Shown piece by piece: positions 1 to 64,000 of a DNA stretch of 64,000 nt; the stretch's first letter is position 1, and every line of letters begins with the position of its first letter. Under the pieces are notes generated by a model. It was not told where the DNA came from. It ran no database searches and saw only the letters and a program-made list of their open reading frames with translations. Origin of the DNA: Pseudomonas brassicacearum (GTDB lineage Bacteria; Pseudomonadota; Gammaproteobacteria; Pseudomonadales; Pseudomonadaceae); contig NZ_MOBK01000001.1 in NCBI RefSeq assembly GCF_003732265.1, positions 124,001 through 188,000 on the forward strand, given 5' to 3'. A program made the position numbers and the translations under genes.

Positions 1-1066
1 CGCCGCCGATGGGAATGGCGCGCCAATCCCAATGGGCAATCAGCACCACCCCCAGCAGCGTGACCAGAAACACTTCCATGGCCCGCTCCACGAGGCCACC
101 GAAGGCGAGCATGTCACTCATCATGATGCCCGCCGCCACCTGGCCATCCTCAAGATGGTCGGTGTTGCCACGCATCGCGTGTTGCGGTTCGACATTCTGG
201 TGACCCACCACGGGCTGGACCAGGTGTTCGGCAGGCTCTTGCGATTCGCCCGTGGTGCTGACTTCGGCCTGACGCAAGCCAAGGCCGGCGGCGAACACCG
301 AGAGAAATCCATAGGCATGAATAGCTTCGGCCCCGACATAGGCCAGGGCGATCAAGGCGAGGGCGAGGTAATCATTCGGGGACAGCGTGCTGTCATCATT
401 CTGGATACGCAGCGTAAGCGTCACGCGCCCGATGCCGCGTCCCATCCAGTAACCCATGAGCAAACCGGCGGGAACGGCCCAGAGCAGGCTTTTCAGCGCC
501 CAGTGGCCCAGCCAGCCGGGATCGCCGTCGTGTTGCAACAACAGCAATCCAAGAATCACGAACGGAAAAGCAATACCGTCGTTGAGCCCGGCCTCGCCCG
601 ACAGACCGAAGCGCACTTGGTCGTCATCCCGCGCGTCGTTGACCTGTACGAGGGCAGCCAGCACTGGGTCGGTCGGTGCCAGAATCGAGCCGATCAGAAC
701 CGAGGCACCCCACGACACGCCGAAGCCATAGTGCAACAGCAAACACACGCCGCCAATGGTCAAGACCATGACCGGCCCGGCCAGCCCGAAAGCGATTCGC
801 CAGGTCTTGTCCTTGAGCGGCAGGCGCAATTTCAGACCGCAGACAAACAACGAAAAGAGCACCGCGACTTCCGTCAGGTGCTCCATCCAGTCAGCGGCGT
901 CATTGGTGTTGAGCTTCAACAAACCCAGGGCGCCCGGCCCGATGACCGCGCCCAGTACCAGGCAAACCGCCGATGTGGTCACCGGCATCCAGCGCAGATA
1001 CGACGACGTCAACGCCAGTGTCAACAGCACGGCACCCAGCACCGCCACCCATAGAATGAAGCTCAT
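1..1066 (-). CDS. CPA1-type Na+/H+ (cation:proton) antiporter, 3' end outside window
   Basis: Reading the minus strand from ATG at 1066 gives MSFILWVAVLGAVLL and then a run of hydrophobic helices that stays open to base 1, about 355 residues. The stretch GSILAPTDPVLAALVQV at about residues 125-140 matches the conserved ion-site region of the CPA1/NhaP exchanger family, and SGEAGLNDGIAFPF follows, also typical. The role expected from the family is inner-membrane exchange of Na+ or K+ for protons in pH and salt homeostasis. The C-terminal part lies beyond the window. Ion specificity cannot be read from the sequence. Confidence 0.9.
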   Translation of the reverse strand, partial: MSFILWVAVLGAVLLTLALTSSYLRWMPVTTSAVCLVLGAVIGPGALGLLKLNTNDAADWMEHLTEVAVLFSLFVCGLKLRLPLKDKTWRIAFGLAGPVMVLTIGGVCLLLHYGFGVSWGASVLIGSILAPTDPVLAALVQVNDARDDDQVRFGLSGEAGLNDGIAFPFVILGLLLLQHDGDPGWLGHWALKSLLWAVPAGLLMGYWMGRGIGRVTLTLRIQNDDSTLSPNDYLALALIALAYVGAEAIHAYGFLSVFAAGLGLRQAEVSTTGESQEPAEHLVQPVVGHQNVEPQHAMRGNTDHLEDGQVAAGIMMSDMLAFGGLVERAMEVFLVTLLGVVLIAHWDWRAIPIGG

Positions 1067-1111
1067 GTCTTAACTCGCCGGGCAGGTGGTGCGGTGCAGG
1101 AATTGATGCGA

Positions 1112-1723
1112 TCAACCAACCGTTGCGCGCAGGTATTCAGGCGACAGCAGGTTGGTCCACACCAGAATCATTTCCACCAGAATAGTCACTAAAACCAGCA
1201 GGCCAACGCCCCACACGCTCGCGGCGTACAGCAGGCCTTGTTCCTTGCGCTCGTGCATGAAGGTCGGCAAGCCGACAAACAGCAAGAACGTCGAGTAGAG
1301 CGATGCGGCGCCGAGTACGAGAATCGCCAGCCAGCGATTCGGGTACAGCCCGGCGAAGCCTGCGATAAAGAACGGCGTCACGGTGTACGCGGCAAACCCG
1401 ATGCATTGGTTGAGGGTAGGGCGTGCGTCAAAGGTGCGCGACATCCAGCGAATGAACCCGCCCATCACCGCGACGCCGGCGACAATCGTCACGTACAGCA
1501 GCACGCAAAGCTGCAGGGCACTGGCGCTGCTGAGCTTGACCGTTTCGTTCTCGGCCAGGCTCCAGCCGACGTACGTGGTCCCGATAAACAGGCACACGGC
1601 GGGGATCAAGGCGAGTAACAGCAAATGAGCGAGGTAGTGGCGCGGGTGCGCTTCTTCTTCGCGACGGATATCGGTCCACGCGAAGTTCGGTTGGGTGAAG
1701 AGCTTCACGATAGGTGCAGACAT
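1112..1723 (-). CDS. Yip1-family inner membrane protein
   Basis: 203 residues beginning MSAPIVKLFTQPNFAW. Start chosen at 1723 because GAGGAGG lies a few bases upstream; an in-frame codon at 1792 lacks such a site. A short cytosolic N-terminus with PNFAWTDIRREEE is followed by about five hydrophobic segments. This is the usual pattern of bacterial Yip1-domain proteins, whose N-terminal phrase 'P..AW..I' is common. Function in bacteria is not established. It ends 45 bases before the antiporter start on the same strand, so the two may be co-transcribed. Confidence 0.75.
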   Translation of the reverse strand: MSAPIVKLFTQPNFAWTDIRREEEAHPRHYLAHLLLLALIPAVCLFIGTTYVGWSLAENETVKLSSASALQLCVLLYVTIVAGVAVMGGFIRWMSRTFDARPTLNQCIGFAAYTVTPFFIAGFAGLYPNRWLAILVLGAASLYSTFLLFVGLPTFMHERKEQGLLYAASVWGVGLLVLVTILVEMILVWTNLLSPEYLRATVG

Positions 1724-1813
1724 GACGACCTCCTCAGCGGCCCGAAATGGGGGGCTTAATCTATTGAGGGCGGATAGTTGCCGGCGGTTCATTTTTTCGG
1801 TTGACCCCGCCCC

Positions 1814-1949
1814 CTGTAGCAGCTGCCGAAGGCTGCGTCCGGCTGCGAAGCAGTCGTGAAATCAGGCACTGCGGTATATCAGGACAACCGCGTGTACTGG
1901 GTTTGCGACTGCTGCGCAGCCGGACGCAGCCTTCGGCAGCTGCTACAGG
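1814..1949. repeat. Long intergenic inverted repeat (extragenic palindrome)
   Basis: The arm at 1814-1856 (ctgtagcagctgccgaagg...) returns as its reverse complement at 1906-1949, separated by about 50 bases. A third partial copy of cagctgctacaggg follows at about 1960-1975. It lies between two genes that are both on the minus strand. Position and structure suit a dispersed extragenic palindrome of the Pseudomonas type. It could also form a hairpin downstream of the SDR gene, but no T-tract is present. Confidence 0.7.
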
Positions 1950-1976
1950 GGCCGGTTTCGACAGCTGCTACAGGGT

Positions 1977-2834
1977 TCAAAGGATTGGCTTGCCGCCCGT
2001 GATGCCATAGCGTTGGCCAGTGATGTAACTGGCCTCGTCCGACGCCAGCAACACATAAATCGGCGCCACTTCCACCGGTTGCCCTGGCCGCCCCAGGGGC
2101 GTCTCTGAACCAAAATTCTGCACTTCGTCATCGGGCATGGTCGAGACAATCAGCGGCGTCCAGATCGGACCCGGTGCCACGCTGTTCACCCGGATGTTTT
2201 TCGGCCCAAGCATCTGCGCCAGTCCGCCGGTGAAATTGGCAATCGCGCCTTTGGTGGTGGCGTAGGCGAGGAGGGTTGGCTTGGGCAGGTCCGAGTTCAC
2301 CGAACTGGTGTTGATGATCGAACTGCCGGCCTTCATGTGCTTCAGCGCCGCCTTGCAGATCCTGAACATGGCGGTGATGTTCACATCGAAGGTCATCACC
2401 CATTCTTCATCCGTGATGTCCTCGATGCTGTCGTGGCTCATCTGAAACGCAGCGTTGTTGACCAGAATATCGATGCGCCCGAACCGCTCGACCGTCTTGT
2501 CGACCAAGGCCTGGCACTGGGATTTGTGCGCGATATCGCCGGGCAGCAGCAGGGTTTGGCGACCCGCTTCTTCTACCCAACGGGCGGTTTCCTGCGCGTC
2601 TTCGTGTTCATTCAGGTAGGCAATGGCGACATCCGCGCCTTCACGGGCGAAGGCAATGGCTACCGCGCGACCGATGCCGCTGTCGGCCCCCGTGATCAAG
2701 GCGATCTTGCCCTGTAACCGGCCCGAGCCTTTATAGGACTGCTCGCCACAGTCCGGGACCGGCTGCATTTTGCGCTGGGAACCGGGGACGGCTTGGGCTT
2801 GTTTGGGGAAGGGTGGTTTTGGATAGTCAGTCAT
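1977..2834 (-). CDS. SDR-family NAD(P)-dependent oxidoreductase
   Basis: 285 residues beginning MTDYPKPPFPKQ. ATG at 2834 is preferred, with GGAG 8-9 bases upstream; a TTG two codons earlier is less likely. A Pro-rich leader of about 40 residues precedes the Rossmann motif ALITGADSGIGRAV (about 45-58), then LVNNAAF, SSVNS and the catalytic YATTKGA. The C-terminus is YGITGGKPIL. The leader plus SDR core matches the stress-associated SDR group that includes YhdF/YhxC-type and glucose/ribitol dehydrogenase-like proteins. Substrate unknown. It is flanked by repeats on both sides and appears to be a single-gene unit. Confidence 0.9.
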   Translation of the reverse strand: MTDYPKPPFPKQAQAVPGSQRKMQPVPDCGEQSYKGSGRLQGKIALITGADSGIGRAVAIAFAREGADVAIAYLNEHEDAQETARWVEEAGRQTLLLPGDIAHKSQCQALVDKTVERFGRIDILVNNAAFQMSHDSIEDITDEEWVMTFDVNITAMFRICKAALKHMKAGSSIINTSSVNSDLPKPTLLAYATTKGAIANFTGGLAQMLGPKNIRVNSVAPGPIWTPLIVSTMPDDEVQNFGSETPLGRPGQPVEVAPIYVLLASDEASYITGQRYGITGGKPIL

Positions 2835-2943
2835 CTTCAATCTCCGGGTTCAAGGCAACGGGTCAAAGGGTTGACCCTGGGGTTTTGTCTTGAGTTCGGT
2901 TGGATTTCAGCTGCCGATAATCCAAATTTCCCACAAATCCCAA

Positions 2944-3033
2944 TGTGGGAGCGGGCTTGCTCGCGAATGCGGTATATCAGTCAACATCACTGGTGACAGG
3001 AAAACCGCATTCGCGAGCAAGCCCGCTCCCACA
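2944..3033. repeat. 90-bp inverted repeat, family copy 1
   Basis: Starts tgtgggagcgggcttgctcg and ends with its reverse complement cgagcaagcccgctcccaca. The arms continue to gcgaatgcggt/accgcattcgc around a loop of about 30 bases. Same length (90 bases) and design as copies at 4271, 24280 and 59227. It lies between the SDR gene and the MalY-type gene, both on the minus strand. Confidence 0.9.
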
Positions 3034-3061
3034 GGGGATTTGTGTTGTTACTGAGAGAGGA

Positions 3062-4216
3062 TCAGGCCTTGCGATTGCGCAAGCTGCGCTCCATCCGCGC
3101 AATACCCTCTTCGAGCAATGCCCGTGGGCAGCCGAAGTTCAGGCGTACGAACTGCCCGGCGTCATCGCCGAAGTCCAGGCCCGGGCTCAAACCGACTTTG
3201 GCTTGCTCGAGGAAGAACTGCTGCGGGTTGTCCAGGCCCAGCGCCGAGCAATCGAGCCACGCCAGGTAGGTGCTTTGCGGCACGTTCATGCTGACGCCCG
3301 GCAGGCGGGTGCGAACGGCGTCGACGAGGTAATCGCGGTTGCTTTGCAGGTACGCGCTCAGCTCCGCCAGCCATGGCCCGGCCTCGCTGTAGGCGACGCG
3401 AGTGGCTTCCAGGCCCAGCGGGTTGACGCTGTCGACCATGCCGCAACGGGCGTGGTTGACCTTCTCGCGCAGGGCGCGGTCCTGAATGATCATGAACGAG
3501 GTTTTCAGGCCGGCGATGTTGTAGGCCTTGCTCGCCGACATCAGCGTGATCGTGCGCCGGGCGATGTCCGCACTCAGGGTTGCCATCGGCACATGCTTGC
3601 GCCCGTCGAAGCACAGCTCGGCGTGGATTTCGTCCGAGATGATCCAGGCACCCTGTTCCAGGCAGATGTCGGCAATCGCTTGCAGTTCTTCGCGCGGGAA
3701 GGCTTTGCCCAGCGGGTTGTGCGGGTTGCTCAGCAGCAATGCGCCGCCACCTTGCAGCGACTGGCTGAGGGTGGCGAGCGGCGTGGTGTAGGTGCCGTCG
3801 GCCTGCGCATCGAAATTCAGCTCGACCTTGTTCAGGCCCCAATGACCCGGGGCATGACGCAGCGGCGGATAGTTGGGCACTTGCACCACGACGTTCTGTG
3901 GCGGCTGGACCAGCGCTTTGAGGGCCATGTTGAAACCCGATTCAACCCCCGGCAGGAAGATCAGCTCTTGCGGCTCGACGCGCCAGGCATATTTGTTCCA
4001 GAGGTCGGCGACGATGGCATCGCGCAGGTCATCCGGGGCCACGCTGTAGCCGACCATCGGGTGTTCCAGGCGTTTTTGCAGGGCCCGGATGATCATCGGC
4101 GGCGCGGCAAAATCCATGTCGGCCACCCACATCGGCAGCACGTCGACCGGGTAGCGGCTCCATTTGGTGCTACCGGTGTTATGGCGGTCGAACACCTGAT
4201 CAAAATCGAAAGTCAT
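3062..4216 (-). CDS. MalY/PatB-family PLP aminotransferase (C-S beta-lyase)
   Basis: 384 residues beginning MTFDFDQVFDRHNTGSTKW. Start at 4216 is chosen because the protein family begins here; upstream codons run through the repeat at 4271. Features seen: PMWVADMDF (about 30-38), typical of MalY/PatB cystathionine beta-lyases; NPHNPLGK; ISDEIHAEL; and MSASKAYNIAGLKTS with the PLP-binding lysine. Family members cleave cystathionine or related C-S bonds to a thiol, pyruvate and ammonia. The enzyme is expected to be cytosolic and stands alone between two repeat copies. Confidence 0.9.
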   Translation of the reverse strand: MTFDFDQVFDRHNTGSTKWSRYPVDVLPMWVADMDFAAPPMIIRALQKRLEHPMVGYSVAPDDLRDAIVADLWNKYAWRVEPQELIFLPGVESGFNMALKALVQPPQNVVVQVPNYPPLRHAPGHWGLNKVELNFDAQADGTYTTPLATLSQSLQGGGALLLSNPHNPLGKAFPREELQAIADICLEQGAWIISDEIHAELCFDGRKHVPMATLSADIARRTITLMSASKAYNIAGLKTSFMIIQDRALREKVNHARCGMVDSVNPLGLEATRVAYSEAGPWLAELSAYLQSNRDYLVDAVRTRLPGVSMNVPQSTYLAWLDCSALGLDNPQQFFLEQAKVGLSPGLDFGDDAGQFVRLNFGCPRALLEEGIARMERSLRNRKA

Positions 4217-4270
4217 GCGCGGTCTCGTGAAAGCAGGATTGGAATGGTGACCATGATAATCGCCAAGCCC

Positions 4271-4360
4271 TGTGGGAGCGAGCCTGCTCGCGATGAGGCC
4301 GGTACAGTCGGCATTGATGTTGTCTGATCGACCGCTATCGCGAGCAGGCTCGCTCCCACA
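4271..4360. repeat. 90-bp inverted repeat, family copy 2
   Basis: Outer arms tgtgggagcgagcctgctcg and cgagcaggctcgctcccaca are perfect reverse complements. The inner part of the stem is less perfect than in the other copies. It fills much of the gap 4217-4526 between the divergent MalY-type gene and fdnG; I see nothing else in that gap except the fdnG ribosome binding site. Confidence 0.9.
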
Positions 4361-4526
4361 GGTTCGGTGGTGTGGCGGGTATCGGGTGGGTGCCCGACGG
4401 TCGGTTTTCACACCGGGCACGCCTGGGTTGTCTAGAGTTTCAAGTGTCGGCAGCCCGGCTGCCGCCACCGTGATTGATTGAAAAGTCCGGCAAAGTCCCG
4501 GATTTCCACCTGATCAGGAGTGCACG

Positions 4527-7500
4527 ATGGACCTCAGCCGTCGTCAGTTCTTCAAGGTCGCTGGTATCGGCCTTGCAGGCTCGAGCCTGGGCGCGTTGGG
4601 CATGGCCCCCACGCTGGCCTTCGCCGAGCAGGTGCGCCACTTCAAGCTTGCCGCCACCCATGAAACCCGCAACACCTGCCCGTATTGCTCGGTCGGTTGC
4701 GGTTTGATCATGTACAGCCAGGGCGATACAGCCAAGAACGTCGCGCAAAGCATCATCCACATCGAAGGTGACGCCGACCACCCGGTCAACCGCGGCACCC
4801 TGTGCCCCAAAGGCGCGGGCCTGCTGGATTTCATTCACAGCCCCGGTCGCCTGCAATACCCGCAGGTGCGCAAGCCCGGCAGCAGCGAATGGACACGCAT
4901 CTCCTGGGATGAAGCGCTGGATCGCGTCGTCGACCTGATGAAGGCCGACCGCGACGCCAACTTCATCGAGAAGAATGCGCAAGGCCAAACGGTGAACCGC
5001 TGGCTGACCACCGGTTTCCTCGCGGCATCGGCAGCGTCCAACGAAGCGGGCTACATCACCCACAAGGTCATTCGCAGTCTCGGCATGCTGGGGTTTGATA
5101 ACCAGGCGCGTGTCTGACACGGCCCGACGGTGGCAAGTCTTGCCCCGACGTACGGCCGTGGTGCCATGACCAATACCTGGACCGATATCGCCAACGCGAA
5201 TCTGGTGCTGGTAATGGGCGGCAACGCAGCAGAAGCGCACCCGTGCGGTTTCAAATGGGTGACGGAAGCCAAGGCGCATAACAAGGCGCGGCTGATCGTG
5301 GTCGACCCGCGATTCACCCGCACGGCCTCGGTGGCCGACTATTACGCGCCGATTCGCACCGGCACCGACATCGCCTTCATGGGCGGTCTGATCAATTACC
5401 TGCTGACCGAGGACAAGATCCAGCACGAATACGTGCGCAACTACACCGACGTGTCGTTCATCGTCAAAGCCGGTTATGGCTTTGAAGACGGGATCTTCAG
5501 CGGTTACGACGTGGCCAAGCGCAGCTACACCGACAAGTCCGGCTGGGGCTATGAACTCGGTGAGGACGGCTTCGTCAAGGTCGACCCGACCCTGCAAGAC
5601 CCACACTGCGTCTATCAACTGATGAAGCAGCATTACAGCCGCTACAACATCGACCTGGCGAGCCAGATTTGTGGGATGCCGGTCGACGCCATGCAGAAGA
5701 TCTGGGATGAGATTGCCACGTGCTCGGTGCCGGGCAAGACCATGACCATCCTCTATGCGCTGGGCTGGACCCAGCACTCGATCGGCTCGCAGATCATCCG
5801 CAGCGCGGCAATGGTGCAATTGCTGCTGGGCAACGTCGGCATGCCCGGCGGGGGTGTGAACGCCTTGCGCGGACACTCCAACATCCAGGGCCTGACTGAC
5901 CTCGGGTTGCTGTCCAACGCGCTGCCGGGTTACCTCACCTTGCCGACCGACGCCGAACAGGACTACGCCGCCTACATCACCAAACGCACGCAAAAACCAT
6001 TGCGTCCGGGGCAGTTGTCCTACTGGCAGAACTACAGCAAATTCCACGTCAGCCTGATGAAAGCCTGGTACGGCGGCAACGCCACGGCCGAGAACAATTG
6101 GGCGTACGACTACCTGCCGAAACTGGACATCCCCAACTACGACATCCTCAAAGTGTTCGACTTGATGGGCCAGGGCAAGGTCAATGGCTACATGTGCCAG
6201 GGCTTCAACCCCATCGCGGCGTTGCCCGACAAGAACCGGGTGATGGCGGCGCTGGCCAAGTTGAAATGGCTGGTGGTGATGGACCCGCTGTCCACCGAGA
6301 CCTCGGAATTCTGGCGCAATGTCGGGCCGTACAACGATGTGAAAAGCGCCGACATCCAGACCGAAGTGATTCGCCTGCCCACCACTTGTTTTGCCGAAGA
6401 AGACGGCTCGCTGGTCAACAGCAGTCGCTGGCTGCAATGGCACTGGAAAGGCGCGGATGGACCGGGCGAGGCGCAAACCGACATCCGGATCATGGCTGAA
6501 CTGTTCCTGCGTTTGCGTCAACGTTATGAGGCGAAAGGCGGCGCCTATCCCGATCCGATCCTCAAACTGTCGTGGCAGTACAAGATCCCCGACGAACCCT
6601 CACCGGAAGAACTGGCCAAGGAAATCAACGGCTACGCCACTGCTGACTTCACCGACGCCACGGGTGCGGCGATCAAGGGCAATGCGCAACTGGCCGCGTT
6701 CAGCCAGCTCAAGGACGACGGCAGCACCGCGTCCGGTTGCTGGATTTTCTGTGGCAGCTGGACCGAAACCGGCAACCAGATGGCCCGGCGCGACAACAGC
6801 GATCCGTATGGCATGCACCAGCACCAAGGCTGGGCCTGGGCGTGGCCGGCGAATCGGCGGATTCTCTACAACCGCGCCTCGGCCGATCCACAAGGCCAGC
6901 CATGGGACCCGAAAAAACGCCTGGTGTGGTGGAACGGCAAGGTGTGGGGCGGCACCGACGTGCCCGACTACAAGGCCGATGTGCCACCGGAAGCGGGGAT
7001 GAATCCGTTCATCATGAACCCCGAAGGCGTGGCGCGGTTCTTCGCCGTCGACAAGATGAACGAAGGCCCGTTCCCCGAGCATTACGAGCCGTTCGAGACG
7101 CCGATCGGCATCAACCCGCTGCACCCGACCAATAAAAAAGCCACGAGCAACCCGGCGGCGCGGATCTTCGATTCGGTGTGGGATTCCCTCGGCGTGGCCA
7201 AGGATTACCCGTACGCGGCCACCAGTTACCGCTTGACCGAGCATTTCCACTTCTGGAGCAAGCACTGCAAGCTCAACGCGATTGCCCAACCGGAGCAGTT
7301 CGTCGAAATCGGCGAAGTGCTGGCCAAGGAAAAAGGCATCGTCGCCGGCGACCGGGTGCGGGTCAGCAGCAAGCGCGGGCACATTGAAGCGGTGGCGGTG
7401 GTGACCAAGCGGATTCGTCCGCTGCAGGTCAACAATCAAGTGGTGCACCAGATCGGTATCCCGCTGCACTGGGGGTTTACCGGGCTCACGCGTCACGGTT

Positions 7501-7592
7501 ACCTGACCAACACCCTGGTGCCGTTCCTCGGCGATGGCAACACACAGACCCCGGAATCCAAGTCATTCCTGGTCAACGTGGAGAAAGTCTAA
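4527..7592 (+). CDS. fdnG: Formate dehydrogenase-N alpha subunit, selenoprotein (in-frame UGA = Sec197)
   Basis: 1,021 residues when TGA at 5115-5117 is read as selenocysteine, close to the length of E. coli FdnG/FdoG (about 1,015). ATG at 4527 has AGGAG upstream. The N-terminus MDLSRRQFFK is a Tat export signal. The [4Fe-4S] site is Cys51, Cys54, Cys58 and Cys93 (CPYCSVGC, GTLCPKGAG). The UGA sits at the catalytic position, followed by HGPTVA, as in known FdnG. Downstream the reading frame is unbroken with the molybdopterin-binding domains. The enzyme oxidises formate in the periplasm using a bis-MGD Mo or W centre and passes electrons to the beta and gamma subunits encoded directly downstream. 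Confidence 0.97.
5115..5147 (+). promoter_or_regulatory. Sec UGA codon and bacterial SECIS hairpin in fdnG
   Basis: After the UGA at 5115, the apical hairpin is GG, bulged T5131, GGC, loop AAGTCTT, GCC, CC (5129-5146). The bulged U falls at position 17 counted from the U of UGA. This agrees with the U17 known to be needed for SelB binding in E. coli fdhF/fdnG, and the loop keeps the GUCU core. This makes UGA decoding by SelB and tRNA-Sec, both encoded 6-8 kb downstream, the clear reading rather than a frameshift or stop. Confidence 0.9.
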
Positions 7593-8531
7593 ATGGCCAG
7601 CCAAGACATCATTGCCCGTTCGGCCACCACGACTGTCCCGCCTTCGGTGCGCAATCAGGAGGAAGTAGCCAAGCTGATCGACACCACCAAGTGCATCGGC
7701 TGCAAGGCGTGTCAGGTCGCCTGCTCAGAATGGAATGAGCTGCGCGACGACGTCGGTCACAACCTCGGCACCTACGACAACCCGCAGGACCTGAGCGCAG
7801 AAACCTGGACCCTGATGCGCTTCACCGAGCATGAAACCGACGCCGGCAACCTCGAGTGGCTGATCCGCAAGGATGGCTGCATGCACTGCGCCGAACCCGG
7901 TTGCCTGGCGGCGTGCCCCAGCCCCGGCGCGATCATCAAGCACGCCAACGGCATTGTCGATTTCAACCAGGACCATTGCATCGGCTGCGGTTATTGCATC
8001 ACCGGTTGCCCGTTCAATATTCCGCGGATCTCGCAAAAGGATCACAAGGCGTACAAATGCACCTTGTGTTCGGACCGGGTTGAAGTCGGGCTGGAACCGG
8101 CCTGCGTGAAAACCTGCCCGACCGGCGCCATCGTCTTCGGCACCAAGGAAGACATGAAGGAACACGCGGCCGAACGGATCGTCGATCTGAAAAGCCGTGG
8201 CTTCGACAACGCCGGCCTGTACGACCCGGCCGGTGTCGGTGGCACTCACGTGATGTACGTGCTGCACCACGCCGACACGCCGCAGCTGTACGCCGGGCTG
8301 GCGAAAGACCCGGAGATCAGTCCGTTGGTGGGCTTGTGGAAAGGCGTGAGCAAACCTTTGGGGTTGTTGGCAATGGGCCTGGCGGTGCTGGCCGGGTTCT
8401 TCCACTACGTGCGCATCGGGCCGCAGGTGGTGGAAGAGGATGAGTTGCCGCCGCCGCTTAAAGATCCTGCCGTGCACGAAGTCGATCCATCGGTGCATAC
8501 CTTTGATCCGCGCAGGGAGGACAGACCATGA
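7593..8531 (+). CDS. fdxH: Formate dehydrogenase-N iron-sulfur (beta) subunit
   Basis: 312 residues. ATG directly abuts the fdnG stop codon. Four ferredoxin-type cysteine clusters are visible: [53 protein letters not shown]; and YKCTLCSDR with [10 protein letters not shown]. Near the C-terminus [17 protein letters not shown] is a single transmembrane helix that anchors the subunit, as in E. coli FdnH. It carries electrons from the alpha subunit across to the haem-containing gamma subunit. Its end overlaps the gamma start by four bases (ATGA), showing a coupled operon. Confidence 0.96.
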
Positions 8532-9181
8532 GCCGCAAACAGATCCTGCGCTACACCGCCGGCCAGCGCACCAATCACTGGCTGGTGGCGATCCTGTTTT
8601 TCATGGCGGCACTGTCCGGACTGGCGCTGTTTCATCCGGCGCTGTTCTGGCTCAGCAACCTGTTTGGCGGCGGCCCGTGGACGCGGATCCTGCATCCCTT
8701 CATGGGCGTGTTGATGTTCGTGCTGTTCCTCGGGCTGGTGTTTCGCTTCTGGCGGGCCAACTTTTTCATCCGTAACGACGGTTTGTGGCTCAAGCGGATC
8801 GACAAGGTCATTCAAAACGAGGAGGAGGGCGTGCCACCCATTGGCAAGTACAACCCCGGACAGAAGCTGCTGTTCTGGACTTTGTTGGCCTGCATGCTCG
8901 CGCTGTTGTTGACCGGATTGGTGATCTGGCGCGCGTATTTCAGCGTTTATTTCGGCATCACCGCGATTCGCTGGGCGATGCTGTTGCATGCGTTGGCGGG
9001 GTTTGTGCTGGTGCTCAGCATCATCATCCATATCTACGCCGGGATCTGGATCAAGGGCTCGGTCGGCGCCATGGTGCATGGCTGGGTCAGCCGCGCCTGG
9101 GCGAAGAAACACCATGAACTCTGGTACCGCGAAGTGACGCGCGACGAACGTCCCGACCCGCCGATCAGTAAAAAAGGATAA
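8528..9181 (+). CDS. fdnI: Formate dehydrogenase-N cytochrome b (gamma) subunit
   Basis: 217 residues, starting in an ATGA overlap with the beta gene. It has four hydrophobic helices (for example [34 protein letters not shown] and [20 protein letters not shown]) and several histidines suited to haem b ligation, including RTNHW near residue 18 and [10 protein letters not shown]. It is the family membrane anchor that hands electrons from formate to the quinone pool. The length is normal for FdnI/FdoI. The C-terminal tail is charged and cytosolic. Confidence 0.95.
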
Positions 9182-9185
9182 GCAC

Positions 9186-10112
9186 TTGGCGACGATTCTT
9201 GAACCTGGAGAGATTGAAGCGGCGGCGAGTTCACCGCCGTTTCTGTACTTGCCGCCGCACAACCTGTTCACCTTGCGCGCCTTACGGCTGGAGCATTTGG
9301 CCGAGGGCCATCCGCTGGCCGATTACCTGCGCCTGATCGCCGGTTTGTGTCATGTGCAGCAGCGTTTGATCGACGATCCGCCGGTCACCACCTTGCCTGA
9401 TCCCGAACGCATCAAAGTCTGCCAGGCGCACGGTCTGCCACCGTTGGCCGCCGACACGCTGGTGCGCGAGGGTCATTGGTTGCCGTACCTCGACGCCTTG
9501 TTGCAGCACTACCCGCCAGCGCCGCAACCGGCGGTAGCAAAAGCCCTGGCAACGTTGCGCAGTACCGACGCCGGGCAACGCAAAGCCTGGGCGGTGGCCT
9601 TGGTCAGCGGCCAGTTCACGCTGCTGCCCGCCGCGCTGGTGCCGTTTCTCGGCGCCGCGTTGCAAGCGGCCTGGAGTCACTGGCTGCTGAGCACACCAGA
9701 CCTTTCGCTGAAACCCGGCGACAGCCTCAATCAATGCCCGGCCTGCGGTTCGCCGGCGATGGCCGGGGTGATTCGCCATCGCGGCAAACATAACGGTTTG
9801 CGTTATCTGGTGTGCTCGCTGTGTGCCTGCGAATGGCACGTGGTGCGGGTCAAGTGCGTGTACTGCGAACAGAGCAAAGGCCTGGAATACGTCAGCCTCG
9901 ATGACGACCGCCACGCCGCCAATCAAGCGCCATTGCGCGCCGAAACCTGCCCCGGTTGTCGCAGTTACCTCAAGCAGCTGTACCTGGAAAACGATGCTGA
10001 AGCCGAAGCGTTGTCGGCGGATCTGGCCAGCCTGATGCTCGACATGCGCCTGGAACAGGAGGGCTACCTGCGTCCGGCGCCCAATCTGCTGCTGGCACCC
10101 GGCGGCGACTAA
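9186..10112 (+). CDS. fdhE: Formate dehydrogenase accessory protein FdhE
   Basis: 308 residues, apparently starting at TTG 9186 with AAGGATAA just upstream, four bases after the gamma stop. It contains the cysteine pairs [21 protein letters not shown] and CPGCRSYLK in the C-terminal half. These are the rubredoxin-like metal sites of FdhE, a cytosolic protein needed for maturation of respiratory formate dehydrogenases. Being fifth-gear in the same operon as its client enzyme supports the call. The TTG start is an inference; no ATG nearby keeps the N-terminus. Confidence 0.93.
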
Positions 10113-10165
10113 ACACTCAGCGGCTACACTCAGGCGCGACGGTCAATCGTTTCCAGGAGCGCCTG

Positions 10166-11596
10166 ATGCCTTCAACTTCCGCCAGTCAAACCTTGCGGCT
10201 GCCTTCCATCGACAGTCTGCTGCGCCATCCCGCGTGCCAACCGCTGGCCGAGCGTTATGGGCGTGACGCGCTGCTGGCGAACCTGCGGCAATTGCTCGAT
10301 GACTTGCGTGCACCGGTCCTGACCGGGCAACTGGATGCCGTGGAAATCAGCCCGCAGGTATTGGCGGGACGGGCGGGTGAGCGTCTGGCCCGACATCACC
10401 AAAGCCATGTGCGCCGGGTGTTCAACCTGACCGGCACGGTGCTGCACACCAACCTTGGACGGGCGTTGCTCCCCGACGTCGCCATCGAAGCGGTGCAAAT
10501 GGCCGCGCGTTATCCGCTCAATCTTGAATTTGATTTAAGCAGCGGCAAGCGTGGCGACCGTGATGACTTGATCGAAGGCCTGATCCGCGAACTCACCGGC
10601 GCCGAAGCGGTGACCGTGGTCAACAACAATGCGGCGGCGGTGCTGCTAACGCTCAATAGCCTCGGCGCGCGCAAGGAAGGGATCATTTCCCGAGGCGAGC
10701 TGATTGAAATCGGCGGCGCCTTCCGCATTCCCGACATCATGGCGCGTGCCGGGGTTCGGCTGCATGAAGTCGGCACCACCAACCGCACCCATGCCCGAGA
10801 TTACGAAGCGGCCATCGGCCCGCGCAGCGGTCTGGTGATGCGCGTGCATGCGAGCAACTACAGCATCGAAGGTTTCACCGCACGGGTGCCGACCGCCGAG
10901 CTGGCGCAGTTGGCGCACAAGCATGGCTTGCCGCTGCTGGAAGACCTCGGCAGCGGCAGTCTGCTGGACCTGACCCGCTGGGGCCTGCCCGCCGAACCGA
11001 CCGTGCGCCAGGCGCTGCTCGATGGTGCGGACATCGTCACCTTCAGTGGCGACAAATTGTTGGGTGGGCCGCAGGCGGGGTTGATAGTCGGGCGCAAAGA
11101 CCTGATCGCGAAGATCAAGAAGAACCCGCTGAAACGTGCACTGCGGGTCGACAAACTGACTCTCGCCGCGCTCGAAGCGGTGCTGGGGTTGTACCGTGAT
11201 CCGGATCGTCTGGCCGAACGTCTGCCGAGCCTGCGTCTGCTGACTCGCCCGCAAGCCGACATCCTCGCCCAGGCCGAACGGCTGCAACCTTCGCTGGCCA
11301 ACGTTCTGGGTGATGGCTGGAACGTCAGTGCGCTGCCGGCGCTGGGCATGATCGGCAGCGGCAGCCAACCGGTGGCGCGCTTGCCGAGCGCCGCGTTGTG
11401 CCTGCGGCCTAATGTGTCCAAACGTCTGCGTGGCCGGCAATTGCTGGGGCTGGAGGCTGCGTTTCGTCAGTTGTCCATTCCGGTGCTGGGCCGTATCGAT
11501 GACGACGCGCTGTGGCTGGACTTGCGCCAACTCGACGACGAAGTGGCATGGCTGGAACAACTTGATCAGTTGGCCGTCGAGGGGCGGGCAGGGTGA
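10166..11596 (+). CDS. selA: L-seryl-tRNA(Sec) selenium transferase
   Basis: 476 residues, ATG with CAGGAG upstream. [16 protein letters not shown] lies at about residues 87-102, [16 protein letters not shown] follows, and [14 protein letters not shown] carries the PLP-binding lysine at about residue 297. These are hallmarks of SelA, the PLP enzyme that converts Ser-tRNA(Sec) to Sec-tRNA(Sec) using selenophosphate. The length matches E. coli SelA (463). It is 53 bases after fdhE and its stop overlaps the selB start, so it is probably in one transcript with the formate dehydrogenase genes. Confidence 0.97.
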
Positions 11597-13500
11597 TCGT
11601 CGGCACCGCAGGGCACATCGACCACGGCAAGACCGCGCTGTTGCAGGCGTTGACCGGGCAGGCCGGCGACCGGCGTCGGGAAGAGCGTGAACGTGGCATG
11701 ACCATCGACCTCGGTTACCTGTATGCCGTGCTGGAGCCGGGCGCCGAGCTGACCGGATTCATCGACGTGCCCGGCCACGAGCGTTTCACCCACAACATGC
11801 TGGCCGGGGCGCAGGGCATTGATCTGGTGTTGCTGGTGGTCGCGGCGGACGACGGCGTCATGCCGCAGACCCGCGAACACCTGGCGATTGTTGAACTGCT
11901 GGGCATTCCCCGGGCGCTGGTGGCGATCACCAAGTGCGACCGGGTCGAGCCGGCCAGGGTGCAAGCGGTCCATGAACAAATGACCACGCTACTGGCACCC
12001 GGACCCTATGCCGATGCGCCGCAAATCGCGCTGTCGAGTGTGACCGGCGAGGGTGTCGAGACACTGCGCCAGGCATTGCTCGACGCACAGCGTGAGGTGC
12101 ATCAGCGCAGTACCGACGGCGGTTTTCGCCTGGCGATTGATCGTGCTTTCAGCGTCGCCGGCGCCGGTATCGTGGTGACGGGTACGGCGCTGTCCGGGCA
12201 AGTGGCGGTGGGCGACACACTGGTGTTGAGCCCATTGGGCAAACCCGTGCGTGTGCGCGGTTTGCACGCGCAAAATCAGGCGGCGGACACGGCGTTTGCC
12301 GGCCAACGCGTCGCCTTGAACCTGAGTGCCGAGCGCCTGGCGCTGGAGCACATCCACCGTGGTCAATGGCTGCTGGCCGAGTGGCTATCTGCGCCGACTC
12401 AGCGGCTGGACATCGACCTGCGGTTGTTGGCCAGCGAAGCCAAAGCCTTCGAACATTTTCAACCGGTGCATGTACACCTCGGCACTCAGGACGTGACGGG
12501 GCGGGTGGCGTTGCTGGAAGGTACGAGCGTGGCACCGGGCGGGCGGATGTTTGCGCAGATCCTGCTGAATGCCCCGGTGCAGGCGGTGAGGGACGATCCG
12601 TTGATCCTGCGGGATCAGAGTGCGCAGCGCACCCTCGGCGGCGGTCGGGTGCTCGATCCGTTTGCCCCGACCCGACACCGTCGCAGCCCCGAACGACTGG
12701 CGCAGCTTCAGGTGCTCGCCACCCGCCATTCACTGGAACAACTGCTGCCGGCCTTGTTGGCCAACAGCGACAGCGGCCTCGATCCACGGCAACTGGAGCG
12801 TCAGTTCAACCGTTCGCGCGCGACCTGGGTTTTGCCTGATGACGTGCGTTTGATCGAGACCCGCCAAGGTCCGCTGCTGTTCAGCTCGACACGTTGGGAA
12901 GCCCTCAAAGCCCCCTTGCTGGAACACCTCGCACGCTTTCACGAACTCGAACCGGATCAAATGGGCCCGGACCGTGATCGATTGCGCCGCTTCACCGCCA
13001 CCACGCTGGAGCGCCCGACCTTCCTCCGTCTGATCGACGACTTATTGGCCAGCGGCGCCATTGCCGCCAGCGGGCCGTGGCTGCATTTAACCAGTCATCA
13101 GGTGCGCTTGAGCGCAGAGGACGAAGCCTTGTGGCAGCGCTTGCAACCGCTGTTTGAACAGGCCGGTTTCGATCCGCCGTGGGTGCGCCAACTGGGGCAT
13201 GACGAGGCAACCGTGCGCCTGCTGTTGCGCAAAATGGCGCGGCTGGGGTTGCTGCATCAAGTGGTTCGCGACCTGTTCTACACCGACGCGATGATCCGTC
13301 GATTGGCGGCTATGCTGTTGCAACTGGCCGGGCACGACCCGGTGATACAGGTCGCGGCGTTTCGCGATGCGGTCGGCCTGGGCCGCAAGCGCAGCATTCA
13401 GATTCTGGAGTACTTTGACCGCATCGGCCTGACGCGACGCATGGGCGACAAACGCCAGATCCGTCTCGACAGTGCCTTGGTCCAGACAGACGACCACTGA
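11593..13500 (+). CDS. selB: Selenocysteine-specific elongation factor SelB
   Basis: 635 residues from a GTG start inside the selA stop (GTGA overlap). The GTPase domain shows [21 protein letters not shown], the switch region [26 protein letters not shown] (G3) and ITKCDR (G4). EF-Tu-like beta-barrel domains follow, and a C-terminal half of winged-helix repeats binds the SECIS hairpin. Length is close to E. coli SelB (614). It delivers Sec-tRNA(Sec) to the ribosome at the UGA of fdnG. Its stop is six bases before selC. Confidence 0.97.
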
Positions 13501-13506
13501 GTTCAA

Positions 13507-13602
13507 GGAAGGCAATCGCGCCCGGTGGCGCGGCCGGGCTTCAAACCCGGTTGGGGACGGCATCCGTTCCCGGGCAGGTTCGACTCCGGCTGCCTTCCGC
13601 CA
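13507..13602 (+). tRNA. selC: tRNA-Sec (anticodon TCA)
   Basis: 96 bases starting ggaaggc and ending gccttccgcca, so the CCA is encoded. The long acceptor/T stem, large variable arm and anticodon loop cttcaaa with TCA at 13541-13543 match bacterial tRNA-Sec; ggcaggttcgactcc is the T arm. It closely resembles E. coli selC in layout. It begins six bases after the selB stop and may be processed from the selAB transcript. The convergent porin gene ends nine bases beyond it. Confidence 0.97.
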
Positions 13603-13611
13603 ATTTCCCGA

Positions 13612-14946
13612 TCAAAAAGGCCCGAAGCTCAACGGGTACTGGATCACCACATACACCCGGTCGATATCATCGCCTCCCTGCGCCGGGTTGGCGCGGTGCG
13701 ACACATGGGACAGTTGCAGGGACAAGTCCTTGGCCGCCCCCGATTGCACGATGTAGCGCAAATCGATGTCGCGCTCCCAATGCCGTCCGCCGTCGCCTTG
13801 TTGCGGGACGAAGGTGCCGGTCGCTGCGTCGAACGGGTTGTAGGCACCGCCCTGGGGCGCATGGGTGCCGTCGATCTGCGTGCCTTTGACGTAACGCGTC
13901 ATGAAGGCCAGGCCGGGAACGCCGAAGGTGCTCAGGTCGAGGTCGTAGCGCACTTGCCACGATTGTTCGTGGGCGCCGTTGAAGTCGGCGTACTTGATCG
14001 AGTTGGCCAGGTAGATGGAATCGCCACCGACGAAATCGAACGGGGTGTCGCCGTTGACTTTCTGATAGGCCAGGGTGAAACCGTGGGCGTCGACGGTGTA
14101 TTTGCCCGACAGGCTGAACGCGGTGTTGTCGATGGCGCCGGCCAATGCCTCACCCGTGTCCCGCGTGTGGTAGACATTGGCGTCGACGAACACGCCGGGC
14201 TGCTTGAGGTGAAGATTGCCGTAGTACTGGTGCCAGGTGTCGGTCAACGTCGAGGCATAGAGCGCGCCGCCGACAGGGCTTTGCGTGAACAGGTCGGCGC
14301 CGGCAAACGAAATGCCGCCGGCGTCGGTGTTGGCCCCGTAACCGGAAAAATTGCCCTTGCTCGATGAACTGTCCTGATTCTTGAACGCCGTGAAGTGACC
14401 GGCCTGCACATTCATGCCATCGATTTCGCGGCTGTTGAGCAGAAAACCGGTGGCGTATTCCGGTTGCAGGCGTTTGTCGGCGGTGTCGAACACCGGTGTT
14501 TCGACCATCATTTCGCCGTACGCCACGGTCGTTTTGGACGCCTTGATTTTCAGCGCGCCGCCAGCGCTGGAATAGTCGTCCGCACTGCGGCCATCACTGT
14601 CCACCGGCAGCAATCCGGTGCCGGAACGGCCCTTGCCACTGTCGAGCTTCACGCCCAAAAAGGCGTGGCTGTCGAGGCCGAATCCGAGGATGCCGGGGGT
14701 AAAACCAGACTCGAAAGCGCCAATGAAACCTTGCGCCCATTCCGCCTTGTAGCTTTTGCCGGACGGCGAAGGGGAGCGGTAATCACTGTTGAGGTAGAAG
14801 TTGCGGCTGAGCACATTCAGCGTCGCACCGTCCAGGAACCCTTGCCCGGTTTGCGCCGTGTCATCCGCCTGCGCCGTTGCGGTGGTGCCGGCGACTATCA
14901 CCGATAACCAGAAAGACAGGCCGGGTTTGCGCTTGGAAAACGTCAT
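13612..14946 (-). CDS. OprD-family outer membrane porin
   Basis: 444 residues. The N-terminus MTFSKRKPGLSFWLSVIVAG...AQA is a Sec signal peptide. The mature protein begins with QGFLDGATLNVLSRNFYLN, the typical OprD start, and ends in YVVIQYPLSFGPF, a terminal beta strand with final Phe. These are 18-stranded channels that take up amino acids, peptides or aromatic and carboxylic acids in Pseudomonas. The substrate cannot be told from sequence alone. It is transcribed towards selC and directly follows the YcaC-type hydrolase gene on the same strand (57 bases). Confidence 0.92.
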   Translation of the reverse strand: MTFSKRKPGLSFWLSVIVAGTTATAQADDTAQTGQGFLDGATLNVLSRNFYLNSDYRSPSPSGKSYKAEWAQGFIGAFESGFTPGILGFGLDSHAFLGVKLDSGKGRSGTGLLPVDSDGRSADDYSSAGGALKIKASKTTVAYGEMMVETPVFDTADKRLQPEYATGFLLNSREIDGMNVQAGHFTAFKNQDSSSSKGNFSGYGANTDAGGISFAGADLFTQSPVGGALYASTLTDTWHQYYGNLHLKQPGVFVDANVYHTRDTGEALAGAIDNTAFSLSGKYTVDAHGFTLAYQKVNGDTPFDFVGGDSIYLANSIKYADFNGAHEQSWQVRYDLDLSTFGVPGLAFMTRYVKGTQIDGTHAPQGGAYNPFDAATGTFVPQQGDGGRHWERDIDLRYIVQSGAAKDLSLQLSHVSHRANPAQGGDDIDRVYVVIQYPLSFGPF

Positions 14947-15000
14947 CGATCAATCACCACCGGGAAGCGACTCCGCGAGTACGGAGTCGCTGGTTCTGGC

Positions 15001-15654
15001 TTAGTGGGCTTCCGAGGCACCGAACATGCTCTTGGCATAGATCAGCCCCAGACCGTAGGCACCGCCGTTGGCGATCGAGGTTTTTACGGTTTCGTCATAA
15101 GTTTCGCTGCGCGCCCAGTCACGCTGCAGTTCCAGCAAGTATTGCAGGGACGTCATCGGGCGTGCGCCGATCTGGATCATGCGCTGCAGGGCCACTTCGT
15201 GGGCTTCGGTGGTGACGTCGCCGCAGGCATCGGCGATCACGTACACCTCGAAACCCTGGTCGATGGCCGACAACGCCGGGCCGACGATGCACACGGAGGT
15301 CCATAGACCGGCCAGGACGATTTTCTGCTTGCCGAACTTATTGACTTCAACGGCGATGCGCTCGTCTTCCCAGGTGTTCATGCTGGTGCGGTCGATCACG
15401 TTGTGTTCCGGGAACACCGATTTGATTTCGTCGAAGATCGGCCCGGAAAAACTCTTCTCGGCCACGGTGGTGAGAATGGTCGAGACCTTGAACCCACGAG
15501 CTGCCTTGGCCACGAGCGCAGCGTTGTTGCGCAGGGTCACGGCGTCGATCGACTTGGTCGCAAAGGACATCTGTGATTGGTGATCAATCATGATCAGCGT
15601 GTGGTCTGAGGGGGTCAGCAGGGTTTTGCCGGGAACTGCTTTTGCAATGGCCAT
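15001..15654 (-). CDS. Isochorismatase-like (YcaC-type) cysteine hydrolase
   Basis: 217 residues from ATG 15654, with AAGGACC upstream; an in-frame extension to 15768 is not supported. MIDHQSQM holds the catalytic Asp region, and AGLWTSVCIVGPALSA holds the nucleophilic Cys, with the conserved Lys between. This fits the YcaC branch of the isochorismatase superfamily: cytosolic hydrolases of unknown natural substrate, often linked to stress or solvent response. It is upstream of the OprD gene on the same strand, so the two may form one unit, but that is inference. Confidence 0.88.
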   Translation of the reverse strand: MAIAKAVPGKTLLTPSDHTLIMIDHQSQMSFATKSIDAVTLRNNAALVAKAARGFKVSTILTTVAEKSFSGPIFDEIKSVFPEHNVIDRTSMNTWEDERIAVEVNKFGKQKIVLAGLWTSVCIVGPALSAIDQGFEVYVIADACGDVTTEAHEVALQRMIQIGARPMTSLQYLLELQRDWARSETYDETVKTSIANGGAYGLGLIYAKSMFGASEAH

Positions 15655-15856
15655 GATGAGGTCCTTACGGGGTGAGTGAGGAGGCCATGGTTGCGTGGAT
15701 TGAGCCGCGGATATTGAATCCATGTGCTGTTTTTGCGGTTTTTTTTGCAGCACAGCGATGCAGAGCACAATGTGGATGTCGCACCTTGAAATCAGCGTCT
15801 ATGCTGCCCTAACCGTTCCCCAACCGTTGTTTGCAGCTATCAGCAAGGAGGCATCC

Positions 15857-16936
15857 ATGGTGCCCTTACCTCTGTCCGAGAAATCGCTGACCCGCAGCAT
15901 GCTCGATGTCCTGATTCGTGCCGGGTTGATTGTCGTTCTGGTGCTGTTCTGCTTCGAGATTTTTCGACCGTTTCGCGACCTGATGCTGTGGTCGGTCATC
16001 CTCGCGATCACCCTCTACCCGTTACAACTGAAACTCATGGGATCGCTGGGGCGCAGCGAAGGGCGTGCTGCAACCATCCTTGTGGTGATTGCCATCGCGA
16101 TTCTGGTGGTGCCGGTCTATCTGTTGGGTACCTCGATTGCGGAGTCGGTGGCCAAGGTCGTTGATCTGGTGAAGGAGGGCAGCTTCCATATCCCGCCGCC
16201 CCCGGATACGGTCGCCACCTGGCCGCTGGTGGGTAAATCCGTTTCGGCGATATGGCTGCAGGCCTCAACCGATCTTCCCGACCTGATGGTGAAATACCTG
16301 CCGCAAATAAAAGGCGTCACGCTGGGCGTGTTGGCCAAGATCGCTGGCGTCGGGGCAGGTTTGCTGATGTTCATTGTTGCCTTGATCATCGCCGGTATTT
16401 TCATGGCCCATGGTGAGGCTGGCAGCCGTTGCGCGGTGGATATCGCGTCGCGTGTCAGCGGTCCGGACAGGGGGCCACAGATCGCCGAGTTGTGCACGGC
16501 GACCATTCGCGCCGTTGCGCTCGGGGTGGTCGGTATCGCCTTCATCCAGATGTTGCTGGTGGGGATCGGCTTCGTGCTCAAAGGTATCCCCGGCGCCGGT
16601 CTGCTGGCCATCGGCGTGTTGCTGCTGGGCATCATGCAGTTACCGGCCACGCTGATTACGCTGCCGGTGATCGTCTATGTCATGGCCACCGAAGGGCCCA
16701 ACACGAGGACCATTATATTCTCGGTCTTTGTGTTTATTGCGGGCCTGGTGGACAACGTCCTCAAACCGCTGTTGCTGGGACGGGGCGTGGATGTGCCGAT
16801 GCCGGTCGTGTTGATTGGTGCATTGGGCGGCATGGTCACCAGCGGCATCCTCGGACTGTTCATCGGGCCGGTCGTGCTGGCGGTGGGTTACCAATTATTC
16901 TGGCAGTGGGTTCAGGATCGACCGGAGGGTGTCTGA
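15857..16936 (+). CDS. AI-2E family (PerM/YdiK-like) inner membrane transporter
   Basis: 359 residues from ATG 15857, preceded by AAGGAGG; the open frame extends further up but has no ribosome site there. About seven to eight hydrophobic helices are visible, with the family arrangement: a long loop after the third helix (about 90-150), then paired helices ending in GLFIGPVVLAVGYQLF. Proteins of this family export diverse small solutes or act as Na+/H+ antiporters, and the AI-2 label is not evidence of quorum sensing. It is 22 bases ahead of the patatin gene, so an operon is likely. Confidence 0.88.
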   Translation: MVPLPLSEKSLTRSMLDVLIRAGLIVVLVLFCFEIFRPFRDLMLWSVILAITLYPLQLKLMGSLGRSEGRAATILVVIAIAILVVPVYLLGTSIAESVAKVVDLVKEGSFHIPPPPDTVATWPLVGKSVSAIWLQASTDLPDLMVKYLPQIKGVTLGVLAKIAGVGAGLLMFIVALIIAGIFMAHGEAGSRCAVDIASRVSGPDRGPQIAELCTATIRAVALGVVGIAFIQMLLVGIGFVLKGIPGAGLLAIGVLLLGIMQLPATLITLPVIVYVMATEGPNTRTIIFSVFVFIAGLVDNVLKPLLLGRGVDVPMPVVLIGALGGMVTSGILGLFIGPVVLAVGYQLFWQWVQDRPEGV

Positions 16937-16958
16937 CGTCCTCAGGTCATGAGGAGGC

Positions 16959-18146
16959 GTGTTGAAACCATTCCAGCCCGGGCCAAGTGCGTCAACGTGG
17001 AACATGTTGCGCCAGGCGTGTCTGCAACGCCGGGATGCCGTGCCGCCGACCCTGACGGAACTGGCGGTCGTCCCCGGCATTCCCGAGGCACGTTACTGGC
17101 TGGACCGGGACCTCGCGCCGCTGATTCGGGATGTGCATCAGTCCAACTTGCGAGAAGCCGAAGCGCTGGCCAGGGCAGGGGAGCCGAATGACACCCTGCC
17201 ACTGGCCAACATGCTGGCGATTTCCGGTGGCGGTGACGCTGGCACCTTTGCGGCGGGGATCATCGCGGGATGGACGTTGCATGGCTCGCGTCCCGATTTC
17301 AAAGTGGTCACGGGCATCAGCGCCGGGGCCCTGGTGGCTCCGTTCGCGTACCTGGGGCCTCAGTACGACGACATCATCCTGCGCATTTGCAGCGCCATTG
17401 GCCCCAAGGACGTTTTCCATTCGCGAAGTGTGCTGACCCGGCTTGCCAGCGACGGCATTGCGGACAGCAAGCCATTGGCGCGGCTGGTCGCGCAGTGCAT
17501 TTCTACGGACATACTGGCGGCGATTGCGGCGCAATACGCCAATGGGCGGCTGCTGATGATCGGCACCACCGACCTCGATGCGGGGCGGCCCGTGACCTGG
17601 AACATGGGCGCGATTGCCGCCAGCGGCGCACCGGGAGCACTCGAGCTGTTCCGTCGAATCCTGATCGCGTCGATGAGTATTCCGGGGGCCGTTTCTCCCG
17701 TCATGATCGACGTGGAGGTCAGCGGCCAACCGTTCCAGGAAATGCACGTCGATGGCGGCGTCATCACGCAGGTATTCCTTTATCCCCCAGGCACCGTCAT
17801 GGCACTGAACAGCGTGGCCGGCGCGCGTTTGCGCCGTGATCGCAATTTCTATGTGATTCGCAACGGCAAAATGGAGCCGCAGTGGTCGGGGACCAAACGC
17901 CGTACGTTGAGCATTGGCGGTCGCGCCATCAGCGCGTTGATTCAGATGCAAGGGATCAGCGATCTGGAACGGATCTACCGGATCGCCCAGCAGGACGGGG
18001 CGGATTTCAATCTGGCGTATATCGGGGCGGATTTTCATCACCTGCGCAATCGTCAGTTCGATGGAGAGTACATGAAGCGGTTGTTTGAGTACGCCTTTGA
18101 GCTCAGTGCGAAGGGGTATCCGTGGCATAAGTCGCCTGATACCTGA
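16959..18146 (+). CDS. Patatin-like phospholipase
   Basis: About 395 residues. The start is GTG 16959 or TTG 16962; GAGGAGG at 16951 is close to both, and ATG at 16949 is in another frame. The patatin signature is complete: oxyanion-hole motif ISGGGDAGTFAAG (about 90-102), nucleophile elbow TGISAGALVAPF (GxSxG, about 118) and catalytic-dyad VDGGVI near residue 267. There is no signal peptide. It may act on membrane lipids from the cytosol or after other delivery. It sits behind the AI-2E-family gene. Substrate and physiological role are not evident. Confidence 0.88.
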   Translation: MLKPFQPGPSASTWNMLRQACLQRRDAVPPTLTELAVVPGIPEARYWLDRDLAPLIRDVHQSNLREAEALARAGEPNDTLPLANMLAISGGGDAGTFAAGIIAGWTLHGSRPDFKVVTGISAGALVAPFAYLGPQYDDIILRICSAIGPKDVFHSRSVLTRLASDGIADSKPLARLVAQCISTDILAAIAAQYANGRLLMIGTTDLDAGRPVTWNMGAIAASGAPGALELFRRILIASMSIPGAVSPVMIDVEVSGQPFQEMHVDGGVITQVFLYPPGTVMALNSVAGARLRRDRNFYVIRNGKMEPQWSGTKRRTLSIGGRAISALIQMQGISDLERIYRIAQQDGADFNLAYIGADFHHLRNRQFDGEYMKRLFEYAFELSAKGYPWHKSPDT

Positions 18147-18168
18147 AGGGTCTTTTTGGTCTGGACCG

Positions 18169-18198
18169 GCCCCTTCGCGAGCAGGCTCGCGAAGGGGC
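18169..18198. repeat. Perfect 14-bp inverted repeat (REP-core-like)
   Basis: GCCCCTTCGCGAGC and GCTCGCGAAGGGGC flank two bases. The core cgcgagcaggctcgcg is shared with the ends of the 90-bp repeats, so this looks like a short relative. It lies 23 bases after the patatin stop and could also end transcription, though no T-run follows. Confidence 0.75.
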
Positions 18199-18233
18199 TG
18201 GCCAAGGCTCTGAAAGACTTGCCGGTTGCCCAT

Positions 18234-18284
18234 ATGAAATTAATCATGTAGTTTTTCATGAAATTATATAAACATAATTTCATG
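18234..18284. promoter_or_regulatory. Operator-like palindromes upstream of puu-like genes
   Basis: CATGAAATTAT (18257-18267) and ATAATTTCATG (18274-18284) form a perfect 11-bp inverted repeat with a six-base spacer. A further half-site ATGAAATTA begins at 18234, 24 bases upstream. The motif resembles the A/T-rich TTTCAT-type sites of the PuuR repressor family. It ends ten bases before the oxidase start codon, so binding would block expression. The likely ligand protein is the XRE-cupin at 19609. Confidence 0.65.
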
Positions 18285-18293
18285 AGGGCTTGT

Positions 18294-19583
18294 ATGTTCC
18301 AGCAGTCCACGCAGCATGTCGCCAGCTACTACGCCCACAGCTGCGCCGATCGCCTGACCAGCCGACCCGCACTCGCCGGTGAACACGACACCGACATCCT
18401 GATCATCGGTGCCGGATTCAGTGGATTGCATACCGCGTTGCGCCTGGCCCTGGCGGGCAAGCGCGTGACACTGCTGGAAGCCAGTCGCGTGGCGTGGGCC
18501 GCCTCGGGACGCAATGGTGGTCAAGCCATTCTCGGCTGGTCGTGTGACATGCCACCGCTGGAAGCCGCGCTCGGTTATGAGCGCGCACGACGTCTGTGGG
18601 ACGGCATGCGCTGGGCGGCGCAGGAACTGCGTGAATTGCCGGCTCGCCATGGCTTCGACTGTGATTATCGCGCCGGCCATTTGTGGACCTCGGTGATGCC
18701 ACGACGTGTCGGCCTGCTGACCGAGTGGCAGCGCGAGGCCAGTCACAAGTGGGGGCACCACGGGTTGCAGTTCATCAGCCGTGAACAGTTGCCGGACTGG
18801 ATTGCCAGCGAGCGCTATCAGGCAGGGTTGTACGACCCAGAGGGCGCTCATTTGAACCCGCTGAAACTGGCCATCGGCCTGGCCGCCGCCATCGAACGCG
18901 CGGGTGGTCGTATCCATGAACAAAGCAAAGCGTTGAGTTATCGAGAGGAGGGTGGCCGCTTCGTGGTGAACACTGAGCGCGGGTCGATTCGCGCCGATGT
19001 GCTGGTGCTGGCCTGCAACGCCTATCTGGATCGGCTCGACCCGCAGTTGGCCAGTTGCGTATTGCCCGTCGGGACGTATCAAGTGGCGACCGCACCCCTG
19101 ACGCCAGAGCAAGCCACGGCGCTGCTGCCGAGCAATGTCTGCGTCACCGACAACCAGTTTGTCCTCGACTATTTCCGCCGCACACCCGACAACCGCCTGC
19201 TGTTCGGCGGCGGTTGCACGTATCTGGGCGGCCTGCCCAAGGACATCGCCGGGGCGACACGGCCGTTCCTGGAACGGGTGTTTCCGCAGCTCAAAGGTGT
19301 GGAACTGGAATTCGCCTGGGGCGGGCACATCGACCTGACCCTCAAACGAACGCCCGACGTTGGCCGGGCGGGGGATCGCTACTGGTTACAAGGCTATTCC
19401 GGGCATGGCGTGCTGCCGACACTGGCCGCGGCCCGTGCAGTGTCCGACGCCATTCTGGGCCAGGACGATGAATTGTCCTTGTATCAGGGCCTGAACAACG
19501 GCAGTTTTCCCGGCGGCAAATACCTCGCCGCGCCGCTGGAAGCCATCGGCAAAGCCTGGTATCGACTGCGCGACAGTATCTGA
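18294..19583 (+). CDS. puuB: FAD-dependent oxidoreductase, gamma-glutamylputrescine oxidase-like
   Basis: 429 residues from ATG 18294 (GAGGG five bases upstream); earlier in-frame ATGs lie inside the operator palindrome. The N-terminus has YYAHSC, then DILIIGAGFSGLHTALRLA (about 42-60), a dinucleotide-binding motif of the DAO family, and AASGRNGGQAILGWS. Near the end is YWLQGYSGHGVLPTLAAAR. PuuB-type enzymes oxidise gamma-glutamyl-putrescine to the aldehyde in polyamine breakdown. The following regulator and glutamine-synthetase-like gene support this; the exact polyamine is not shown. Confidence 0.87.
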   Translation: MFQQSTQHVASYYAHSCADRLTSRPALAGEHDTDILIIGAGFSGLHTALRLALAGKRVTLLEASRVAWAASGRNGGQAILGWSCDMPPLEAALGYERARRLWDGMRWAAQELRELPARHGFDCDYRAGHLWTSVMPRRVGLLTEWQREASHKWGHHGLQFISREQLPDWIASERYQAGLYDPEGAHLNPLKLAIGLAAAIERAGGRIHEQSKALSYREEGGRFVVNTERGSIRADVLVLACNAYLDRLDPQLASCVLPVGTYQVATAPLTPEQATALLPSNVCVTDNQFVLDYFRRTPDNRLLFGGGCTYLGGLPKDIAGATRPFLERVFPQLKGVELEFAWGGHIDLTLKRTPDVGRAGDRYWLQGYSGHGVLPTLAAARAVSDAILGQDDELSLYQGLNNGSFPGGKYLAAPLEAIGKAWYRLRDSI

Positions 19584-19608
19584 TGAGTCATCTACCGGAA
19601 TTCCAGGC

Positions 19609-20166
19609 ATGAACAAGCAAGAAGAAATCGCTGCGCTGGCGATCCTGATTCACGATTTGCGCAAGCACAAGAAATACACCTTGAAGGAATTGGCCGACAA
19701 AATCGGCCGCTCCGTCGGCTTTCTTTCGCAGGTCGAACGCGGCCTGTCACGGCCCACCGTGGCCGACTTGACGGCGATCAGCGAAACCCTGGGCGTGCCG
19801 ACCACGTACTTCTACAGCCTGCCGAAACCCAAGGAGTTGCCCTGGGTCACGCGGCCGGACGAACGCCGCACGCTGTACTACGCCAACGGCATTACCGACA
19901 TCCTGGTTTCGCCAAAGATGCGCGCGTCATTTTCCATGCTCGAAAGTCATCTGGAAGCCGGTGCCAGCAGCGGCGAACGACACATGAGTGACAGCTCGGA
20001 GCAGGGCGGCTATGTGCTCGAAGGCGAGTTGACGCTGTGGCTGGGCGATGACGAAGAACCTGTGACTTTGGTGGCTGGCGACAGTTTTCAGTTCGACAGC
20101 CATACCCGTTGCCGCTACGGCAACCTCACCGGGCAACTCACGCGAGTGCTCTGGGTTTACACCTGA
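19609..20166 (+). CDS. puuR: XRE-family regulator with C-terminal cupin (PuuR-like)
   Basis: 185 residues. The N-terminal helix-turn-helix LKELADKIGRSVGFLSQVERGLSRPTV occupies about residues 22-50. The C-terminal cupin domain (about 110-180) has GERHMSDSSEQGGYVLEGELTLWL and GDSFQFDSHTRCRY. This domain order is that of PuuR, the putrescine-responsive repressor. It lies 25 bases after the oxidase and 20 before the ligase, so it is inside the gene set it probably controls through the palindrome at 18257. Confidence 0.87.
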   Translation: MNKQEEIAALAILIHDLRKHKKYTLKELADKIGRSVGFLSQVERGLSRPTVADLTAISETLGVPTTYFYSLPKPKELPWVTRPDERRTLYYANGITDILVSPKMRASFSMLESHLEAGASSGERHMSDSSEQGGYVLEGELTLWLGDDEEPVTLVAGDSFQFDSHTRCRYGNLTGQLTRVLWVYT

Positions 20167-20186
20167 TAACAAGCAAAGGACCGACA

Positions 20187-21536
20187 ATGATGGATGCTAC
20201 CTGCTCTGACCTGCTGGCCGAGGTGCGTGCCTTTCGCCAACGCTACCCTGAGGTGCGTTATGTCGACCTGATTTCCCTCGATATCCCCGGACATTTCTAC
20301 GGCAAGCGCTACCCGGTGGACATGCTGGAAAAGGTCGCGGCCGGCACTGCGCTGAAACTGCCGCAGAACTGTGTGCTGCTGGGTGTGCAAGGCGGGTTGT
20401 TCAAGATTGGTGATTACTGCTTCAACGATGGTGATCCGGACGCCGTGCGTCGGCTGGTGCCGGGTACTCTCAAGCCAGTGACCTGGGAAGCGCAACCGCT
20501 GGGGCAAATGCTGATCACCTCGGACGGCACTGAAAAGCCTATCGTGTTCGAACCGCGCCAGGTGCTGGCGCAGGTTCTGGACCGGCTCGCCAGCAAAGGC
20601 ATTCATCCGGTGGTGGCGTTCGAGCTGGAGTTCTACCTGTTCGATAAAAAGCTGCGCGACGGGCTGCCGCAGTTTCCCCGCGATGACTTCACGGACGATG
20701 CCGACGATCAACCCAACATGCACATCGAGCGACTGTCGCGCTTTGCGCCGGTACTCGACGACATGGTCGAAGCCTCGCGGGCCCAAGGCATCGACAGCAC
20801 GGTGATCACGGCCGAACTCGGGCCGGGTCAGTTCGAAATCAATTTCGGTCACCTCGACGACGGCTTGCGCGCCGCCGACTGGGCGGCGCTGTTCTGTCGC
20901 AGCAGCCGTGGCGTGGCGCTCAAGCATGGTTACCGCGCCAGTTTCATGGCCAAGCCCTACTTGCAGCATCCAGGCAGCGGCATGCATGTGCATGTGAGTC
21001 TTTACGATGGGGCCGGGAATAACATTCTGGCGGCCAACCAGCAGCAATCACTGCGCCATGCTGTGGCGGGTTGCCTGGAGCTGCTGCCGCATTGCATGCC
21101 GGTTTTCGCCCCGAACCAGAACGCCTATCGACGCCTGGGCGGCACGACCAACATCGCCACCCAAGCGAGCTGGGGATTTGAAGACCGCGATGCGTGCCTG
21201 CGCATTCCGGAATCGGACTCGAAGAATTTGCGCATCGAACATCGCCTGGCCGGTGCCGATGCCAACCCCTATTTGGTGTTGGCGGCAATTCTGGTTGGAT
21301 TGGAACATGGACTGGAGTCCGGCAAGGAACCGATCCTGCCGCTGAACGAAGACCGCAACAGTGGCGTCGACTTTCCGAAGGAAATGCTCGAAGCCGTGCG
21401 CGCGATGCAGCATCAGCCGCAACTGCGTGAAGGGCTGGGGGTGGAGTTTGTGGATGTGTATTGCGAGAACAAACGTCAGGATCACCTGGCGTTCATGCAG
21501 GAAATCACCGCCCGAGAATATCGCTGGTACCTGTAA
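20187..21536 (+). CDS. puuA: Glutamine synthetase-family gamma-glutamylpolyamine ligase
   Basis: 449 residues from ATG 20187 with AAAGGA upstream. Glutamine-synthetase catalytic motifs: VAFELEFYLF (about 150), ELGPGQFEINFGH, HPGSGMHVHVSL (about 270), and FAPNQNAYRRLGGTTN with RIEHRLAGADANPYLV, the ATP and glutamate-side region. The length suits the PuuA/GlnA-like group rather than GlnA proper. Family members ligate glutamate to putrescine or related amines with ATP, the first step of the pathway whose second step is the oxidase upstream. Cytosolic. Confidence 0.87.
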   Translation: MMDATCSDLLAEVRAFRQRYPEVRYVDLISLDIPGHFYGKRYPVDMLEKVAAGTALKLPQNCVLLGVQGGLFKIGDYCFNDGDPDAVRRLVPGTLKPVTWEAQPLGQMLITSDGTEKPIVFEPRQVLAQVLDRLASKGIHPVVAFELEFYLFDKKLRDGLPQFPRDDFTDDADDQPNMHIERLSRFAPVLDDMVEASRAQGIDSTVITAELGPGQFEINFGHLDDGLRAADWAALFCRSSRGVALKHGYRASFMAKPYLQHPGSGMHVHVSLYDGAGNNILAANQQQSLRHAVAGCLELLPHCMPVFAPNQNAYRRLGGTTNIATQASWGFEDRDACLRIPESDSKNLRIEHRLAGADANPYLVLAAILVGLEHGLESGKEPILPLNEDRNSGVDFPKEMLEAVRAMQHQPQLREGLGVEFVDVYCENKRQDHLAFMQEITAREYRWYL

Positions 21537-21547
21537 ACCGAGGATCG

Positions 21548-21570
21548 CGGGCAATCACCGTGATTGCCCG
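21548..21570. terminator. Hairpin between convergent genes
   Basis: CGGGCAATCAC and GTGATTGCCCG form a perfect 11-bp stem around one base, between the stop of the ligase gene (+) and the end of the convergent gene at 21576. It could end transcription in both directions, but there is no T-tract, so it is only a candidate. Confidence 0.5.
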
Positions 21571-21575
21571 TGAAT

Positions 21576-22028
21576 CTAACGGGACGAGCGTCGGCTACCC
21601 AGACGATTGAACGCGAGCAGGCAACCGCTCACCAACAGCGCGGCACCGATGACCAGCAGCGGCGAAGGTCGGATGGGCCTGGCGGCGGCCAACGGGTACG
21701 TGTTCAGAATGTCATCGGTCATTTCGGTGGGCAGGTATCTGGGGGCGTCGTACGCCATCTCGTTCAATTTCAGGCGCGCGCCATCCCCAAGGATCAGCGT
21801 CAGGTCTTCAATGGTGCCGGCGACGCGCCCGGGATACACCGGCTCGCCGGTCGTATCGAGCTGGTCATACAGAAACTGCTGCCCTTCAAGCCAGCCGACC
21901 GCCGTCTGCAACTCGGGCCCGAGGTAATACTTGCCATCGAGAAAGAAGCCGGGGAAATGCGGTGTGCGCTCAAGGCTTTCGACGCTGTAGCGCTCGCCCG
22001 GCCTCATGCCGGTTAATGGGTCGATCAT
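21576..22028 (-). CDS. Unknown protein with one C-terminal membrane helix
   Basis: 150 residues from ATG 22028 with a strong AAGGAG site. The soluble N-terminal part (1-115) has MIDPLTGMRPGERY, FFLDGKYYLGPE and GEPVYPGRVAGTIEDLTLIL. A single hydrophobic helix LLVIGAALLVSGCLLAF lies near residue 130 and is followed by a basic tail, RLGSRRSSR, so the bulk of the protein would be on the opposite face from that tail. I do not recognise the family. It stands alone and converges on the puu-like genes. Confidence 0.65.
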   Translation of the reverse strand: MIDPLTGMRPGERYSVESLERTPHFPGFFLDGKYYLGPELQTAVGWLEGQQFLYDQLDTTGEPVYPGRVAGTIEDLTLILGDGARLKLNEMAYDAPRYLPTEMTDDILNTYPLAAARPIRPSPLLVIGAALLVSGCLLAFNRLGSRRSSR

Positions 22029-22219
22029 GATGACTTCTCCTTCTGCTGGTCCTGCGATAGAGAACGGGCTTAATCCTTAGGTTCCATCGGATTGATCGAA
22101 AGGCGCGGTGCGCTGCTCATTCGCCATGGGCAAAAGAATTCGAACTCTGCTTGCGCGAGCATTTCAACTCTACACAGGACAATCCTTTGGGTGGTTTTCC
22201 CCGCGTGGAGATTGATTGA

Positions 22220-22942
22220 ATGGGCCTGCCGATTTTCATCGGGTGTGCGGGATGGAGTCTGGCGCGCGAGTTTGTGTCGACCTTCCCGGTTGAAGGCACG
22301 CACCTGCAGCGCTACGCCTCGCACCTGAACAGCGTCGAGATCAACAGTTCGTTTTATCGTCCGCATCGCCGGGAAACCTACGCTCGCTGGGCCGATTCGG
22401 TGCCGGATGGTTTTCGATTTTGTGTGAAGGTGCCCAAGCTCATTACCCATGAACTGCGCTTGCAAGAGTGCGGCGGGGAGCTCGGTGAGTTTATCTCGCA
22501 GTGTTCAGGATTAGGTGATCGATTGGGCTGCTTGCTGGTGCAGTTGCCGCCCTCATTGGCGTTTGATCATTCAGTGGCTGACAGCTTTTTCAGTGCACTC
22601 AGATGTCAGTATGCCGGCCACGTGGTACTGGAACCCCGGCACGAAACCTGGCTCGGTGCCGAGCCGCTTTTGATCCGTCACCGAATTGCCCGGGCAGCGG
22701 TAGATCCATCACGCATCAGCCATGACGCTTTGCCGGGGGGCTGGCCGGGATTGAAGTATTGGCGACTGCACGGATCGCCCCGAACTTACTTCAGTCCCTA
22801 CGAATTGCCCATGTTGCAGAGCCTGGCAATCAATCTTCAGACAGACACCACCGACAGCGAGGCGACGTGGTGCATTTTCGACAACACCGCCAGTGGTGCA
22901 GCAGTGGGCAACGCGCTAACGCTCTCGGCATTGCTCTGCTGA
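22220..22942 (+). CDS. DUF72 domain protein
   Basis: 240 residues from ATG 22220, GGAG nine bases upstream. It opens with IFIGCAGWSL and continues with HLNSVEINSSFYRPH, FRFCVKVPKLITHE and LVQLPPSLAFD, then LEPRHETW and YWRLHGSPRTYFSPY. These phrases in this order define the DUF72 (YecE-like) TIM-barrel family. The biochemical role is unknown. It stands among small stress-type genes. Confidence 0.9.
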   Translation: MGLPIFIGCAGWSLAREFVSTFPVEGTHLQRYASHLNSVEINSSFYRPHRRETYARWADSVPDGFRFCVKVPKLITHELRLQECGGELGEFISQCSGLGDRLGCLLVQLPPSLAFDHSVADSFFSALRCQYAGHVVLEPRHETWLGAEPLLIRHRIARAAVDPSRISHDALPGGWPGLKYWRLHGSPRTYFSPYELPMLQSLAINLQTDTTDSEATWCIFDNTASGAAVGNALTLSALLC

Positions 22943-23023
22943 GTGGGCAGGACCGTTCGTCGGCCACGATGAACACCTTCCAGCGCTCGCGGCTCTCTAC
23001 TTTTCATTGGGTGGAGACCGACT

Positions 23024-23302
23024 ATGTCCTGTTTGATCTGTGAAAATCCTTTTGCACGAACACTCTGCGCAGGCGTGGGGCAGGAATTTCATTGCCCTGA
23101 ATGCGGCCACGGACGGGTTTCCCAGGAGTTGCTGAGCCTGATGATGTTGTTGAATCTGCAACTGGATGTCGGACGCAGTCGCCAATGGCTCAAGGAGCGT
23201 CGGAAGACAGACCCGCTGCCGATCCTGCGCGTGGCTGACATTTTGCTGTGCTGCGCCGCCGCCAAGGATGCACCCGGTCCGGCCACCGGCGCTGAGGGTT
23301 AG
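23024..23302 (+). CDS. Small protein with zinc-ribbon-like cysteines
   Basis: 92 residues, ATG 23024 with GGAGA seven bases upstream. MSCLICENPFARTLC and FHCPECGHGRVS give two CxxC pairs about 20 residues apart in the first 35 residues, which would suit one zinc-ribbon. The rest is helical (LLSLMMLLNLQLDVGRSRQWL). It is 81 bases after the DUF72 gene on the same strand. No family recognised. Confidence 0.6.
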   Translation: MSCLICENPFARTLCAGVGQEFHCPECGHGRVSQELLSLMMLLNLQLDVGRSRQWLKERRKTDPLPILRVADILLCCAAAKDAPGPATGAEG

Positions 23303-23393
23303 CCGCTCGTCTGTTCGAACGCACGCAGCAACCCAGTCCAATTCAAATCTGTACGGACCGGAGAATCCGGACCCTTTGAGCGGTGAGGTGGGT

Positions 23394-23621
23394 ATGTCCA
23401 GCGATTCGACGTTCCAGCAACAAGATCAGAACCCGATGCAAGACGCGGTCCCATCAAGACCTGAGCCAGGCACCGACAACCCGATGGCCAACCCTGAGGA
23501 TCCGGGTCGATACGATCCGCTGACACGGCCAGACGACCAGCGCCCGGACGACTGGGAAGACCCGGACAGGGACATGCCGGAGGCGGACGAGCCGACCCCG
23601 CTGTCTGATGACCGACGCTGA
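23394..23621 (+). CDS. Small Pro/Asp-rich disordered protein
   Basis: 75 residues from ATG 23394 with GAGGTGGG just upstream. It is dominated by Pro, Asp, Glu, Gln and Arg (PDDQRPDDWEDPDRDMPEAD) with almost no hydrophobic residues, so it is expected to be unfolded. Small proteins of this make-up are frequent in Pseudomonas stress regions. The function is unknown. Confidence 0.6.
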   Translation: MSSDSTFQQQDQNPMQDAVPSRPEPGTDNPMANPEDPGRYDPLTRPDDQRPDDWEDPDRDMPEADEPTPLSDDRR

Positions 23622-23625
23622 ACAA

Positions 23626-23658
23626 GGGGAGGGAGGTCAGCCATCGACCTCCCGCTTC
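23626..23658. terminator. Hairpin between convergent small genes
   Basis: GGGAGGTC (23631-23638) pairs with GACCTCCC (23646-23653) around seven bases, and ggga/tccc outside can extend the stem. It lies between the convergent genes ending at 23621 and 23668. No T-run follows on either side. Confidence 0.5.
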
Positions 23659-23667
23659 CCGGGGTCG

Positions 23668-23892
23668 CTAATTACCATCCGCCACCTTGCGTTCTATTTC
23701 CGCGATTTTATCCCTGAGCGTTTCAGCGTCCTGTTCCTTGGCGCGGGTGGAAGAGGGGGTAATGGTTTCATCGACGCCCTCGGTTTCACTTGATGTGTCG
23801 TGCAGGTCCCTTTCGACCACGTTGACGGGCTTGCCCGAAACATCAGAGGGAGGGGCGTTGGATGCTTTATTCACATCGTCATCGTTGTGCAT
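23668..23892 (-). CDS. Small hydrophilic unknown protein
   Basis: 74 residues from ATG 23892, AGAGGT seven bases upstream. The first half is low-complexity and acidic (MHNDDDVNKASNAPPSD). The second half ends in a predicted amphipathic helix, AETLRDKIAEIERKVADGN, that could form a coiled coil. It is followed on the same strand, 24 bases upstream of its start, by the end of the exported small protein gene, so the two are probably co-transcribed. Confidence 0.6.
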   Translation of the reverse strand: MHNDDDVNKASNAPPSDVSGKPVNVVERDLHDTSSETEGVDETITPSSTRAKEQDAETLRDKIAEIERKVADGN

Positions 23893-23916
23893 ATCGTTTA
23901 CCTCTGTTGACTGCGT

Positions 23917-24171
23917 TCACTCGGTTTTTTCTTCGCCCTTCGAGTCGCTCGACGTAGCGGCGTCTTTTTCCGTTTCGTGCGATTCGGCGCCAGAGTTTGA
24001 GCCCGAGGCTTCCTCGCCTTTTTTGTCGGCCTTCTGCTCGTTGGATTCGGCGCCTTGAGCCTGGTTGACGCCGGGGATGGCCGTTGGTGGGGTTTCTGTC
24101 TTTTCGGCGGCCATGGCGATCGTCGACAACAGGCTGGCGATGGCGAGGGTGGTGATTGTTCTGTTCATCAT
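23917..24171 (-). CDS. Small exported, highly charged protein
   Basis: 84 residues from ATG 24171 with AGGA upstream. MMNRTITTLAIASLLSTIAMA is a signal peptide cut near AMA|AEK. The mature part is a Glu/Lys/Ser-rich unfolded chain (EEASGSNSGAESHETEKDAA). The periplasmic location is inferred from the signal. Function unknown; it pairs with the acidic 74-residue gene downstream. Confidence 0.6.
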   Translation of the reverse strand: MMNRTITTLAIASLLSTIAMAAEKTETPPTAIPGVNQAQGAESNEQKADKKGEEASGSNSGAESHETEKDAATSSDSKGEEKTE

Positions 24172-24279
24172 CCGGGTCTTCCTGCGGTGGGGTATAAAAC
24201 GTTGGAAGATGCTGGTTGGGGATGGTGCGGAGGCGCTGACGAGTGGCAGCGCAAATATCTCCAGCACACCACAAAACCC

Positions 24280-24369
24280 TGTGGGAGCGAGCCTGCTCGC
24301 GATGGCGGTGTGTCAGTCGACATCAATGCCAACTGATCGACCGCCATCGCGAGCAGGCTCGCTCCCACA
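24280..24369. repeat. 90-bp inverted repeat, family copy 3
   Basis: Outer arms tgtgggagcgagcctgctcg and cgagcaggctcgctcccaca, inner gcgatggcggt/accgccatcgc. Here the symmetry extends outwards to gcacaccaca.../...tgtggtgtgc (24264-24384). It lies between the small exported gene and the end of acnB. Confidence 0.9.
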
Positions 24370-24403
24370 GGGTTTGTGGTGTGCATGCCTATTCAGCAGG
24401 CAT

Positions 24404-24435
24404 AAAAAAAAGCCGCTCATCTCACGATGGGCGGC
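24404..24435 (-). terminator. Rho-independent terminator of acnB
   Basis: Read on the minus strand: GCCGCCCATC, GTGA loop, GATGAGCGGC, then a run of eight T. The stem is ten base pairs with one mismatch and lies 22 bases after the acnB stop. This is a clear intrinsic terminator. Confidence 0.85.
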
Positions 24436-24456
24436 GTTTTCTATTGCGTTGTAACG

Positions 24457-27057
24457 TTAGGCTTGAACGACCGGGATGTTGGCGTTCGCAGCAGCTTCAC
24501 GGAACTCGGCGATCTGGTCAAAGGACAGGTAGCGGTAGACATCGGCCGCCATGCTGTCGATCTTGCCCGCGTACTCCATGTATTCCTCGACGGTCGGCAG
24601 GCGACCCAGGATGGAGGCAACAGACGCCAGCTCGGCCGAAGCCAGGTAGACGTTCGCGCCGTCACCCAGACGGTTCGGGAAGTTACGCGTCGACGTCGAC
24701 ACCACAGTCGAGTTCGGTTCTACGCGCGCCTGGTTACCCATGCACAGCGAGCAGCCCGGCATTTCCATGCGTGCGCCGGCCTTGTTATAGATGCCGTAGT
24801 AACCTTCCTCAGTCAGCTGATGCGCGTCCATCTTGGTCGGCGGCGACAGCCACAGGCGGGTTGGCAACTGACCGTCGACCTGCTCCAGCAATTTGCCGGC
24901 GGCGCGGAAGTGACCGATGTTGGTCATGCACGAACCGATGAACACTTCGTCGATCTTCTGACCTTCAGCAGTCGACAGCAGACGGGCGTCGTCCGGGTCG
25001 TTCGGTGCGCACAGAATCGGTTGAGTGATCTCGGCCAGATCGATCTCGATGATTTCGGCGTACTCGGCGTCTTTGTCAGCCACCAGCAACTCAGGGTTGG
25101 CCAGCCAGGCTTCCATCGCTTGAGCACGGCGTTCCAGGGTACGCGCATCGCCGTAGCCTTCGCCGATCATCCAGCGCAGCAGGGTGATGTTGGAGGTCAG
25201 GTACTCGGCAATCGCCTTTTCCGGGAGCTTGATGGTGCAGCCGGCTGCCGAACGTTCAGCGGAAGCGTCAGACAGTTCGAACGCCTGTTCGACGGTCAGG
25301 TTGTCCAGGCCTTCGATTTCGAGGATGCGGCCGGAGAAAGCGTTGATCTTGCCTTTCTTTTCCACGGTCAGCAGACCGGCCTTGATCGCGTAGTAAGGGA
25401 TCGAATGGACCAGGTCACGCAGGGTGATGCCCGGTTGCATCTTGCCTTTGAAACGCACCAGAACCGATTCCGGCATGTCCAGCGGCATGACGCCGGTGGC
25501 GGCGGCGAACGCGATCAGGCCGGAGCCGGCCGGGAACGAAATACCGATCGGGAAACGGGTGTGCGAGTCACCACCGGTACCGACGGTGTCCGGCAGCAGC
25601 ATGCGGTTCAGCCAGCTGTGGATGATGCCGTCACCCGGTTTGAGCGAAACGCCGCCACGGTTGCGCATGAAGTCCGGCAGGGTGTGGTGAGTCGTGACAT
25701 CGACCGGCTTGGGGTAAGCCGCGGTGTGGCAGAAGGACTGCATCACCAGATCGGTCGAGAAGCCCAGGCATGCCAGGTCTTTCAGTTCGTCACGGGTCAT
25801 TGGACCGGTGGTGTCCTGGGAGCCGACGGTGGTCATCTTCGGTTCGCAGTAAGTACCCGGACGCACACCGGCTACGCCGCACGCCTTGCCGACCATTTTT
25901 TGCGCCAGGGTGAAACCCCTGGTGCTTTCAGCCGGCGCTTCAGGCTTCTTGAACAGATCCGAAGGCGACAACCCCAGCTCGGCACGCGCCTTCTCGGTCA
26001 GGCCACGGCCAATGATCAGCGGGATACGACCGCCAGCACGGACTTCATCCAACAACACCGGCGTCTTCATTTCGAAGGTGGTGATGACGTCGTCAGTGCC
26101 GTGCTTGCAGACTTTGCCTGCGTGCGGGTACAGGTCGATCACATCGCCCATGTGCATGTTGGATACGTCGAATTCGATCGGCAGGGCGCCGGCGTCTTCC
26201 ATGGTGTTGTAGAAGATCGGGGCGATCTTGTTGCCGAAGCAGAAACCGCCAGCGCGCTTGTTCGGCACGAAAGGCACGTCGTCGCCGAAGAACCACAGCA
26301 CCGAGTTGGTCGCCGATTTACGCGAGGAACCGGTACCCACTACGTCACCGACGTAAGCGATCGGGAAGCCTTGACCGCGCATTTCCTCGATCTGCTTCAT
26401 CGGACCAGTGACGCCTTGCTCGTCCGGCACGATGCCGTCGCGGGCCATTTTCAGCATCGCCAGGGCGTGCAACGGGATGTCCGGGCGGGACCAGGCGTCC
26501 GGAGCAGGGGACAGGTCGTCGGTGTTGGTTTCGCCGGTGACCTTGAACACGCGCAGGCTGATCTTGTCGGCCAGTACCGGGCGGTTCTTGAACCACTCGC
26601 CGTCAGCCCAGGATTGCAGCACGCCTTGTGCGTGAACGTTACCGTTCCTGGCGCGTTCAGCCACGTCGTGGAAGGCATCGAACATCAGCAGGGTGTGCTT
26701 GAGTTCTTCGGCCGCCACTGGTGCCAGTTCGGCGTCGTCCAGCAGGTTGACCAACGTCACGATGTTGTAGCCGCCCTGCATGGTGCCGAGCAGTTCAACA
26801 GCGCGCTTCTTGTCGATCAGAGGGGATTTGGCTTCGCCTTTGGCGAGGGCGGACAGGAAGCCGGCCTTTACATAGGCTGCTTCGTCCACGCCAGGTGGAA
26901 CGCGATGGGTGATCAGGTCAACGAGGAAAGCTTCTTCGCCAGCCGGAGGATTCTTCAGCAGCTCAACCAGGCCGGCCGTTTGTTCGGCATTCAGCGCCAA
27001 GGGTGGAAGCCCTTGCTCGGCACGTGCTTGTAATTGTTGTACGTAGGTCTCAAGCAC
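24457..27057 (-). CDS. acnB: Aconitate hydratase B
   Basis: 866 residues beginning [15 protein letters not shown], the typical AcnB start, and as long as E. coli AcnB (865). A HEAT-like N-terminal domain (1-160) precedes the swivel and catalytic domains. Cluster-binding cysteines are seen in [14 protein letters not shown] (about 710) and [12 protein letters not shown] (about 770). It interconverts citrate and isocitrate through cis-aconitate in the TCA cycle; apo-AcnB can bind RNA in other bacteria. A clean intrinsic terminator follows. Two TGTCGACA boxes lie 160-235 bases upstream of the start. Confidence 0.98.
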
Positions 27058-27122
27058 TGGGTTTCTCCTGTCATACCGCGTGTTGGGCGAAAAGCCGCCC
27101 GGGTTGTGTCCGAAAAATAAAA

Positions 27123-27186
27123 GTAGGAGCTGATGCCCAGTAGTCGAGGGTGACCACCGGTAACCACTGGAGCATCGGCTCCTACA
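27123..27186. repeat. Short inverted repeat upstream of acnB
   Basis: gtaggagctgatgc (27123) and gcatcggctcctac (ending 27186) form a 14-bp stem with one mismatch around about 36 bases. It resembles another type of dispersed extragenic palindrome and lies in the acnB leader or promoter region. Confidence 0.6.
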
Positions 27187-27216
27187 AAAGCTGTTCTGAG
27201 CTAGCTGAAGACAGTG

Positions 27217-27290
27217 ATTGTCGACACTATTTCGTGATAGAGGCGGAATATAATGATTTATGCGGGTCGCATCAACAGTATTGTCGACAC
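27217..27290. promoter_or_regulatory. Paired TGTCGACA operator-like boxes
   Basis: ATTGTCGACAC occurs at 27217-27227 and again at 27280-27290. The core TGTCGACA is a palindrome. Sites of the form ATTGTCGACAAT are known for GntR-family regulators of propionate/methylcitrate and related operons in Proteobacteria. Both lie in the 345-base gap 27058-27402 between the acnB start and the end of the lysozyme-inhibitor-like gene. I see no gene in that gap. Confidence 0.5.
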
Positions 27291-27402
27291 ATTTGAGGGG
27301 TCGCTTAAACGCATGCGATGTACGGTCGCATGTTCGAGCGAGCAGGATCGTGGTCCCAGAGCGGTTGGAGCGACAAATGCAGACCGGATACCGCCAGAGC
27401 CT

Positions 27403-28059
27403 TCAGCCGACCGGTTCGGCCGTACAGTTCATCTCTCCAGAGCCCGGTTTCTGGAAAAACACCCCGTTTTCGTTTTGCCGGAAGCTGTAGCTCCCCAAGA
27501 CATCCTTGCCGGTGTATTGGGTGCCTGAATAGCTTTGCACCTGGCTGAGGGTGACCGAGGTGTTCGCCCACTTCAGGTACACGACACCCGGTTGCGTAGT
27601 AAAAAAAGTCGCGGCAATCGGTGCGTTAAACCCGGCACATCGAAACGCCTGAGGGCCTTCGGTCAGCCTATCTGGGTCCTTGGTTCGCACAATGGCCGAG
27701 CCTTGGCGCAGTTGGTAGGCACGCTGGGCATAACTGCGGATCGTGCAGGCCTTGGCCTCAGGCCCGGAGCCGCACTGGTTGCGGGCGTCGATCCAGAACT
27801 GCTGGTCGATGATGACTTTGTCGGGCGGCGGTACGGACCGTTCGTCCGTGAGCGCCAGGCGATAGAGACGCGTCAGCTCAAGGTCCATCTGCGCGAGTTG
27901 CGGATCGCGGCAGATAAGCTTTTCCACGGGGACTCTGGTGCTGGTGCAGTCGAAACTGGTCTTGTAGGTTCGCGGAGGTGATGCGGCATTGGCGCAGGAG
28001 ATTGCCGCCGCGCTGATGCTGGCGAGCAGGCAGGTGAAAAGGGCCGTGAGCGTTTTCAT
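27403..28059 (-). CDS. LprI-like/MliC-like lysozyme inhibitor protein
   Basis: 218 residues. The N-terminus MKTLTALFTCLLASISAAA...ANA is a signal peptide. Residues 30-110 match the LprI/DUF1311 pattern: SFDCTSTRVPVEKLICRDP, QMDLELTRLYRLAL and ARNQCG...CTIRSYAQR. Residues 135-218 resemble MliC, the c-type lysozyme inhibitor: FRCAGFNAPIAATFF, VTLSQVQSYSGTQY and GVFFQKPGSGEMNC with paired Cys. Known MliC proteins protect peptidoglycan in the periplasm. The two-domain layout is seen here; actual inhibition is inference. Single gene. Confidence 0.8.
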   Translation of the reverse strand: MKTLTALFTCLLASISAAAISCANAASPPRTYKTSFDCTSTRVPVEKLICRDPQLAQMDLELTRLYRLALTDERSVPPPDKVIIDQQFWIDARNQCGSGPEAKACTIRSYAQRAYQLRQGSAIVRTKDPDRLTEGPQAFRCAGFNAPIAATFFTTQPGVVYLKWANTSVTLSQVQSYSGTQYTGKDVLGSYSFRQNENGVFFQKPGSGEMNCTAEPVG

Positions 28060-28305
28060 GTTGACGTCACTCAGATCATTTTCTGTAAGCGACTATAACC
28101 CCATGCGAGAGAAGTTCCACCCAGGCACTTCATTGAACTTATGGGCGATGACCGGTGCTCATAAGCAGCTATAGCCAGAAAGTAAGTTAGAGTGTCCGTC
28201 ATTGCCTGTTCATCAGGCCCCCCCCACTCGATTCCCGTAATTGCGCCAAGCGGTTCCAGCGCACGAACCGGACAAAAAAACCGTACACCAATTGATAGTT
28301 GAAGA

Positions 28306-28983
28306 ATGAATCGTCCGCTGTTTGTTTCTCTGGATGGGCCCAAGGGAACCGGCAAAACCACACTGTTGGAAGCCGTTACGAAAGCACTGAGGGCCGACAA
28401 CAAAAAGGTGATCCGACTTTCCGAGCAAAAAAGCGATCCCTATCGGGGTGAAACAATGACCCTCGTTAACAAACTCGTCAGAAATCCCACCCGGGATTTA
28501 GAGTTGGAGGTTTGTGAGCGCCTGGCAGATAGCCGTAGCTGGATTTCCCAACACGTGCTGGCTGAACAGCCACCAGACAGCATCATCTTGATCGACCGCT
28601 GGTACCCGTCTGATGCCGCGTTTCGCCGAATCGTCCCGTTTGCAGAGATTCTGCAGTTGAACATTGATCGAAAAGTGCAAGTACCAGACCTGCATGTCGG
28701 GGTTGTCACCCACCCTGAAATTTCATGGGCAAGGGCAACGGCACGACGGCGTGGGCTGAGCAGTACGGTGATGCATAAGCTGGAAGAACATGTCGCTTGT
28801 ACCCAGGCGTTCGAGCAAGCGATTGCAGATCACGGCTGGGTTTTGTGCCGTAATGAAGGAACGATCGAAGAGGCAACGATGCAGGTGGTTTCTGAGATCT
28901 ATAGAGTCCTTCGATGCTCCGTAGGCAAAGTTCGCGACGCCGGCCTTGATTCGGTCGAGATAGCTGAAGACATAGGTCGTTAG
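28306..28983 (+). CDS. Orphan thymidylate kinase-like P-loop protein
   Basis: 225 residues from ATG 28306. The Walker A motif SLDGPKGTGKTTLLEA is at about residues 8-23. ILIDRWYPSDAAF at about 97 corresponds to the DRY/DRW motif of thymidylate kinases, and ARATARRRGLSS resembles a lid region. The housekeeping tmk normally has EGxEGxGK, so the GPKGTGK loop and the isolated position suggest a specialised relative with another nucleotide or substrate. The upstream site is weak (GAAG). The gene looks less GC-rich than the core genes, suggesting acquisition. Confidence 0.75.
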   Translation: MNRPLFVSLDGPKGTGKTTLLEAVTKALRADNKKVIRLSEQKSDPYRGETMTLVNKLVRNPTRDLELEVCERLADSRSWISQHVLAEQPPDSIILIDRWYPSDAAFRRIVPFAEILQLNIDRKVQVPDLHVGVVTHPEISWARATARRRGLSSTVMHKLEEHVACTQAFEQAIADHGWVLCRNEGTIEEATMQVVSEIYRVLRCSVGKVRDAGLDSVEIAEDIGR

Positions 28984-29078
28984 CCAAGAGGGCAGGGGGC
29001 TCAGCCTGCCCGCAGCAAGTGTGGTGCGGTCGAGAATGGAAGCGGCCGTAGCGGACGGACTGTGCGCTCAGCTGCTGG

Positions 29079-29153
29079 CTAAACAATTCCGACAAACGAC
29101 AGAATCACCAGGACAATCACAACGGCCCCAACGATGTAGATAATATTGTTCAT
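29079..29153 (-). CDS. 24-residue single-helix membrane peptide
   Basis: MNNIIYIVGAVVIVLVILSF followed by VGIV and a stop. ATG 29153 has GAGAGG six to seven bases upstream, which supports translation. Practically the whole peptide is one transmembrane helix. Such tiny membrane proteins are common in Pseudomonas stress regulons, but I cannot name this one. Confidence 0.6.
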   Translation of the reverse strand: MNNIIYIVGAVVIVLVILSFVGIV

Positions 29154-29336
29154 GACAACCTCTCTATTTCTCAACAGGGTGTAAGACACCAAGGTGCCTA
29201 ATTCAAATGACACCCTGGTTTGCATTTCCGTTCCGTAAACCGTTGGGTGGCTCCGCGCATTTGAAAATCGCGACCTCCGATATCGCGGATGGATGCAATC
29301 AGATGTGATCGCTCCAATACCGCTGCAGCGCGCCAT

Positions 29337-29828
29337 TTACGCCCATACCGGGTCCTGGTCTGGAAACGGCAGATTTGCAATGCTCACCAGCTGCTCCGGA
29401 TTCGGCGCTTCGCGACAAATGTTGCCGTTCTGCCCTGGTGGGTAAGCACCGACAACCATAAAGTCGTCACTGGAGCTTATATTGCAGTGGCCGGTGCCGG
29501 CAGGTAAGAGCAACACGTCGCCAGCGCTAACTTCCAGCACCCGACTCTCAGGGCCGCCAAGCATCAAACGAGCGAAGCCGCTGGCAACACCCAGCACCTC
29601 ATGGCCTTCGGTATGGTAGTGGTGAAAGTCATAAACCCCATAACGCCATTGGGGCGGCCATCCATTGGCACTGAAGGTTTTCTCGAATAACGCAGCTGGA
29701 TCGCTACCTTGAATTGCAATAGCTTTGATATAGATGAGCACAGGCAGGCGAGCGTTGTTCGGCACCCAGCCGTTGCGATCGAGTAGCAGGGCTTGTATGG
29801 GCGCATGTACAGCTTCTGACTTGACCAT
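29337..29828 (-). CDS. YjlB-like cupin protein
   Basis: 163 residues from ATG 29828, GAGG seven bases upstream. The cupin core has YDFHHYHTEGHEVLGVASGFARLMLGG split as motif 1 (about 65-90) and GDVLLLPAGTGHCN as motif 2 (about 102-115), with the metal-binding His and Glu residues. The C-terminal CREAPNPEQLVSIANLPFP with PDQDPV is typical of the YjlB-type group. Role unknown. Monocistronic. Confidence 0.8.
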   Translation of the reverse strand: MVKSEAVHAPIQALLLDRNGWVPNNARLPVLIYIKAIAIQGSDPAALFEKTFSANGWPPQWRYGVYDFHHYHTEGHEVLGVASGFARLMLGGPESRVLEVSAGDVLLLPAGTGHCNISSSDDFMVVGAYPPGQNGNICREAPNPEQLVSIANLPFPDQDPVWA

Positions 29829-30006
29829 TAGCGGGCCTCAAACGAAAGTGGGTTCCCCATGGGACCTGCAATGGGATAGGAGCAAGGTAGGAACCTTCCA
29901 GAAGTTGGGTAACCACGCCTTGATTTTACGGCTATTGATAGTTGTCGAAGACAACACTGTCTGAGGAAGCTAGGGCTTAAAGCCCTAGCAAATCTAATCG
30001 CAGAGG

Positions 30007-30246
30007 TTACTTTTTCTTTTTCGCCGGCTTATCTGACTTCTCGGATTTTTTGGCCGTTGCTGGCTTGCTATCAGCTTTTTTTGCAGATTTCTTTGGTTCG
30101 GCATCTTTTTTCTTGTCTTTCTTTTGGGAAGATTTCGAAAGAGCCGAGGCCGCAGCTGATTTCTTTGTCGATGATGACTTTTTGTCTTTCAATTCCTTGC
30201 TGGCTTTCGAAGCATCACCTTTGCTTTTCTTCTCGTCTTTAGCCAT
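30007..30246 (-). CDS. Small Lys/Ala/Ser-rich basic protein (histone H1-like composition)
   Basis: 79 residues from ATG 30246, AGAGGT eight bases upstream. Nearly half of the residues are Lys, in blocks such as KKDKKKDAEPKKSAKK and KPAKKKK at the end. There is no hydrophobic core. The composition is like AlgP-type or histone H1-like C-terminal tails, so nucleic-acid binding is possible, but that is inference from charge only. The DNA is A/T-rich compared with its neighbours because of the lysine codons. Confidence 0.65.
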   Translation of the reverse strand: MAKDEKKSKGDASKASKELKDKKSSSTKKSAAASALSKSSQKKDKKKDAEPKKSAKKADSKPATAKKSEKSDKPAKKKK

Positions 30247-30622
30247 TTTGCGCACCTCTCGGAGTATGCCGGTATTGGCACATTTGCCTGTGCGATTTTC
30301 CACAAGCTAATCATTAGGCGAGGGCGTCCTGAAGCGGTTCATTTTTTTTGAAACGTCGAAATGGCTTTGGGTGAAGCACCTGGTAGGGGTGGCACGCTTC
30401 TCATTGGAAACTCTTGATGGCTGCTTGCCGTGTGTTCAGTGGAATGCCATAGAAGCAGGCTGAACAAACGAGTAAGTTGATTGGCAGATGTTTTCAAAAC
30501 TCGTTGCGACTTCAGAGGTCAACGATTCATCACTGCGCAAGTGCGCCGCAACGCGCGCGGAGAATGGATGGATACCTAGCACATCACCAAAATCTCTGTA
30601 GTCCTGTCAGAGACTTGAGGGC
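30247..30622. other. 376-base gap with no gene
   Basis: No open frame with a credible ribosome site is seen. It is the upstream region of the decayed cioAB copy and may hold that operon's former promoter and that of the Lys-rich gene. Confidence 0.5.
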
Positions 30623-31680
30623 ATGGACGGCTTCGAGTCGGCGCTGATCGCTGCGCGCGCCCAGTTTGCGATCACCATCAGCTTTCATATTGTGTTGGCC
30701 GCGCTCACCATCGGGTTGGCCAACTTTCTGATGGTGCTGGAAGGTCTTTGGCTCTGGCACAGACGAAAGATCTATCTGGATGTTTACCTCTTCTGGCTGA
30801 AGGTATTTGCCCTCAACGTGGCCGTGGGAACGGCGTCGGGTCTGATTCTGGAGTACCAGTTCGGACTCAACTGGTCGCGACTGTCCACACAAGCGGGCGA
30901 TATCCTGGGCCCGTTAATGTTTTACGAAGTGCTCGCCGCTTTTTTTCTGGAGGCGGGCTTCCTCGGCATCATGCTGTTTGGCCTGAAGAAGGTCGGCCCT
31001 CGTCTGCATTTCTTCGCCACCTGTGCGGTAGCCATTGGCTCATTGATCAGTGCGTTTTGGATCCTGTCGGCCAATTCCTGGATGCGGATGATCGTCGTGC
31101 TCTCACCTCTGCAAATCGTAGTGGGTGATCTACACGGTCAGCACAACCTGAAGGTTCAACCCATGAAGGTTGCTGCTATTGAAGGCTCGTGGACGCGTCC
31201 ACCTGAACACGCGGGTGAACCGTTACGCTTGTTTGCCATTCCCGACATGGACGAACGGCGCAATCGTTGGGAAGTGGCGATTCCACGGATTGGCTCACTG
31301 TACCTGCGGCACGACCTGACAGGCACCATCCCCGCGCTGGACGAATTCCCGCCCGAAAACCTTCCGCCGGTACCGATTGTGTTTTTCGCGTTTCGTTTCA
31401 TGGTGGGTCTAGGGCTGTTGATGGTGGGGCAGGGGCTGACCAGTTTGGTGTTGCGAAGGCGGCAGCGGTTGAACACCTCACGTTGGATGCTGCGAGGGTG
31501 TACTGATGGCTCCGGCTGGATTTCTCGCGATGCTGTTTGGCTGGGTAGTGACAGAGGTAGGTCGCCAACCTTTCACCGTCTATGGCCTGCTGCGCACAGC
31601 GGACAGTCTGTCCTCGGTGTCGCGCCAGCAGGTGATCGGCTCAGCCTGGACGATCCTGATGTTTTACCTGCTGATATTCG
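30623..31680 (+). pseudogene. cioA: Decayed cyanide-insensitive oxidase subunit I (cioA remnant)
   Basis: Residues from MDGFESALIAARAQF track the intact CioA at 43586 closely, up to SANSWM. About 74 residues are then missing, including the segment RLVHMTLAA that holds the expected haem-ligand His. The match resumes at VVLSPLQIVVGDLHG and runs to RWMLRGC at about 31500. There a one-base loss shifts the frame; the end continues in another frame as MAPAGFLAMLFGWV...RTADSLSSVS. After YLLIFGV (about 31680) the rest of cioA is gone. Two deletions and a frameshift make it non-functional. Confidence 0.9.
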
Positions 31681-31989
31681 GTGTCGATGCCGGCCATGAC
31701 GTTGCTTGTTGCATTGCTGATTGGCTTCGCCTTGGGCTTTCGAAGCCGTCGTCATTTTCTGCCGCTGTTCTGTGCATTGGGCGTTTTCATATTGGCGTTT
31801 GCATTGATGATTGCGGCGCTCTTTCCAATGATTGTGCCGCCGAAATTGACCTTGCAGGCTGCTGCCTCAAGCCCCAACAACCAGATCTTCATGCTGGTGG
31901 GTTTTGCGGTGCTGATCCCGGTAACGCTCATCTATAACACCTACGGCTTCAGCGTCTTCAGCGGGAAGGTTCGATCTGATCGTGACTGA
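31681..31989 (+). pseudogene. cioB: Decayed cyanide-insensitive oxidase subunit II (cioB remnant)
   Basis: Only the last 100 or so residues remain: ALGFRSRRHFLPLFCALGVF, then MIAALFPMIVPPKLTLQAAA, then the ending NTYGFSVFSGKVRSDRD. This matches the end of intact CioB at 45979 (NTYGFKVFSGKVHPVRD). The first 230 or so residues were lost in the same deletion that removed the end of cioA. The frame differs from both cioA fragments, so the remnant is not a fusion product. Confidence 0.9.
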
Positions 31990-32095
31990 CATCCGGCAGA
32001 ACTTCGATCTGCACCCGAGTGTCCAGACCCTTACACGTTCCGACGGGATGTTCTGTCGGAAATGCTCGATGCACCGGTTGAAGGCGAGGAACAAC

Positions 32096-33883
32096 ATGAC
32101 GACGACAGTTGGCGACTTTCTGATTGCACGGCTCAGCGAATGGGGTGTGACCCGGATTTTTGGTTATCCAGGCGACGGCATCAATGGCGTATTCGGAGCA
32201 CTGAGCCGGGCCAAGGGAAAGATTGAGTTCGTTCAGGCCAGGCACGAAGAAATGGCCGCTTTCATGGCGTCGGCACATGCCAAGTTCACCGGTGAGTTGG
32301 GCGTTTGTATTGCCACTTCGGGCCCTGGCGCGTCGCACCTGATCACCGGACTGTACGACGCACGAATGGATCATATGCCGGTGCTGGCCATCGTCGGCCA
32401 GCAGGCGCGTACCGCGCTGGGCAGCCACTACCAGCAGGAACTCGATCTGGTGTCGATGTTCAAGGATGTCGCTGGAGCCTTCGTGCAGCAGGCGTCGGCA
32501 CCGGCGCAAGTACGACACTTGATCGACCGCGCAGTGCGCACCGCCATCGGCGAGCGGCGTGTAACCGCAATCATTCTGCCCAATGATGTGCAAGATCTTG
32601 AATATGAGGCGCCGGGCAGGGCCCATGGTACTGCGCATTCGGGGGTTGGTTACAGCAAGCCTAGAGTAGTGCCTTACGAGGCGGATCTGCAGCGAGCGGC
32701 AGACGTTTTGAATGCGGGTGAAAAGGTCGCGATTCTGGTCGGCGCCGGCGCCTTGCAGGCCACCGATGAAGTGATTGCCGTGGCGGAAAAGCTCGGCGCC
32801 GGTGTGGCGAAGGCCTTGCTCGGTAAGGCAGCACTGCCCGACGATTTGCCGTGGGTCACTGGCAGTATCGGTTTGCTCGGTACCGAGCCCAGCTACAAGC
32901 TGATGACCGAATGCGACACCTTGTTCATGATTGGCTCGGGCTTTCCGTACTCCGAGTTCTTGCCAAAAGAAGGGCAGGCGCGCGGCGTGCAGATCGATTT
33001 GCAACCGGACATGCTAAGCCTGCGCTATCCAATGGAGGTCAATCTGGTCGGCGATGCTGCAGAAACACTTGCCGCGTTGCTGCCGTTGCTCGAACAGAAG
33101 ACCGAGCGCAAATGGCGGAAAAAAGTTGAAGGCTGGCGCGGCAGTTGGGAGAAGACCCTGGAAAAACGCGCCATGGCCAAAGCCAGTCCGATCAATCCCC
33201 AACGCGTGGTCTACGAACTGTCCCCACGTTTGCCGAACCAGGCGATCATCACCAGTGACTCGGGTTCGTGCGCCAACTGGTACGCCCGCGACCTGAAAAT
33301 CCGTCGCGGTATGAAGTGTTCGCTTTCTGGCGGATTGGCTTCGATGGGTGCTGCCGTGCCGTATGCGATTGCTGCGAAATTCGCGTTTCCCGAGCGCCAG
33401 GTGATTGCGCTGGTAGGTGACGGAGCCATGCAAATGAACAACATGGCCGAGTTGATTACCGTCGCCAAATATTGGCGTCAGTGGGAAAGCCCAAAATGGA
33501 TCTGCGCGGTCTTCAACAACGAAGATCTGAATCAGGTCACCTGGGAGCAACGGGTGATGGAGGGTGATCCGAAATTCGAGGCCTCGCAAAATATCCCGGA
33601 CGTGCCGTATCACCTGTTTGCCATTTCGATTGGGCTCAAAGGGATTTTCGTCGAGCGCGAGGAAGATGTCGCTGCTGCGTGGGAGCAGGCTCTGGCCTCG
33701 GACGTTCCTGTGCTGATCGAATTCAAGACCGACCCCGACGTGCCGCCGTTACCGCCGCATATCAAGCTCGAACAGGCGAAGAAGTTTGCCACGACTTTGC
33801 TCAGGGGCGACCCGAACGAGGCCGGGGTGATCTTGCAAACCGCCAAACAGGTATTGGGAGCGGTACTGCCGCACAAAAAATAA
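32096..33883 (+). CDS. Thiamine pyrophosphate-requiring enzyme (pyruvate oxidase/acetolactate synthase-like)
   Basis: 595 residues from ATG 32096, GAGGA upstream. Three-domain TPP enzyme: N-terminal Pyr domain with WGVTRIFGYPGDGINGVFGA and the catalytic Glu in QARHEEMAAFMA (about 50); central domain with ILVGAGAL; C-terminal PP domain with ALVGDGAMQMNNMAELIT and NNEDLNQVTWEQ (GDG...N motif). It resembles PoxB-type pyruvate oxidases and related decarboxylases, but substrate is unclear. It follows the cioAB remnant, so quinone-linked oxidation of an oxoacid is conceivable but unproven. Confidence 0.88.
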   Translation: MTTTVGDFLIARLSEWGVTRIFGYPGDGINGVFGALSRAKGKIEFVQARHEEMAAFMASAHAKFTGELGVCIATSGPGASHLITGLYDARMDHMPVLAIVGQQARTALGSHYQQELDLVSMFKDVAGAFVQQASAPAQVRHLIDRAVRTAIGERRVTAIILPNDVQDLEYEAPGRAHGTAHSGVGYSKPRVVPYEADLQRAADVLNAGEKVAILVGAGALQATDEVIAVAEKLGAGVAKALLGKAALPDDLPWVTGSIGLLGTEPSYKLMTECDTLFMIGSGFPYSEFLPKEGQARGVQIDLQPDMLSLRYPMEVNLVGDAAETLAALLPLLEQKTERKWRKKVEGWRGSWEKTLEKRAMAKASPINPQRVVYELSPRLPNQAIITSDSGSCANWYARDLKIRRGMKCSLSGGLASMGAAVPYAIAAKFAFPERQVIALVGDGAMQMNNMAELITVAKYWRQWESPKWICAVFNNEDLNQVTWEQRVMEGDPKFEASQNIPDVPYHLFAISIGLKGIFVEREEDVAAAWEQALASDVPVLIEFKTDPDVPPLPPHIKLEQAKKFATTLLRGDPNEAGVILQTAKQVLGAVLPHKK

Positions 33884-33950
33884 GCGCTGCCAGCCATTGA
33901 ACCGATGCTTGTTCCTTACGCGCGACTCAAGTCAGTAGAGGAAAGTTTCG

Positions 33951-34382
33951 ATGCACAAAATCATCAGTGCCCAAGACTTGAACATCGATCTGGAAAACGC
34001 GAATGAGGAGGGCCTGTTCAAATGGCTGGTCGCCAGTTTTTTGATGGGTAAAAGGATTCAGGCCCAGATCGCCGCCGAAGCTTATCGAGTGATTGTGGTT
34101 AAGCACCAGCGTGACACACCACGCAAGCTTGCCAACTGCACTCACCGCGAACTCGTTGCGATGCTCGGAGAGGCGCACTACGTGCGTTACGACGAAACCA
34201 CTGCTGCGCGTCTGCTGGCGTTGGCCCACAAGCTCAACAATGATTATGCAGGGAAGGTGAGCAATATCGTAGAGGCGAGTACTGACCGCCGGGACTTTGA
34301 GAATCGGCTTGCCGCGTTTGAAGGCATTGGCCCCAAAACCGTCGAAATTTTCATGCGGGAGGGGTCAAGGGTAATCCTGTGA
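33951..34382 (+). CDS. Small HhH-GPD (endonuclease III-like) protein
   Basis: 143 residues from ATG 33951 with AGAGGAAA upstream. LFKWLVASFLMGKRIQAQIA resembles the N-terminal helices of HhH-GPD DNA glycosylases. FEGIGPKTVEIFMRE near the C-terminus is a helix-hairpin-helix DNA-binding motif. No FeS-cluster cysteines are present, and it stops just after the hairpin, so the catalytic Lys/Asp region of true Nth is missing or changed. DNA binding is likely; glycosylase activity doubtful. It may be slightly truncated at the C-terminus. Confidence 0.7.
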   Translation: MHKIISAQDLNIDLENANEEGLFKWLVASFLMGKRIQAQIAAEAYRVIVVKHQRDTPRKLANCTHRELVAMLGEAHYVRYDETTAARLLALAHKLNNDYAGKVSNIVEASTDRRDFENRLAAFEGIGPKTVEIFMREGSRVIL

Positions 34383-34433
34383 AACGCTCGGGCATGCCAG
34401 GCACAAGAAGATGCGCCTGGTGCGCACTGAGGA

Positions 34434-34616
34434 TCAAACAGATGAAGGTTCATCCTGCGTTGGTTTTGATTTGCCAAGTATGTAACACGGATGGAGCTGG
34501 CCATTGGGGTGAGTAGTCACTACAACACTGAGGAGCTTCCATCCCTCGTGAAGTTTAAGATTCACGTCATTGGTAGATAACGCTTCGGTGATTTGGTACG
34601 CCTCAGACATATGCAT
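34434..34616 (-). CDS. Small unknown protein
   Basis: 60 residues (ATG 34616 or 34610). The phrase LHEGWKLLSVVVTTHPNGQLHPCYILGK looks like a folded, conserved core (shown here in full sense only as a short motif: HEGWKLLSVV and HPCYILGK). Upstream site is weak. I recognise no named family. It lies in a run of small genes. Confidence 0.5.
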   Translation of the reverse strand: MHMSEAYQITEALSTNDVNLKLHEGWKLLSVVVTTHPNGQLHPCYILGKSKPTQDEPSSV

Positions 34617-34744
34617 ATGACTTGCTCTGATTTATGGACTCACCCGTTAGGCATACGTCGATCAGGCGGGTTCCCCCGTAGTGTAGAGCGGTTTCGCAGC
34701 AAGTTTGACTGACAGTTGTGGTTCCCCATTACAAGGATTTCACC

Positions 34745-34981
34745 ATGCGCAGATACGTCCTGGAATACCTTTTCAACGGCCAGTCCCGCACCCACCTGTT
34801 CGAACTCAAGCAGGCTCAGTTGCCTTTACACGAGGCGGCGATGCATTTGCTAGAGCTTCATTTCGGGGACGCAGAGAATGGCTTGATCATGCCCCCTGCG
34901 GATGCGACGCCAGAGAAGATTCTAGAGCAGGCTGAGCGGGTAGGGCTGACACAGATTAAGGTCGTCGATCAATCCAGTTGA
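34745..34981 (+). CDS. Small unknown protein
   Basis: 78 residues from ATG 34745 with AAGGA eight bases upstream; the frame can be opened earlier but without a site. MRRYVLEYLFNGQSRTHLFE, then LHEAAMHLLELHFGDAE, look like a short beta-alpha fold. The end, AERVGLTQIKVVDQSS, is a further strand. Cytosolic; function unknown. Confidence 0.6.
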   Translation: MRRYVLEYLFNGQSRTHLFELKQAQLPLHEAAMHLLELHFGDAENGLIMPPADATPEKILEQAERVGLTQIKVVDQSS

Positions 34982-35136
34982 TACAAGGTGCGGCGAGCCG
35001 CAGCCGTGAACTGGCAGAATGGAAATGCCATTATTGACGAGGTTTTTTTTCGAAGTACAGTAACCCAAAGGGGTCAGCGCGATATCAGAAGAGCCGACGT
35101 GGCGCGTCAGGCGACTTATCGTGACGTTGCCATTCT

Positions 35137-35379
35137 CTAGTTCTGTTGTCCTTGAAGGTTCTTTTTGAACCCGCGCAGGTTCATAAGGAAGAGGCAAACC
35201 TGCAGAACGATTAATGCATACGCGTCTGCGTAGACTCCCCAGATCACCCAGAGCACGTTGCTCAGACTGAAACATACAAATCCTGCCATTCGCCTCGCGG
35301 GTCTTTGAGACCCGATCAGCCACGCGGCTAACACCGTAACCAACATTGCGGGCCATTGCACCCAGTCCAGATAGGCCAA
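35137..35379 (-). CDS. Small inner membrane protein
   Basis: 80 residues, probably from TTG 35379 with AAGGAGG about nine bases upstream. Three hydrophobic helices: WPAMLVTVLAAWLIG, MAGFVCFSLSNVLWVIWG and AYALIVLQVCLFLMNL, with a basic end GFKKNLQGQQN. Length and helix spacing recall small PnuC- or SemiSWEET-like proteins, but I cannot assign it. Confidence 0.6.
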   Translation of the reverse strand: MAYLDWVQWPAMLVTVLAAWLIGSQRPARRMAGFVCFSLSNVLWVIWGVYADAYALIVLQVCLFLMNLRGFKKNLQGQQN

Positions 35380-35490
35380 GACTCTCAGCCTCCTTCCACA
35401 TTGAATTTTTGATACGGCAGGGAAGCGCGGCCTCGTTCAGCAGATTCAATCCCTACATTTCCATCCTGGGTTCGTCCCGCAGGGCGCATC

Positions 35491-35769
35491 TCAATACACT
35501 TGGTTGCGGTGTGTCAGCATCAGTTTCACTCTGGTTTTGTAAGCAATCTTGCCTCCGGTATCCGAAAAAACGTGGTCGATGTCTACGACTCGATATTCCT
35601 CTTCTTCGGAGGCCGTTTCTCCCCATGCAGCACCAAGGCCTTGATGATTGAAGCGGTCACCTATCGACACAGCTGGGAACGGCGTTATTGCTTCAATGCT
35701 CCAAACGGGGGCATTAGTGAAAGACTCTTTGTAGACTTCGAAATAGTACTCAATTTGCTGAGCGCTCAT
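35491..35769 (-). CDS. Small unknown soluble protein
   Basis: 92 residues from ATG 35769, which follows a strong AGGAGG; an in-frame start at 35796 has no such site. Sequence MSAQQIEYYFEVYKES, then VSIGDRFNHQGLGAAW, then EYRVVDIDHVFSD and a strand-rich end VKLMLTHRNQVY. It looks like a small beta-barrel domain. The function is unknown. Confidence 0.6.
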   Translation of the reverse strand: MSAQQIEYYFEVYKESFTNAPVWSIEAITPFPAVSIGDRFNHQGLGAAWGETASEEEEYRVVDIDHVFSDTGGKIAYKTRVKLMLTHRNQVY

Positions 35770-35929
35770 AAAACCTCCTGACACTGGTTTGCTCACGAAA
35801 ATAAGCAGTTCATCAGTATCAGATTGTTGCCTGAATCGGATCGTTCAGTTTGAATGCTCCTGAATGCCCTCGCCAATCACTCTTACAGCACCCTCTGGCG
35901 AGCCTCTCTTCACCAGCATCACGTAGTGA

Positions 35930-36745
35930 CTAAGATTTCGGCGCCCCATGCACATCCATGTTTATTTTGCGCCAGGCGGCTTCGGAAAAGCTGTAGGCCG
36001 AAAAGGCGATCAACCCCAGAGCCATTACCATTAAAATCAAGGCTCCGGCTGGCAGGTTCTGGAGAGCATCAAGGGCTTCCTTCATGCCAGGAGGATCCAT
36101 GGCTTTATAACGGGAGCCGCTGATCGCGAGCAACAGCGCTATCTCAATAAACACCACTCCTCGAGCTATTAGTCCAAACCGAGACACCGGGCGTATATAG
36201 CGCATTACGTCTTCGTCAGCCTCAAAGTACTTCTCGAACGACGCCTTCCATCCCTTGATGATGTGAGCGATTCCGACTCCGAGTGGGACGAGCGCCATAA
36301 GGTAGACCAACACGTTTGAGTGATCCCAAGACAAAAGATGCGCCAGTAAATCCTTTGTCTCCCCACCACTGGAGTTGCCTGAACTTCTGATGCCAGTGAT
36401 GAGCAGGCCCAATGCAAAAAACGCAAGGGCGCCGTTAACCAAACCTCCCGCCAACAAACCTGTACGAATCACCAAGCCCTTAAGTTTCCTACCGTGATGA
36501 TCGACGTCGCGAATCGCTTGAAGCAATCGCCACCCGGCGAAAGCTAGCAAACCAGCCACCACTAGCCCGACCAGGACATATCCGAACGGCTGGCTTAACA
36601 ACGCCTCAAGGCTTTTCTGACTGTCCTTCGGTCTTGTCGAGTCTTGAGCCGCCAGCAGAGCGAAGATACCAATGATCAAATACAGAACGCCTCGAGCGGC
36701 ATATCCGCCCCGAGCGAGTACGACAAGGGTTTGTTGAGCGGACAT
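35930..36745 (-). CDS. DUF1206 membrane protein
   Basis: 271 residues. Six hydrophobic helices arranged as three repeats of a pair, each beginning with a phrase like ARGGYAARGVLYLIIGIFALLA (about 11), RTGLLAGGLVNGALAFFALG (about 95) and RFGLIARGVVFIEIALLLA (about 190). That internal triplication with 'ARG.(V/L)(Y/F)' is the DUF1206 signature. Inner membrane; role unknown, often found among stress genes. Upstream site is weak (GGAAAT). Confidence 0.85.
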   Translation of the reverse strand: MSAQQTLVVLARGGYAARGVLYLIIGIFALLAAQDSTRPKDSQKSLEALLSQPFGYVLVGLVVAGLLAFAGWRLLQAIRDVDHHGRKLKGLVIRTGLLAGGLVNGALAFFALGLLITGIRSSGNSSGGETKDLLAHLLSWDHSNVLVYLMALVPLGVGIAHIIKGWKASFEKYFEADEDVMRYIRPVSRFGLIARGVVFIEIALLLAISGSRYKAMDPPGMKEALDALQNLPAGALILMVMALGLIAFSAYSFSEAAWRKINMDVHGAPKS

Positions 36746-36894
36746 TGGATTATTTCCGAGGGGTTATACAGGAGCAGACCCATTACGTCGGAAGGGGTTC
36801 GATAAACCGACTCGTTCCATGTGGTTACATTGCGCATTAATTTTGTGCATTCATAGGATAAGCTGATCAATCTGTCTGATCCCGAGTGCGCACC

Positions 36895-37800
36895 ATGGCC
36901 ATCAACTTCGACCTCAACGACCTGCAAGCTTTTCGCGCCGTGGTCGAGCAGGGCAGTTTTCGCAAAGCCGCCGACGCCGTGCGTATATCCCAGCCTGCCC
37001 TGAGCCGGCGCATCGAAAAACTTGAAGACGCCCTCGGCGTGCGATTGTTCGAACGCACCACACGTAAGGTCAGCTTGACTCAGGCCGGGCGCGGGTTCAT
37101 GCCCAGCGTCGAGCGCTTGCTGGACGATCTGGATGTGGCGCTACTGGGAATCAGCGAAGTCGCCTCGACCCGGCTCGGCCATGTCACGGTGGCCTGCGTG
37201 CCCTCGGCGGCGTATTACTTCATGCCGCGCGTGATCGCCCATTACCATCGGCAGTTCCCGAGGATCAAAGTCAAAGTGCTCGACTCTAGCGCCCACGACG
37301 TACTCAGCGCCGTGGTCAATGGCGAGGCGGATTTCGGCCTGAGCTTCATGGGTACGCTGGAGGCTGAAGTCGAGTTCGAGCCGTTGGTGCAGGAAGGTTA
37401 TGTAGTGGCCTGTCGGCGCGATCATCCGTTGGCGGGTCGAACCAGCGTGACCTGGGAGGAGTTCTATCAGCAGGATTACATCTCGCTGGACAAGACCTCG
37501 GGCAATCGCTTTTTGCTGGATCAAGCGCTGGCCGGAATCGTGCCGCAACGGCAGAGCATCTGTGAAACCCGGCATGTGACGACGATGATTGGCTTGGTGG
37601 AAGCGGGGTTGGGGGTAGCGGCGGTGCCGCTGATGGCGATGCCGGCAGCTGATCACCCGATTCTGACGCGGGTGCCGCTGACCGACCCACAGGTGATGCG
37701 CAGTGTCGGCCTGATCAAGCGCCGGGGTCGCACGTTGACCCCGGCTGCATTGGAACTGGAACGGCTGGTGGTGGAAATGAAAATTCAGGTTAGCGACTGA
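36895..37800 (+). CDS. LysR-family transcriptional regulator
   Basis: 301 residues from ATG 36895 (MAINFDLNDLQAFRAVV). The winged HTH spans residues 1-60 (SFRKAADAVRISQPALSRRI), then LTQAGRGFMPSVERLL and a substrate-binding domain from about 90 to 300. Its stop overlaps the end of the convergent binding-protein gene by 11 bases. Its promoter shares words (gtgcatt, gataag, gcattaat) with the promoter of the MFS gene at 39883, so it probably controls that unit and itself. Effector unknown, possibly an organic acid. Confidence 0.9.
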   Translation: MAINFDLNDLQAFRAVVEQGSFRKAADAVRISQPALSRRIEKLEDALGVRLFERTTRKVSLTQAGRGFMPSVERLLDDLDVALLGISEVASTRLGHVTVACVPSAAYYFMPRVIAHYHRQFPRIKVKVLDSSAHDVLSAVVNGEADFGLSFMGTLEAEVEFEPLVQEGYVVACRRDHPLAGRTSVTWEEFYQQDYISLDKTSGNRFLLDQALAGIVPQRQSICETRHVTTMIGLVEAGLGVAAVPLMAMPAADHPILTRVPLTDPQVMRSVGLIKRRGRTLTPAALELERLVVEMKIQVSD

Positions 37801-38572
37801 CCGAATCCAGCCCGGTGGCCTTTACGTCCGGTTGCGCTGCCGAGGACGCCAGGTACTCCAGCAAGGCTTTGGCTTCAACCGGGTGTTGCGCGCCCACGGG
37901 AATGCCGGCTGCGAAGCGCGTCACCGATTGCACCGACTCTGGAATCTTTGCCACAAAACTTACGCCCGGCACCGGCAGCAATTCGCTGACCTGCTGGAAG
38001 CCCAGTTGGTAGTCGCCGGTGGCAACCACCGAGCCTACCGGAATTTTCGGGATCATCTTTGATTTGGGTTTGAGTTGGTCTTCAATGCCCAGGCGCTTGA
38101 ATAGTTGATCTTCGATGTACACGCCACTGGCGCTGTCGGAATAGGCCACGGATTTAGCGTCCAGCAACGTTTTTTTCAGTCCCTCGACGGAGCTGATATC
38201 CGGTTTCGGAGCACCTTCGCGCACCACCAGGCCGATCCGCGAATCCGCCAGTTCCACCCGTGAAGCGGGATCAACTTTGCCTTGCTTGATCAGGTCATCA
38301 AGGGCGTAGCCGACCATGATCACTACGTCAGCTTTTTCTCCGCGAGAAAGACGGTTGGGAATAGCTTCCGGCGCTTTGCCCATCGACGGGCCAAGGGCGG
38401 TGTCCAGCGTGTTGCCGGTAGACGCAGCGAATTTCGGGCCGAGGACTTTATAGGCTGCGGTGAAACCACCGGAGGTCATCACGCGGATCTCTTCCGCTTG
38501 GGCGAAAGGACTCAGGCCGAGGCTGGCCACCAAGGCCAGGGCAGCAACATTGAATAGTTTTTTCATGGTCAT
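37790..38572 (-). CDS. ModA-like periplasmic substrate-binding protein
   Basis: 260 residues (ATG 38572; a second ATG two codons later is equally possible). MKKLFNVAALALVASLGLSPFAQA is the signal peptide. Residues following, IRVMTSGGFTAAYKVLGP, with ADVVIMVGYALDDLIKQG and YSDSASGVYIEDQLF, follow the molybdate-binding-protein (ModA/type 2) pattern. No ABC permease or ATPase is nearby; instead an MFS gene lies 18 bases upstream on the same strand. It may therefore bind an organic anion and serve a purpose other than molybdate transport. Confidence 0.85.
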   Translation of the reverse strand: MTMKKLFNVAALALVASLGLSPFAQAEEIRVMTSGGFTAAYKVLGPKFAASTGNTLDTALGPSMGKAPEAIPNRLSRGEKADVVIMVGYALDDLIKQGKVDPASRVELADSRIGLVVREGAPKPDISSVEGLKKTLLDAKSVAYSDSASGVYIEDQLFKRLGIEDQLKPKSKMIPKIPVGSVVATGDYQLGFQQVSELLPVPGVSFVAKIPESVQSVTRFAAGIPVGAQHPVEAKALLEYLASSAAQPDVKATGLDSVSR

Positions 38573-38590
38573 TTTCTCGAAAGTGCTGGT

Positions 38591-39883
38591 TCAAGACATC
38601 GCTGGTTGCAGGCGGCCACTAGAGCGGCGATAGAGATATAGCGTGGCGCACAGGGCACAGAGCGCGGCGAAACTCATCCAATAGCCGGGAGCAGCTTTGT
38701 CACCGGTGTACTGAATCAGGAAAGTCGACATCGCCGGGGTGAAGCCGCCAAACACCGCCGTAGCCAGGCTGTAAGCCAGGGAGAAACCGGCGACGCGGAC
38801 TTCGACCGGCATGATTTCCGTGAGCGCCGCAATCATCGCGCCGTTGTACAAACCGTAAATGAACGACAACCACAGCAAAACCAACAGCATGTTGACGAAG
38901 CTTGGCGCGTTGACCAGATAAGTCAGCGCTGGATACGCAGTGGCTAGGGTAAACAGCGCCATGGCGATTAGCACTGGACGCCGACCGATGCGATCAGACA
39001 ACGCGCCGCCAATGGGTAACCAGAAGAAGTTCGAAACACCCACCAACAAGGTCACCAATAGCGCATCCGACGTACTCAGGTGCAGCACGGTTTTGCCGAA
39101 GGTTGGTGCGTACACGGTGATCAGGTAAAAAGCCGTGGTGGTGAGGGCGACCATCATCATTCCGGCGAACACGATGACCCAGTTCTGCGCGAGGGTGCGG
39201 AACACATCGCCCATACTCGGCCGATGTTTGCGCGCTTCGAATTCCTCGGTTTCTTCGAGGTTACGGCGCAGGAAAAAAATGAACGGCACGATCATGCAAC
39301 CGACGAAAAACGGAATCCGCCAGCCCCAATCGGCAATCATTGCGGGCGCCATCCACTGATTCAGCCCGTAGCCCAAAGCCGCCGCGACGATAATTGCCAC
39401 TTGCTGGCTGGCCGACTGCCAACTGGTGAAGAAGCCTTTGTTGCCCGGGGTGGCGATTTCCGAGAGGTACACCGAGACGCCACCCATTTCCGCACCGGCC
39501 GAGAAGCCTTGCAGCAAGCGACCGATCAGCACGAGGGCCGGTGCAAATAGGCCGATGGTTTCGTAGCCGGGCACCAACACAATGAGAATCGTGCCGCTGG
39601 CCATAATCGACAGCGTCACGATCAAGCCTTTGCGCCGACCCACATCGTCGATGTAGGCACCGAGTACCACCGCGCCCAACGGGCGCATCAGGAACCCCGC
39701 GCCAAACACCGCGAAGGTCATCATCAGGGAGGCAAACTCACTGCTGGCCGGGAAGAACACAGCCGCAATTTGCGTGGCGTAAAAGCCGAAAAGGAAAAAG
39801 TCGAACTGTTCGAGGAAGTTGCCCGAGGTGACCCGGAAAATCGCACCGGCGCGTGAAAGCCCGGAAGGGTTTGATGTTTTCAT
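38591..39883 (-). CDS. MFS transporter, citrate/tricarballylate-proton symporter type
   Basis: 430 residues from ATG 39883 with CAGGT upstream. Twelve helices. [21 protein letters not shown] at the start and [20 protein letters not shown] (shortened: [13 protein letters not shown]) with [14 protein letters not shown] match the metabolite:H+ symporter branch that includes citrate (CitA), tricarballylate (TcuC) and ProP/KgtP carriers. Imports an organic acid across the inner membrane. A 16-base perfect palindrome sits 110 bases upstream. Same transcript as the binding protein. Confidence 0.88.
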
Positions 39884-39992
39884 TGACCTGTACTCCACCG
39901 CTTTTATGACGTGCGCTACCTGGACACAGCGCACGGTTCTTATTGGGGCGAATGGTGGAGCAGGGCGATCAATATGATAAGTGCATTGTTGG

Positions 39993-40008
39993 CATGCATT
40001 AATGCATG
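39993..40008. promoter_or_regulatory. Perfect 16-bp palindrome upstream of MFS gene
   Basis: CATGCATTAATGCATG is its own reverse complement and lies 110 bases before the MFS start. The LysR promoter (about 36834-36870) has related words, GCGCATTAAT, GTGCATTCAT and GATCAAT. A LysR-type binding site is plausible. Confidence 0.5.
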
Positions 40009-40049
40009 AAACAGATCAATACAGATCTATCGAGTCGGGAGAGGTTCGA

Positions 40050-42317
40050 TTAAAGGTCGGGCTTCAGCAATGAATGCACTCGTGAAGTGAGTTCATTAAG
40101 ACTGAAGGGTTTGGTCAGTAATCGGGTTGTCCTGTCGACAGAGACAAGTCGCGAACCGCCAGCAAACCCGGTAATGAAAAGTACTTTAAGCGGCGGATAT
40201 TTTTTCTTGAGTTCCGCAGCCAGACTGATCCCGTTCATCAATCCTGGTAAACCTACATCGGTCAGCAGTAAATCAAGGTGTTCCAGCTTCTCCGCCTGTT
40301 TGATGGCAGAAACACTATCCACTGCCTCAATGACGCGATAGCCAATGTCTGACAAAAGCTCCGACGCCATTTGCCGGATAGCCGCTTCGTCGTCCACCAG
40401 CAAAATAGTTTCGTTCTGCCCCGACGGCACCATCTGTTGAGTGTCACCAAGATCTACTTTTGGGTCATCTGCCTGCGAATTATCTACCGGAAAATACAGC
40501 GTCACAGTGGTGCCGATACCCAGGCTGCTGTGGACTTTGACCTGACCACCGGATTGCTGAGTAAAGCCATATATCATTGACAGACCCAGCCCGGTACCTT
40601 CGCCCAACTTCTTGGTCGTGAAGAACGGGTCGAAGATGCGCGACAAGATGTCAGGACTGATCCCTGTACCGGTATCCGTGGCGCAAATGCTCACATATGC
40701 GCCAGGCGGCATCATTTTGTCGGATGAAGAGGCTTGATCGATAACGCATCGATCAACCTTGAGGTCGAGCCTGCCTCCATTGGGCATTGCATCCCGTGCA
40801 TTGATTGCAAGATTAAGCAGCGCGTTTTCCAGTTGGTTAAGGTCACACCTGATACGGTCGGTCGTTCTGAATGAGCACTCGACTATAATGCTCGGCCCCA
40901 CTGAACGCCGAATCATTTCTTCAAGATCTGCGATTACTTTTCGAGGATCAAGCAGTTCAGGCTCGAGTGATTGCTGCCTGGAGAACGCAAGTAGTCGTTG
41001 CGTTAATGCCGCCGCTCGAGATGCCGAGGTCAAGGCAACTGAATTGTATCGGGCCAGATCGTCGTAGCGACCCGCATCAATGCGTCGTTGCATCAGTTCC
41101 AGGCTACCGATGATCCCCGCCAACAGATTGTTGAAGTCGTGGGCGATTCCGCCGGTAAGCTGCCCGACCGCTTCCATTTTTTGGCTTTGCCGCAACTTGG
41201 ATTCCGTTACGGCGCGCTCTCGCTGTTCTTCTTCCAGTTGTTGGGTACGTTCGCCAATGCGTTCTTCAAGTAAGTCGTTCCAGTCACGCAACGCACTCTC
41301 CAGTTGCACCCGGTCTTCTATGTCCTCGATGGTGCCGTACCATTGTTCGGATTTTCCGGCGCTGTCGCGGCTGCACAGCGCACGGACTCTAAACCAACGG
41401 TAATCGCCCGTGTGTTTTCGAAATCGGACTTGCAGATCGAAAGGCTGCAGTGTGGCCAGAGATTGATCCCAAAGAGCCGCGATTGACACCTGATCCGCCT
41501 CATACGCGGCATTGGCCCACTGACGTTCCAATGTCTGCTCGAGCGACAGACCGGTGTATTCGTGCCAACGCGGATCGATAGAAATCAGGTTACCGCCCTT
41601 GTCGGCAGTCCAAGGCCACAGTGGATTGAGCTCAGCTGCAATGCGGTAATGCCTTTCGCTTTCACGCAGGCGTTTTTCTGTGGAGCGCATAGCGTCCAAG
41701 GTCTTGAAGCGCTTCAACGCCGCACCAAGCAGATTGCTATATCCGCGGAGGAAGTCGATATCGCTCTGCGTAAACTGACGAGGACTTCGGCTGTCCACCT
41801 CAAATATTCCGAAAGGACGTTCTCCTTTTGCGCCGTGGACTAGAACGTTGACGAAGGCTTTTACCCCATTGTTCTTTTGAAAATCGTGATACCGAAACCG
41901 TGACTCCGTAGAAATATCCGTCGAAATGACGGGCGCGTTGGTGTTGAGTGAGAAGATTTCGGGACTGCCTTCGCAGGCTTGCACCCGAACCTTCCCGACC
42001 ACATCGGGTGCCCAGCCCACACCATTTCTCACGAAGAACGTGATGCCGTCTTCTTCAAGCAGCATGAATTTGGCGAGGTTGGTTTCAAGCGCCTCACCGA
42101 CTAGTCGACAGGCCTCGTCGAGGATTTGTTCAAGGTCATCTGACGCCAAGGCGAGCTCACCAAACTTGGCGAGCACCTTACGCTGGCGCAGTAACGTATC
42201 CTCTATTTTCATAGGCTCACCCAAGGTGGTTTCAATATCCGAGGCTTGGGTTTCAGCTAGGTTCAATCGGCTTGCAGGCTGATCATCCGCCACTGACCTT
42301 CCAGTGTTTGACATCAT
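40050..42317 (-). CDS. Hybrid sensor histidine kinase (GAF-PAS-HisKA-HATPase-REC)
   Basis: 755 residues if ATG 42317 is used; ATG 42212 (MKIEDTLLRQRK) is another candidate with a weak GGTGAG site. Order: GAF domain (about 60-205), PAS (about 225-345, DPRWHEYTGLSLEQ), coiled coil, HisKA with VGQLTGGIAHDFNNLLAGI (His about 395), HATPase with NLAINARDAMPNG, DTGTGIS and GEGTGLGLSMIYG, and C-terminal REC with LLVDDEAAIRQM and phospho-acceptor Asp in LLLTDVGLPG. No membrane helix, so a cytosolic sensor. The 5' end overlaps the ClpP-like gene. Confidence 0.92.
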   Translation of the reverse strand: MMSNTGRSVADDQPASRLNLAETQASDIETTLGEPMKIEDTLLRQRKVLAKFGELALASDDLEQILDEACRLVGEALETNLAKFMLLEEDGITFFVRNGVGWAPDVVGKVRVQACEGSPEIFSLNTNAPVISTDISTESRFRYHDFQKNNGVKAFVNVLVHGAKGERPFGIFEVDSRSPRQFTQSDIDFLRGYSNLLGAALKRFKTLDAMRSTEKRLRESERHYRIAAELNPLWPWTADKGGNLISIDPRWHEYTGLSLEQTLERQWANAAYEADQVSIAALWDQSLATLQPFDLQVRFRKHTGDYRWFRVRALCSRDSAGKSEQWYGTIEDIEDRVQLESALRDWNDLLEERIGERTQQLEEEQRERAVTESKLRQSQKMEAVGQLTGGIAHDFNNLLAGIIGSLELMQRRIDAGRYDDLARYNSVALTSASRAAALTQRLLAFSRQQSLEPELLDPRKVIADLEEMIRRSVGPSIIVECSFRTTDRIRCDLNQLENALLNLAINARDAMPNGGRLDLKVDRCVIDQASSSDKMMPPGAYVSICATDTGTGISPDILSRIFDPFFTTKKLGEGTGLGLSMIYGFTQQSGGQVKVHSSLGIGTTVTLYFPVDNSQADDPKVDLGDTQQMVPSGQNETILLVDDEAAIRQMASELLSDIGYRVIEAVDSVSAIKQAEKLEHLDLLLTDVGLPGLMNGISLAAELKKKYPPLKVLFITGFAGGSRLVSVDRTTRLLTKPFSLNELTSRVHSLLKPDL

Positions 42318-42840
42318 CAGCGAACATCATTTGTTTCATCTCATGCGCAATCCCGTAAGCGAGGGACTCGTGGGCAGCGATGACTTTTTCCTCCGCTGAA
42401 AGGCAGTGAAAAATATCGAGCTTGGTCTCTGCATCAGCGGTTTCCAGCGTGAAAATCTGGACGTAACGCGCGAGGTCATTGTCGAGGCTCGATAGATATT
42501 CGCGCAGGCGTTGGTGATCGACGGATTTCTGGTTGAAATACCAATTCATCGGGTGGATCAGGAATCGAGAGTGGGGCGACGTTATTCGCCGGCTTGCTGC
42601 CAGAAACATGATGATGCCCATCGACTCGATGTTCCCGGCATTAATCGCACATAGCGGAACAGGCAGTGACTTCAGAAAGGTATAGAGCGTGAAGCCGAAA
42701 TTGGTGCTGCCGCCAGAAGTGGACAGGTTCAGCAGCAAGGACGTGGCGCCTTGATCAATGGCTTCAAGACAGCAATCTCTGAAACGCTCAGTCGTTGCCT
42801 GGTCGATCTGGCAGTGAAAGTGCACGATATGTTCGGTCAT
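42283..42840 (-). CDS. ClpP-like serine peptidase
   Basis: 185 residues. The fold motifs of ClpP are present: LLLNLSTSGGSTNFGFTLY (about 35-53), AINAGNIESMGIIMFLAAS with nucleophile Ser73, and HSRFLIHPMNWY with His96. Aligning on AYG (162) with ClpP's EYG puts Glu151 where E. coli ClpP has catalytic Asp171. Length is near ClpP (193-207) but the N-terminal loops that contact ClpX/A are lacking. No Clp ATPase is adjacent. The gene overlaps the hybrid kinase start by 35 bases, so translation may be coupled. Confidence 0.82.
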   Translation of the reverse strand: MTEHIVHFHCQIDQATTERFRDCCLEAIDQGATSLLLNLSTSGGSTNFGFTLYTFLKSLPVPLCAINAGNIESMGIIMFLAASRRITSPHSRFLIHPMNWYFNQKSVDHQRLREYLSSLDNDLARYVQIFTLETADAETKLDIFHCLSAEEKVIAAHESLAYGIAHEMKQMMFADDVKHWKVSGG

Positions 42841-43104
42841 GACTGACTTCCGAAATTTGTCATTTGTAAAGCTGCTTATGAGCTAGAAAGCTTAGTTCAT
42901 ATTGGCCATTTTTTAGCGAAAAAAACGACTTCTAAAGCCCACTTTGATCACCCGTTCCGCCAGTCGAAAGTCTCTATCTTTCAGGGAACTAACGTCGAAA
43001 ATCCATTGGTCGCCAAATTCGATTTTCGTCCAAACTTTCAATTTTCTGCGCCCTCCGAATTAGACGAGCAAATGCTCGTATTAACGAAGTAGAGGTGAAT
43101 AGAA

Positions 43105-43467
43105 ATGGCCAATACCGGAAACAACAATCCCGGCAATTTTTCTAATGACCGAGATAAGGCTTCTGAAGCAGGCAAGAAGGGTGGGCAAGCTTCAGGAGGT
43201 CAACAATCACGCGATGCCGATCGTATGTCCGGAGGAGGGCAAGGCACCAATCGCGGAGGCGAATTCGCTGACGATAAGGAAAGCATGGACAAGCCTGGGC
43301 AAAAAGGCGGCCAGGCATCGGGCGGGCAGCAATCAAACAAGGATGATCAGTCCACCGGCGGGGGCCAGAGCGGTCGCGGCGGCAACTTTGCCGATGACCG
43401 GGACAAAGCCTCTGAAGCGGGCCGTAAAGAAGGTGAAAACAGCGGTGGCGGAGGGCGTCAATCCTGA
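43105..43467 (+). CDS. KGG-repeat stress protein (YciG/ConB-10-like)
   Basis: 120 residues from ATG 43105, AGAGGTGA upstream. Three or four glycine-rich repeats of the type DRDKASEAGKKGGQASGG, separated by QQS and GGGQ stretches; the last copy reads AGRKEGENSGGG. These KGG repeats are known from YciG-like and stress-induced acidophilic proteins. The chain is hydrophilic and likely unfolded. It is followed by a strong hairpin and then cioAB. Confidence 0.88.
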   Translation: MANTGNNNPGNFSNDRDKASEAGKKGGQASGGQQSRDADRMSGGGQGTNRGGEFADDKESMDKPGQKGGQASGGQQSNKDDQSTGGGQSGRGGNFADDRDKASEAGRKEGENSGGGGRQS

Positions 43468-43481
43468 AGCCGGGTGATTAT

Positions 43482-43506
43482 CAAGCCCCGAATTTTTCGG
43501 GGCTTG
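43482..43506 (+). terminator. Hairpin after KGG gene
   Basis: caagccccgaa pairs with ttcggggcttg, an 11-bp perfect stem around three T. It lies 14 bases after the stop. No long T-run follows, so termination may be partial. Confidence 0.7.
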
Positions 43507-43585
43507 ATTGAAAAAATTCGCGCGCCATGAACATTTTGGTGTTTGAAAGGTTCTACCGTGACACTGCTCAACACGAGTGACCTTT

Positions 43586-44962
43586 ATGGACGCTGTCGAG
43601 TCGGGCCTTTTGGCTGCGCGAGCTCAGTTCGCAATCACCATCAGCTTTCATATCGTGCTGGCAGCATTCACCATCGGCCTGGCCAATTTTCTCATGGTGC
43701 TGGAAGGCCTGTGGCTGTTGCGTGGTAGGAAGATCTACCTGGATGTCTATCGTTACTGGTTAAAAATATTTGCCCTTACCGTAGCGGTGGGCACGGCCTC
43801 GGGGCTGATTCTGGAATACCAGTTCGGACTCAATTGGTCGCGTCTTTCAACCCAGGCCGCAGACATCCTTGGCCCATTGATGTTCTACGAAGTGCTGGCC
43901 GCTTTTTTTCTGGAGGCCGGCTTCCTGGGAGTCATGCTGTTCGGGTTGAAGAAGGTCGGGCCGCGCGTGCATTTCTTCGCTACCTGCGCAGTCGCATCCG
44001 GGTCATTGATAAGCGCATTCTGGATCCTGTCGGCCAATTCCTGGATGCAGACACCGGCGGGTTTCTCAATTGGCATTGATGGCCGTTTCATCGCCCAGGA
44101 TTGGTGGGCGATCATCTTCAATCCATCTTTTCCGTATCGACTGGTGCACATGACCTTGGCAGCCATGCTCGGCACAGCCACTCTGGTAGCCGGAGCCAGT
44201 GCATGGCAGGTGTTGAAGCAACCAGAAAACCCGCGAGCTCGCCTTCAATACTCCATGGCGCTATGGACAATCCTCGTGCTCGCCCCCACACAAATCGTCG
44301 TCGGACACTTCCACGCAGAACACAGCCTCGTCGTACAGCCGCAGAAGGTGGCGGCCATCGAAGGCTCCTGGACACGTCCACCTGAAGGGGCGGGCGAACC
44401 TATGCGTCTGTTTGCCGTGCCGGACATGGAGGAGGGGCGCAACCATTGGGAATTGGCGATTCCCCGAATAGGCTCGCTATATCTGCGTTACAACCTGACG
44501 GGTTCCATCGCCGCGCTGGATGAATTTGCGCCCCATGACATCCCGCCCGTGCCGATTGTGTTTTTCGCTTTTCGTTTCATGGTCGGGCTGGGTCTGTTGA
44601 TGCTGGGGCAGGGCTTGATCAGTTGGGTGCTGCGTCGCCGGCATCGGCTGTTCAGGGCTCGCTGGATGATGCGAGGTTGCGTGCTGCTGGCTCCCGCCGG
44701 ATTCTTGGCCATGCTCAGTGGCTGGGTGGTGACGGAGGTCGGCCGCCAACCGTTCACGGTCTACGGTCTGCTGCGCACGGCTGACAGTTTGTCGTCGGTT
44801 TCGCATCGACAGGTGATTGCATCGACGTGGTCGATCCTCGGGTTTTATCTATTGATCTTCGGCATCGGACTTTGGGTGCTTTTGCGAATCCTGCGCAAAC
44901 CTGCGCAGAAGGATGAACCCGGGCCGCAACCCACGCTGGCGGATGAGACCGGCGATGCCTGA
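43586..44962 (+). CDS. cioA: Cyanide-insensitive terminal oxidase subunit I
   Basis: 458 residues from ATG 43586 (a GTG three codons earlier is possible). It has the CydA/CioA pattern: FHIVLAAFTIGLANF with the haem His near residue 17, GTASGLILEYQFGLNWS, EAGFLGVMLFG, YRLVHMTLAAMLG with the second His, PTQIVVGHFHAEHS, and VTEVGRQPFTVYGLLRTADS. The Q-loop is short, typical of CIO rather than E. coli CydA. It is the quinol-oxidising bd-type subunit in the inner membrane, tolerant of cyanide. The operon partner starts 15 bases later. A broken paralogue is at 30623. Confidence 0.95.
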   Translation: MDAVESGLLAARAQFAITISFHIVLAAFTIGLANFLMVLEGLWLLRGRKIYLDVYRYWLKIFALTVAVGTASGLILEYQFGLNWSRLSTQAADILGPLMFYEVLAAFFLEAGFLGVMLFGLKKVGPRVHFFATCAVASGSLISAFWILSANSWMQTPAGFSIGIDGRFIAQDWWAIIFNPSFPYRLVHMTLAAMLGTATLVAGASAWQVLKQPENPRARLQYSMALWTILVLAPTQIVVGHFHAEHSLVVQPQKVAAIEGSWTRPPEGAGEPMRLFAVPDMEEGRNHWELAIPRIGSLYLRYNLTGSIAALDEFAPHDIPPVPIVFFAFRFMVGLGLLMLGQGLISWVLRRRHRLFRARWMMRGCVLLAPAGFLAMLSGWVVTEVGRQPFTVYGLLRTADSLSSVSHRQVIASTWSILGFYLLIFGIGLWVLLRILRKPAQKDEPGPQPTLADETGDA

Positions 44963-44977
44963 GGGGAGGGCGAACCC

Positions 44978-45979
44978 ATGTTGGGCAATGACTGGATAAC
45001 ACTGCTATCAGCCGCAGCCTTGGCGTTTTCGGTGTTGAACTATGTCCTGCTCGACGGCACCGATCTTGGGGTGGGCGTTCTTTTAGGGCTTACCCGTTGT
45101 AGCAAGCAACGGCGGGCCATGGCAGTGACCATCTTGCCGATCTGGGACGCCAACGAGACCTGGCTGGTGCTGGGAGGCGGTGGCTTGCTGGCGCTCTTTC
45201 CAATGGCCTACGCCATCTTGCTTCCGGCGCTATATCTACCATTCATTGTGATGTTTCTGGCTTTGATTCTTCGTGCGGTCGCGTTGGAATTTCGCGACTA
45301 TGCGCCTGATCAAACCATCAAGCGTTGTATTGACGGCTTGCTCATGTGTGGTTCGTTGCTCGTCGGCGGATCACAGGGAATAGTCCTTGGCACGTTGGTT
45401 CAGGGCCTGCCGAATAACGGCGTGCAATACACCGGGAATGGGCTTGAATGGCTGAATATGTTTCCACTGTTTTGTGGCGCAGTGCTGGTGGTGGGCTACA
45501 CATGGCTGGGCGCGTGCTGGCTCTATTGGCGCACCGAAGAGGAACTACAGCAGCGATCAAAGCGCCTGGCAAAAAGGCTGGCCGTGGTGACCATCGTTTT
45601 GCTGGTGGTTTTGGTTGCCTGGACGGCGAAGCTGGATGTTCGGTACGCGCGACGGCTTTGCGACACGCTGATCTGGCTGCCGGGCGCCGCGTTGTTTATT
45701 AGCCTCTCAGTGGGCTTCATCATGGGCTGGCGGAGCCGTCAGGAGTATCTGCCATTGTTTGCGGCGCTGGGTATCTTTGTCCTGGCCTTTGCGATGATGA
45801 TCGCAGCGCTGTATCCAATGATTATCCCGCCGAACCTGACCCTGCAAGCAGCTGCCTCCAGCCGCGTCAGTCAGATGTTCATGCTGGTTGGCTTCGCCGT
45901 ATTGATACCGGTGACGCTCATCTACAACACCTATGGCTTCAAAGTTTTCAGTGGCAAGGTTCATCCGGTTCGGGATTGA
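44978..45979 (+). CDS. cioB: Cyanide-insensitive terminal oxidase subunit II
   Basis: 333 residues from ATG 44978 (GAGGG upstream). About eight to nine helices. The N-terminus has VLNYVLLDGTDLGVGVLLGL and PIWDANETWLVLGGGGLLALFP, hallmarks of CydB/CioB; the end is LIPVTLIYNTYGFKVFSGK. It pairs with CioA to form the bd-type quinol oxidase. No small CydX-like gene is evident downstream. Confidence 0.95.
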   Translation: MLGNDWITLLSAAALAFSVLNYVLLDGTDLGVGVLLGLTRCSKQRRAMAVTILPIWDANETWLVLGGGGLLALFPMAYAILLPALYLPFIVMFLALILRAVALEFRDYAPDQTIKRCIDGLLMCGSLLVGGSQGIVLGTLVQGLPNNGVQYTGNGLEWLNMFPLFCGAVLVVGYTWLGACWLYWRTEEELQQRSKRLAKRLAVVTIVLLVVLVAWTAKLDVRYARRLCDTLIWLPGAALFISLSVGFIMGWRSRQEYLPLFAALGIFVLAFAMMIAALYPMIIPPNLTLQAAASSRVSQMFMLVGFAVLIPVTLIYNTYGFKVFSGKVHPVRD

Positions 45980-46109
45980 TCAGGGAGGGCCATTGGAGAA
46001 GTTCTACTCAGACACATCATTTAACATAATATACATTACACGTAACACCGTATTTCACGATTTGCCCGGTTGCACGCAGATTTCACAGCCCTCGATCCAC
46101 CTCAAGCCC

Positions 46110-46619
46110 TTATCCTCGTGTAAGCCTTTTTATCAACATCGAATACTCAGGAAACCGCTCACTGAGCTTTTCTCGATCACCCAATTCCATATCCGCATAA
46201 TCAAACCCTGGCGACACCGCTTCACTGATCAAGCCGAATCCACCTGATCCCTCTACAAGCCGCGAAGCTTTCCAAACGCCGCCAGGTACATTCAGCTGCA
46301 AACATTCTCCCGCGATGACATCGCTGCCCATCATGACGGTCTTCAATGTGCCGTCCGGAAAAATCAGCGAGTACTCGATGGCATCGCCCAAATGAAAGTA
46401 ATGAACAATATCGGACTGGTTGAGATGAAAATGGCCAACGGGGGAATCTTGCGTTAACAGATAATAAATCGACGTCATCCGGTAACGCTGTCCACCAGTC
46501 GTTGTGACCATGCTTTGATCATCCGACTGATACGTTCTGCGGTAGTAGCCGCCTTCCAGATGCGGCTCCAGATCGAGCGCTGCGACCAGATCGTCGATAC
46601 CGGGTGTCTTTAAATACAT
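46110..46619 (-). CDS. DUF985 cupin-fold protein
   Basis: 169 residues from ATG 46619, AGGGG upstream. LEPHLEGGYYRRTYQS near residue 17 and SIYYLLTQDSPVGHFHLNQSDIVHY (about 50-75, broken here as YYLLTQD and GHFHLNQSDIVH) are the conserved heart of DUF985, a cupin-superfamily group. VSPGFDYADMELGDREKL closes the fold. Function is unknown in bacteria. Single gene. Confidence 0.88.
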   Translation of the reverse strand: MYLKTPGIDDLVAALDLEPHLEGGYYRRTYQSDDQSMVTTTGGQRYRMTSIYYLLTQDSPVGHFHLNQSDIVHYFHLGDAIEYSLIFPDGTLKTVMMGSDVIAGECLQLNVPGGVWKASRLVEGSGGFGLISEAVSPGFDYADMELGDREKLSERFPEYSMLIKRLTRG

Positions 46620-46711
46620 TGTGAAAACCCCTGCTGAGCGTTATTGATGTAGATATCGACACGTTTGTAGACGTTAGCAACATAACTCGACTAAATAGTG
46701 CTTTAGATGAG

Positions 46712-47635
46712 TTAGCCCTGTCGGCCGCCTACAGGCGCATGGTGTGCCATCAGTTCGACCACCCACTCTATGAACACTCGCAGCTTGATGCTGATATGCC
46801 GGTTCGGCGGATAGGCCACGTAGAGTGGCATCGGATCGAGCCTCCAGTCTTTGAACAGTTGCACCAGTTCACCGCGTTCCTCGTGGATTCTGGACATGTA
46901 TTTGGGCAGCCAAAGTACGCCCAACCCGGCAAGTCCGGCGGCGATATAAGCATTGCCATCGTCGACGGCCAATACGTAACGGCCTTTGATTTGAACGTGC
47001 TCACTTTGGTTATGCATGGCATAAGGCACGGGTTTGCCGGTGCGTGCCCACAAGAAACCGACGATACGATGATCCGAGTCTTCCAGTTCCTGCGGATGCG
47101 CGGGTGTGCTGTTGCGCTTCAGATAATCGGGTGATGCAAATACGCCAAGTTGCAGGTCCCCTACCCTCCGCGCTATCAGCGACTGGTCCGTCAACTCGCC
47201 GCCGCGCACTACGCAATCGACGTTTTCATCAATTATATCGACGAGGCGATCACTGACGCCCATGTCGATCTGGATGTCGGGATATCGCGCGTAAAACGCC
47301 GGTAATGCCGGCACCAGGATCAGACTGGCCAGCGGGCTGGGGACATCCACTCGCAGCCGGCCCCTGGGCAGCGCGGATGCGTCGGACAGGCTGGTTTCAG
47401 CATCGTCCATGTCGGCCAGCAGCCGCAGCACCCGCTCGTAATAAACTGCGCCATCGGCCGTGACGTTGACTTTGCGCGTCGTACGGTTGAGCAATTTAAC
47501 GCGTAACCGGGCCTCCAACTGCTGCACCAGTTGCGTCACGGTGGTCTTGCTCATGTGCAGCGTTTCGGCGGCCTTGGTGAAGCTGCCCACCTCCACGACT
47601 CGAGCAAATGCCTGCATCGCATCAAAACGGTCCAT
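46712..47635 (-). CDS. LysR-family transcriptional regulator
   Basis: 307 residues from ATG 47635 (MDRFDAMQAFARVVEVGSF); longer in-frame starts are not needed by the family. N-terminal HTH with AAETLHMSKTTVTQLVQQLE, then a substrate-binding domain with RLRVDVPSPLASLILVPALP. Members of this CrgA-like branch often control the gene next to them; here the divergent RidA-like gene starts 142 bases away. Confidence 0.9.
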   Translation of the reverse strand: MDRFDAMQAFARVVEVGSFTKAAETLHMSKTTVTQLVQQLEARLRVKLLNRTTRKVNVTADGAVYYERVLRLLADMDDAETSLSDASALPRGRLRVDVPSPLASLILVPALPAFYARYPDIQIDMGVSDRLVDIIDENVDCVVRGGELTDQSLIARRVGDLQLGVFASPDYLKRNSTPAHPQELEDSDHRIVGFLWARTGKPVPYAMHNQSEHVQIKGRYVLAVDDGNAYIAAGLAGLGVLWLPKYMSRIHEERGELVQLFKDWRLDPMPLYVAYPPNRHISIKLRVFIEWVVELMAHHAPVGGRQG

Positions 47636-47776
47636 TGTTGCCCCGGCTATCGATCGGATTGTTTGAGTTTTACAAACAGTGATGCCTAAGGTTGCTCGTT
47701 TATCGGCCTTGCACAAGTACTTACAGTCTCTCCAACGTTAGATCCGGGCCGGTTTGGGCTCTTCGAGGAGTAATGT

Positions 47777-48181
47777 ATGACACCGCGTGATGTCGTTTTT
47801 CCACCAGGACGCCAGGCGCTGTATGAGCGCAATCGCTATTCGCCGGCCATTCGTTCCAATGGCTTTTTATTCGTTTCCGGGCAAGTCGGCAGCACCGAGG
47901 AGGGTTCGCCCGAACCCATATTGGAAGACCAGGTCCGCCGCGCGTTCAACAATCTCAATGCCATTCTGATTGAAGCGGGTTGCACCTTCGACGACGTGAT
48001 TGACGTGACCATCTTCATGGTCGATCCCGAATCAACGTTCGAGAAGATCTGGACAGTAGTACCGGAATTCTGGGGTAACGCGCCGCACCCGACGTTAACC
48101 GCTGTCGGCGTGACGTGGCTCTATGGCTTCCAGTTCGAGATCAAGGTGATCGCCAGGCTCGCGGAATCTACAACCGGCTAA
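47777..48181 (+). CDS. RidA/YjgF-family protein (lacks the deaminase Arg)
   Basis: 134 residues from ATG 47777, GAGGAG upstream. The family core is clear: GFLFVSGQVGS, FNNLNAILIEAGCTFDDV and DVTIFMVDPE. In RidA enzymes the C-terminal stretch PARSxVxV holds an Arg needed for hydrolysis of enamine/imine intermediates; here it reads APHPTLTAVGV, so the Arg is absent. This points to one of the Rid subfamilies without classic deaminase activity. It is divergent from a LysR gene that probably regulates it. Confidence 0.85.
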   Translation: MTPRDVVFPPGRQALYERNRYSPAIRSNGFLFVSGQVGSTEEGSPEPILEDQVRRAFNNLNAILIEAGCTFDDVIDVTIFMVDPESTFEKIWTVVPEFWGNAPHPTLTAVGVTWLYGFQFEIKVIARLAESTTG

Positions 48182-48293
48182 TCCACACAGCGGTGCGCCC
48201 CATTCATCAACTTCCGAGACAAGCGCAAGCGCCCCGCTACACTTCCTTATCTGCGCCGCGCCTCCCAAGCGGCCGCTGTTATGGAGGTTCCCC

Positions 48294-48473
48294 ATGAGCG
48301 ACAGCACCGAACTTTCGACGTTCACCGGTTGGGCCGCAACGAAGGCTGGCGCGCCACTTGAACGCCATAGCTATGTTCCGGGCAGCGAGGAAGTGGGAGT
48401 CGCCGTGGAGTATTGCGGAGTCTGCCATTGCGACCAATCGATGATCGATAACGAATGGGACATCAGCCACTAA
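48294..48473 (+). pseudogene. N-terminal remnant of a zinc-type alcohol dehydrogenase
   Basis: 59 codons: TGWAATKAGAPLERHSYVPG, then VAVEYCGVCHCDQSMIDNEW, then DISH and stop. This equals the start of NADP-dependent zinc alcohol dehydrogenases of the YahK/Ahr type (YCGVCHSDL), cut before the catalytic His/Glu and the Rossmann domain. GGAGG lies six bases before the ATG, so the piece may still be translated. The next gene begins 20 bases on. A deletion is the simplest cause. Confidence 0.8.
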
Positions 48474-48493
48474 GCCTGAGAACGGAGTAATGG

Positions 48494-49102
48494 ATGCTTT
48501 ATTTTCAGCAAATGTTGGGCACTGCCGTGTTTGCCATTACCGGGGTGCTGGCGATCCAGAAGGCGGGGGTCGATGTGTTCGGCGCCGTGGTACTGGGCAT
48601 CATCACCGCTATTGGTGGCGGCACCGTTCGCGACCTGATACTCGATCAACCGATTTTCTGGATCGCGGACTTCAACTACATCTGGGTTGGCTTGATTGCA
48701 GCCACGCTGGCTTTTTTCCTCACCAAAAAGTTCCAGCAGCGTTATCGCCTTTTGCTGTACCTCGATGGTTTTGCGGCCGCGCTGTTCGGGTTGGTCGCTA
48801 CCGAGAAAGTGCTCGGATTACATCTGGCTGCGCCGTTTGCCGTGATGATGGGCGTACTGACCAGTATTGGCGGCGGCATCGTGCGCGATGTTCTGGCGAG
48901 CAGAACCTCGTTGTTGATGTCACGTGAGATCTATGCCACGCCGATCCTGCTGGGGTGCATCGTCTATGTCTTGTTGCGCGATGTATTCCCGACCATCCAG
49001 GTCGCCGGATGGATTGCCTTGCTCTTCACCTCGGGCCTGAGGTTTCTCGCGATTTACAAGGATCTGCAAATGCCGACGATTTTATCCACCCGGCAGGGGT
49101 AA
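48494..49102 (+). CDS. UPF0126/TRIC-type cation channel protein
   Basis: 202 residues from ATG 48494 (GGAG upstream). Two repeats of three helices each contain GIITAIGGGTVRDLILD (about 36) and GVLTSIGGGIVRDVLAS (about 118), the glycine-kinked repeats of bacterial TRIC channels; a seventh helix ends the protein. Expected to be a trimeric inner-membrane channel for K+ or Na+. Its promoter region now carries the dehydrogenase remnant. Confidence 0.92.
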   Translation: MLYFQQMLGTAVFAITGVLAIQKAGVDVFGAVVLGIITAIGGGTVRDLILDQPIFWIADFNYIWVGLIAATLAFFLTKKFQQRYRLLLYLDGFAAALFGLVATEKVLGLHLAAPFAVMMGVLTSIGGGIVRDVLASRTSLLMSREIYATPILLGCIVYVLLRDVFPTIQVAGWIALLFTSGLRFLAIYKDLQMPTILSTRQG

Positions 49103-49202
49103 CAATGAAGCTGATGTTCGGCGTTACTCGAAATGAACCGTCCAACGCTGATCGACCCGAACGGTGTTGCTGGTAAGTAAAAATCTACTAAGGAGCTTGG
49201 TT

Positions 49203-49484
49203 ATGAGAATCATCGCGACCCTTGGATGCACACTCTTGTTCTCCCTGGCTTTGCCATCGCTATCCTTCGCCGCTTCAAATTGCGATAACGCGGGCAGTGC
49301 AAGTGCTGCCAAAAACTGCATAAAAAACAACAATGATCAAAAAGGGAAAGGCAATTGCAATGGAAATGGCAACTGCGACAAAGCCAAGGATGCCAAAAAC
49401 AAATCTGATGATTATTCGGTCAGTTGCATGGAGATCAACAACATGACCCTGCGCCGTCAATGCCTTGATAAACGCAGGGATTGA
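49203..49484 (+). CDS. Small exported Asn/Lys/Cys-rich protein
   Basis: 93 residues from ATG 49203 with AAGGAG seven bases upstream. MRIIATLGCTLLFSLALPSL followed by SFA is the signal peptide. The mature chain has CDNAGSASAAKNCIKNNNDQ, GNCNGNGNCDKAK and later CMEIN...RRQCLDKRRD, giving six cysteines that could form disulphides in the periplasm. Low-complexity middle. Family not recognised. Confidence 0.65.
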   Translation: MRIIATLGCTLLFSLALPSLSFAASNCDNAGSASAAKNCIKNNNDQKGKGNCNGNGNCDKAKDAKNKSDDYSVSCMEINNMTLRRQCLDKRRD

Positions 49485-49786
49485 TTGACGGACGCAAGTG
49501 GGAAGCGAGAGCTCTTCGCGCGTTTGAAGTCGAGCACTCGCCTCTCTCACCGATACGACCCAACAGCCAGAATTCAGTAGCGCGAGAAAAAACCAACGCT
49601 TGCATAAAACGACCTAGAACACAGCGGCAATTAAGCAGATTCTCTCGCTCGCTCTCCCGCAGGCCAGGCCTGCGCAGGCTGACAATTTAGTGACCGGTCC
49701 AATTCTGGTAATCAGGACCGCCCGCACTCCTAAAATCCGTGACTACACTGACCCAAGTACATCGCTTGTGCCATGAGGGGGAGACC
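49485..49786. other. 302-base gap with no gene
   Basis: No credible gene. One short palindrome CGCAGGCC-A-GGCCTGCG lies at 49658-49674. The ribosome site of the next gene (GAGGGGGAG) is at the far end. Confidence 0.5.
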
Positions 49787-50158
49787 ATGCTGGATTACTT
49801 CGCGCTAGGCCTGTTGTTCTTTGTCGGCCTGGTCCTGTTCTACGGAATCATCGCGCTACACGACATTCCTTACGAAATCGCCGTACACCGCAATCACCCG
49901 CATCAGGACGCGATCCATGCCACCGGCTGGGTCAGTTTGTTCACCCTGCATGCGCTTTGGCCGTTTCTGTGGATCTGGGCGATGGCGTACCGGGAAGATC
50001 GGGGATGGGGATTTGGTGATGGCAAGTCACCACAAGTTCATGTCGCTCATCTGGAACAACAGGTGGCCGATCTGCAAAGTCGCATAGAGCGACTGGAGAC
50101 GGCTACAGGCACTGCGCGGGGCAATCCGGCGTCGGACAATCGCGGTGAGGGAATCTAA
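49787..50158 (+). CDS. DUF3302 (YiaW-like) inner membrane protein
   Basis: 123 residues from ATG 49787 (GGGGGAG upstream). Two helices, YFALGLLFFVGLVLFYGI and a second around LFTLHALWPFLWIWAMAY, flank IALHDIPYEIAVHRNHPHQDA, the DUF3302 signature. The C-terminus is a coiled coil (LEQQVADLQSRIERLE). In E. coli, YiaW is paired with YiaV, an HlyD protein, as here. Role unknown. Confidence 0.85.
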   Translation: MLDYFALGLLFFVGLVLFYGIIALHDIPYEIAVHRNHPHQDAIHATGWVSLFTLHALWPFLWIWAMAYREDRGWGFGDGKSPQVHVAHLEQQVADLQSRIERLETATGTARGNPASDNRGEGI

Positions 50159-50161
50159 GCC

Positions 50162-51121
50162 ATGGATCTTCTGCTTGTTTTGACTTATGCCGCCATTTGC
50201 ACCGCCATCTTCAAGATTTTCCGCATACCGTTGAACAAATGGACGGTACCGACCGCAGTCCTCGGCGGGATCCTGATCGTGGGGGCGATGATCTTCACGA
50301 TGAACTACAACCATCCGTACTCCGAGGTGGCGCGCACTTACTTCGTTTCCGTGCCGGTCGTTCCGGTCGTCAGTGGCCAGGTCATTGACGTGCCGGTCAA
50401 GGTTAACGAGCCTTTGGAAAAAGGCGATGTACTGTTTCGGATCGACCCGGCCCCGTTCGAGTACAAGATCCAGTCCATCAAGGCACAGTTAGTCTCGGCA
50501 AAAGCTGATCGTGCCCGAATCACCGAGTTGATCAAACGCAACTTTGGCACCCAGCGTGAACTGGACGTCGTCGTCGCTCGCTCCGACGATCTTCAGGCAC
50601 AACTGGACAATGCTCAGTATGAATTGGACAACACCACTGTTCGCGCCCCGAGCAAAGGCTTCGTCACCCATGTTTCCTTGCGTCCGGGCATGATGGCCAC
50701 CAAGTTGCCCTTGCGGCCTTCCATGGTGTTTATCCCGCAAGAGGGACATTACTTAGCCGCTTGGATGCGTCAAAACAGCCTGTTGCGACTGGCGGTCGGC
50801 GATGAGGCGGAAGTGGCCTTCGATGGCATTCCCGGGAAGGTGTTCGAGGGCCGGGTCAAGACCGTCGTTACCGTTATCGCAGAGGGACAAGTTCAGCCCT
50901 CCGGAACATTGATTGGCTTCACGGGTTCACCGCCGGCAGGCCGGGTACCGGTCATTATCGAGATCACCGATCCGGACTACGCCCAATATGTTAACCAGAT
51001 GCCTGGCGGCGCGTATGGGCAGGCGGCGCTCTATAGCCAGCACTTTGAGCATATCGCCATGATGCGCAAGATTCTGCTGCGCATGGCTGCTTGGATGAAC
51101 TACATCTTTCCATTCCATTAA
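50162..51121 (+). CDS. HlyD-family membrane fusion protein (YiaV-like)
   Basis: 319 residues, starting three bases after the DUF3302 stop. Two N-terminal helices, then PVVPVVSGQVIDVPVKVNEP (lipoyl half), VLFRIDPAPFEYK, a coiled hairpin (LVSAKADRARITELIKRN) and ELDNTTVRAPSKGFVTHVSL. That is the MFP layout. No transporter or outer-membrane channel gene follows, so it either serves an unlinked pump or has a separate envelope role with its DUF3302 partner. Confidence 0.9.
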   Translation: MDLLLVLTYAAICTAIFKIFRIPLNKWTVPTAVLGGILIVGAMIFTMNYNHPYSEVARTYFVSVPVVPVVSGQVIDVPVKVNEPLEKGDVLFRIDPAPFEYKIQSIKAQLVSAKADRARITELIKRNFGTQRELDVVVARSDDLQAQLDNAQYELDNTTVRAPSKGFVTHVSLRPGMMATKLPLRPSMVFIPQEGHYLAAWMRQNSLLRLAVGDEAEVAFDGIPGKVFEGRVKTVVTVIAEGQVQPSGTLIGFTGSPPAGRVPVIIEITDPDYAQYVNQMPGGAYGQAALYSQHFEHIAMMRKILLRMAAWMNYIFPFH

Positions 51122-51128
51122 TAAATAA

Positions 51129-51157
51129 CAGGCGTCCCCTTTTACCGGGGGCGCCTG
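51129..51157 (+). terminator. Hairpin after YiaV-like gene
   Basis: CAGGCGTCCCC pairs with GGGGGCGCCTG (11 bp, one G-T pair) around seven bases including a T-run, eight bases after the stop. No T-run follows, so this is a likely but not perfect terminator. Confidence 0.65.
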
Positions 51158-51278
51158 CCCTCCTCTGTGTGTTCTCGATCAACTGCATTTTCTGTCACTG
51201 CACGCCGCCGTTCAGGCGCCGCGTGGGCGATGGAATAGGGATTTAACGCGGCATGAAAAGTTTGGGTTGGAGCACTTC

Positions 51279-52967
51279 ATGAACCAACAACGTAGCGGCA
51301 AGGACGATTCCCTGTTACCAGAGTGGCTTGGCAACTATCAACAAGGCTGGTTGAAAGGCGATGCCATCGCGGGATTGACCGCCGCAGCCGTGGTCATTCC
51401 CAAGGCACTGGCCTACGCCACCATTGCCGGCCTGCCGGTCCAGATCGGCCTCTATACCGTGTTGGTGCCGATGGCGATCTATGCCGTGCTCGGCAGTTCA
51501 CGCCCGCTCAGCGTCAGTACCACCACAACCCTTGCCATCCTGGTCGCCTCCGCACTGGGCCAGGTCAGTCCGTCCGGTGATGCGGCAACCCTGATTGTTG
51601 CCTCCGCCACGCTGGCCTTGATGGTCGGTGCCATCTTGGTCCTGGCCGGGATAATGCGCCTCGGCTTCGTTGCCAACTTCATTTCAGACCCGGTGCTGGT
51701 GGGTTTCAAGGCCGGCATCGGGATTGTCATCGTGCTCGATCAACTGCCCAAATTACTCGGCATCCATATCGAAAAAGGTGGTTTTTTTCACAACGTCATC
51801 GCCACTGTTGAAGGGTTGGGTCATGCCTCATTGCCGACCGTGGCCGTCGGTGTGTTCATGGTGCTGATTCTGATCGGCATGAAGCACTTCACCCCGCGAT
51901 TGCCCGCACCGCTGATTGCGGTGGCGCTCGGCATTCTCGGCATGAGTGTGCTGAATCTGGAGCAACTGGGTGTGTCGGCCGTGGGCGTCGTTCCAATCGG
52001 GTTGCCCGAATTGACGCTGCCCGACTGGTCGATCGCGTCGCAACTTTGGCCATCGGCCCTGGGTATTGCGCTGATGAGCTTTACCGAAACCATCGCGGCG
52101 GGACGAGCATTTGCCCGCAGTGATGAACCCGCGCTGCAGCCCAACCGTGAGTTGGTGGCGACAGGGTTAGCCAACATCGGCGGTGCATTGCTGGGGGCCA
52201 TGGCCGCCGGCGGTGGGACCACCCAAACCGCCGTCAACCGCTTGGCCGGTGCGCAATCACAACTGGCGGGGTTGATCACGGCCGGACTGGCGCTGGGGAC
52301 TTGCCTTCTGCTCGCACCGTTCATTGGCCTGATGCCCAATGCCACGCTCGCCGCCGTGGTGATCGTGTATTCGATTGGGCTGATCCAGCCTTCGGAATTT
52401 CGCGAGATTCTTTCGGTACGCCGCACAGAATTTATCTGGGCGCTGGTGGCACTGGTCGGGGTCATGCTGCTCGGCACGCTGCAGGGTATCGTCGTGGCAA
52501 TCATTGTTTCGTTGCTGGCGCTGGCCTACCAGGTCTCGGACCCGCCCGTGCACAAATTGGGGCGCAAACCGGGCACCAATGTGTATCGCCCGCCCTGCGC
52601 CGAGACTGAGGACGAACACTTCGAGGGGTTGCTGATGCTGCGGCCTGAAGGTCGCATTTTCTTTGCCAACGCCGAACGACTCGGTTCGAAAATTCGCTCG
52701 TTGATCGTGGCGGCAGCGCCCAGCGTTGTGATTCTCGATCTGCGCAGTGTTTTCGACCTGGAGTACACCGCTTTGAAAATGCTCACGGCGGCCGAACAGC
52801 GTTTGCGAGAAAGAGGCATTTCGTTGTGGCTGGTGGGCATGAGTCCCAGTGTTTACGCGATGGTTATTCATGCTCCGTTGGGCGTCGCATTGGGTGATAC
52901 GCGGATGCTGCCCAATCTGGAGCAGGCCGTTGCGGATTATCAGCACCCACAAAGAGATCAACCGTGA
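51279..52967 (+). CDS. SulP-family anion transporter with STAS domain
   Basis: 562 residues from ATG 51279, GGAG upstream. The SulP membrane domain begins GDAIAGLTAAAVVIPKALAYATIAGLPVQIGLY (shortened: AAAVVIPKALAYATIAG) and continues with GFKAGIGIVIVLDQLPKL and SFTETIAAGRAF. The C-terminal STAS domain (about 440-555) has PSVVILDLRSVFDLEYTAL. Families transport sulfate, bicarbonate or dicarboxylates by proton or sodium symport; substrate not known here. Confidence 0.92.
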   Translation: MNQQRSGKDDSLLPEWLGNYQQGWLKGDAIAGLTAAAVVIPKALAYATIAGLPVQIGLYTVLVPMAIYAVLGSSRPLSVSTTTTLAILVASALGQVSPSGDAATLIVASATLALMVGAILVLAGIMRLGFVANFISDPVLVGFKAGIGIVIVLDQLPKLLGIHIEKGGFFHNVIATVEGLGHASLPTVAVGVFMVLILIGMKHFTPRLPAPLIAVALGILGMSVLNLEQLGVSAVGVVPIGLPELTLPDWSIASQLWPSALGIALMSFTETIAAGRAFARSDEPALQPNRELVATGLANIGGALLGAMAAGGGTTQTAVNRLAGAQSQLAGLITAGLALGTCLLLAPFIGLMPNATLAAVVIVYSIGLIQPSEFREILSVRRTEFIWALVALVGVMLLGTLQGIVVAIIVSLLALAYQVSDPPVHKLGRKPGTNVYRPPCAETEDEHFEGLLMLRPEGRIFFANAERLGSKIRSLIVAAAPSVVILDLRSVFDLEYTALKMLTAAEQRLRERGISLWLVGMSPSVYAMVIHAPLGVALGDTRMLPNLEQAVADYQHPQRDQP

Positions 52968-53107
52968 TTTCGCGAGCGGCCCGGAAGGCGAATGACCTGC
53001 GTCATCTTGACCTTGCTAATTTGAACTACCCTCTATTCGCAAGCCGCACCGGGAATTCGCAACCGGCACACACCCTATTCAAGACCACCAGAGGTTGAAG
53101 CATCGCG

Positions 53108-53926
53108 ATGAAAAAAACCAATCGTGAAATAGCCGATTCTGCGGAGAGAAAAGCCGACACGCTTAGCCGCAAAGACTACGAAAAACAGCTCAAGACCCTG
53201 CACGTCGAAATGGTCAAGTTGCAGCAGTGGGTGGTCGCCACCGGGGCCAAGGTCGTGATTGTTTTCGAAGGCCGCGACGGTGCCGGCAAGGGCGGCACGA
53301 TCAAGGCGTTGACCGAGCGCGTCAGTCCGCGGATTTTTCGTGTGGTGGCCTTGCCGGCACCGTCCGAACGAGAAAAAAGCCAGATGTACCTGCAACGCTA
53401 CATGCCGCACTTTCCGGCGGCCGGCGAGGTCGTGATCTTCGATCGCAGCTGGTACAACCGCGCGGGCGTCGAGCGGGTCATGGGGTTCTGCGACGAGAAG
53501 CAGGTCACCGACTTTTTAACGCTGGCACCGTCGTTCGAACGTCTCATGGTCAATTCCGGCGTGCTGCTGTTCAAGTACTGGCTGGAAGTCAGCCCTGAAG
53601 AACAGACCCGGCGGCTCAAGGAGCGCATCACCGACGGGCGCAAGATTTGGAAACTGTCACCGATGGACATCAAGTCCTACAACCGTTGGGACGACTACAC
53701 ACGAGCCCGTGACGATATGTTCGAAGCCACCGACACCGACTGGGCACCCTGGAACGTCGCCCGCTCCGAGGACAAGAAATCCGTACGGCTCAACGTACTG
53801 ACTCACTTGCTGGGGAATATCCCCTATAAGAAGGTCAAGCAAGAAAAAGTCAGCCTGCCAAAACGCAAAATCGGCAGCTACAAGGCGGCCAATTACCCGT
53901 TCAAATACATCGCTGAACCCTACTGA
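53108..53926 (+). CDS. ppk2: Polyphosphate kinase 2
   Basis: 272 residues from ATG 53108. Walker A region VIVFEGRDGAGKGGTIKAL (about 50-68), VVALPAPSEREKSQMYLQRY, Walker B FDRSWYNRAGVERVMGFC (about 113) and a C-terminal TDWAPWNVARSEDKKSVRLN with the basic lid. These are the PPK2 class I/III motifs. It uses polyphosphate to phosphorylate nucleoside diphosphates (or the reverse), cytosolic. The convergent channel gene ends 23 bases away. Confidence 0.93.
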   Translation: MKKTNREIADSAERKADTLSRKDYEKQLKTLHVEMVKLQQWVVATGAKVVIVFEGRDGAGKGGTIKALTERVSPRIFRVVALPAPSEREKSQMYLQRYMPHFPAAGEVVIFDRSWYNRAGVERVMGFCDEKQVTDFLTLAPSFERLMVNSGVLLFKYWLEVSPEEQTRRLKERITDGRKIWKLSPMDIKSYNRWDDYTRARDDMFEATDTDWAPWNVARSEDKKSVRLNVLTHLLGNIPYKKVKQEKVSLPKRKIGSYKAANYPFKYIAEPY

Positions 53927-53949
53927 GGGCCCAGCGCGATGCGACGGCC

Positions 53950-54291
53950 TTATTCCTCGGATTTGGCCGCTCGCGCGGTCTCTTCGATGGCGCGGATACT
54001 GACGGCGGCAAAGATGGCCGTCATCAGAACGCCATTAAAACCCAGCAACACTGCAAGGACACGCGAGATGGGCGTTTTGGGTACCAGGTCGCCGTAGCCG
54101 ATGGTCAACCCGGTCACGAACCCGAAGTAGATACCGTCAAACGGCCCCCACCCTTCCAGGTAGGCGATGATCAGACCGAACAGCACGATCGTAAACAACA
54201 GGATTGAGAAAATCGGCCAAACAACACGAATGTAGAACCACACTGTTTTGTAAAACTCGCGACGGACGTGCTTTGCATGAGATTGCGTCAT
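53950..54291 (-). CDS. Two-helix potassium channel-type protein
   Basis: 113 residues from ATG 54291 (MTQSHAKHVRREFYKTV). Two helices, WPIFSILLFTIVLFGLIIAYL and LAVLLGFNGVLMTAIFAAVS, flank a pore with TGLTIGYGDLVPKTP, where the selectivity filter is TIGYGD. It is a minimal KcsA-like pore without a regulatory RCK domain. Inner membrane; expected to be tetrameric. The PotE-like gene starts 95 bases away in the other direction. Confidence 0.88.
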   Translation of the reverse strand: MTQSHAKHVRREFYKTVWFYIRVVWPIFSILLFTIVLFGLIIAYLEGWGPFDGIYFGFVTGLTIGYGDLVPKTPISRVLAVLLGFNGVLMTAIFAAVSIRAIEETARAAKSEE

Positions 54292-54386
54292 GACATGGGC
54301 TTCCTGAAGTTGAGCTTGGCGACATCTGAGTGCGTGGTGCAGTAACACCTGACAGCTTGGCACAAGTGCGGAAAAAGGAGTTTTTG

Positions 54387-55727
54387 ATGGCCGACTCAAG
54401 CAAAAAAATGAGCCTTGTGGGGCTCACTACTCTGGTGATGGTCAACATGATGGGATCGGGCATCATCATGTTGCCGACCAGCATGGCCCAGCTCGGGGCC
54501 ATTTCATTGCTGTCCTGGATCGTCACGGCCATTGGCTCCATGGCCATCGCCTACTGCTTTTCCCAATGCGGCATTTACTGTCAGCGCCCGGGCGGGTTAT
54601 CCGCCTACACCGAAGAAGCGCATGGCAAGTCCGGGTTCTTCCTCTGTTCGTACCTGTACTTCCTGTCGCTGGCCATTGCCAACGTCGCGGTCGCTATCTC
54701 GGCCGTGGGTTACATGACCTCGTTCCTGCCCTGGCTGGGCACGGGCGCGATCCCACTGTTCATCGGCACGGTCGGCCTGCTGTGGCTGACCACCGTCGCC
54801 AACTTCGGTGGCCCCGGCATCACCGGCAGGATCGGTGCGATTACCGTCTGGGGGGTGATTATCCCGGTGGCCGGCCTGAGCATCATTGGCTGGTTCTGGT
54901 TCAAACCGGAGATATTGGTGTCCGCCTGGAACCCGAATAACCTTTCCAACGCCGATGCGATCAGCAGTGCGATTCCATTGACCCTCTGGGCGTTTCTGGG
55001 CATGGAGTCCGCAGCGCAAGCCAGCGACGCCGTTGAAGATCCCAAGCGCACCGTACCGCTGGCCTGTCTGTTCGGCACGCTCGGTGCGGCGGTGGTCTAC
55101 GTGCTGTCGACGACCGTTATCCAGGGCATCATTCCCAATGAACAACTGGCCAACTCCTCGGCCCCCTTCGCGCTGGTGTACGCGCAAATGTTCAACCCCA
55201 CGGTCGGCACCATCATCATGGCGCTGGCGGTAATGGCGTGCGTAGGCTCGCTGCTGGGTTGGCAGTTCACCCTGGCACAAACGGCGAAAATGACCGCCGA
55301 CCAAGGGATGTTTCCGAAACTGTTCAGCAAGCTCAACAGGCACAACGCCCCTCTCATGGGCATGCTGGTGTGTGGTGTGTTGCAGACGCTGATGGCCCTG
55401 TCGACCATTTCACCCAATGCCGCGGCCCAGTTCGGCAAACTGGTCAATCTTGCCGCCGTGACCAACCTGATTCCTTACGTGACGGCGCTGACCGGGTTGC
55501 TGGTCATGATGTACAAGGCGCGGGTTTCGTCAGCGGTTTACTTGCGCAATACCCCTGTGTTGCTGATCGCCATCGCCTATTCGTTGTACGCCCTGCACTC
55601 GTGCGGCAAGGACGCTGTGTTCGGGGGCGCCCTTGTGCTGGTGTTCGGCTACCCGCTGTATGGCTGGCTCGCCAAGCGCTTTGCCGTTATGCCTGCCACC
55701 GACCCCGCCAGGAACGACACCCCTTAG
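54387..55727 (+). CDS. Amino acid-polyamine antiporter (PotE-like)
   Basis: 446 residues from ATG 54387 with AAAGGAG upstream. Twelve helices of the APC family; VNMMGSGIIMLPTSMAQLGA (about 19-38) is the substrate-binding first helix with the GSGI motif, and ECFSQC-like IAYCFSQCGIYCQRPGG (about 53) and LWAFLGMESAAQASDAVEDP (about 210) match PotE/CadB antiporters. It probably swaps putrescine/ornithine or similar. The solute-binding gene 48 bases downstream is on the same strand. Confidence 0.87.
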   Translation: MADSSKKMSLVGLTTLVMVNMMGSGIIMLPTSMAQLGAISLLSWIVTAIGSMAIAYCFSQCGIYCQRPGGLSAYTEEAHGKSGFFLCSYLYFLSLAIANVAVAISAVGYMTSFLPWLGTGAIPLFIGTVGLLWLTTVANFGGPGITGRIGAITVWGVIIPVAGLSIIGWFWFKPEILVSAWNPNNLSNADAISSAIPLTLWAFLGMESAAQASDAVEDPKRTVPLACLFGTLGAAVVYVLSTTVIQGIIPNEQLANSSAPFALVYAQMFNPTVGTIIMALAVMACVGSLLGWQFTLAQTAKMTADQGMFPKLFSKLNRHNAPLMGMLVCGVLQTLMALSTISPNAAAQFGKLVNLAAVTNLIPYVTALTGLLVMMYKARVSSAVYLRNTPVLLIAIAYSLYALHSCGKDAVFGGALVLVFGYPLYGWLAKRFAVMPATDPARNDTP

Positions 55728-55775
55728 GCCTGGTTTCTGGACGGTACTGACATCTGAACTCGGGGGAATCAGGAC

Positions 55776-56669
55776 ATGAACGCACAACGAAACAAAACCA
55801 TCGCACTGCTCTTTGCCTGCCTGCCGTTGCTGGCCAGTGCCGACACACTTGAACGGGTGCGTTCAAGCAATACGTTGACCCTCGGCTACCTGCCGGATTT
55901 CGCCCCTTTTAGCATCAAAGTGGGCGACAAGGTCCAGGGTTATGCCATCGGTCTTTGCGACAAAATCGCCGACAAGGTCAAGGCCGAACTGGGCTTGCCC
56001 GAACTGCAGGTGAGTTACCAGCCTGTCACCGTCGCCGATGAAATCACTGCGGTCAGCTCGGGCAAGGTCGACCTCCTCTGCACGCCAACACCGCCAACAC
56101 TGGAACGACGCAAGACAGTGAGCTACTCGGTGCCCATTTACACCGCTGGCCTCTCGGCGGTGGTGCACCAGGATGCCCCGGCAACGCTTTTGGATGTGCT
56201 CAACGGCAAAGTCGCTCACACCGGACCCACCTGGCGTGCCACCGTCAACCGTGGTCTGTCCAGCCAGACTTACGTCACCACGGCGGGAGGCGTGACCGAG
56301 GCGTGGATTCGTCAGCAGATGCACTTGCTGGGCGTGGTCGCCACACTGATCACGGTCGACACCACCGCCGACGGGCTCGAGTTGGTCGCCAAAGGCAAAG
56401 CCGATGCCATGTTCAGCGAACGGATGATGCTCAGGAACCTCCTCGACAGCCATTACCCGACCGGTAATCTGGTGCTGCTGGAACGTATTTTCGAGTACGC
56501 CCCGACGGCCATGGCGGTGCCACGAGACGATGAAGATTTCCGCTTGCTGGTCGACACCACGCTGAGTGAAATGTACCGCTCCGGCGAGATTGAACAGGCT
56601 TACGATAAGTACCTGGGAGGCGCCAGCGACACGACCAGAAAGCTGTTCAAGGTTTATGGGCTGCCTTAG
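55776..56669 (+). CDS. Amino acid-type periplasmic binding protein (SBP family 3)
   Basis: 297 residues from ATG 55776 (AGGA upstream). Signal peptide MNAQRNKTIALLFACLPLLASA. Then RVRSSNTLTLGYLPDFAPFSI and GYAIGLCDKIADKVKAELG, the family 3 pattern (SBP_bac_3), ending with YRSGEIEQAYDKYLGG. No permease or ATPase is near; it may act with a distant transporter or a sensor. It could be co-transcribed with the PotE-like gene. Confidence 0.85.
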   Translation: MNAQRNKTIALLFACLPLLASADTLERVRSSNTLTLGYLPDFAPFSIKVGDKVQGYAIGLCDKIADKVKAELGLPELQVSYQPVTVADEITAVSSGKVDLLCTPTPPTLERRKTVSYSVPIYTAGLSAVVHQDAPATLLDVLNGKVAHTGPTWRATVNRGLSSQTYVTTAGGVTEAWIRQQMHLLGVVATLITVDTTADGLELVAKGKADAMFSERMMLRNLLDSHYPTGNLVLLERIFEYAPTAMAVPRDDEDFRLLVDTTLSEMYRSGEIEQAYDKYLGGASDTTRKLFKVYGLP

Positions 56670-56735
56670 CGCCGGTGACTGTCCTTCGGCTCTTGGGCGG
56701 GTGCCGTAAACCATTTTCCCCCGTCAGCGAGCAGC

Positions 56736-56778
56736 AAAAAAAAACAGGAGCGCGGCAAGCCGGGCTCCTGTTTTTTTT
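56736..56778. terminator. Bidirectional Rho-independent terminator
   Basis: A run of nine A, stem ACAGGAGC (56744-56751), loop of 12, GCTCCTGT (56764-56771) and eight T. It serves the binding-protein gene (+) and ybdD (-). Confidence 0.9.
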
Positions 56779-56795
56779 CATCCGGACTTAGTGCA

Positions 56796-56993
56796 TCAAC
56801 AGCACTTGGGCCCAGCCTTGCTGCCGTATCGAGCTTCCTGGCGTTCCCGGAAGAACACCTCGTAGCTCATCACCGGTTTGTCCGGGTGCTTGTTCTGCAT
56901 GTGCTCGACGTAGGTGTCGTAGTCCGGCATGCCCACCATCAGGCGTGCGGCCTGACCGAGGTATTTACCGAGACGACTCAGGTCATTGAACAT
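56796..56993 (-). CDS. ybdD: YbdD/YjiX family small protein
   Basis: 65 residues from ATG 56993 with GGAGGAGGG upstream. [20 protein letters not shown], then [16 protein letters not shown] and a terminal CC, are the conserved DUF466 features. This family nearly always follows a CstA-type gene; here it follows cstA by 15 bases. It is thought to assist CstA pyruvate uptake. Confidence 0.92.
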
Positions 56994-57008
56994 CAATACC
57001 CTCCTCCA

Positions 57009-59066
57009 TCAAGCCTGTGGAATGGCCTGGAATGGCGCTTCTTTATCCGTACGTTCCTTGGTTCCCCAGGCGGCGATGCCGACCTTGAGGGCAAAGAACA
57101 GAATGCTGAAGACCACGAACAGGAACAGCGCCGTCAGCGTTGCGTTGGTGTAGGCATTGAAGATCACGTGCTGCATCTGGTCAATGCTTTTGGCCGGGGC
57201 CAACACCTGACCGTTGGCCAGCGCGTCGCTGTATTTCTTCGCCAGGGCGAGGAAACCAATCGCCGGGTTCGCATCGAACAGCTTGATGAAGCCTGCGGTC
57301 ACGGTGCAGATCAGCAGCCAGACGGCTGGCAGCATGGTCACCCAGATGTAGCGCTGGCGCTTCATTTTGATCAGCACAACCGTTGCCAACATCAGCGCGA
57401 TACCGGCCAGCATCTGGTTGGAGATACCGAACAGCGGCCACAAGGTGTTGATCCCGCCCAGCGGGTCGATCACGCCCTGGTACAGCAAGTAACCCCACAT
57501 TGCCACGCAACCCGCGGTGGCGATCAGGTTGGCAGGCCAGGAATCGGTGCGTTTCAGCGCCGGCACGAAGGAACCGAGCAAATCCTGGAGCATGAAACGA
57601 CCAGCACGGGTACCGGCATCGACCGCCGTCAGGATGAACAGCGCTTCGAACAGAATCGCGAAGTGGTACCAGAACGCCATGGTGTTTTCACCCGGCAGGA
57701 CGTGGTGCAGGATCTGCGCGATACCGACCGCCAGGGTCGGCGCACCGCCGGCACGGGCGAGGATGGTGGTTTCACCGATGTCCTTGGCCACCGCTTGCAG
57801 GGCTTCCGGGGTAATTGCAAAACCCCAGCTGCTGACGGTTTGAGCGACGGAGACAACATCCGCGCCGACCAACGCCGCCGGGCTGTTCATCGCAAAGTAC
57901 ACACCCGGCTCGATCACCGAAGCGGCAACCATGGCCATGATGGCGACGAAGGATTCCATCAGCATGCCGCCGTAACCGATGTAACGGGCATGACCTTCAC
58001 TGGCCAGCAGCTTCGGCGTGGTGCCGGAAGCGATCAGCGCATGGAAACCCGACACCGCGCCACAGGCGATGGTGATGAACAGGAACGGGAACAAGCCGCC
58101 TTTCCACACCGGCCCGGTGCCATCGATGAACTGAGTCAACGCGGGCATTTTCAGGTCAGGCATGGTGATCAGAATGCCGATCGCCAGGGCCACGATGGTG
58201 CCGATTTTCAGGAAGGTCGACAGGTAGTCACGGGGTGCCAGGATCAGCCACACCGGCAATACCGCCGCGACAAAACCGTAACCGATCAACATCCAGGTGA
58301 TCTGGATGCCAGTGAACGTAAAAGCCTTGGCCCACACCGGATCAGCCGCAATCTGCCCACCGAGCCAGATCGAACCGAGCAGCAACGCCACGCCGACCAC
58401 GGAGATTTCACCGATGCGACCCGGACGGATGTAGCGCATGTAGATGCCCATGAACATCGCAATCGGGATGGTCGCCATCACCGTGAAAATGCCCCATGGG
58501 CTCTCGGCCAGGGCCTTCACCACGATCAGTGCCAGCACCGCGAGGATGATGATCATGATCAGGAAGCAGCCAAACAGCGCGATGGTGCCAGGGATGCGGC
58601 CCATTTCTTCACGGACCATGTCGCCCAGCGAACGACCGTTGCGGCGAGTGGACATGAACAGGACCATGAAGTCCTGAACCGCACCGGCCAGCACCACGCC
58701 GGCGATCAGCCACAGCGTACCGGGCAGGTAGCCCATTTGTGCCGCCAGGACCGGCCCGACCAGCGGACCCGCACCGGCAATGGCCGCGAAGTGGTGACCG
58801 AACAGCACGTGTTTATTGGTCGGCACGTAGTCCAGGCCATCGTTATTGATGACCGCGGGCGTGGCACGATTGGGATCGAGTTGCATCACCTTGGTGGCGA
58901 TGAACAGACTGTAGTAACGATAGGCAACGAGGTAGATAGCGACAGCTGCGACTACGATCCAGAGGGCGTTGATCGCTTCGCCGCGGCGCAGGGCCACGAC
59001 ACTTAGCGCAAACGCTCCCAGAACAGCCACGGCAAACCAGGCGAGGTGTTTAGCCAGACGGGGCAT
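57009..59066 (-). CDS. cstA: Carbon starvation protein CstA (pyruvate/peptide transporter)
   Basis: 685 residues from ATG 59066 (GGAGA seven bases upstream). About 16-18 helices. Conserved: INNDGLDYVPTNKHVLFGHHFAAIAGAGPLVGPVLAAQ (shortened to LFGHHFAAIAGAGPLVGPVL), TRRNGRSLGDMV, GVALL, and ILTAVDAGTRAGRFMLQDLLG. The length matches E. coli CstA (701) and BtsT (716). CstA-type proteins import pyruvate (and possibly peptides) in carbon-limited cells. It is divergent from a Cache histidine kinase/regulator pair, as btsT-type genes often are controlled by two-component systems. Confidence 0.96.
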   Translation of the reverse strand: MPRLAKHLAWFAVAVLGAFALSVVALRRGEAINALWIVVAAVAIYLVAYRYYSLFIATKVMQLDPNRATPAVINNDGLDYVPTNKHVLFGHHFAAIAGAGPLVGPVLAAQMGYLPGTLWLIAGVVLAGAVQDFMVLFMSTRRNGRSLGDMVREEMGRIPGTIALFGCFLIMIIILAVLALIVVKALAESPWGIFTVMATIPIAMFMGIYMRYIRPGRIGEISVVGVALLLGSIWLGGQIAADPVWAKAFTFTGIQITWMLIGYGFVAAVLPVWLILAPRDYLSTFLKIGTIVALAIGILITMPDLKMPALTQFIDGTGPVWKGGLFPFLFITIACGAVSGFHALIASGTTPKLLASEGHARYIGYGGMLMESFVAIMAMVAASVIEPGVYFAMNSPAALVGADVVSVAQTVSSWGFAITPEALQAVAKDIGETTILARAGGAPTLAVGIAQILHHVLPGENTMAFWYHFAILFEALFILTAVDAGTRAGRFMLQDLLGSFVPALKRTDSWPANLIATAGCVAMWGYLLYQGVIDPLGGINTLWPLFGISNQMLAGIALMLATVVLIKMKRQRYIWVTMLPAVWLLICTVTAGFIKLFDANPAIGFLALAKKYSDALANGQVLAPAKSIDQMQHVIFNAYTNATLTALFLFVVFSILFFALKVGIAAWGTKERTDKEAPFQAIPQA

Positions 59067-59179
59067 AGCGTGTCTCCTGCCGACAGCCAGTGACTGCGGC
59101 GGTAATTTTTATAATTGTGTCCGCGGTGCGGAGCTGGCCCAATATCCCCGCATGCCGTCTACAAATAAATCCGCGTTAC

Positions 59180-59210
59180 TACGTACGTGCTGACTACGTA
59201 GTTCTACGTA
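59180..59210. promoter_or_regulatory. Three TACGTA boxes between cstA and the two-component genes
   Basis: TACGTA palindromes at 59180, 59195 and 59205. The last two are within CTACGTAG-TT-CTACGTAG, ten bases apart (one helical turn). They lie 115-145 bases before the cstA start in a 372-base gap that otherwise holds only a repeat. They fit the idea of sites for the LuxR-type regulator at 60839. Confidence 0.5.
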
Positions 59211-59226
59211 GACGGAGTTGATCCCC

Positions 59227-59316
59227 TGTGGGAGCGGGCTTGCTCGCGAAAGCGGTCCGTCAGTTGGCATTGATGTTGACTGACACACCGCTTTCGCGAG
59301 CAAGCCCGCTCCCACA
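59227..59316. repeat. 90-bp inverted repeat, family copy 4
   Basis: tgtgggagcgggcttgctcg...cgagcaagcccgctcccaca with inner gcgaaagcggt/accgctttcgc. Same length and outer arms as copy 1. Confidence 0.9.
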
Positions 59317-59438
59317 GGGGGTTTTGTGTTTCAACTCGCGGACACCCCGGTCATTCCGTCCAGCAGCGCTACTGGAAATAGCCCTCTTTGGCCTATGATG
59401 CCGGCCTTCGCCCTTCTTCGGTCCGGTCTGGAGCCAAG

Positions 59439-60806
59439 ATGCAGCTCAAACACAAAATCGTCGCGCTCGGGATTCTGCCGTTGGTATTGGCCATCGCGGT
59501 GATCTGTGGGTTGGTGATTTCCCTGAACCGCCAACTCGGCGATCAACAGGCCCAGCTGATTGAAGACAGCATTCTGGCCAGCAAGCGTGCCGAACTGAAA
59601 AACTACGTGGAAATGGCGCAAAGCCTGATCGCTCCGCTGTACGACGACGGCCACGGCGACGCGCATGCCCAGCAGCAAGTCCTCGAAGAACTGCGCAAGC
59701 TCAGCTTCGGCATCAACGGCTATTTCTTCGTCTACGACCGCGAAGGTCGCAGCCTGATGCACGCACGCCAGACCGAACTGGTAGGCAAATACCTGTGGGA
59801 CATGAAAGACCCGCACGGCTTGCCGGTGATCCAGGCGCTGCTCAAAAGTGCGCAATCGGGCGAAGGCTTTCAGCGTTACGCCTGGAACAAACCCTCCTCC
59901 GGCCAAGTCACCGACAAACTCGCCTACGTGGTGATGCTCGATCGTTGGGGCTGGATGCTTGGCACCGGTATTTACCTGGAGGACGTCGAACGCGCCACCC
60001 AGCAGGCCCGTGACGAAGTGGCTCAGGGCATCCGCAAGACCATGCTGGCGATTGCCGTGGTGGCGCTGGTGGCGGTGCTGTTTGTGTTCGCCAGCGGCAT
60101 GACGCTGAACGTCAGCGAGCATCGCCTGGCGGATAAAAAATTGCAGCGCCTGACCCAGCGTATCGTCAGCCTGCAGGAAGAGGAACGATCCCGGGTCTCC
60201 CGCGAGCTGCACGACGGCATCAGCCAGTTGCTGGTGTCGATCAAGTTTCGCTTCGAACTGGCCAGCCATCTGCTGGAAAACCAACAGGGCCATGACAAGG
60301 GCTTGAGCACGCTGAAGGACGCCACCGAACGCCTGGGCGAAGCCATTGGCGAAGTCCGCAGCCTCTCCCACGACCTGCGTTCGTCCTTGCTCGACACCTT
60401 GGGCTTGCCGGCCGCCATCGGCCAACTCGCCGCCGAATTCGAGCAACGCAGCGGCCTGAAAGTGACGTATGACGACAACGAATTCGACTGTCACCTGGTC
60501 GACGGTGCGGCCGTCGCGCTGTTCCGGATCGTGCAAGAAGGCCTGACCAATATCGAACGCCACGCCCAGGCGAAAAACGTTTCCATTACCCTGCACGGCG
60601 CTGAACAATCGGTACGCCTGAGCGTGGTGGATGACGGGATCGGCTTCAATGTCGCCCAGGTCGAACGTCGCCACGCGGGCATCGGCCTGCGTAACATTCG
60701 TGAACGGGTCGAGCACTTTGGCGGACGTTTCGAGCTGATATCGATCCCCGGCAGAAGTGAACTGGACGTGCAGCTGCCGATGAAAGAGCCCGCAACAAAA
60801 CGCTGA
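59439..60806 (+). CDS. Single-Cache sensor histidine kinase (NarL-type)
   Basis: 455 residues from ATG 59439 (GGAG upstream). First helix 8-30; periplasmic sCache-type domain about 40-190 with NGYFFVYDREGRSLMHA and LVGKYLWDMKDPHGLPVI; second helix about 207-226; then RSRVSRELHDGISQLLVSI with the phospho-His (about 260) of the HisKA_3 family and ATPase boxes VVDDGIGFN and GIGLRNIRERV. Cache domains of this kind often bind small carboxylates. Together with the regulator downstream it is well placed to sense a carbon source and switch cstA. Confidence 0.9.
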   Translation: MQLKHKIVALGILPLVLAIAVICGLVISLNRQLGDQQAQLIEDSILASKRAELKNYVEMAQSLIAPLYDDGHGDAHAQQQVLEELRKLSFGINGYFFVYDREGRSLMHARQTELVGKYLWDMKDPHGLPVIQALLKSAQSGEGFQRYAWNKPSSGQVTDKLAYVVMLDRWGWMLGTGIYLEDVERATQQARDEVAQGIRKTMLAIAVVALVAVLFVFASGMTLNVSEHRLADKKLQRLTQRIVSLQEEERSRVSRELHDGISQLLVSIKFRFELASHLLENQQGHDKGLSTLKDATERLGEAIGEVRSLSHDLRSSLLDTLGLPAAIGQLAAEFEQRSGLKVTYDDNEFDCHLVDGAAVALFRIVQEGLTNIERHAQAKNVSITLHGAEQSVRLSVVDDGIGFNVAQVERRHAGIGLRNIRERVEHFGGRFELISIPGRSELDVQLPMKEPATKR

Positions 60807-60838
60807 CTCAGCCCTTACAACAAGAGTGAACACCCGCG

Positions 60839-61471
60839 ATGAACCTGCCCTACCCGATCCGCGTCGCCCTGGTCGACGATCATTCCCTGGTCCGTGACGG
60901 GATCAAAGCGCTGCTGGCGGTCATGGCGCCCCTGGAAGTGGTGGGCGAAGCCGAAAGCGGCGCGCAGGCGATCGAGATGGTCGGGCGCTGCCAGCCGGAC
61001 CTGTTGCTGGTCGACATCAGTTTGCGCGACATGAACGGTCTCGAACTGACGCGAGTGTTACGCAGCCAGTACCCGACGCTGAAAGTCCTGGTGCTGAGCA
61101 TGTACGACAATAATGAATACGTGAGCGAGTCCGTGCGTGCCGGCGCCAGCGGCTATGTGCTGAAGAACTCGCCCTCGCGGGAAATCATTGCGGCCATCGA
61201 AGCCATTGCCAGCGGTGGCACCTTCTACAGCGCCGAAATCGCCCAGCGCCTGATCGCCGATAAAAGCACCGACAACGAGCTGACCCCACGCGAGAGCCAG
61301 GTCCTGTACAAAATGGCTCAAGGCCTGAACAACAAGGAAATGGCCCGGGAGCTGGACATCAGCGTGCGCACGGTCGAAACCCATCGCTTGAGCATTCGTC
61401 GCAAACTCAACATCGACAAACCGGCGGCGCTGGTCAAATACGCGATCGATCACGGGATTATTTCACGCTAG
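60839..61471 (+). CDS. LuxR/NarL-family response regulator
   Basis: 210 residues from ATG 60839. REC domain 1-120: ALVDDHSLVRDGIKALL, phospho-acceptor Asp in LLLVDISLRDMNGLEL (about 57), and the Lys in YVLKNSPSREI. C-terminal LuxR HTH: LTPRESQVLYKMAQGLNNKEMARELDIS and VRTVETHRLSIRRKL. It is 32 bases after the kinase, so one operon. Probable binding sites: TACGTA boxes at 59180-59210. Confidence 0.95.
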   Translation: MNLPYPIRVALVDDHSLVRDGIKALLAVMAPLEVVGEAESGAQAIEMVGRCQPDLLLVDISLRDMNGLELTRVLRSQYPTLKVLVLSMYDNNEYVSESVRAGASGYVLKNSPSREIIAAIEAIASGGTFYSAEIAQRLIADKSTDNELTPRESQVLYKMAQGLNNKEMARELDISVRTVETHRLSIRRKLNIDKPAALVKYAIDHGIISR

Positions 61472-61551
61472 GAAAAAATCCGCCGCCAGCCACTCTACAG
61501 TTCATACAGCCGTCTATGCTCCAGTGATCTTTCTTGGCTGGACACGGAACT

Positions 61552-63108
61552 ATGCTTCCAAGTCGGTCCCCGCTGGTGCAACCGGGCTACCTCATCCTGC
61601 TGGGTGCGCTGGCCCTGAGCGGCTGCATTAAGCTGGGCCCGGACTTCCAGCCGCCGGGTGAAGAATGGATCAAGCATTGGGACACTCCGTCCCTTGAGCA
61701 ATCCAGCCAACGCGGGGCGAATCCGGATCTGCGCGAGTGGTGGAGTGTCTTCAACGACCCGGTGCTCGATCAACTGATTGCGCAAGCGGATGCTCACAAC
61801 TCCAGCCTTAAAATCGCCGGTTTGCGCGTCATGGAGTCCCGCGCCCAACTGGGCATTGCGCAAAGCACGCTGTACCCGCAACTGCAGCAAGTGAGCGCCG
61901 ACAGTGTGTACGTCAAACGTCACCAATACGGTGGCAACAATCCGCAGGACAATAATTTCTGGCAACACAGTGGCGGGTTTGACATCGGCTGGGAGCTCGA
62001 CTTCTGGGGACGTTTCGCCCGCGCCATCGAATCCGCCGATGCGCTGTATTTTTCTGCCCAGGCCAACTACGAAGACGCGCTGGTCTTGCTGCGCGCCCAA
62101 GTGGCGGATACTTATTATTTGCTGCGCACCACCGAAGCCCGTCTACGCGTCGCCCGTGAAAACGCCAAGCAGCAAAAGCGCAACTTCGAGATCACCGAGA
62201 AACTGTTCAAGAGCGGCCAGGATGCCGAGCTCGATCTGCAACAGGCCAAAACCCAGTATTTGGGCACACTGGCCAGTATTCCCAACCTCCAGGATCAGTT
62301 GCAACGCACGCGTAACGCCCTGGCCGTGCTGATCGGGCAACCGCCGGGCGGGCTGCCGCAGGTGATCGAGAATGACAGCCTGGTGCCGCTGGTCGATCGC
62401 GCCGTACTGCAAGATGTGCCCGCCAGCCTGCTGCTGCGTCGGCCTGACGTGCGCGCCGCCGAACTCAATGTGGCCGCCCAGGGTGCGCTGATCGGCGTGG
62501 CCGAAAGTGATTTCTATCCGTCGCTGACGTTGCTCGGCAGCATCGTCTGGTCAACTGACACAATCCACGGCACGTCCAGCAGCCTGGACCTGGTCGGTGG
62601 TCCCAGCCTGCGCTGGAATGTGTTCGATTACGGGCAGATCACCAACAACGTGCGCGTGCAGGACGCTCGGTTGCAGGAGTTGATCGAAGCCTACCGCGAC
62701 AAGGTTCGCCAGGCCGCACGCGAGGCTGATGATGCGGCCAACGGGCTGATCCAGTCGCTGGAAAGCGAACGCATCCTGCGTGAAGCCGGCGGCGCCGCCA
62801 AGCGCTCGCTGACGCTGGCCAGCGTGCAATTTCGCGAAGGCTACTCCGACTTCCAGCGGGTGCTCGACGCGCAACGGGCGCTGCTCGAACAACAGGACAA
62901 TTACCTGATCGCCCGCGGCAATGCGGTCAGCAATGTCATCGCCCTCTACAAGGCTCTGGGCGGTGGTTGGTACTCCACCCTCCCGCGTGTCGACCCGGCC
63001 ACCCGCCATCTGATGGAACAACGTACGGACTGGGGCAACATGCTGGATGAGCCTGCCGCCGACCTGCCCGCTTTCCCGATACCCGCCAAGGACATTAACC
63101 ATGAGTGA
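61552..63108 (+). CDS. NodT-type outer membrane efflux lipoprotein
   Basis: 518 residues from ATG 61552. The lipobox LALSGC (Cys25) marks a lipoprotein signal, followed by IKLGPDFQPP, the usual start of RND/MFS-type outer membrane channels. Then two repeats with the TolC fold: LVLLRAQVADTYYLLRTTEARL and AAEL, SLTLASVQFREGYSDFQRVLD. Its stop codon lies inside the next gene's ATGAGTGA start. It forms the outer-membrane duct of a tripartite pump with the fusion protein that follows. Confidence 0.94.
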   Translation: MLPSRSPLVQPGYLILLGALALSGCIKLGPDFQPPGEEWIKHWDTPSLEQSSQRGANPDLREWWSVFNDPVLDQLIAQADAHNSSLKIAGLRVMESRAQLGIAQSTLYPQLQQVSADSVYVKRHQYGGNNPQDNNFWQHSGGFDIGWELDFWGRFARAIESADALYFSAQANYEDALVLLRAQVADTYYLLRTTEARLRVARENAKQQKRNFEITEKLFKSGQDAELDLQQAKTQYLGTLASIPNLQDQLQRTRNALAVLIGQPPGGLPQVIENDSLVPLVDRAVLQDVPASLLLRRPDVRAAELNVAAQGALIGVAESDFYPSLTLLGSIVWSTDTIHGTSSSLDLVGGPSLRWNVFDYGQITNNVRVQDARLQELIEAYRDKVRQAAREADDAANGLIQSLESERILREAGGAAKRSLTLASVQFREGYSDFQRVLDAQRALLEQQDNYLIARGNAVSNVIALYKALGGGWYSTLPRVDPATRHLMEQRTDWGNMLDEPAADLPAFPIPAKDINHE

Positions 63109-64000
63109 CGCCGCGCAGCCCTCCCCCAACGCCGCCGAGCCCGTGGCGGCCGATCCGGCGAAAAAAGGCATCAAATGGGTATTGCTGCTGATCATCCTGA
63201 GCCTGGTCTGGTACTTGTTGGCTGACCGTTTCACGCCCTATACGCAACAGGCGCGGGTCGGCGCATTCGTCATTCCGGTGGCGTCGGAAGTCGCGGGCCG
63301 GGTAATCCGGGTAAACGTTCACAACAATCAGATCGTCAAGGCCGGCGACGTGGTTTTCGAGGTGGATCCGGCCCCCTACAAGATTGCCGTCGACCGCGCC
63401 CGCGCCGACCTTGAGACAACCCGCCGGCAGTTGGGCGCCAGCACCGCGGGGATTGCCTCGGCGCAAGCAGCCTTGCGCGCCGCCCAGGCCAACGAAACCA
63501 AGGCCCGCCAGGAGAATCAGCGTCTGGAAGGGTTGTATCGTGAAGACCCGGGGACCATTTCCGTGCGCGTTCTGGACGCGTCCCGCACCAGCCGCGAAGC
63601 CGCGATCAGTCAAACAGCTGCCGCGCGCGCCGAGGTAGAGCGTGCAAAAGAAACGGAAGGTGGCGGCGAAGACGTCAACGCGAAACTGCGCAGCGCCGCC
63701 GGGGCACTGGAAAAAGCCGAACTGGACTTGTCCAACACGCAGACACGGGCACGCTCGGCGGGGTTGATCACGGACCTGCGCACCGACGTTGGGCAATTCG
63801 CCGCCGCCGGCAGCCCGGTGATGACCCTGATCACTATTCAGGACATCTGGATCACGGCCGACATGACCGAGAACAACCTCGGTCTGGTGCGGCCCGATAC
63901 GCCAGTGTCCATTGTCCTCGACGCGGTGCCGGGTGAAGTCTTCGAGGGCCATGTACGCAGTGTCGGTTATGGGATCAGCGTCGGGCAGCCAACCCCGCCC
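63101..64000 (+). CDS. HlyD/EmrA-family membrane fusion protein, 3' end outside window
   Basis: At least 300 residues from ATG 63101, overlapping the upstream stop. WVLLLIILSLVWYLLADRF (about 26-44) is the only membrane helix. VGAFVIPVASEVAGRVIRVN is the lipoyl half, VFEVDPAPYKI follows, and the long coiled hairpin (IASAQAALRAAQANETKARQ) and SAGLITDLRTDVGQFAA complete the MFP core. The inner membrane pump gene is expected just beyond the window. Confidence 0.93.
   Translation, partial: MSDAAQPSPNAAEPVAADPAKKGIKWVLLLIILSLVWYLLADRFTPYTQQARVGAFVIPVASEVAGRVIRVNVHNNQIVKAGDVVFEVDPAPYKIAVDRARADLETTRRQLGASTAGIASAQAALRAAQANETKARQENQRLEGLYREDPGTISVRVLDASRTSREAAISQTAAARAEVERAKETEGGGEDVNAKLRSAAGALEKAELDLSNTQTRARSAGLITDLRTDVGQFAAAGSPVMTLITIQDIWITADMTENNLGLVRPDTPVSIVLDAVPGEVFEGHVRSVGYGISVGQPTPP

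Follow-up and report, generated by a model that had tools for sequence, protein, structure and literature searches.

The closest described relative of the ClpP-like protein considered here is ClpP1 of Pseudomonas plecoglossicida (PpClpP1; PDB 9UXT), published in 2026 (PMC12900304). PpClpP1 has a short N-terminus, lacks the triad Asp, is encoded outside the clpX operon and has a wide-pore architecture. It assembles as a homotetradecamer and, together with canonical ClpP, as an active heterotetradecamer; it is described as not binding ClpX and as being activated on mixing with canonical ClpP. Substitution of its Pro by Ala or Asp leaves about 60% of the activity (PMC12900304). Pseudomonas aeruginosa ClpP2 (PDB 7M1L) is likewise an additional ClpP of the genus besides the housekeeping one, and the same paper draws a parallel between its N-terminus and that of PpClpP1 (PMC12900304).

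The locus examined here lies in a 64,000-nucleotide stretch of Pseudomonas brassicacearum DNA (the window). A sequence-only reading had proposed that a ClpP-like gene and a soluble hybrid histidine kinase gene, overlapping by 35 bases as listed, form a peptidase–kinase unit not yet described. We consider it probable that the ClpP-like protein is instead an accessory ClpP subunit of the PpClpP1 type, belonging to a sister subfamily with Glu at the former Asp position, and that the kinase is a separate unit that adjoins it in a minority of species. The features of the locus are collected in Table 1.

Table 1. Features of the clpP–kinase locus (window coordinates)
Feature	Position	Strand	Remarks
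Soluble hybrid histidine kinase, 720 aa from Met36	40050..42212	-	GAF-PAS-HisKA-HATPase-REC; likely true start
Extra N-terminus in the kinase ORF as listed	42213..42317	-	Probably untranslated; gives rise to the apparent 35-base overlap
Promoter-like motif GAACCT-N16-TCGGA of the kinase	42238..42264	-	In the 70-bp gap
ClpP-like peptidase, 185 aa	42283..42840	-	Ser73, His96, Glu151; without N-terminal axial loops
RpoS-type extended -10-like CTAAGCT	42889..42895	-	55 bp upstream of clpP
KGG-repeat stress protein gene	43105..43467	+	Divergent neighbour of clpP; PF10685, 5.6e-12

Comparison with known ClpP-type proteins

The ClpP-like protein carries a Pfam CLP_protease domain (PF00574, 2e-11; 44.5 bits against a cut-off of 20.2) and scores 20 bits against the 308.6-bit cut-off of TIGR00493, the curated equivalog model of canonical ClpP. 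Its best sequence match in the PDB is 9UXT (1e-38), followed by a match at 1.4e-4. Structure prediction, suggested as a check in the earlier reading, was run on the monomer; the AlphaFold model (pLDDT 93) has a ClpP fold and superposes on 9UXT with TM 0.96–0.97 and an rmsd of 0.9 Å, indicating the same monomer fold, while canonical ClpPs reach TM values of about 0.69–0.80 among the 50 matches listed. Like PpClpP1, the protein has a short N-terminus, starting at the same point as 9UXT in the alignment, retains Ser and His, lacks the triad Asp and is not part of a clpX operon. The two share 40% identity, and differ in that the third residue is Glu here and Pro in the PpClpP1 type.

The canonical ClpP (S14) of the same genome is encoded elsewhere (locus L001), beside ORFs that we take to be trigger factor and ClpX. 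The ClpP-like protein shares its fold and the positions of Ser and His, but the two are only ~20% identical. Forty N-terminal residues of the canonical ORF have no counterpart, so that the axial loops are missing, and Glu151 aligns with Asp188, which leaves no Ser-His-Asp triad. Several ATPase-docking positions (E. coli groove numbering) also carry other residues, for example Asn for Tyr and Ser for Phe. The sequence-only reading had thus placed the three catalytic positions and the loss of the loops correctly. It had likewise seen no chaperone gene nearby, and no Clp ATPase is found among the 20 larger genes of the neighbourhood (27.4 to 53 kb of the window) that were compared with Pfam.

Two other assignments were considered. 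Because the sequence match to 7M1L is weak (E 0.0095), the protein is not regarded as an orthologue of P. aeruginosa ClpP2. The ClpP-fold head maturation proteases of phages give distant profile matches (phrog_94, 6.6e-10; NF045542, 9.6e-8), but the NF045542 score of 32.2 bits is far below the cut-off of 120, and the likely true head maturation protease of this genome lies at another locus (L002), beside an ORF that we take to be a portal gene. Against the PADLOC models of anti-phage defence, neither the ClpP-like protein nor proteins P0001 and P0002 match any family at E 0.01.

A family without the triad Asp, with two Pseudomonas subfamilies

We distinguish two subfamilies: (i) subfamily A, the Glu type that includes the window protein, with 91 loci and a presence in 90 of 398 genomes and (ii) subfamily B, the 9UXT or Pro type. 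Matches outside subfamily A occur in 98 genomes, from which 30 loci were sampled for B; in two of the 98 (G006 and G176) the match is much weaker. The third triad residue is Glu in 91/91 members of A and Pro in 30/30 of B, and because Glu is constant in A we file the ClpP-like protein as a sister subfamily of PpClpP1 and not as a Ser-His-Pro enzyme. Across 173 family members Ser and His are invariant, and the triad position is occupied by Glu, Pro, Ser, Ala or Thr and by Asp in none (0/173). Values of dN/dS are 0.006–0.035 in the nine of ten pairs with a defined dS, most dS values being saturated. No paper recognisably on the Glu subfamily appears among the literature matches listed.

Missing Asp, altered docking positions and the wide pore of PpClpP1 could also describe a poor or dead peptidase that poisons or caps housekeeping ClpP rings under stress. 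The invariance of Ser and His speaks against such a role, as does PpClpP1 itself, whose activity requires both residues and rises on mixing (PMC12900304); we regard a poison or cap as improbable. Most likely, by analogy with PpClpP1, the protein is a stress-induced accessory ClpP subunit. It would form a tetradecamer with a wide pore and weak peptidase activity, which alone would be unable to receive substrates from ClpX; under stress, it may mix with the housekeeping ClpP and tune that protease. That the heteromer is extrapolated from a protein with 40% identity is counted against this account. The support from our own analysis consists of the fold, the invariant Ser and His, the loss of the axial loops, the docking changes, conservation across species and a frequent stress-gene neighbour.

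The start of the kinase gene

The kinase has the Pfam domains GAF, PAS_3, HisKA, HATPase_c and Response_reg, as expected of a hybrid histidine kinase. It resembles the PRK13557/CckA-like hybrid kinases in its core and receiver (NF010076, 2.7e-109) but differs from them in its GAF and PAS input, scoring 366 bits against a cut-off of 631. The listed ORF (40050-42317, minus strand, 755 aa) includes the first ATG, and both it and the clpP ORF are present with the 35-base overlap as listed. In orthologues, however, conservation begins at the counterpart of Met36 (window 42212), and six of them (L135, L142, L143, L168, L169 and L170) have in-frame stops upstream of it. The alignment indicates that the listed start is very probably wrong and the overlap an artefact. 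In the closest relative, L166, the frame is open over the upstream stretch shown, and a longer form in the window, though improbable, is formally conceivable.

Because the kinase would start at Met36 and not at the first ATG, clpP and the kinase are 70 bp apart; the gap measured in this way is 95 bp in L142 and 103 bp in L143. The motif GAACCT-N16-TCGGA lies upstream of 16/16 close kinase orthologues and has 16 matches in 1.70 Mb scanned; a longer form, GAACCT-N14..17-TCGGATA, matches once in the window's own genome. The motif is kept where the kinase lies elsewhere in a genome. It was also considered as the mark of a regulon shared by the KGG gene, clpP and the kinase, but in the scanned loci it is found only before the kinase.

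These results bear directly on the operon proposed in the sequence-only reading, in which peptidase and kinase would be translationally coupled. The genes are close, on the same strand and in the same order in three species, yet the conserved start removes the overlap, the kinase has its own upstream motif and the pairing occurs in 3/91 loci. We judge such an operon very improbable indeed. It is also doubtful that the two genes are the only members of one unit, each appearing to have an upstream element of its own; the kinase would rather be transcribed separately.

Upstream region of clpP and the KGG neighbour

Counted with a sequence pattern of our own rather than with the Pfam model, KGG genes occur within 1.5 kb of clpP in 61/91 subfamily A loci, against 24/180 and 12/380 control windows, and in 2/30 subfamily B loci. 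This low number in B is counted against the accessory-subunit explanation. A terminator-like hairpin lies behind the KGG gene.

The RpoS-like -10, defined by the extended consensus, is present in 17/54 non-redundant subfamily A upstream regions against 63/1520 in the background, related sequences not being independent. It is found in 0/25 subfamily B regions, five of which have a GAACTT-type pair instead. That the sites are confined to a minority of A and missing from B is again counted against a stress-induced subunit. A sigma-70 scan of 39900-43600 returned no sites, and inspection by eye showed no terminal repeats where the KGG-clpP and kinase modules end.

Co-location of kinase and clpP

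The kinase directly follows clpP in the window and in L142 and L143, which represent three species (3/91 subfamily A loci); in L135 it sits beyond the KGG gene instead (1/91). No orthologue occurs in the flanks of the other 87/91 loci (6 kb on both sides in 78/91) or beside clpP in any of the 30 sister-subfamily loci, where flanks are complete in 29/30. Weaker paralogues (about 37–40% identity) are found at three further subfamily A loci and at 2/30 of subfamily B. The survey of conserved pairing thus turned out largely negative, although the pairing is not confined to a single strain. At least 19/398 genomes carry the kinase (two candidates scored per genome; the adjacency counts are independent of this number), and a second genome search added none. 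Nothing recognisably on a clpP–kinase pairing is among the literature matches listed.

Proximity is nonetheless beyond chance. In 4/12 genomes carrying both genes they are no more than about 3 kb apart (binomial about 2e-9 if placement were random), and subfamily A clpP is over-represented in genomes with the kinase (12/19 against 90/398 overall; Fisher 1e-4, uncorrected for kinship). Moreover, the modules occur in two orders with different flanks: KGG-clpP-kinase in the window, L142 and L143 and kinase-KGG-clpP in L135 and L209 (Pseudomonas sp. KK4, absent from the kinase tree). Such observations would fit a small stress cassette in which the kinase responds to a stress by regulating the output of clpP or KGG, no operon being needed. 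On the other hand, the kinase lies away from clpP in 8/12 genomes with both, 7/19 kinase genomes lack subfamily A clpP, most clpP loci have no kinase in their flanks, and in G228 and G372, the closest relatives of the kinase, it is not adjacent to clpP. The same pattern would arise if the genes shared accessory stress islands, and we hold the cassette to be unlikely. A loose functional link is possible because four of the 12 genomes have both genes so close together, a proximity that a pure bystander reading leaves unexplained and that is counted against our preferred account. There is no conserved operon, and clpP and the kinase are probably neighbours, not partners.

Of the undescribed unit first proposed, there stands an atypical ClpP without triad Asp, axial loops or an unfoldase gene among the scanned neighbours. 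The peptidase is, however, known through a relative with a structure and enzymology (9UXT; PMC12900304), and the kinase half does not hold in the form proposed, given an overlap that is very probably absent, its rare adjacency and its own upstream motif.

Relatives in temperate phages

New here are ClpP-like relatives in temperate phages, found in 56 phage, phage-like or prophage loci, a redundant set in which 29/56 are at least 95% identical to the query. The gene lies on the strand opposite to most neighbouring coding in 54/56 and directly behind an Arc-type gene in 27/56. Genes next to the phage copies were identified from profiles in three loci and from annotation in three; the records consulted comprised two of the six phage entries and the single plasmid entry. 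In BFVD no match exceeds 23% identity among the 50 matches listed, and the close phage relatives are not among them. Nothing recognisably on a phage Arc and ClpP-like pair is among the literature matches listed.

The family tree relies on a single distant outgroup. In it, subfamily A has a phage-borne sister group made up of L319 and L320, two viral contigs that are nearly identical (support 0.996). This position implies at least one transfer of the gene between phage and chromosome. The remaining 50 phage sequences group in a separate clade (0.937) next to the Pseudomonas clade, an arrangement at odds with the phage sequences being an ancestral grade. For the same reason the tree does not give which side, phage or Pseudomonas, is older.

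The crossing, together with the counter-strand orientation and Arc-type neighbours, could be taken to mean that the ClpP-like protein is a domesticated temperate-phage gene that originally acted on the host Clp system or a repressor for the prophage. We weight this lower because the other 50 sequences form a clade; in addition, among the neighbours of the Pseudomonas copies, a part of which is annotated, no phage gene was recognised. A phage origin by domestication seems quite unlikely.

Implications

A broader joint reading can be offered tentatively, as possible but not the expected outcome: a distinct family of short ClpP-like ring proteins, resident in Pseudomonas stress islands and temperate phages, has an Asp-free triad and retunes host ClpXP. 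The triad Asp would be dispensed with in favour of Glu, Pro, Ser, Ala or Thr, and the invariant Asp122 may serve instead. Members would enter host ClpP rings and retune ClpXP. In Pseudomonas they may serve stress survival; in phages they would be counter-oriented accessory genes, some with an Arc-type regulator, serving lysogeny or exclusion.

For annotation, the kinase case illustrates that a first-ATG call can produce a false operon overlap. The Glu, Pro, Ser, Ala and Thr members provide a clean natural series for probing the role of the third residue. If the family reading is true, a serine peptidase family would tolerate five residues in place of the textbook triad Asp, and a non-docking accessory subunit would be a general means of retuning ClpXP, used by bacteria and prophages alike.

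Sequence and structure of the ClpP-like protein

The window covers positions 124001-188000 of contig C1. The source genome (6.47 Mb, 485 contigs) has three PF00574 genes: (i) the canonical clpP, adjoining ORFs that we take to encode trigger factor and ClpX; (ii) a copy beside an ORF that is presumably phage portal-like and (iii) the clpP-like gene of the window, which as listed overlaps a kinase ORF by 35 bases, as the sequence-only reading had it.

Features of the clpP-like/kinase locus
Feature	Position	Strand	Description
ClpP-like ORF	42283-42840	minus	185 aa; CLP_protease 2e-11
Kinase ORF as listed	40050-42317	minus	755 aa; GAF, PAS_3, HisKA, HATPase_c, Response_reg
Motif GAACCT-N16-TCGGATA (GAACCT-N15/16-CTCGGATA)	42238-42264	minus	clpP-kinase gap

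That reading also placed Ser73, His96 and Glu151 correctly. Glu151 stands in for the catalytic Asp, aligning with Asp188 of the organism's own canonical ClpP, and the N-terminal loops are indeed missing: forty residues at the N-terminus of the canonical ORF have no counterpart. Among nine ATPase-docking positions, several are strongly changed relative to the canonical protein and others conservatively; the strong changes include Tyr to Asn, Phe to Ser and Leu to Ser at what we take to be E. coli positions 62, 82 and 114. The dN/dS ratio of the gene is 0.006-0.035 in those nine pairs out of ten for which dS is defined, with dS mostly saturated.

The closest PDB sequence is Pseudomonas plecoglossicida ClpP1 (9UXT, 1e-38); other ClpPs score 1e-4 or worse, PaClpP2 (7M1L) among them at 0.0095. 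An AlphaFold model built from 50 family sequences (pLDDT 93.1) has the ClpP fold and is nearest to 9UXT (TM 0.96-0.97, rmsd 0.9 Å), with TM values of 0.69-0.80 for other ClpPs among the 50 matches listed.

ClpP-like matches at E 1e-10 or better occur in 188 of 398 Pseudomonas genomes, and named relatives are from Pseudomonas throughout, among the 80 listed. Subfamily A, the group of the window protein, comprises 91 loci from 90 genomes, and every locus was examined (64-100% identity among members). The remaining 98 genomes match mostly at E 1e-34 to 1e-44; the 30 loci examined from them form subfamily B, the 9UXT type, at 33-45% identity to subfamily A. One genome (G135) carries two subfamily A copies, L127 and L137, on different contigs. 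The third catalytic position is Glu in 91/91 subfamily A and Pro in 30/30 subfamily B sequences; in the 9UXT chain this Pro is residue 150 by direct count and aligns with Glu151.

According to the 2026 report (PMC12900304), P. plecoglossicida ClpP1 is a homotetradecamer with a 42.7 Å pore and a Ser73-His96-Pro151 site, is 13-fold less active than canonical ClpP, shows about 60% activity when Pro is changed to Ala or Asp, does not bind ClpX and forms an active heterotetradecamer with canonical ClpP. The window protein may likewise assemble into rings and mix with the housekeeping ClpP, and its gene may be induced by stress. We consider this full mechanism moderately probable, and are highly confident of the family membership of the protein together with the separateness of the kinase.

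Relatives in phages

Phage-record proteins yielded matches in six Escherichia phages (41% identity), a plasmid search one Enterobacter record bearing phage-type genes (36.5%) and IMG/VR 51 loci by a phage-type query and 2 by the family alignment; the phage and phage-like set is 56 loci (L265, L266 and L267-L320). The opposite strand has more coding in 54 of these, and both large flanking ORFs lie on it in 48. An Arc-type gene precedes the ClpP-like gene within a few bases in 27/56 (26 by tblastn, L278 by ORF), most pairs overlapping by one base. The E. coli partner is named 'Arc family DNA-binding protein' in RefSeq; at least 80% of the pair is present in 17 of 5426 E. coli genomes and any part of it in 175. 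Tail genes lie beside the ClpP-like gene in L265 (by annotation), L304 and L319, a tape-measure gene is also found in L298, and in L266, which is classed as a Lederbergvirus record, an Arc gene is nearby. The phage ClpP-like genes are counter-oriented accessory genes of temperate phages of several types. A model of the phage protein (pLDDT 90.5) is again nearest to 9UXT (TM 0.88-0.90).

Over 91 subfamily A, 30 subfamily B and 52 phage-type sequences, Ser73, His96, Trp100, His109 and Asp122 never vary; where canonical ClpP has its catalytic Asp, these sequences have Glu (91), Pro (30), Ser (33), Ala (16) or Thr (3). Asp occurs there in none of them. We propose Asp122 as a candidate replacement acid. 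Its counterpart in 9UXT is Asp121, docked into the bortezomib pocket by the authors of that structure; in the passages of PMC12900304 covered we found no activity given for an Asp121 mutant.

When the tree is rooted with the genome's canonical ClpP, the Pseudomonas clade (0.878) stands next to a clade of 50 phage sequences (0.937). Because the near-identical viral contigs L319 and L320 are sister to subfamily A (support 0.996), at least one transfer of the gene between phage and chromosome, in either direction, is implied.

The kinase as a separate unit

In translated upstream regions, conservation among kinase orthologues starts in most at M-x-I-E-(D/E)-TLLRQRKVLA, the equivalent of Met36, and several have in-frame stops upstream of it, including L142 and L143, both of the other species with the kinase after clpP. 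In L166, the closest relative, the frame is open over the upstream stretch shown; conserved there is the DNA motif GAACCT-N-TCGGA. From Met36 (window 42212) the clpP-kinase gap is 70 bp in the window, 95 in L142 and 103 in L143. Because orthologue conservation begins at Met36, with stops upstream in several orthologues, the 35-base overlap is very probably a start-codon artefact.

The GAACCT-N-TCGGA core precedes the kinase start by ~25-55 bp in 16/16 orthologues of at least 71% identity (fragmentary L180 included), irrespective of the upstream gene, and was not seen before three relatives of 54-56% identity. A scan of loci totalling 1.70 Mb gave 16 hits to the core: one is the window's copy, and each of the other 15 is at most 350 bp upstream of the start called for a kinase or kinase fragment. 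The longer form, GAACCT-N16-TCGGATA, is found once in the whole own genome and resembles an ECF-type -35/-10 pair. Among the loci scanned, the motif is specific to this hybrid kinase.

BLASTN resolves two DNA modules relative to the clpP start: KGG-clpP (-668 to about +560), which includes the gene of a KGG-repeat stress protein (KGG), and kinase plus motif (+567 to +2778). The modules adjoin in the window, L142 and L143; in L135 and L209 they are joined with the kinase module first, and L166 and L167 have the kinase module alone. The two orders are circular permutations of each other whose outer flanks differ; inspection by eye showed no terminal repeats at the module ends in these five loci. 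The kinase is its own unit, with a separate start and motif.

The kinase follows clpP in 3/91 subfamily A loci (the window, L142, L143) and lies on the far side of the KGG gene in one (L135). A second, overlapping set of 80 named loci has the kinase within 4 kb of clpP in three: L209 (Pseudomonas sp. KK4), and L202 and L193, which match genomes already in the main count. In single genomes, clpP has a weaker kinase paralogue (37-40% identity) no more than ~6 kb away: this holds for the further A loci L043, L053 and L155 and for 2/30 B loci (L108, L111).

The kinase is present in 19/398 genomes, 12 of which also have a subfamily A clpP. In 4 of these 12 it lies within about 3 kb of clpP, far more often than random placement would give (~2e-9), and this closeness counts against reading the kinase as separate. 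In three single-contig genomes (G049, G160, G268) the genes are about 64-70 kb apart. The three downstream cases form no clade in the kinase tree, because G228 and G372, whose kinase has another location, branch within the group. Residence of both genes in accessory stress islands would account for this pattern no less well than a shared function. With the kinase after clpP in 3/91 and having its own start and motif, a conserved or coupled peptidase-kinase unit, as first suggested, is not supported.

Genomic context of clpP

Window ~28000-50000 has a G+C of 0.50-0.60 per kb (one kb 0.62), against 0.57-0.65 in the first 27 kb, and carries pyruvate-oxidase-like, cytochrome bd, KGG, clpP-like and kinase genes; it looks like an accessory stress island. 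Cytochrome bd subunit I genes lie at 30623-31699 (+) and 43577-45979 (+), one being short (358 aa), with a single subunit II gene behind the second.

Neighbours of clpP loci were clustered, and names other than KGG were read from representative sequences; we take them to be PfpI-like, hemerythrin-like, cardiolipin synthase-like, topoisomerase IB-like and pyruvate oxidase-like. On our reading the neighbours probably include stress-type genes, KGG among them. The KGG pattern lies within 1.5 kb of clpP in 61/91 subfamily A and 2/30 subfamily B loci (control windows 24/180 and 12/380), and in 59/80 named loci of an overlapping collection; in the own genome, the motif is matched three times, across two genes. 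Upstream of clpP, the RpoS-type CTANRCT (within 120 bp) occurs in 17/54 non-redundant A, 0/25 B and 63/1520 other genes, and a GAACTT-type pair in 0/54, 5/25 and 23/1520, respectively, counts that come from related sequences and hence are not independent.

Subfamily A is a new subfamily of a family described in 2026; the phage connection was not found in the literature among the matches listed.
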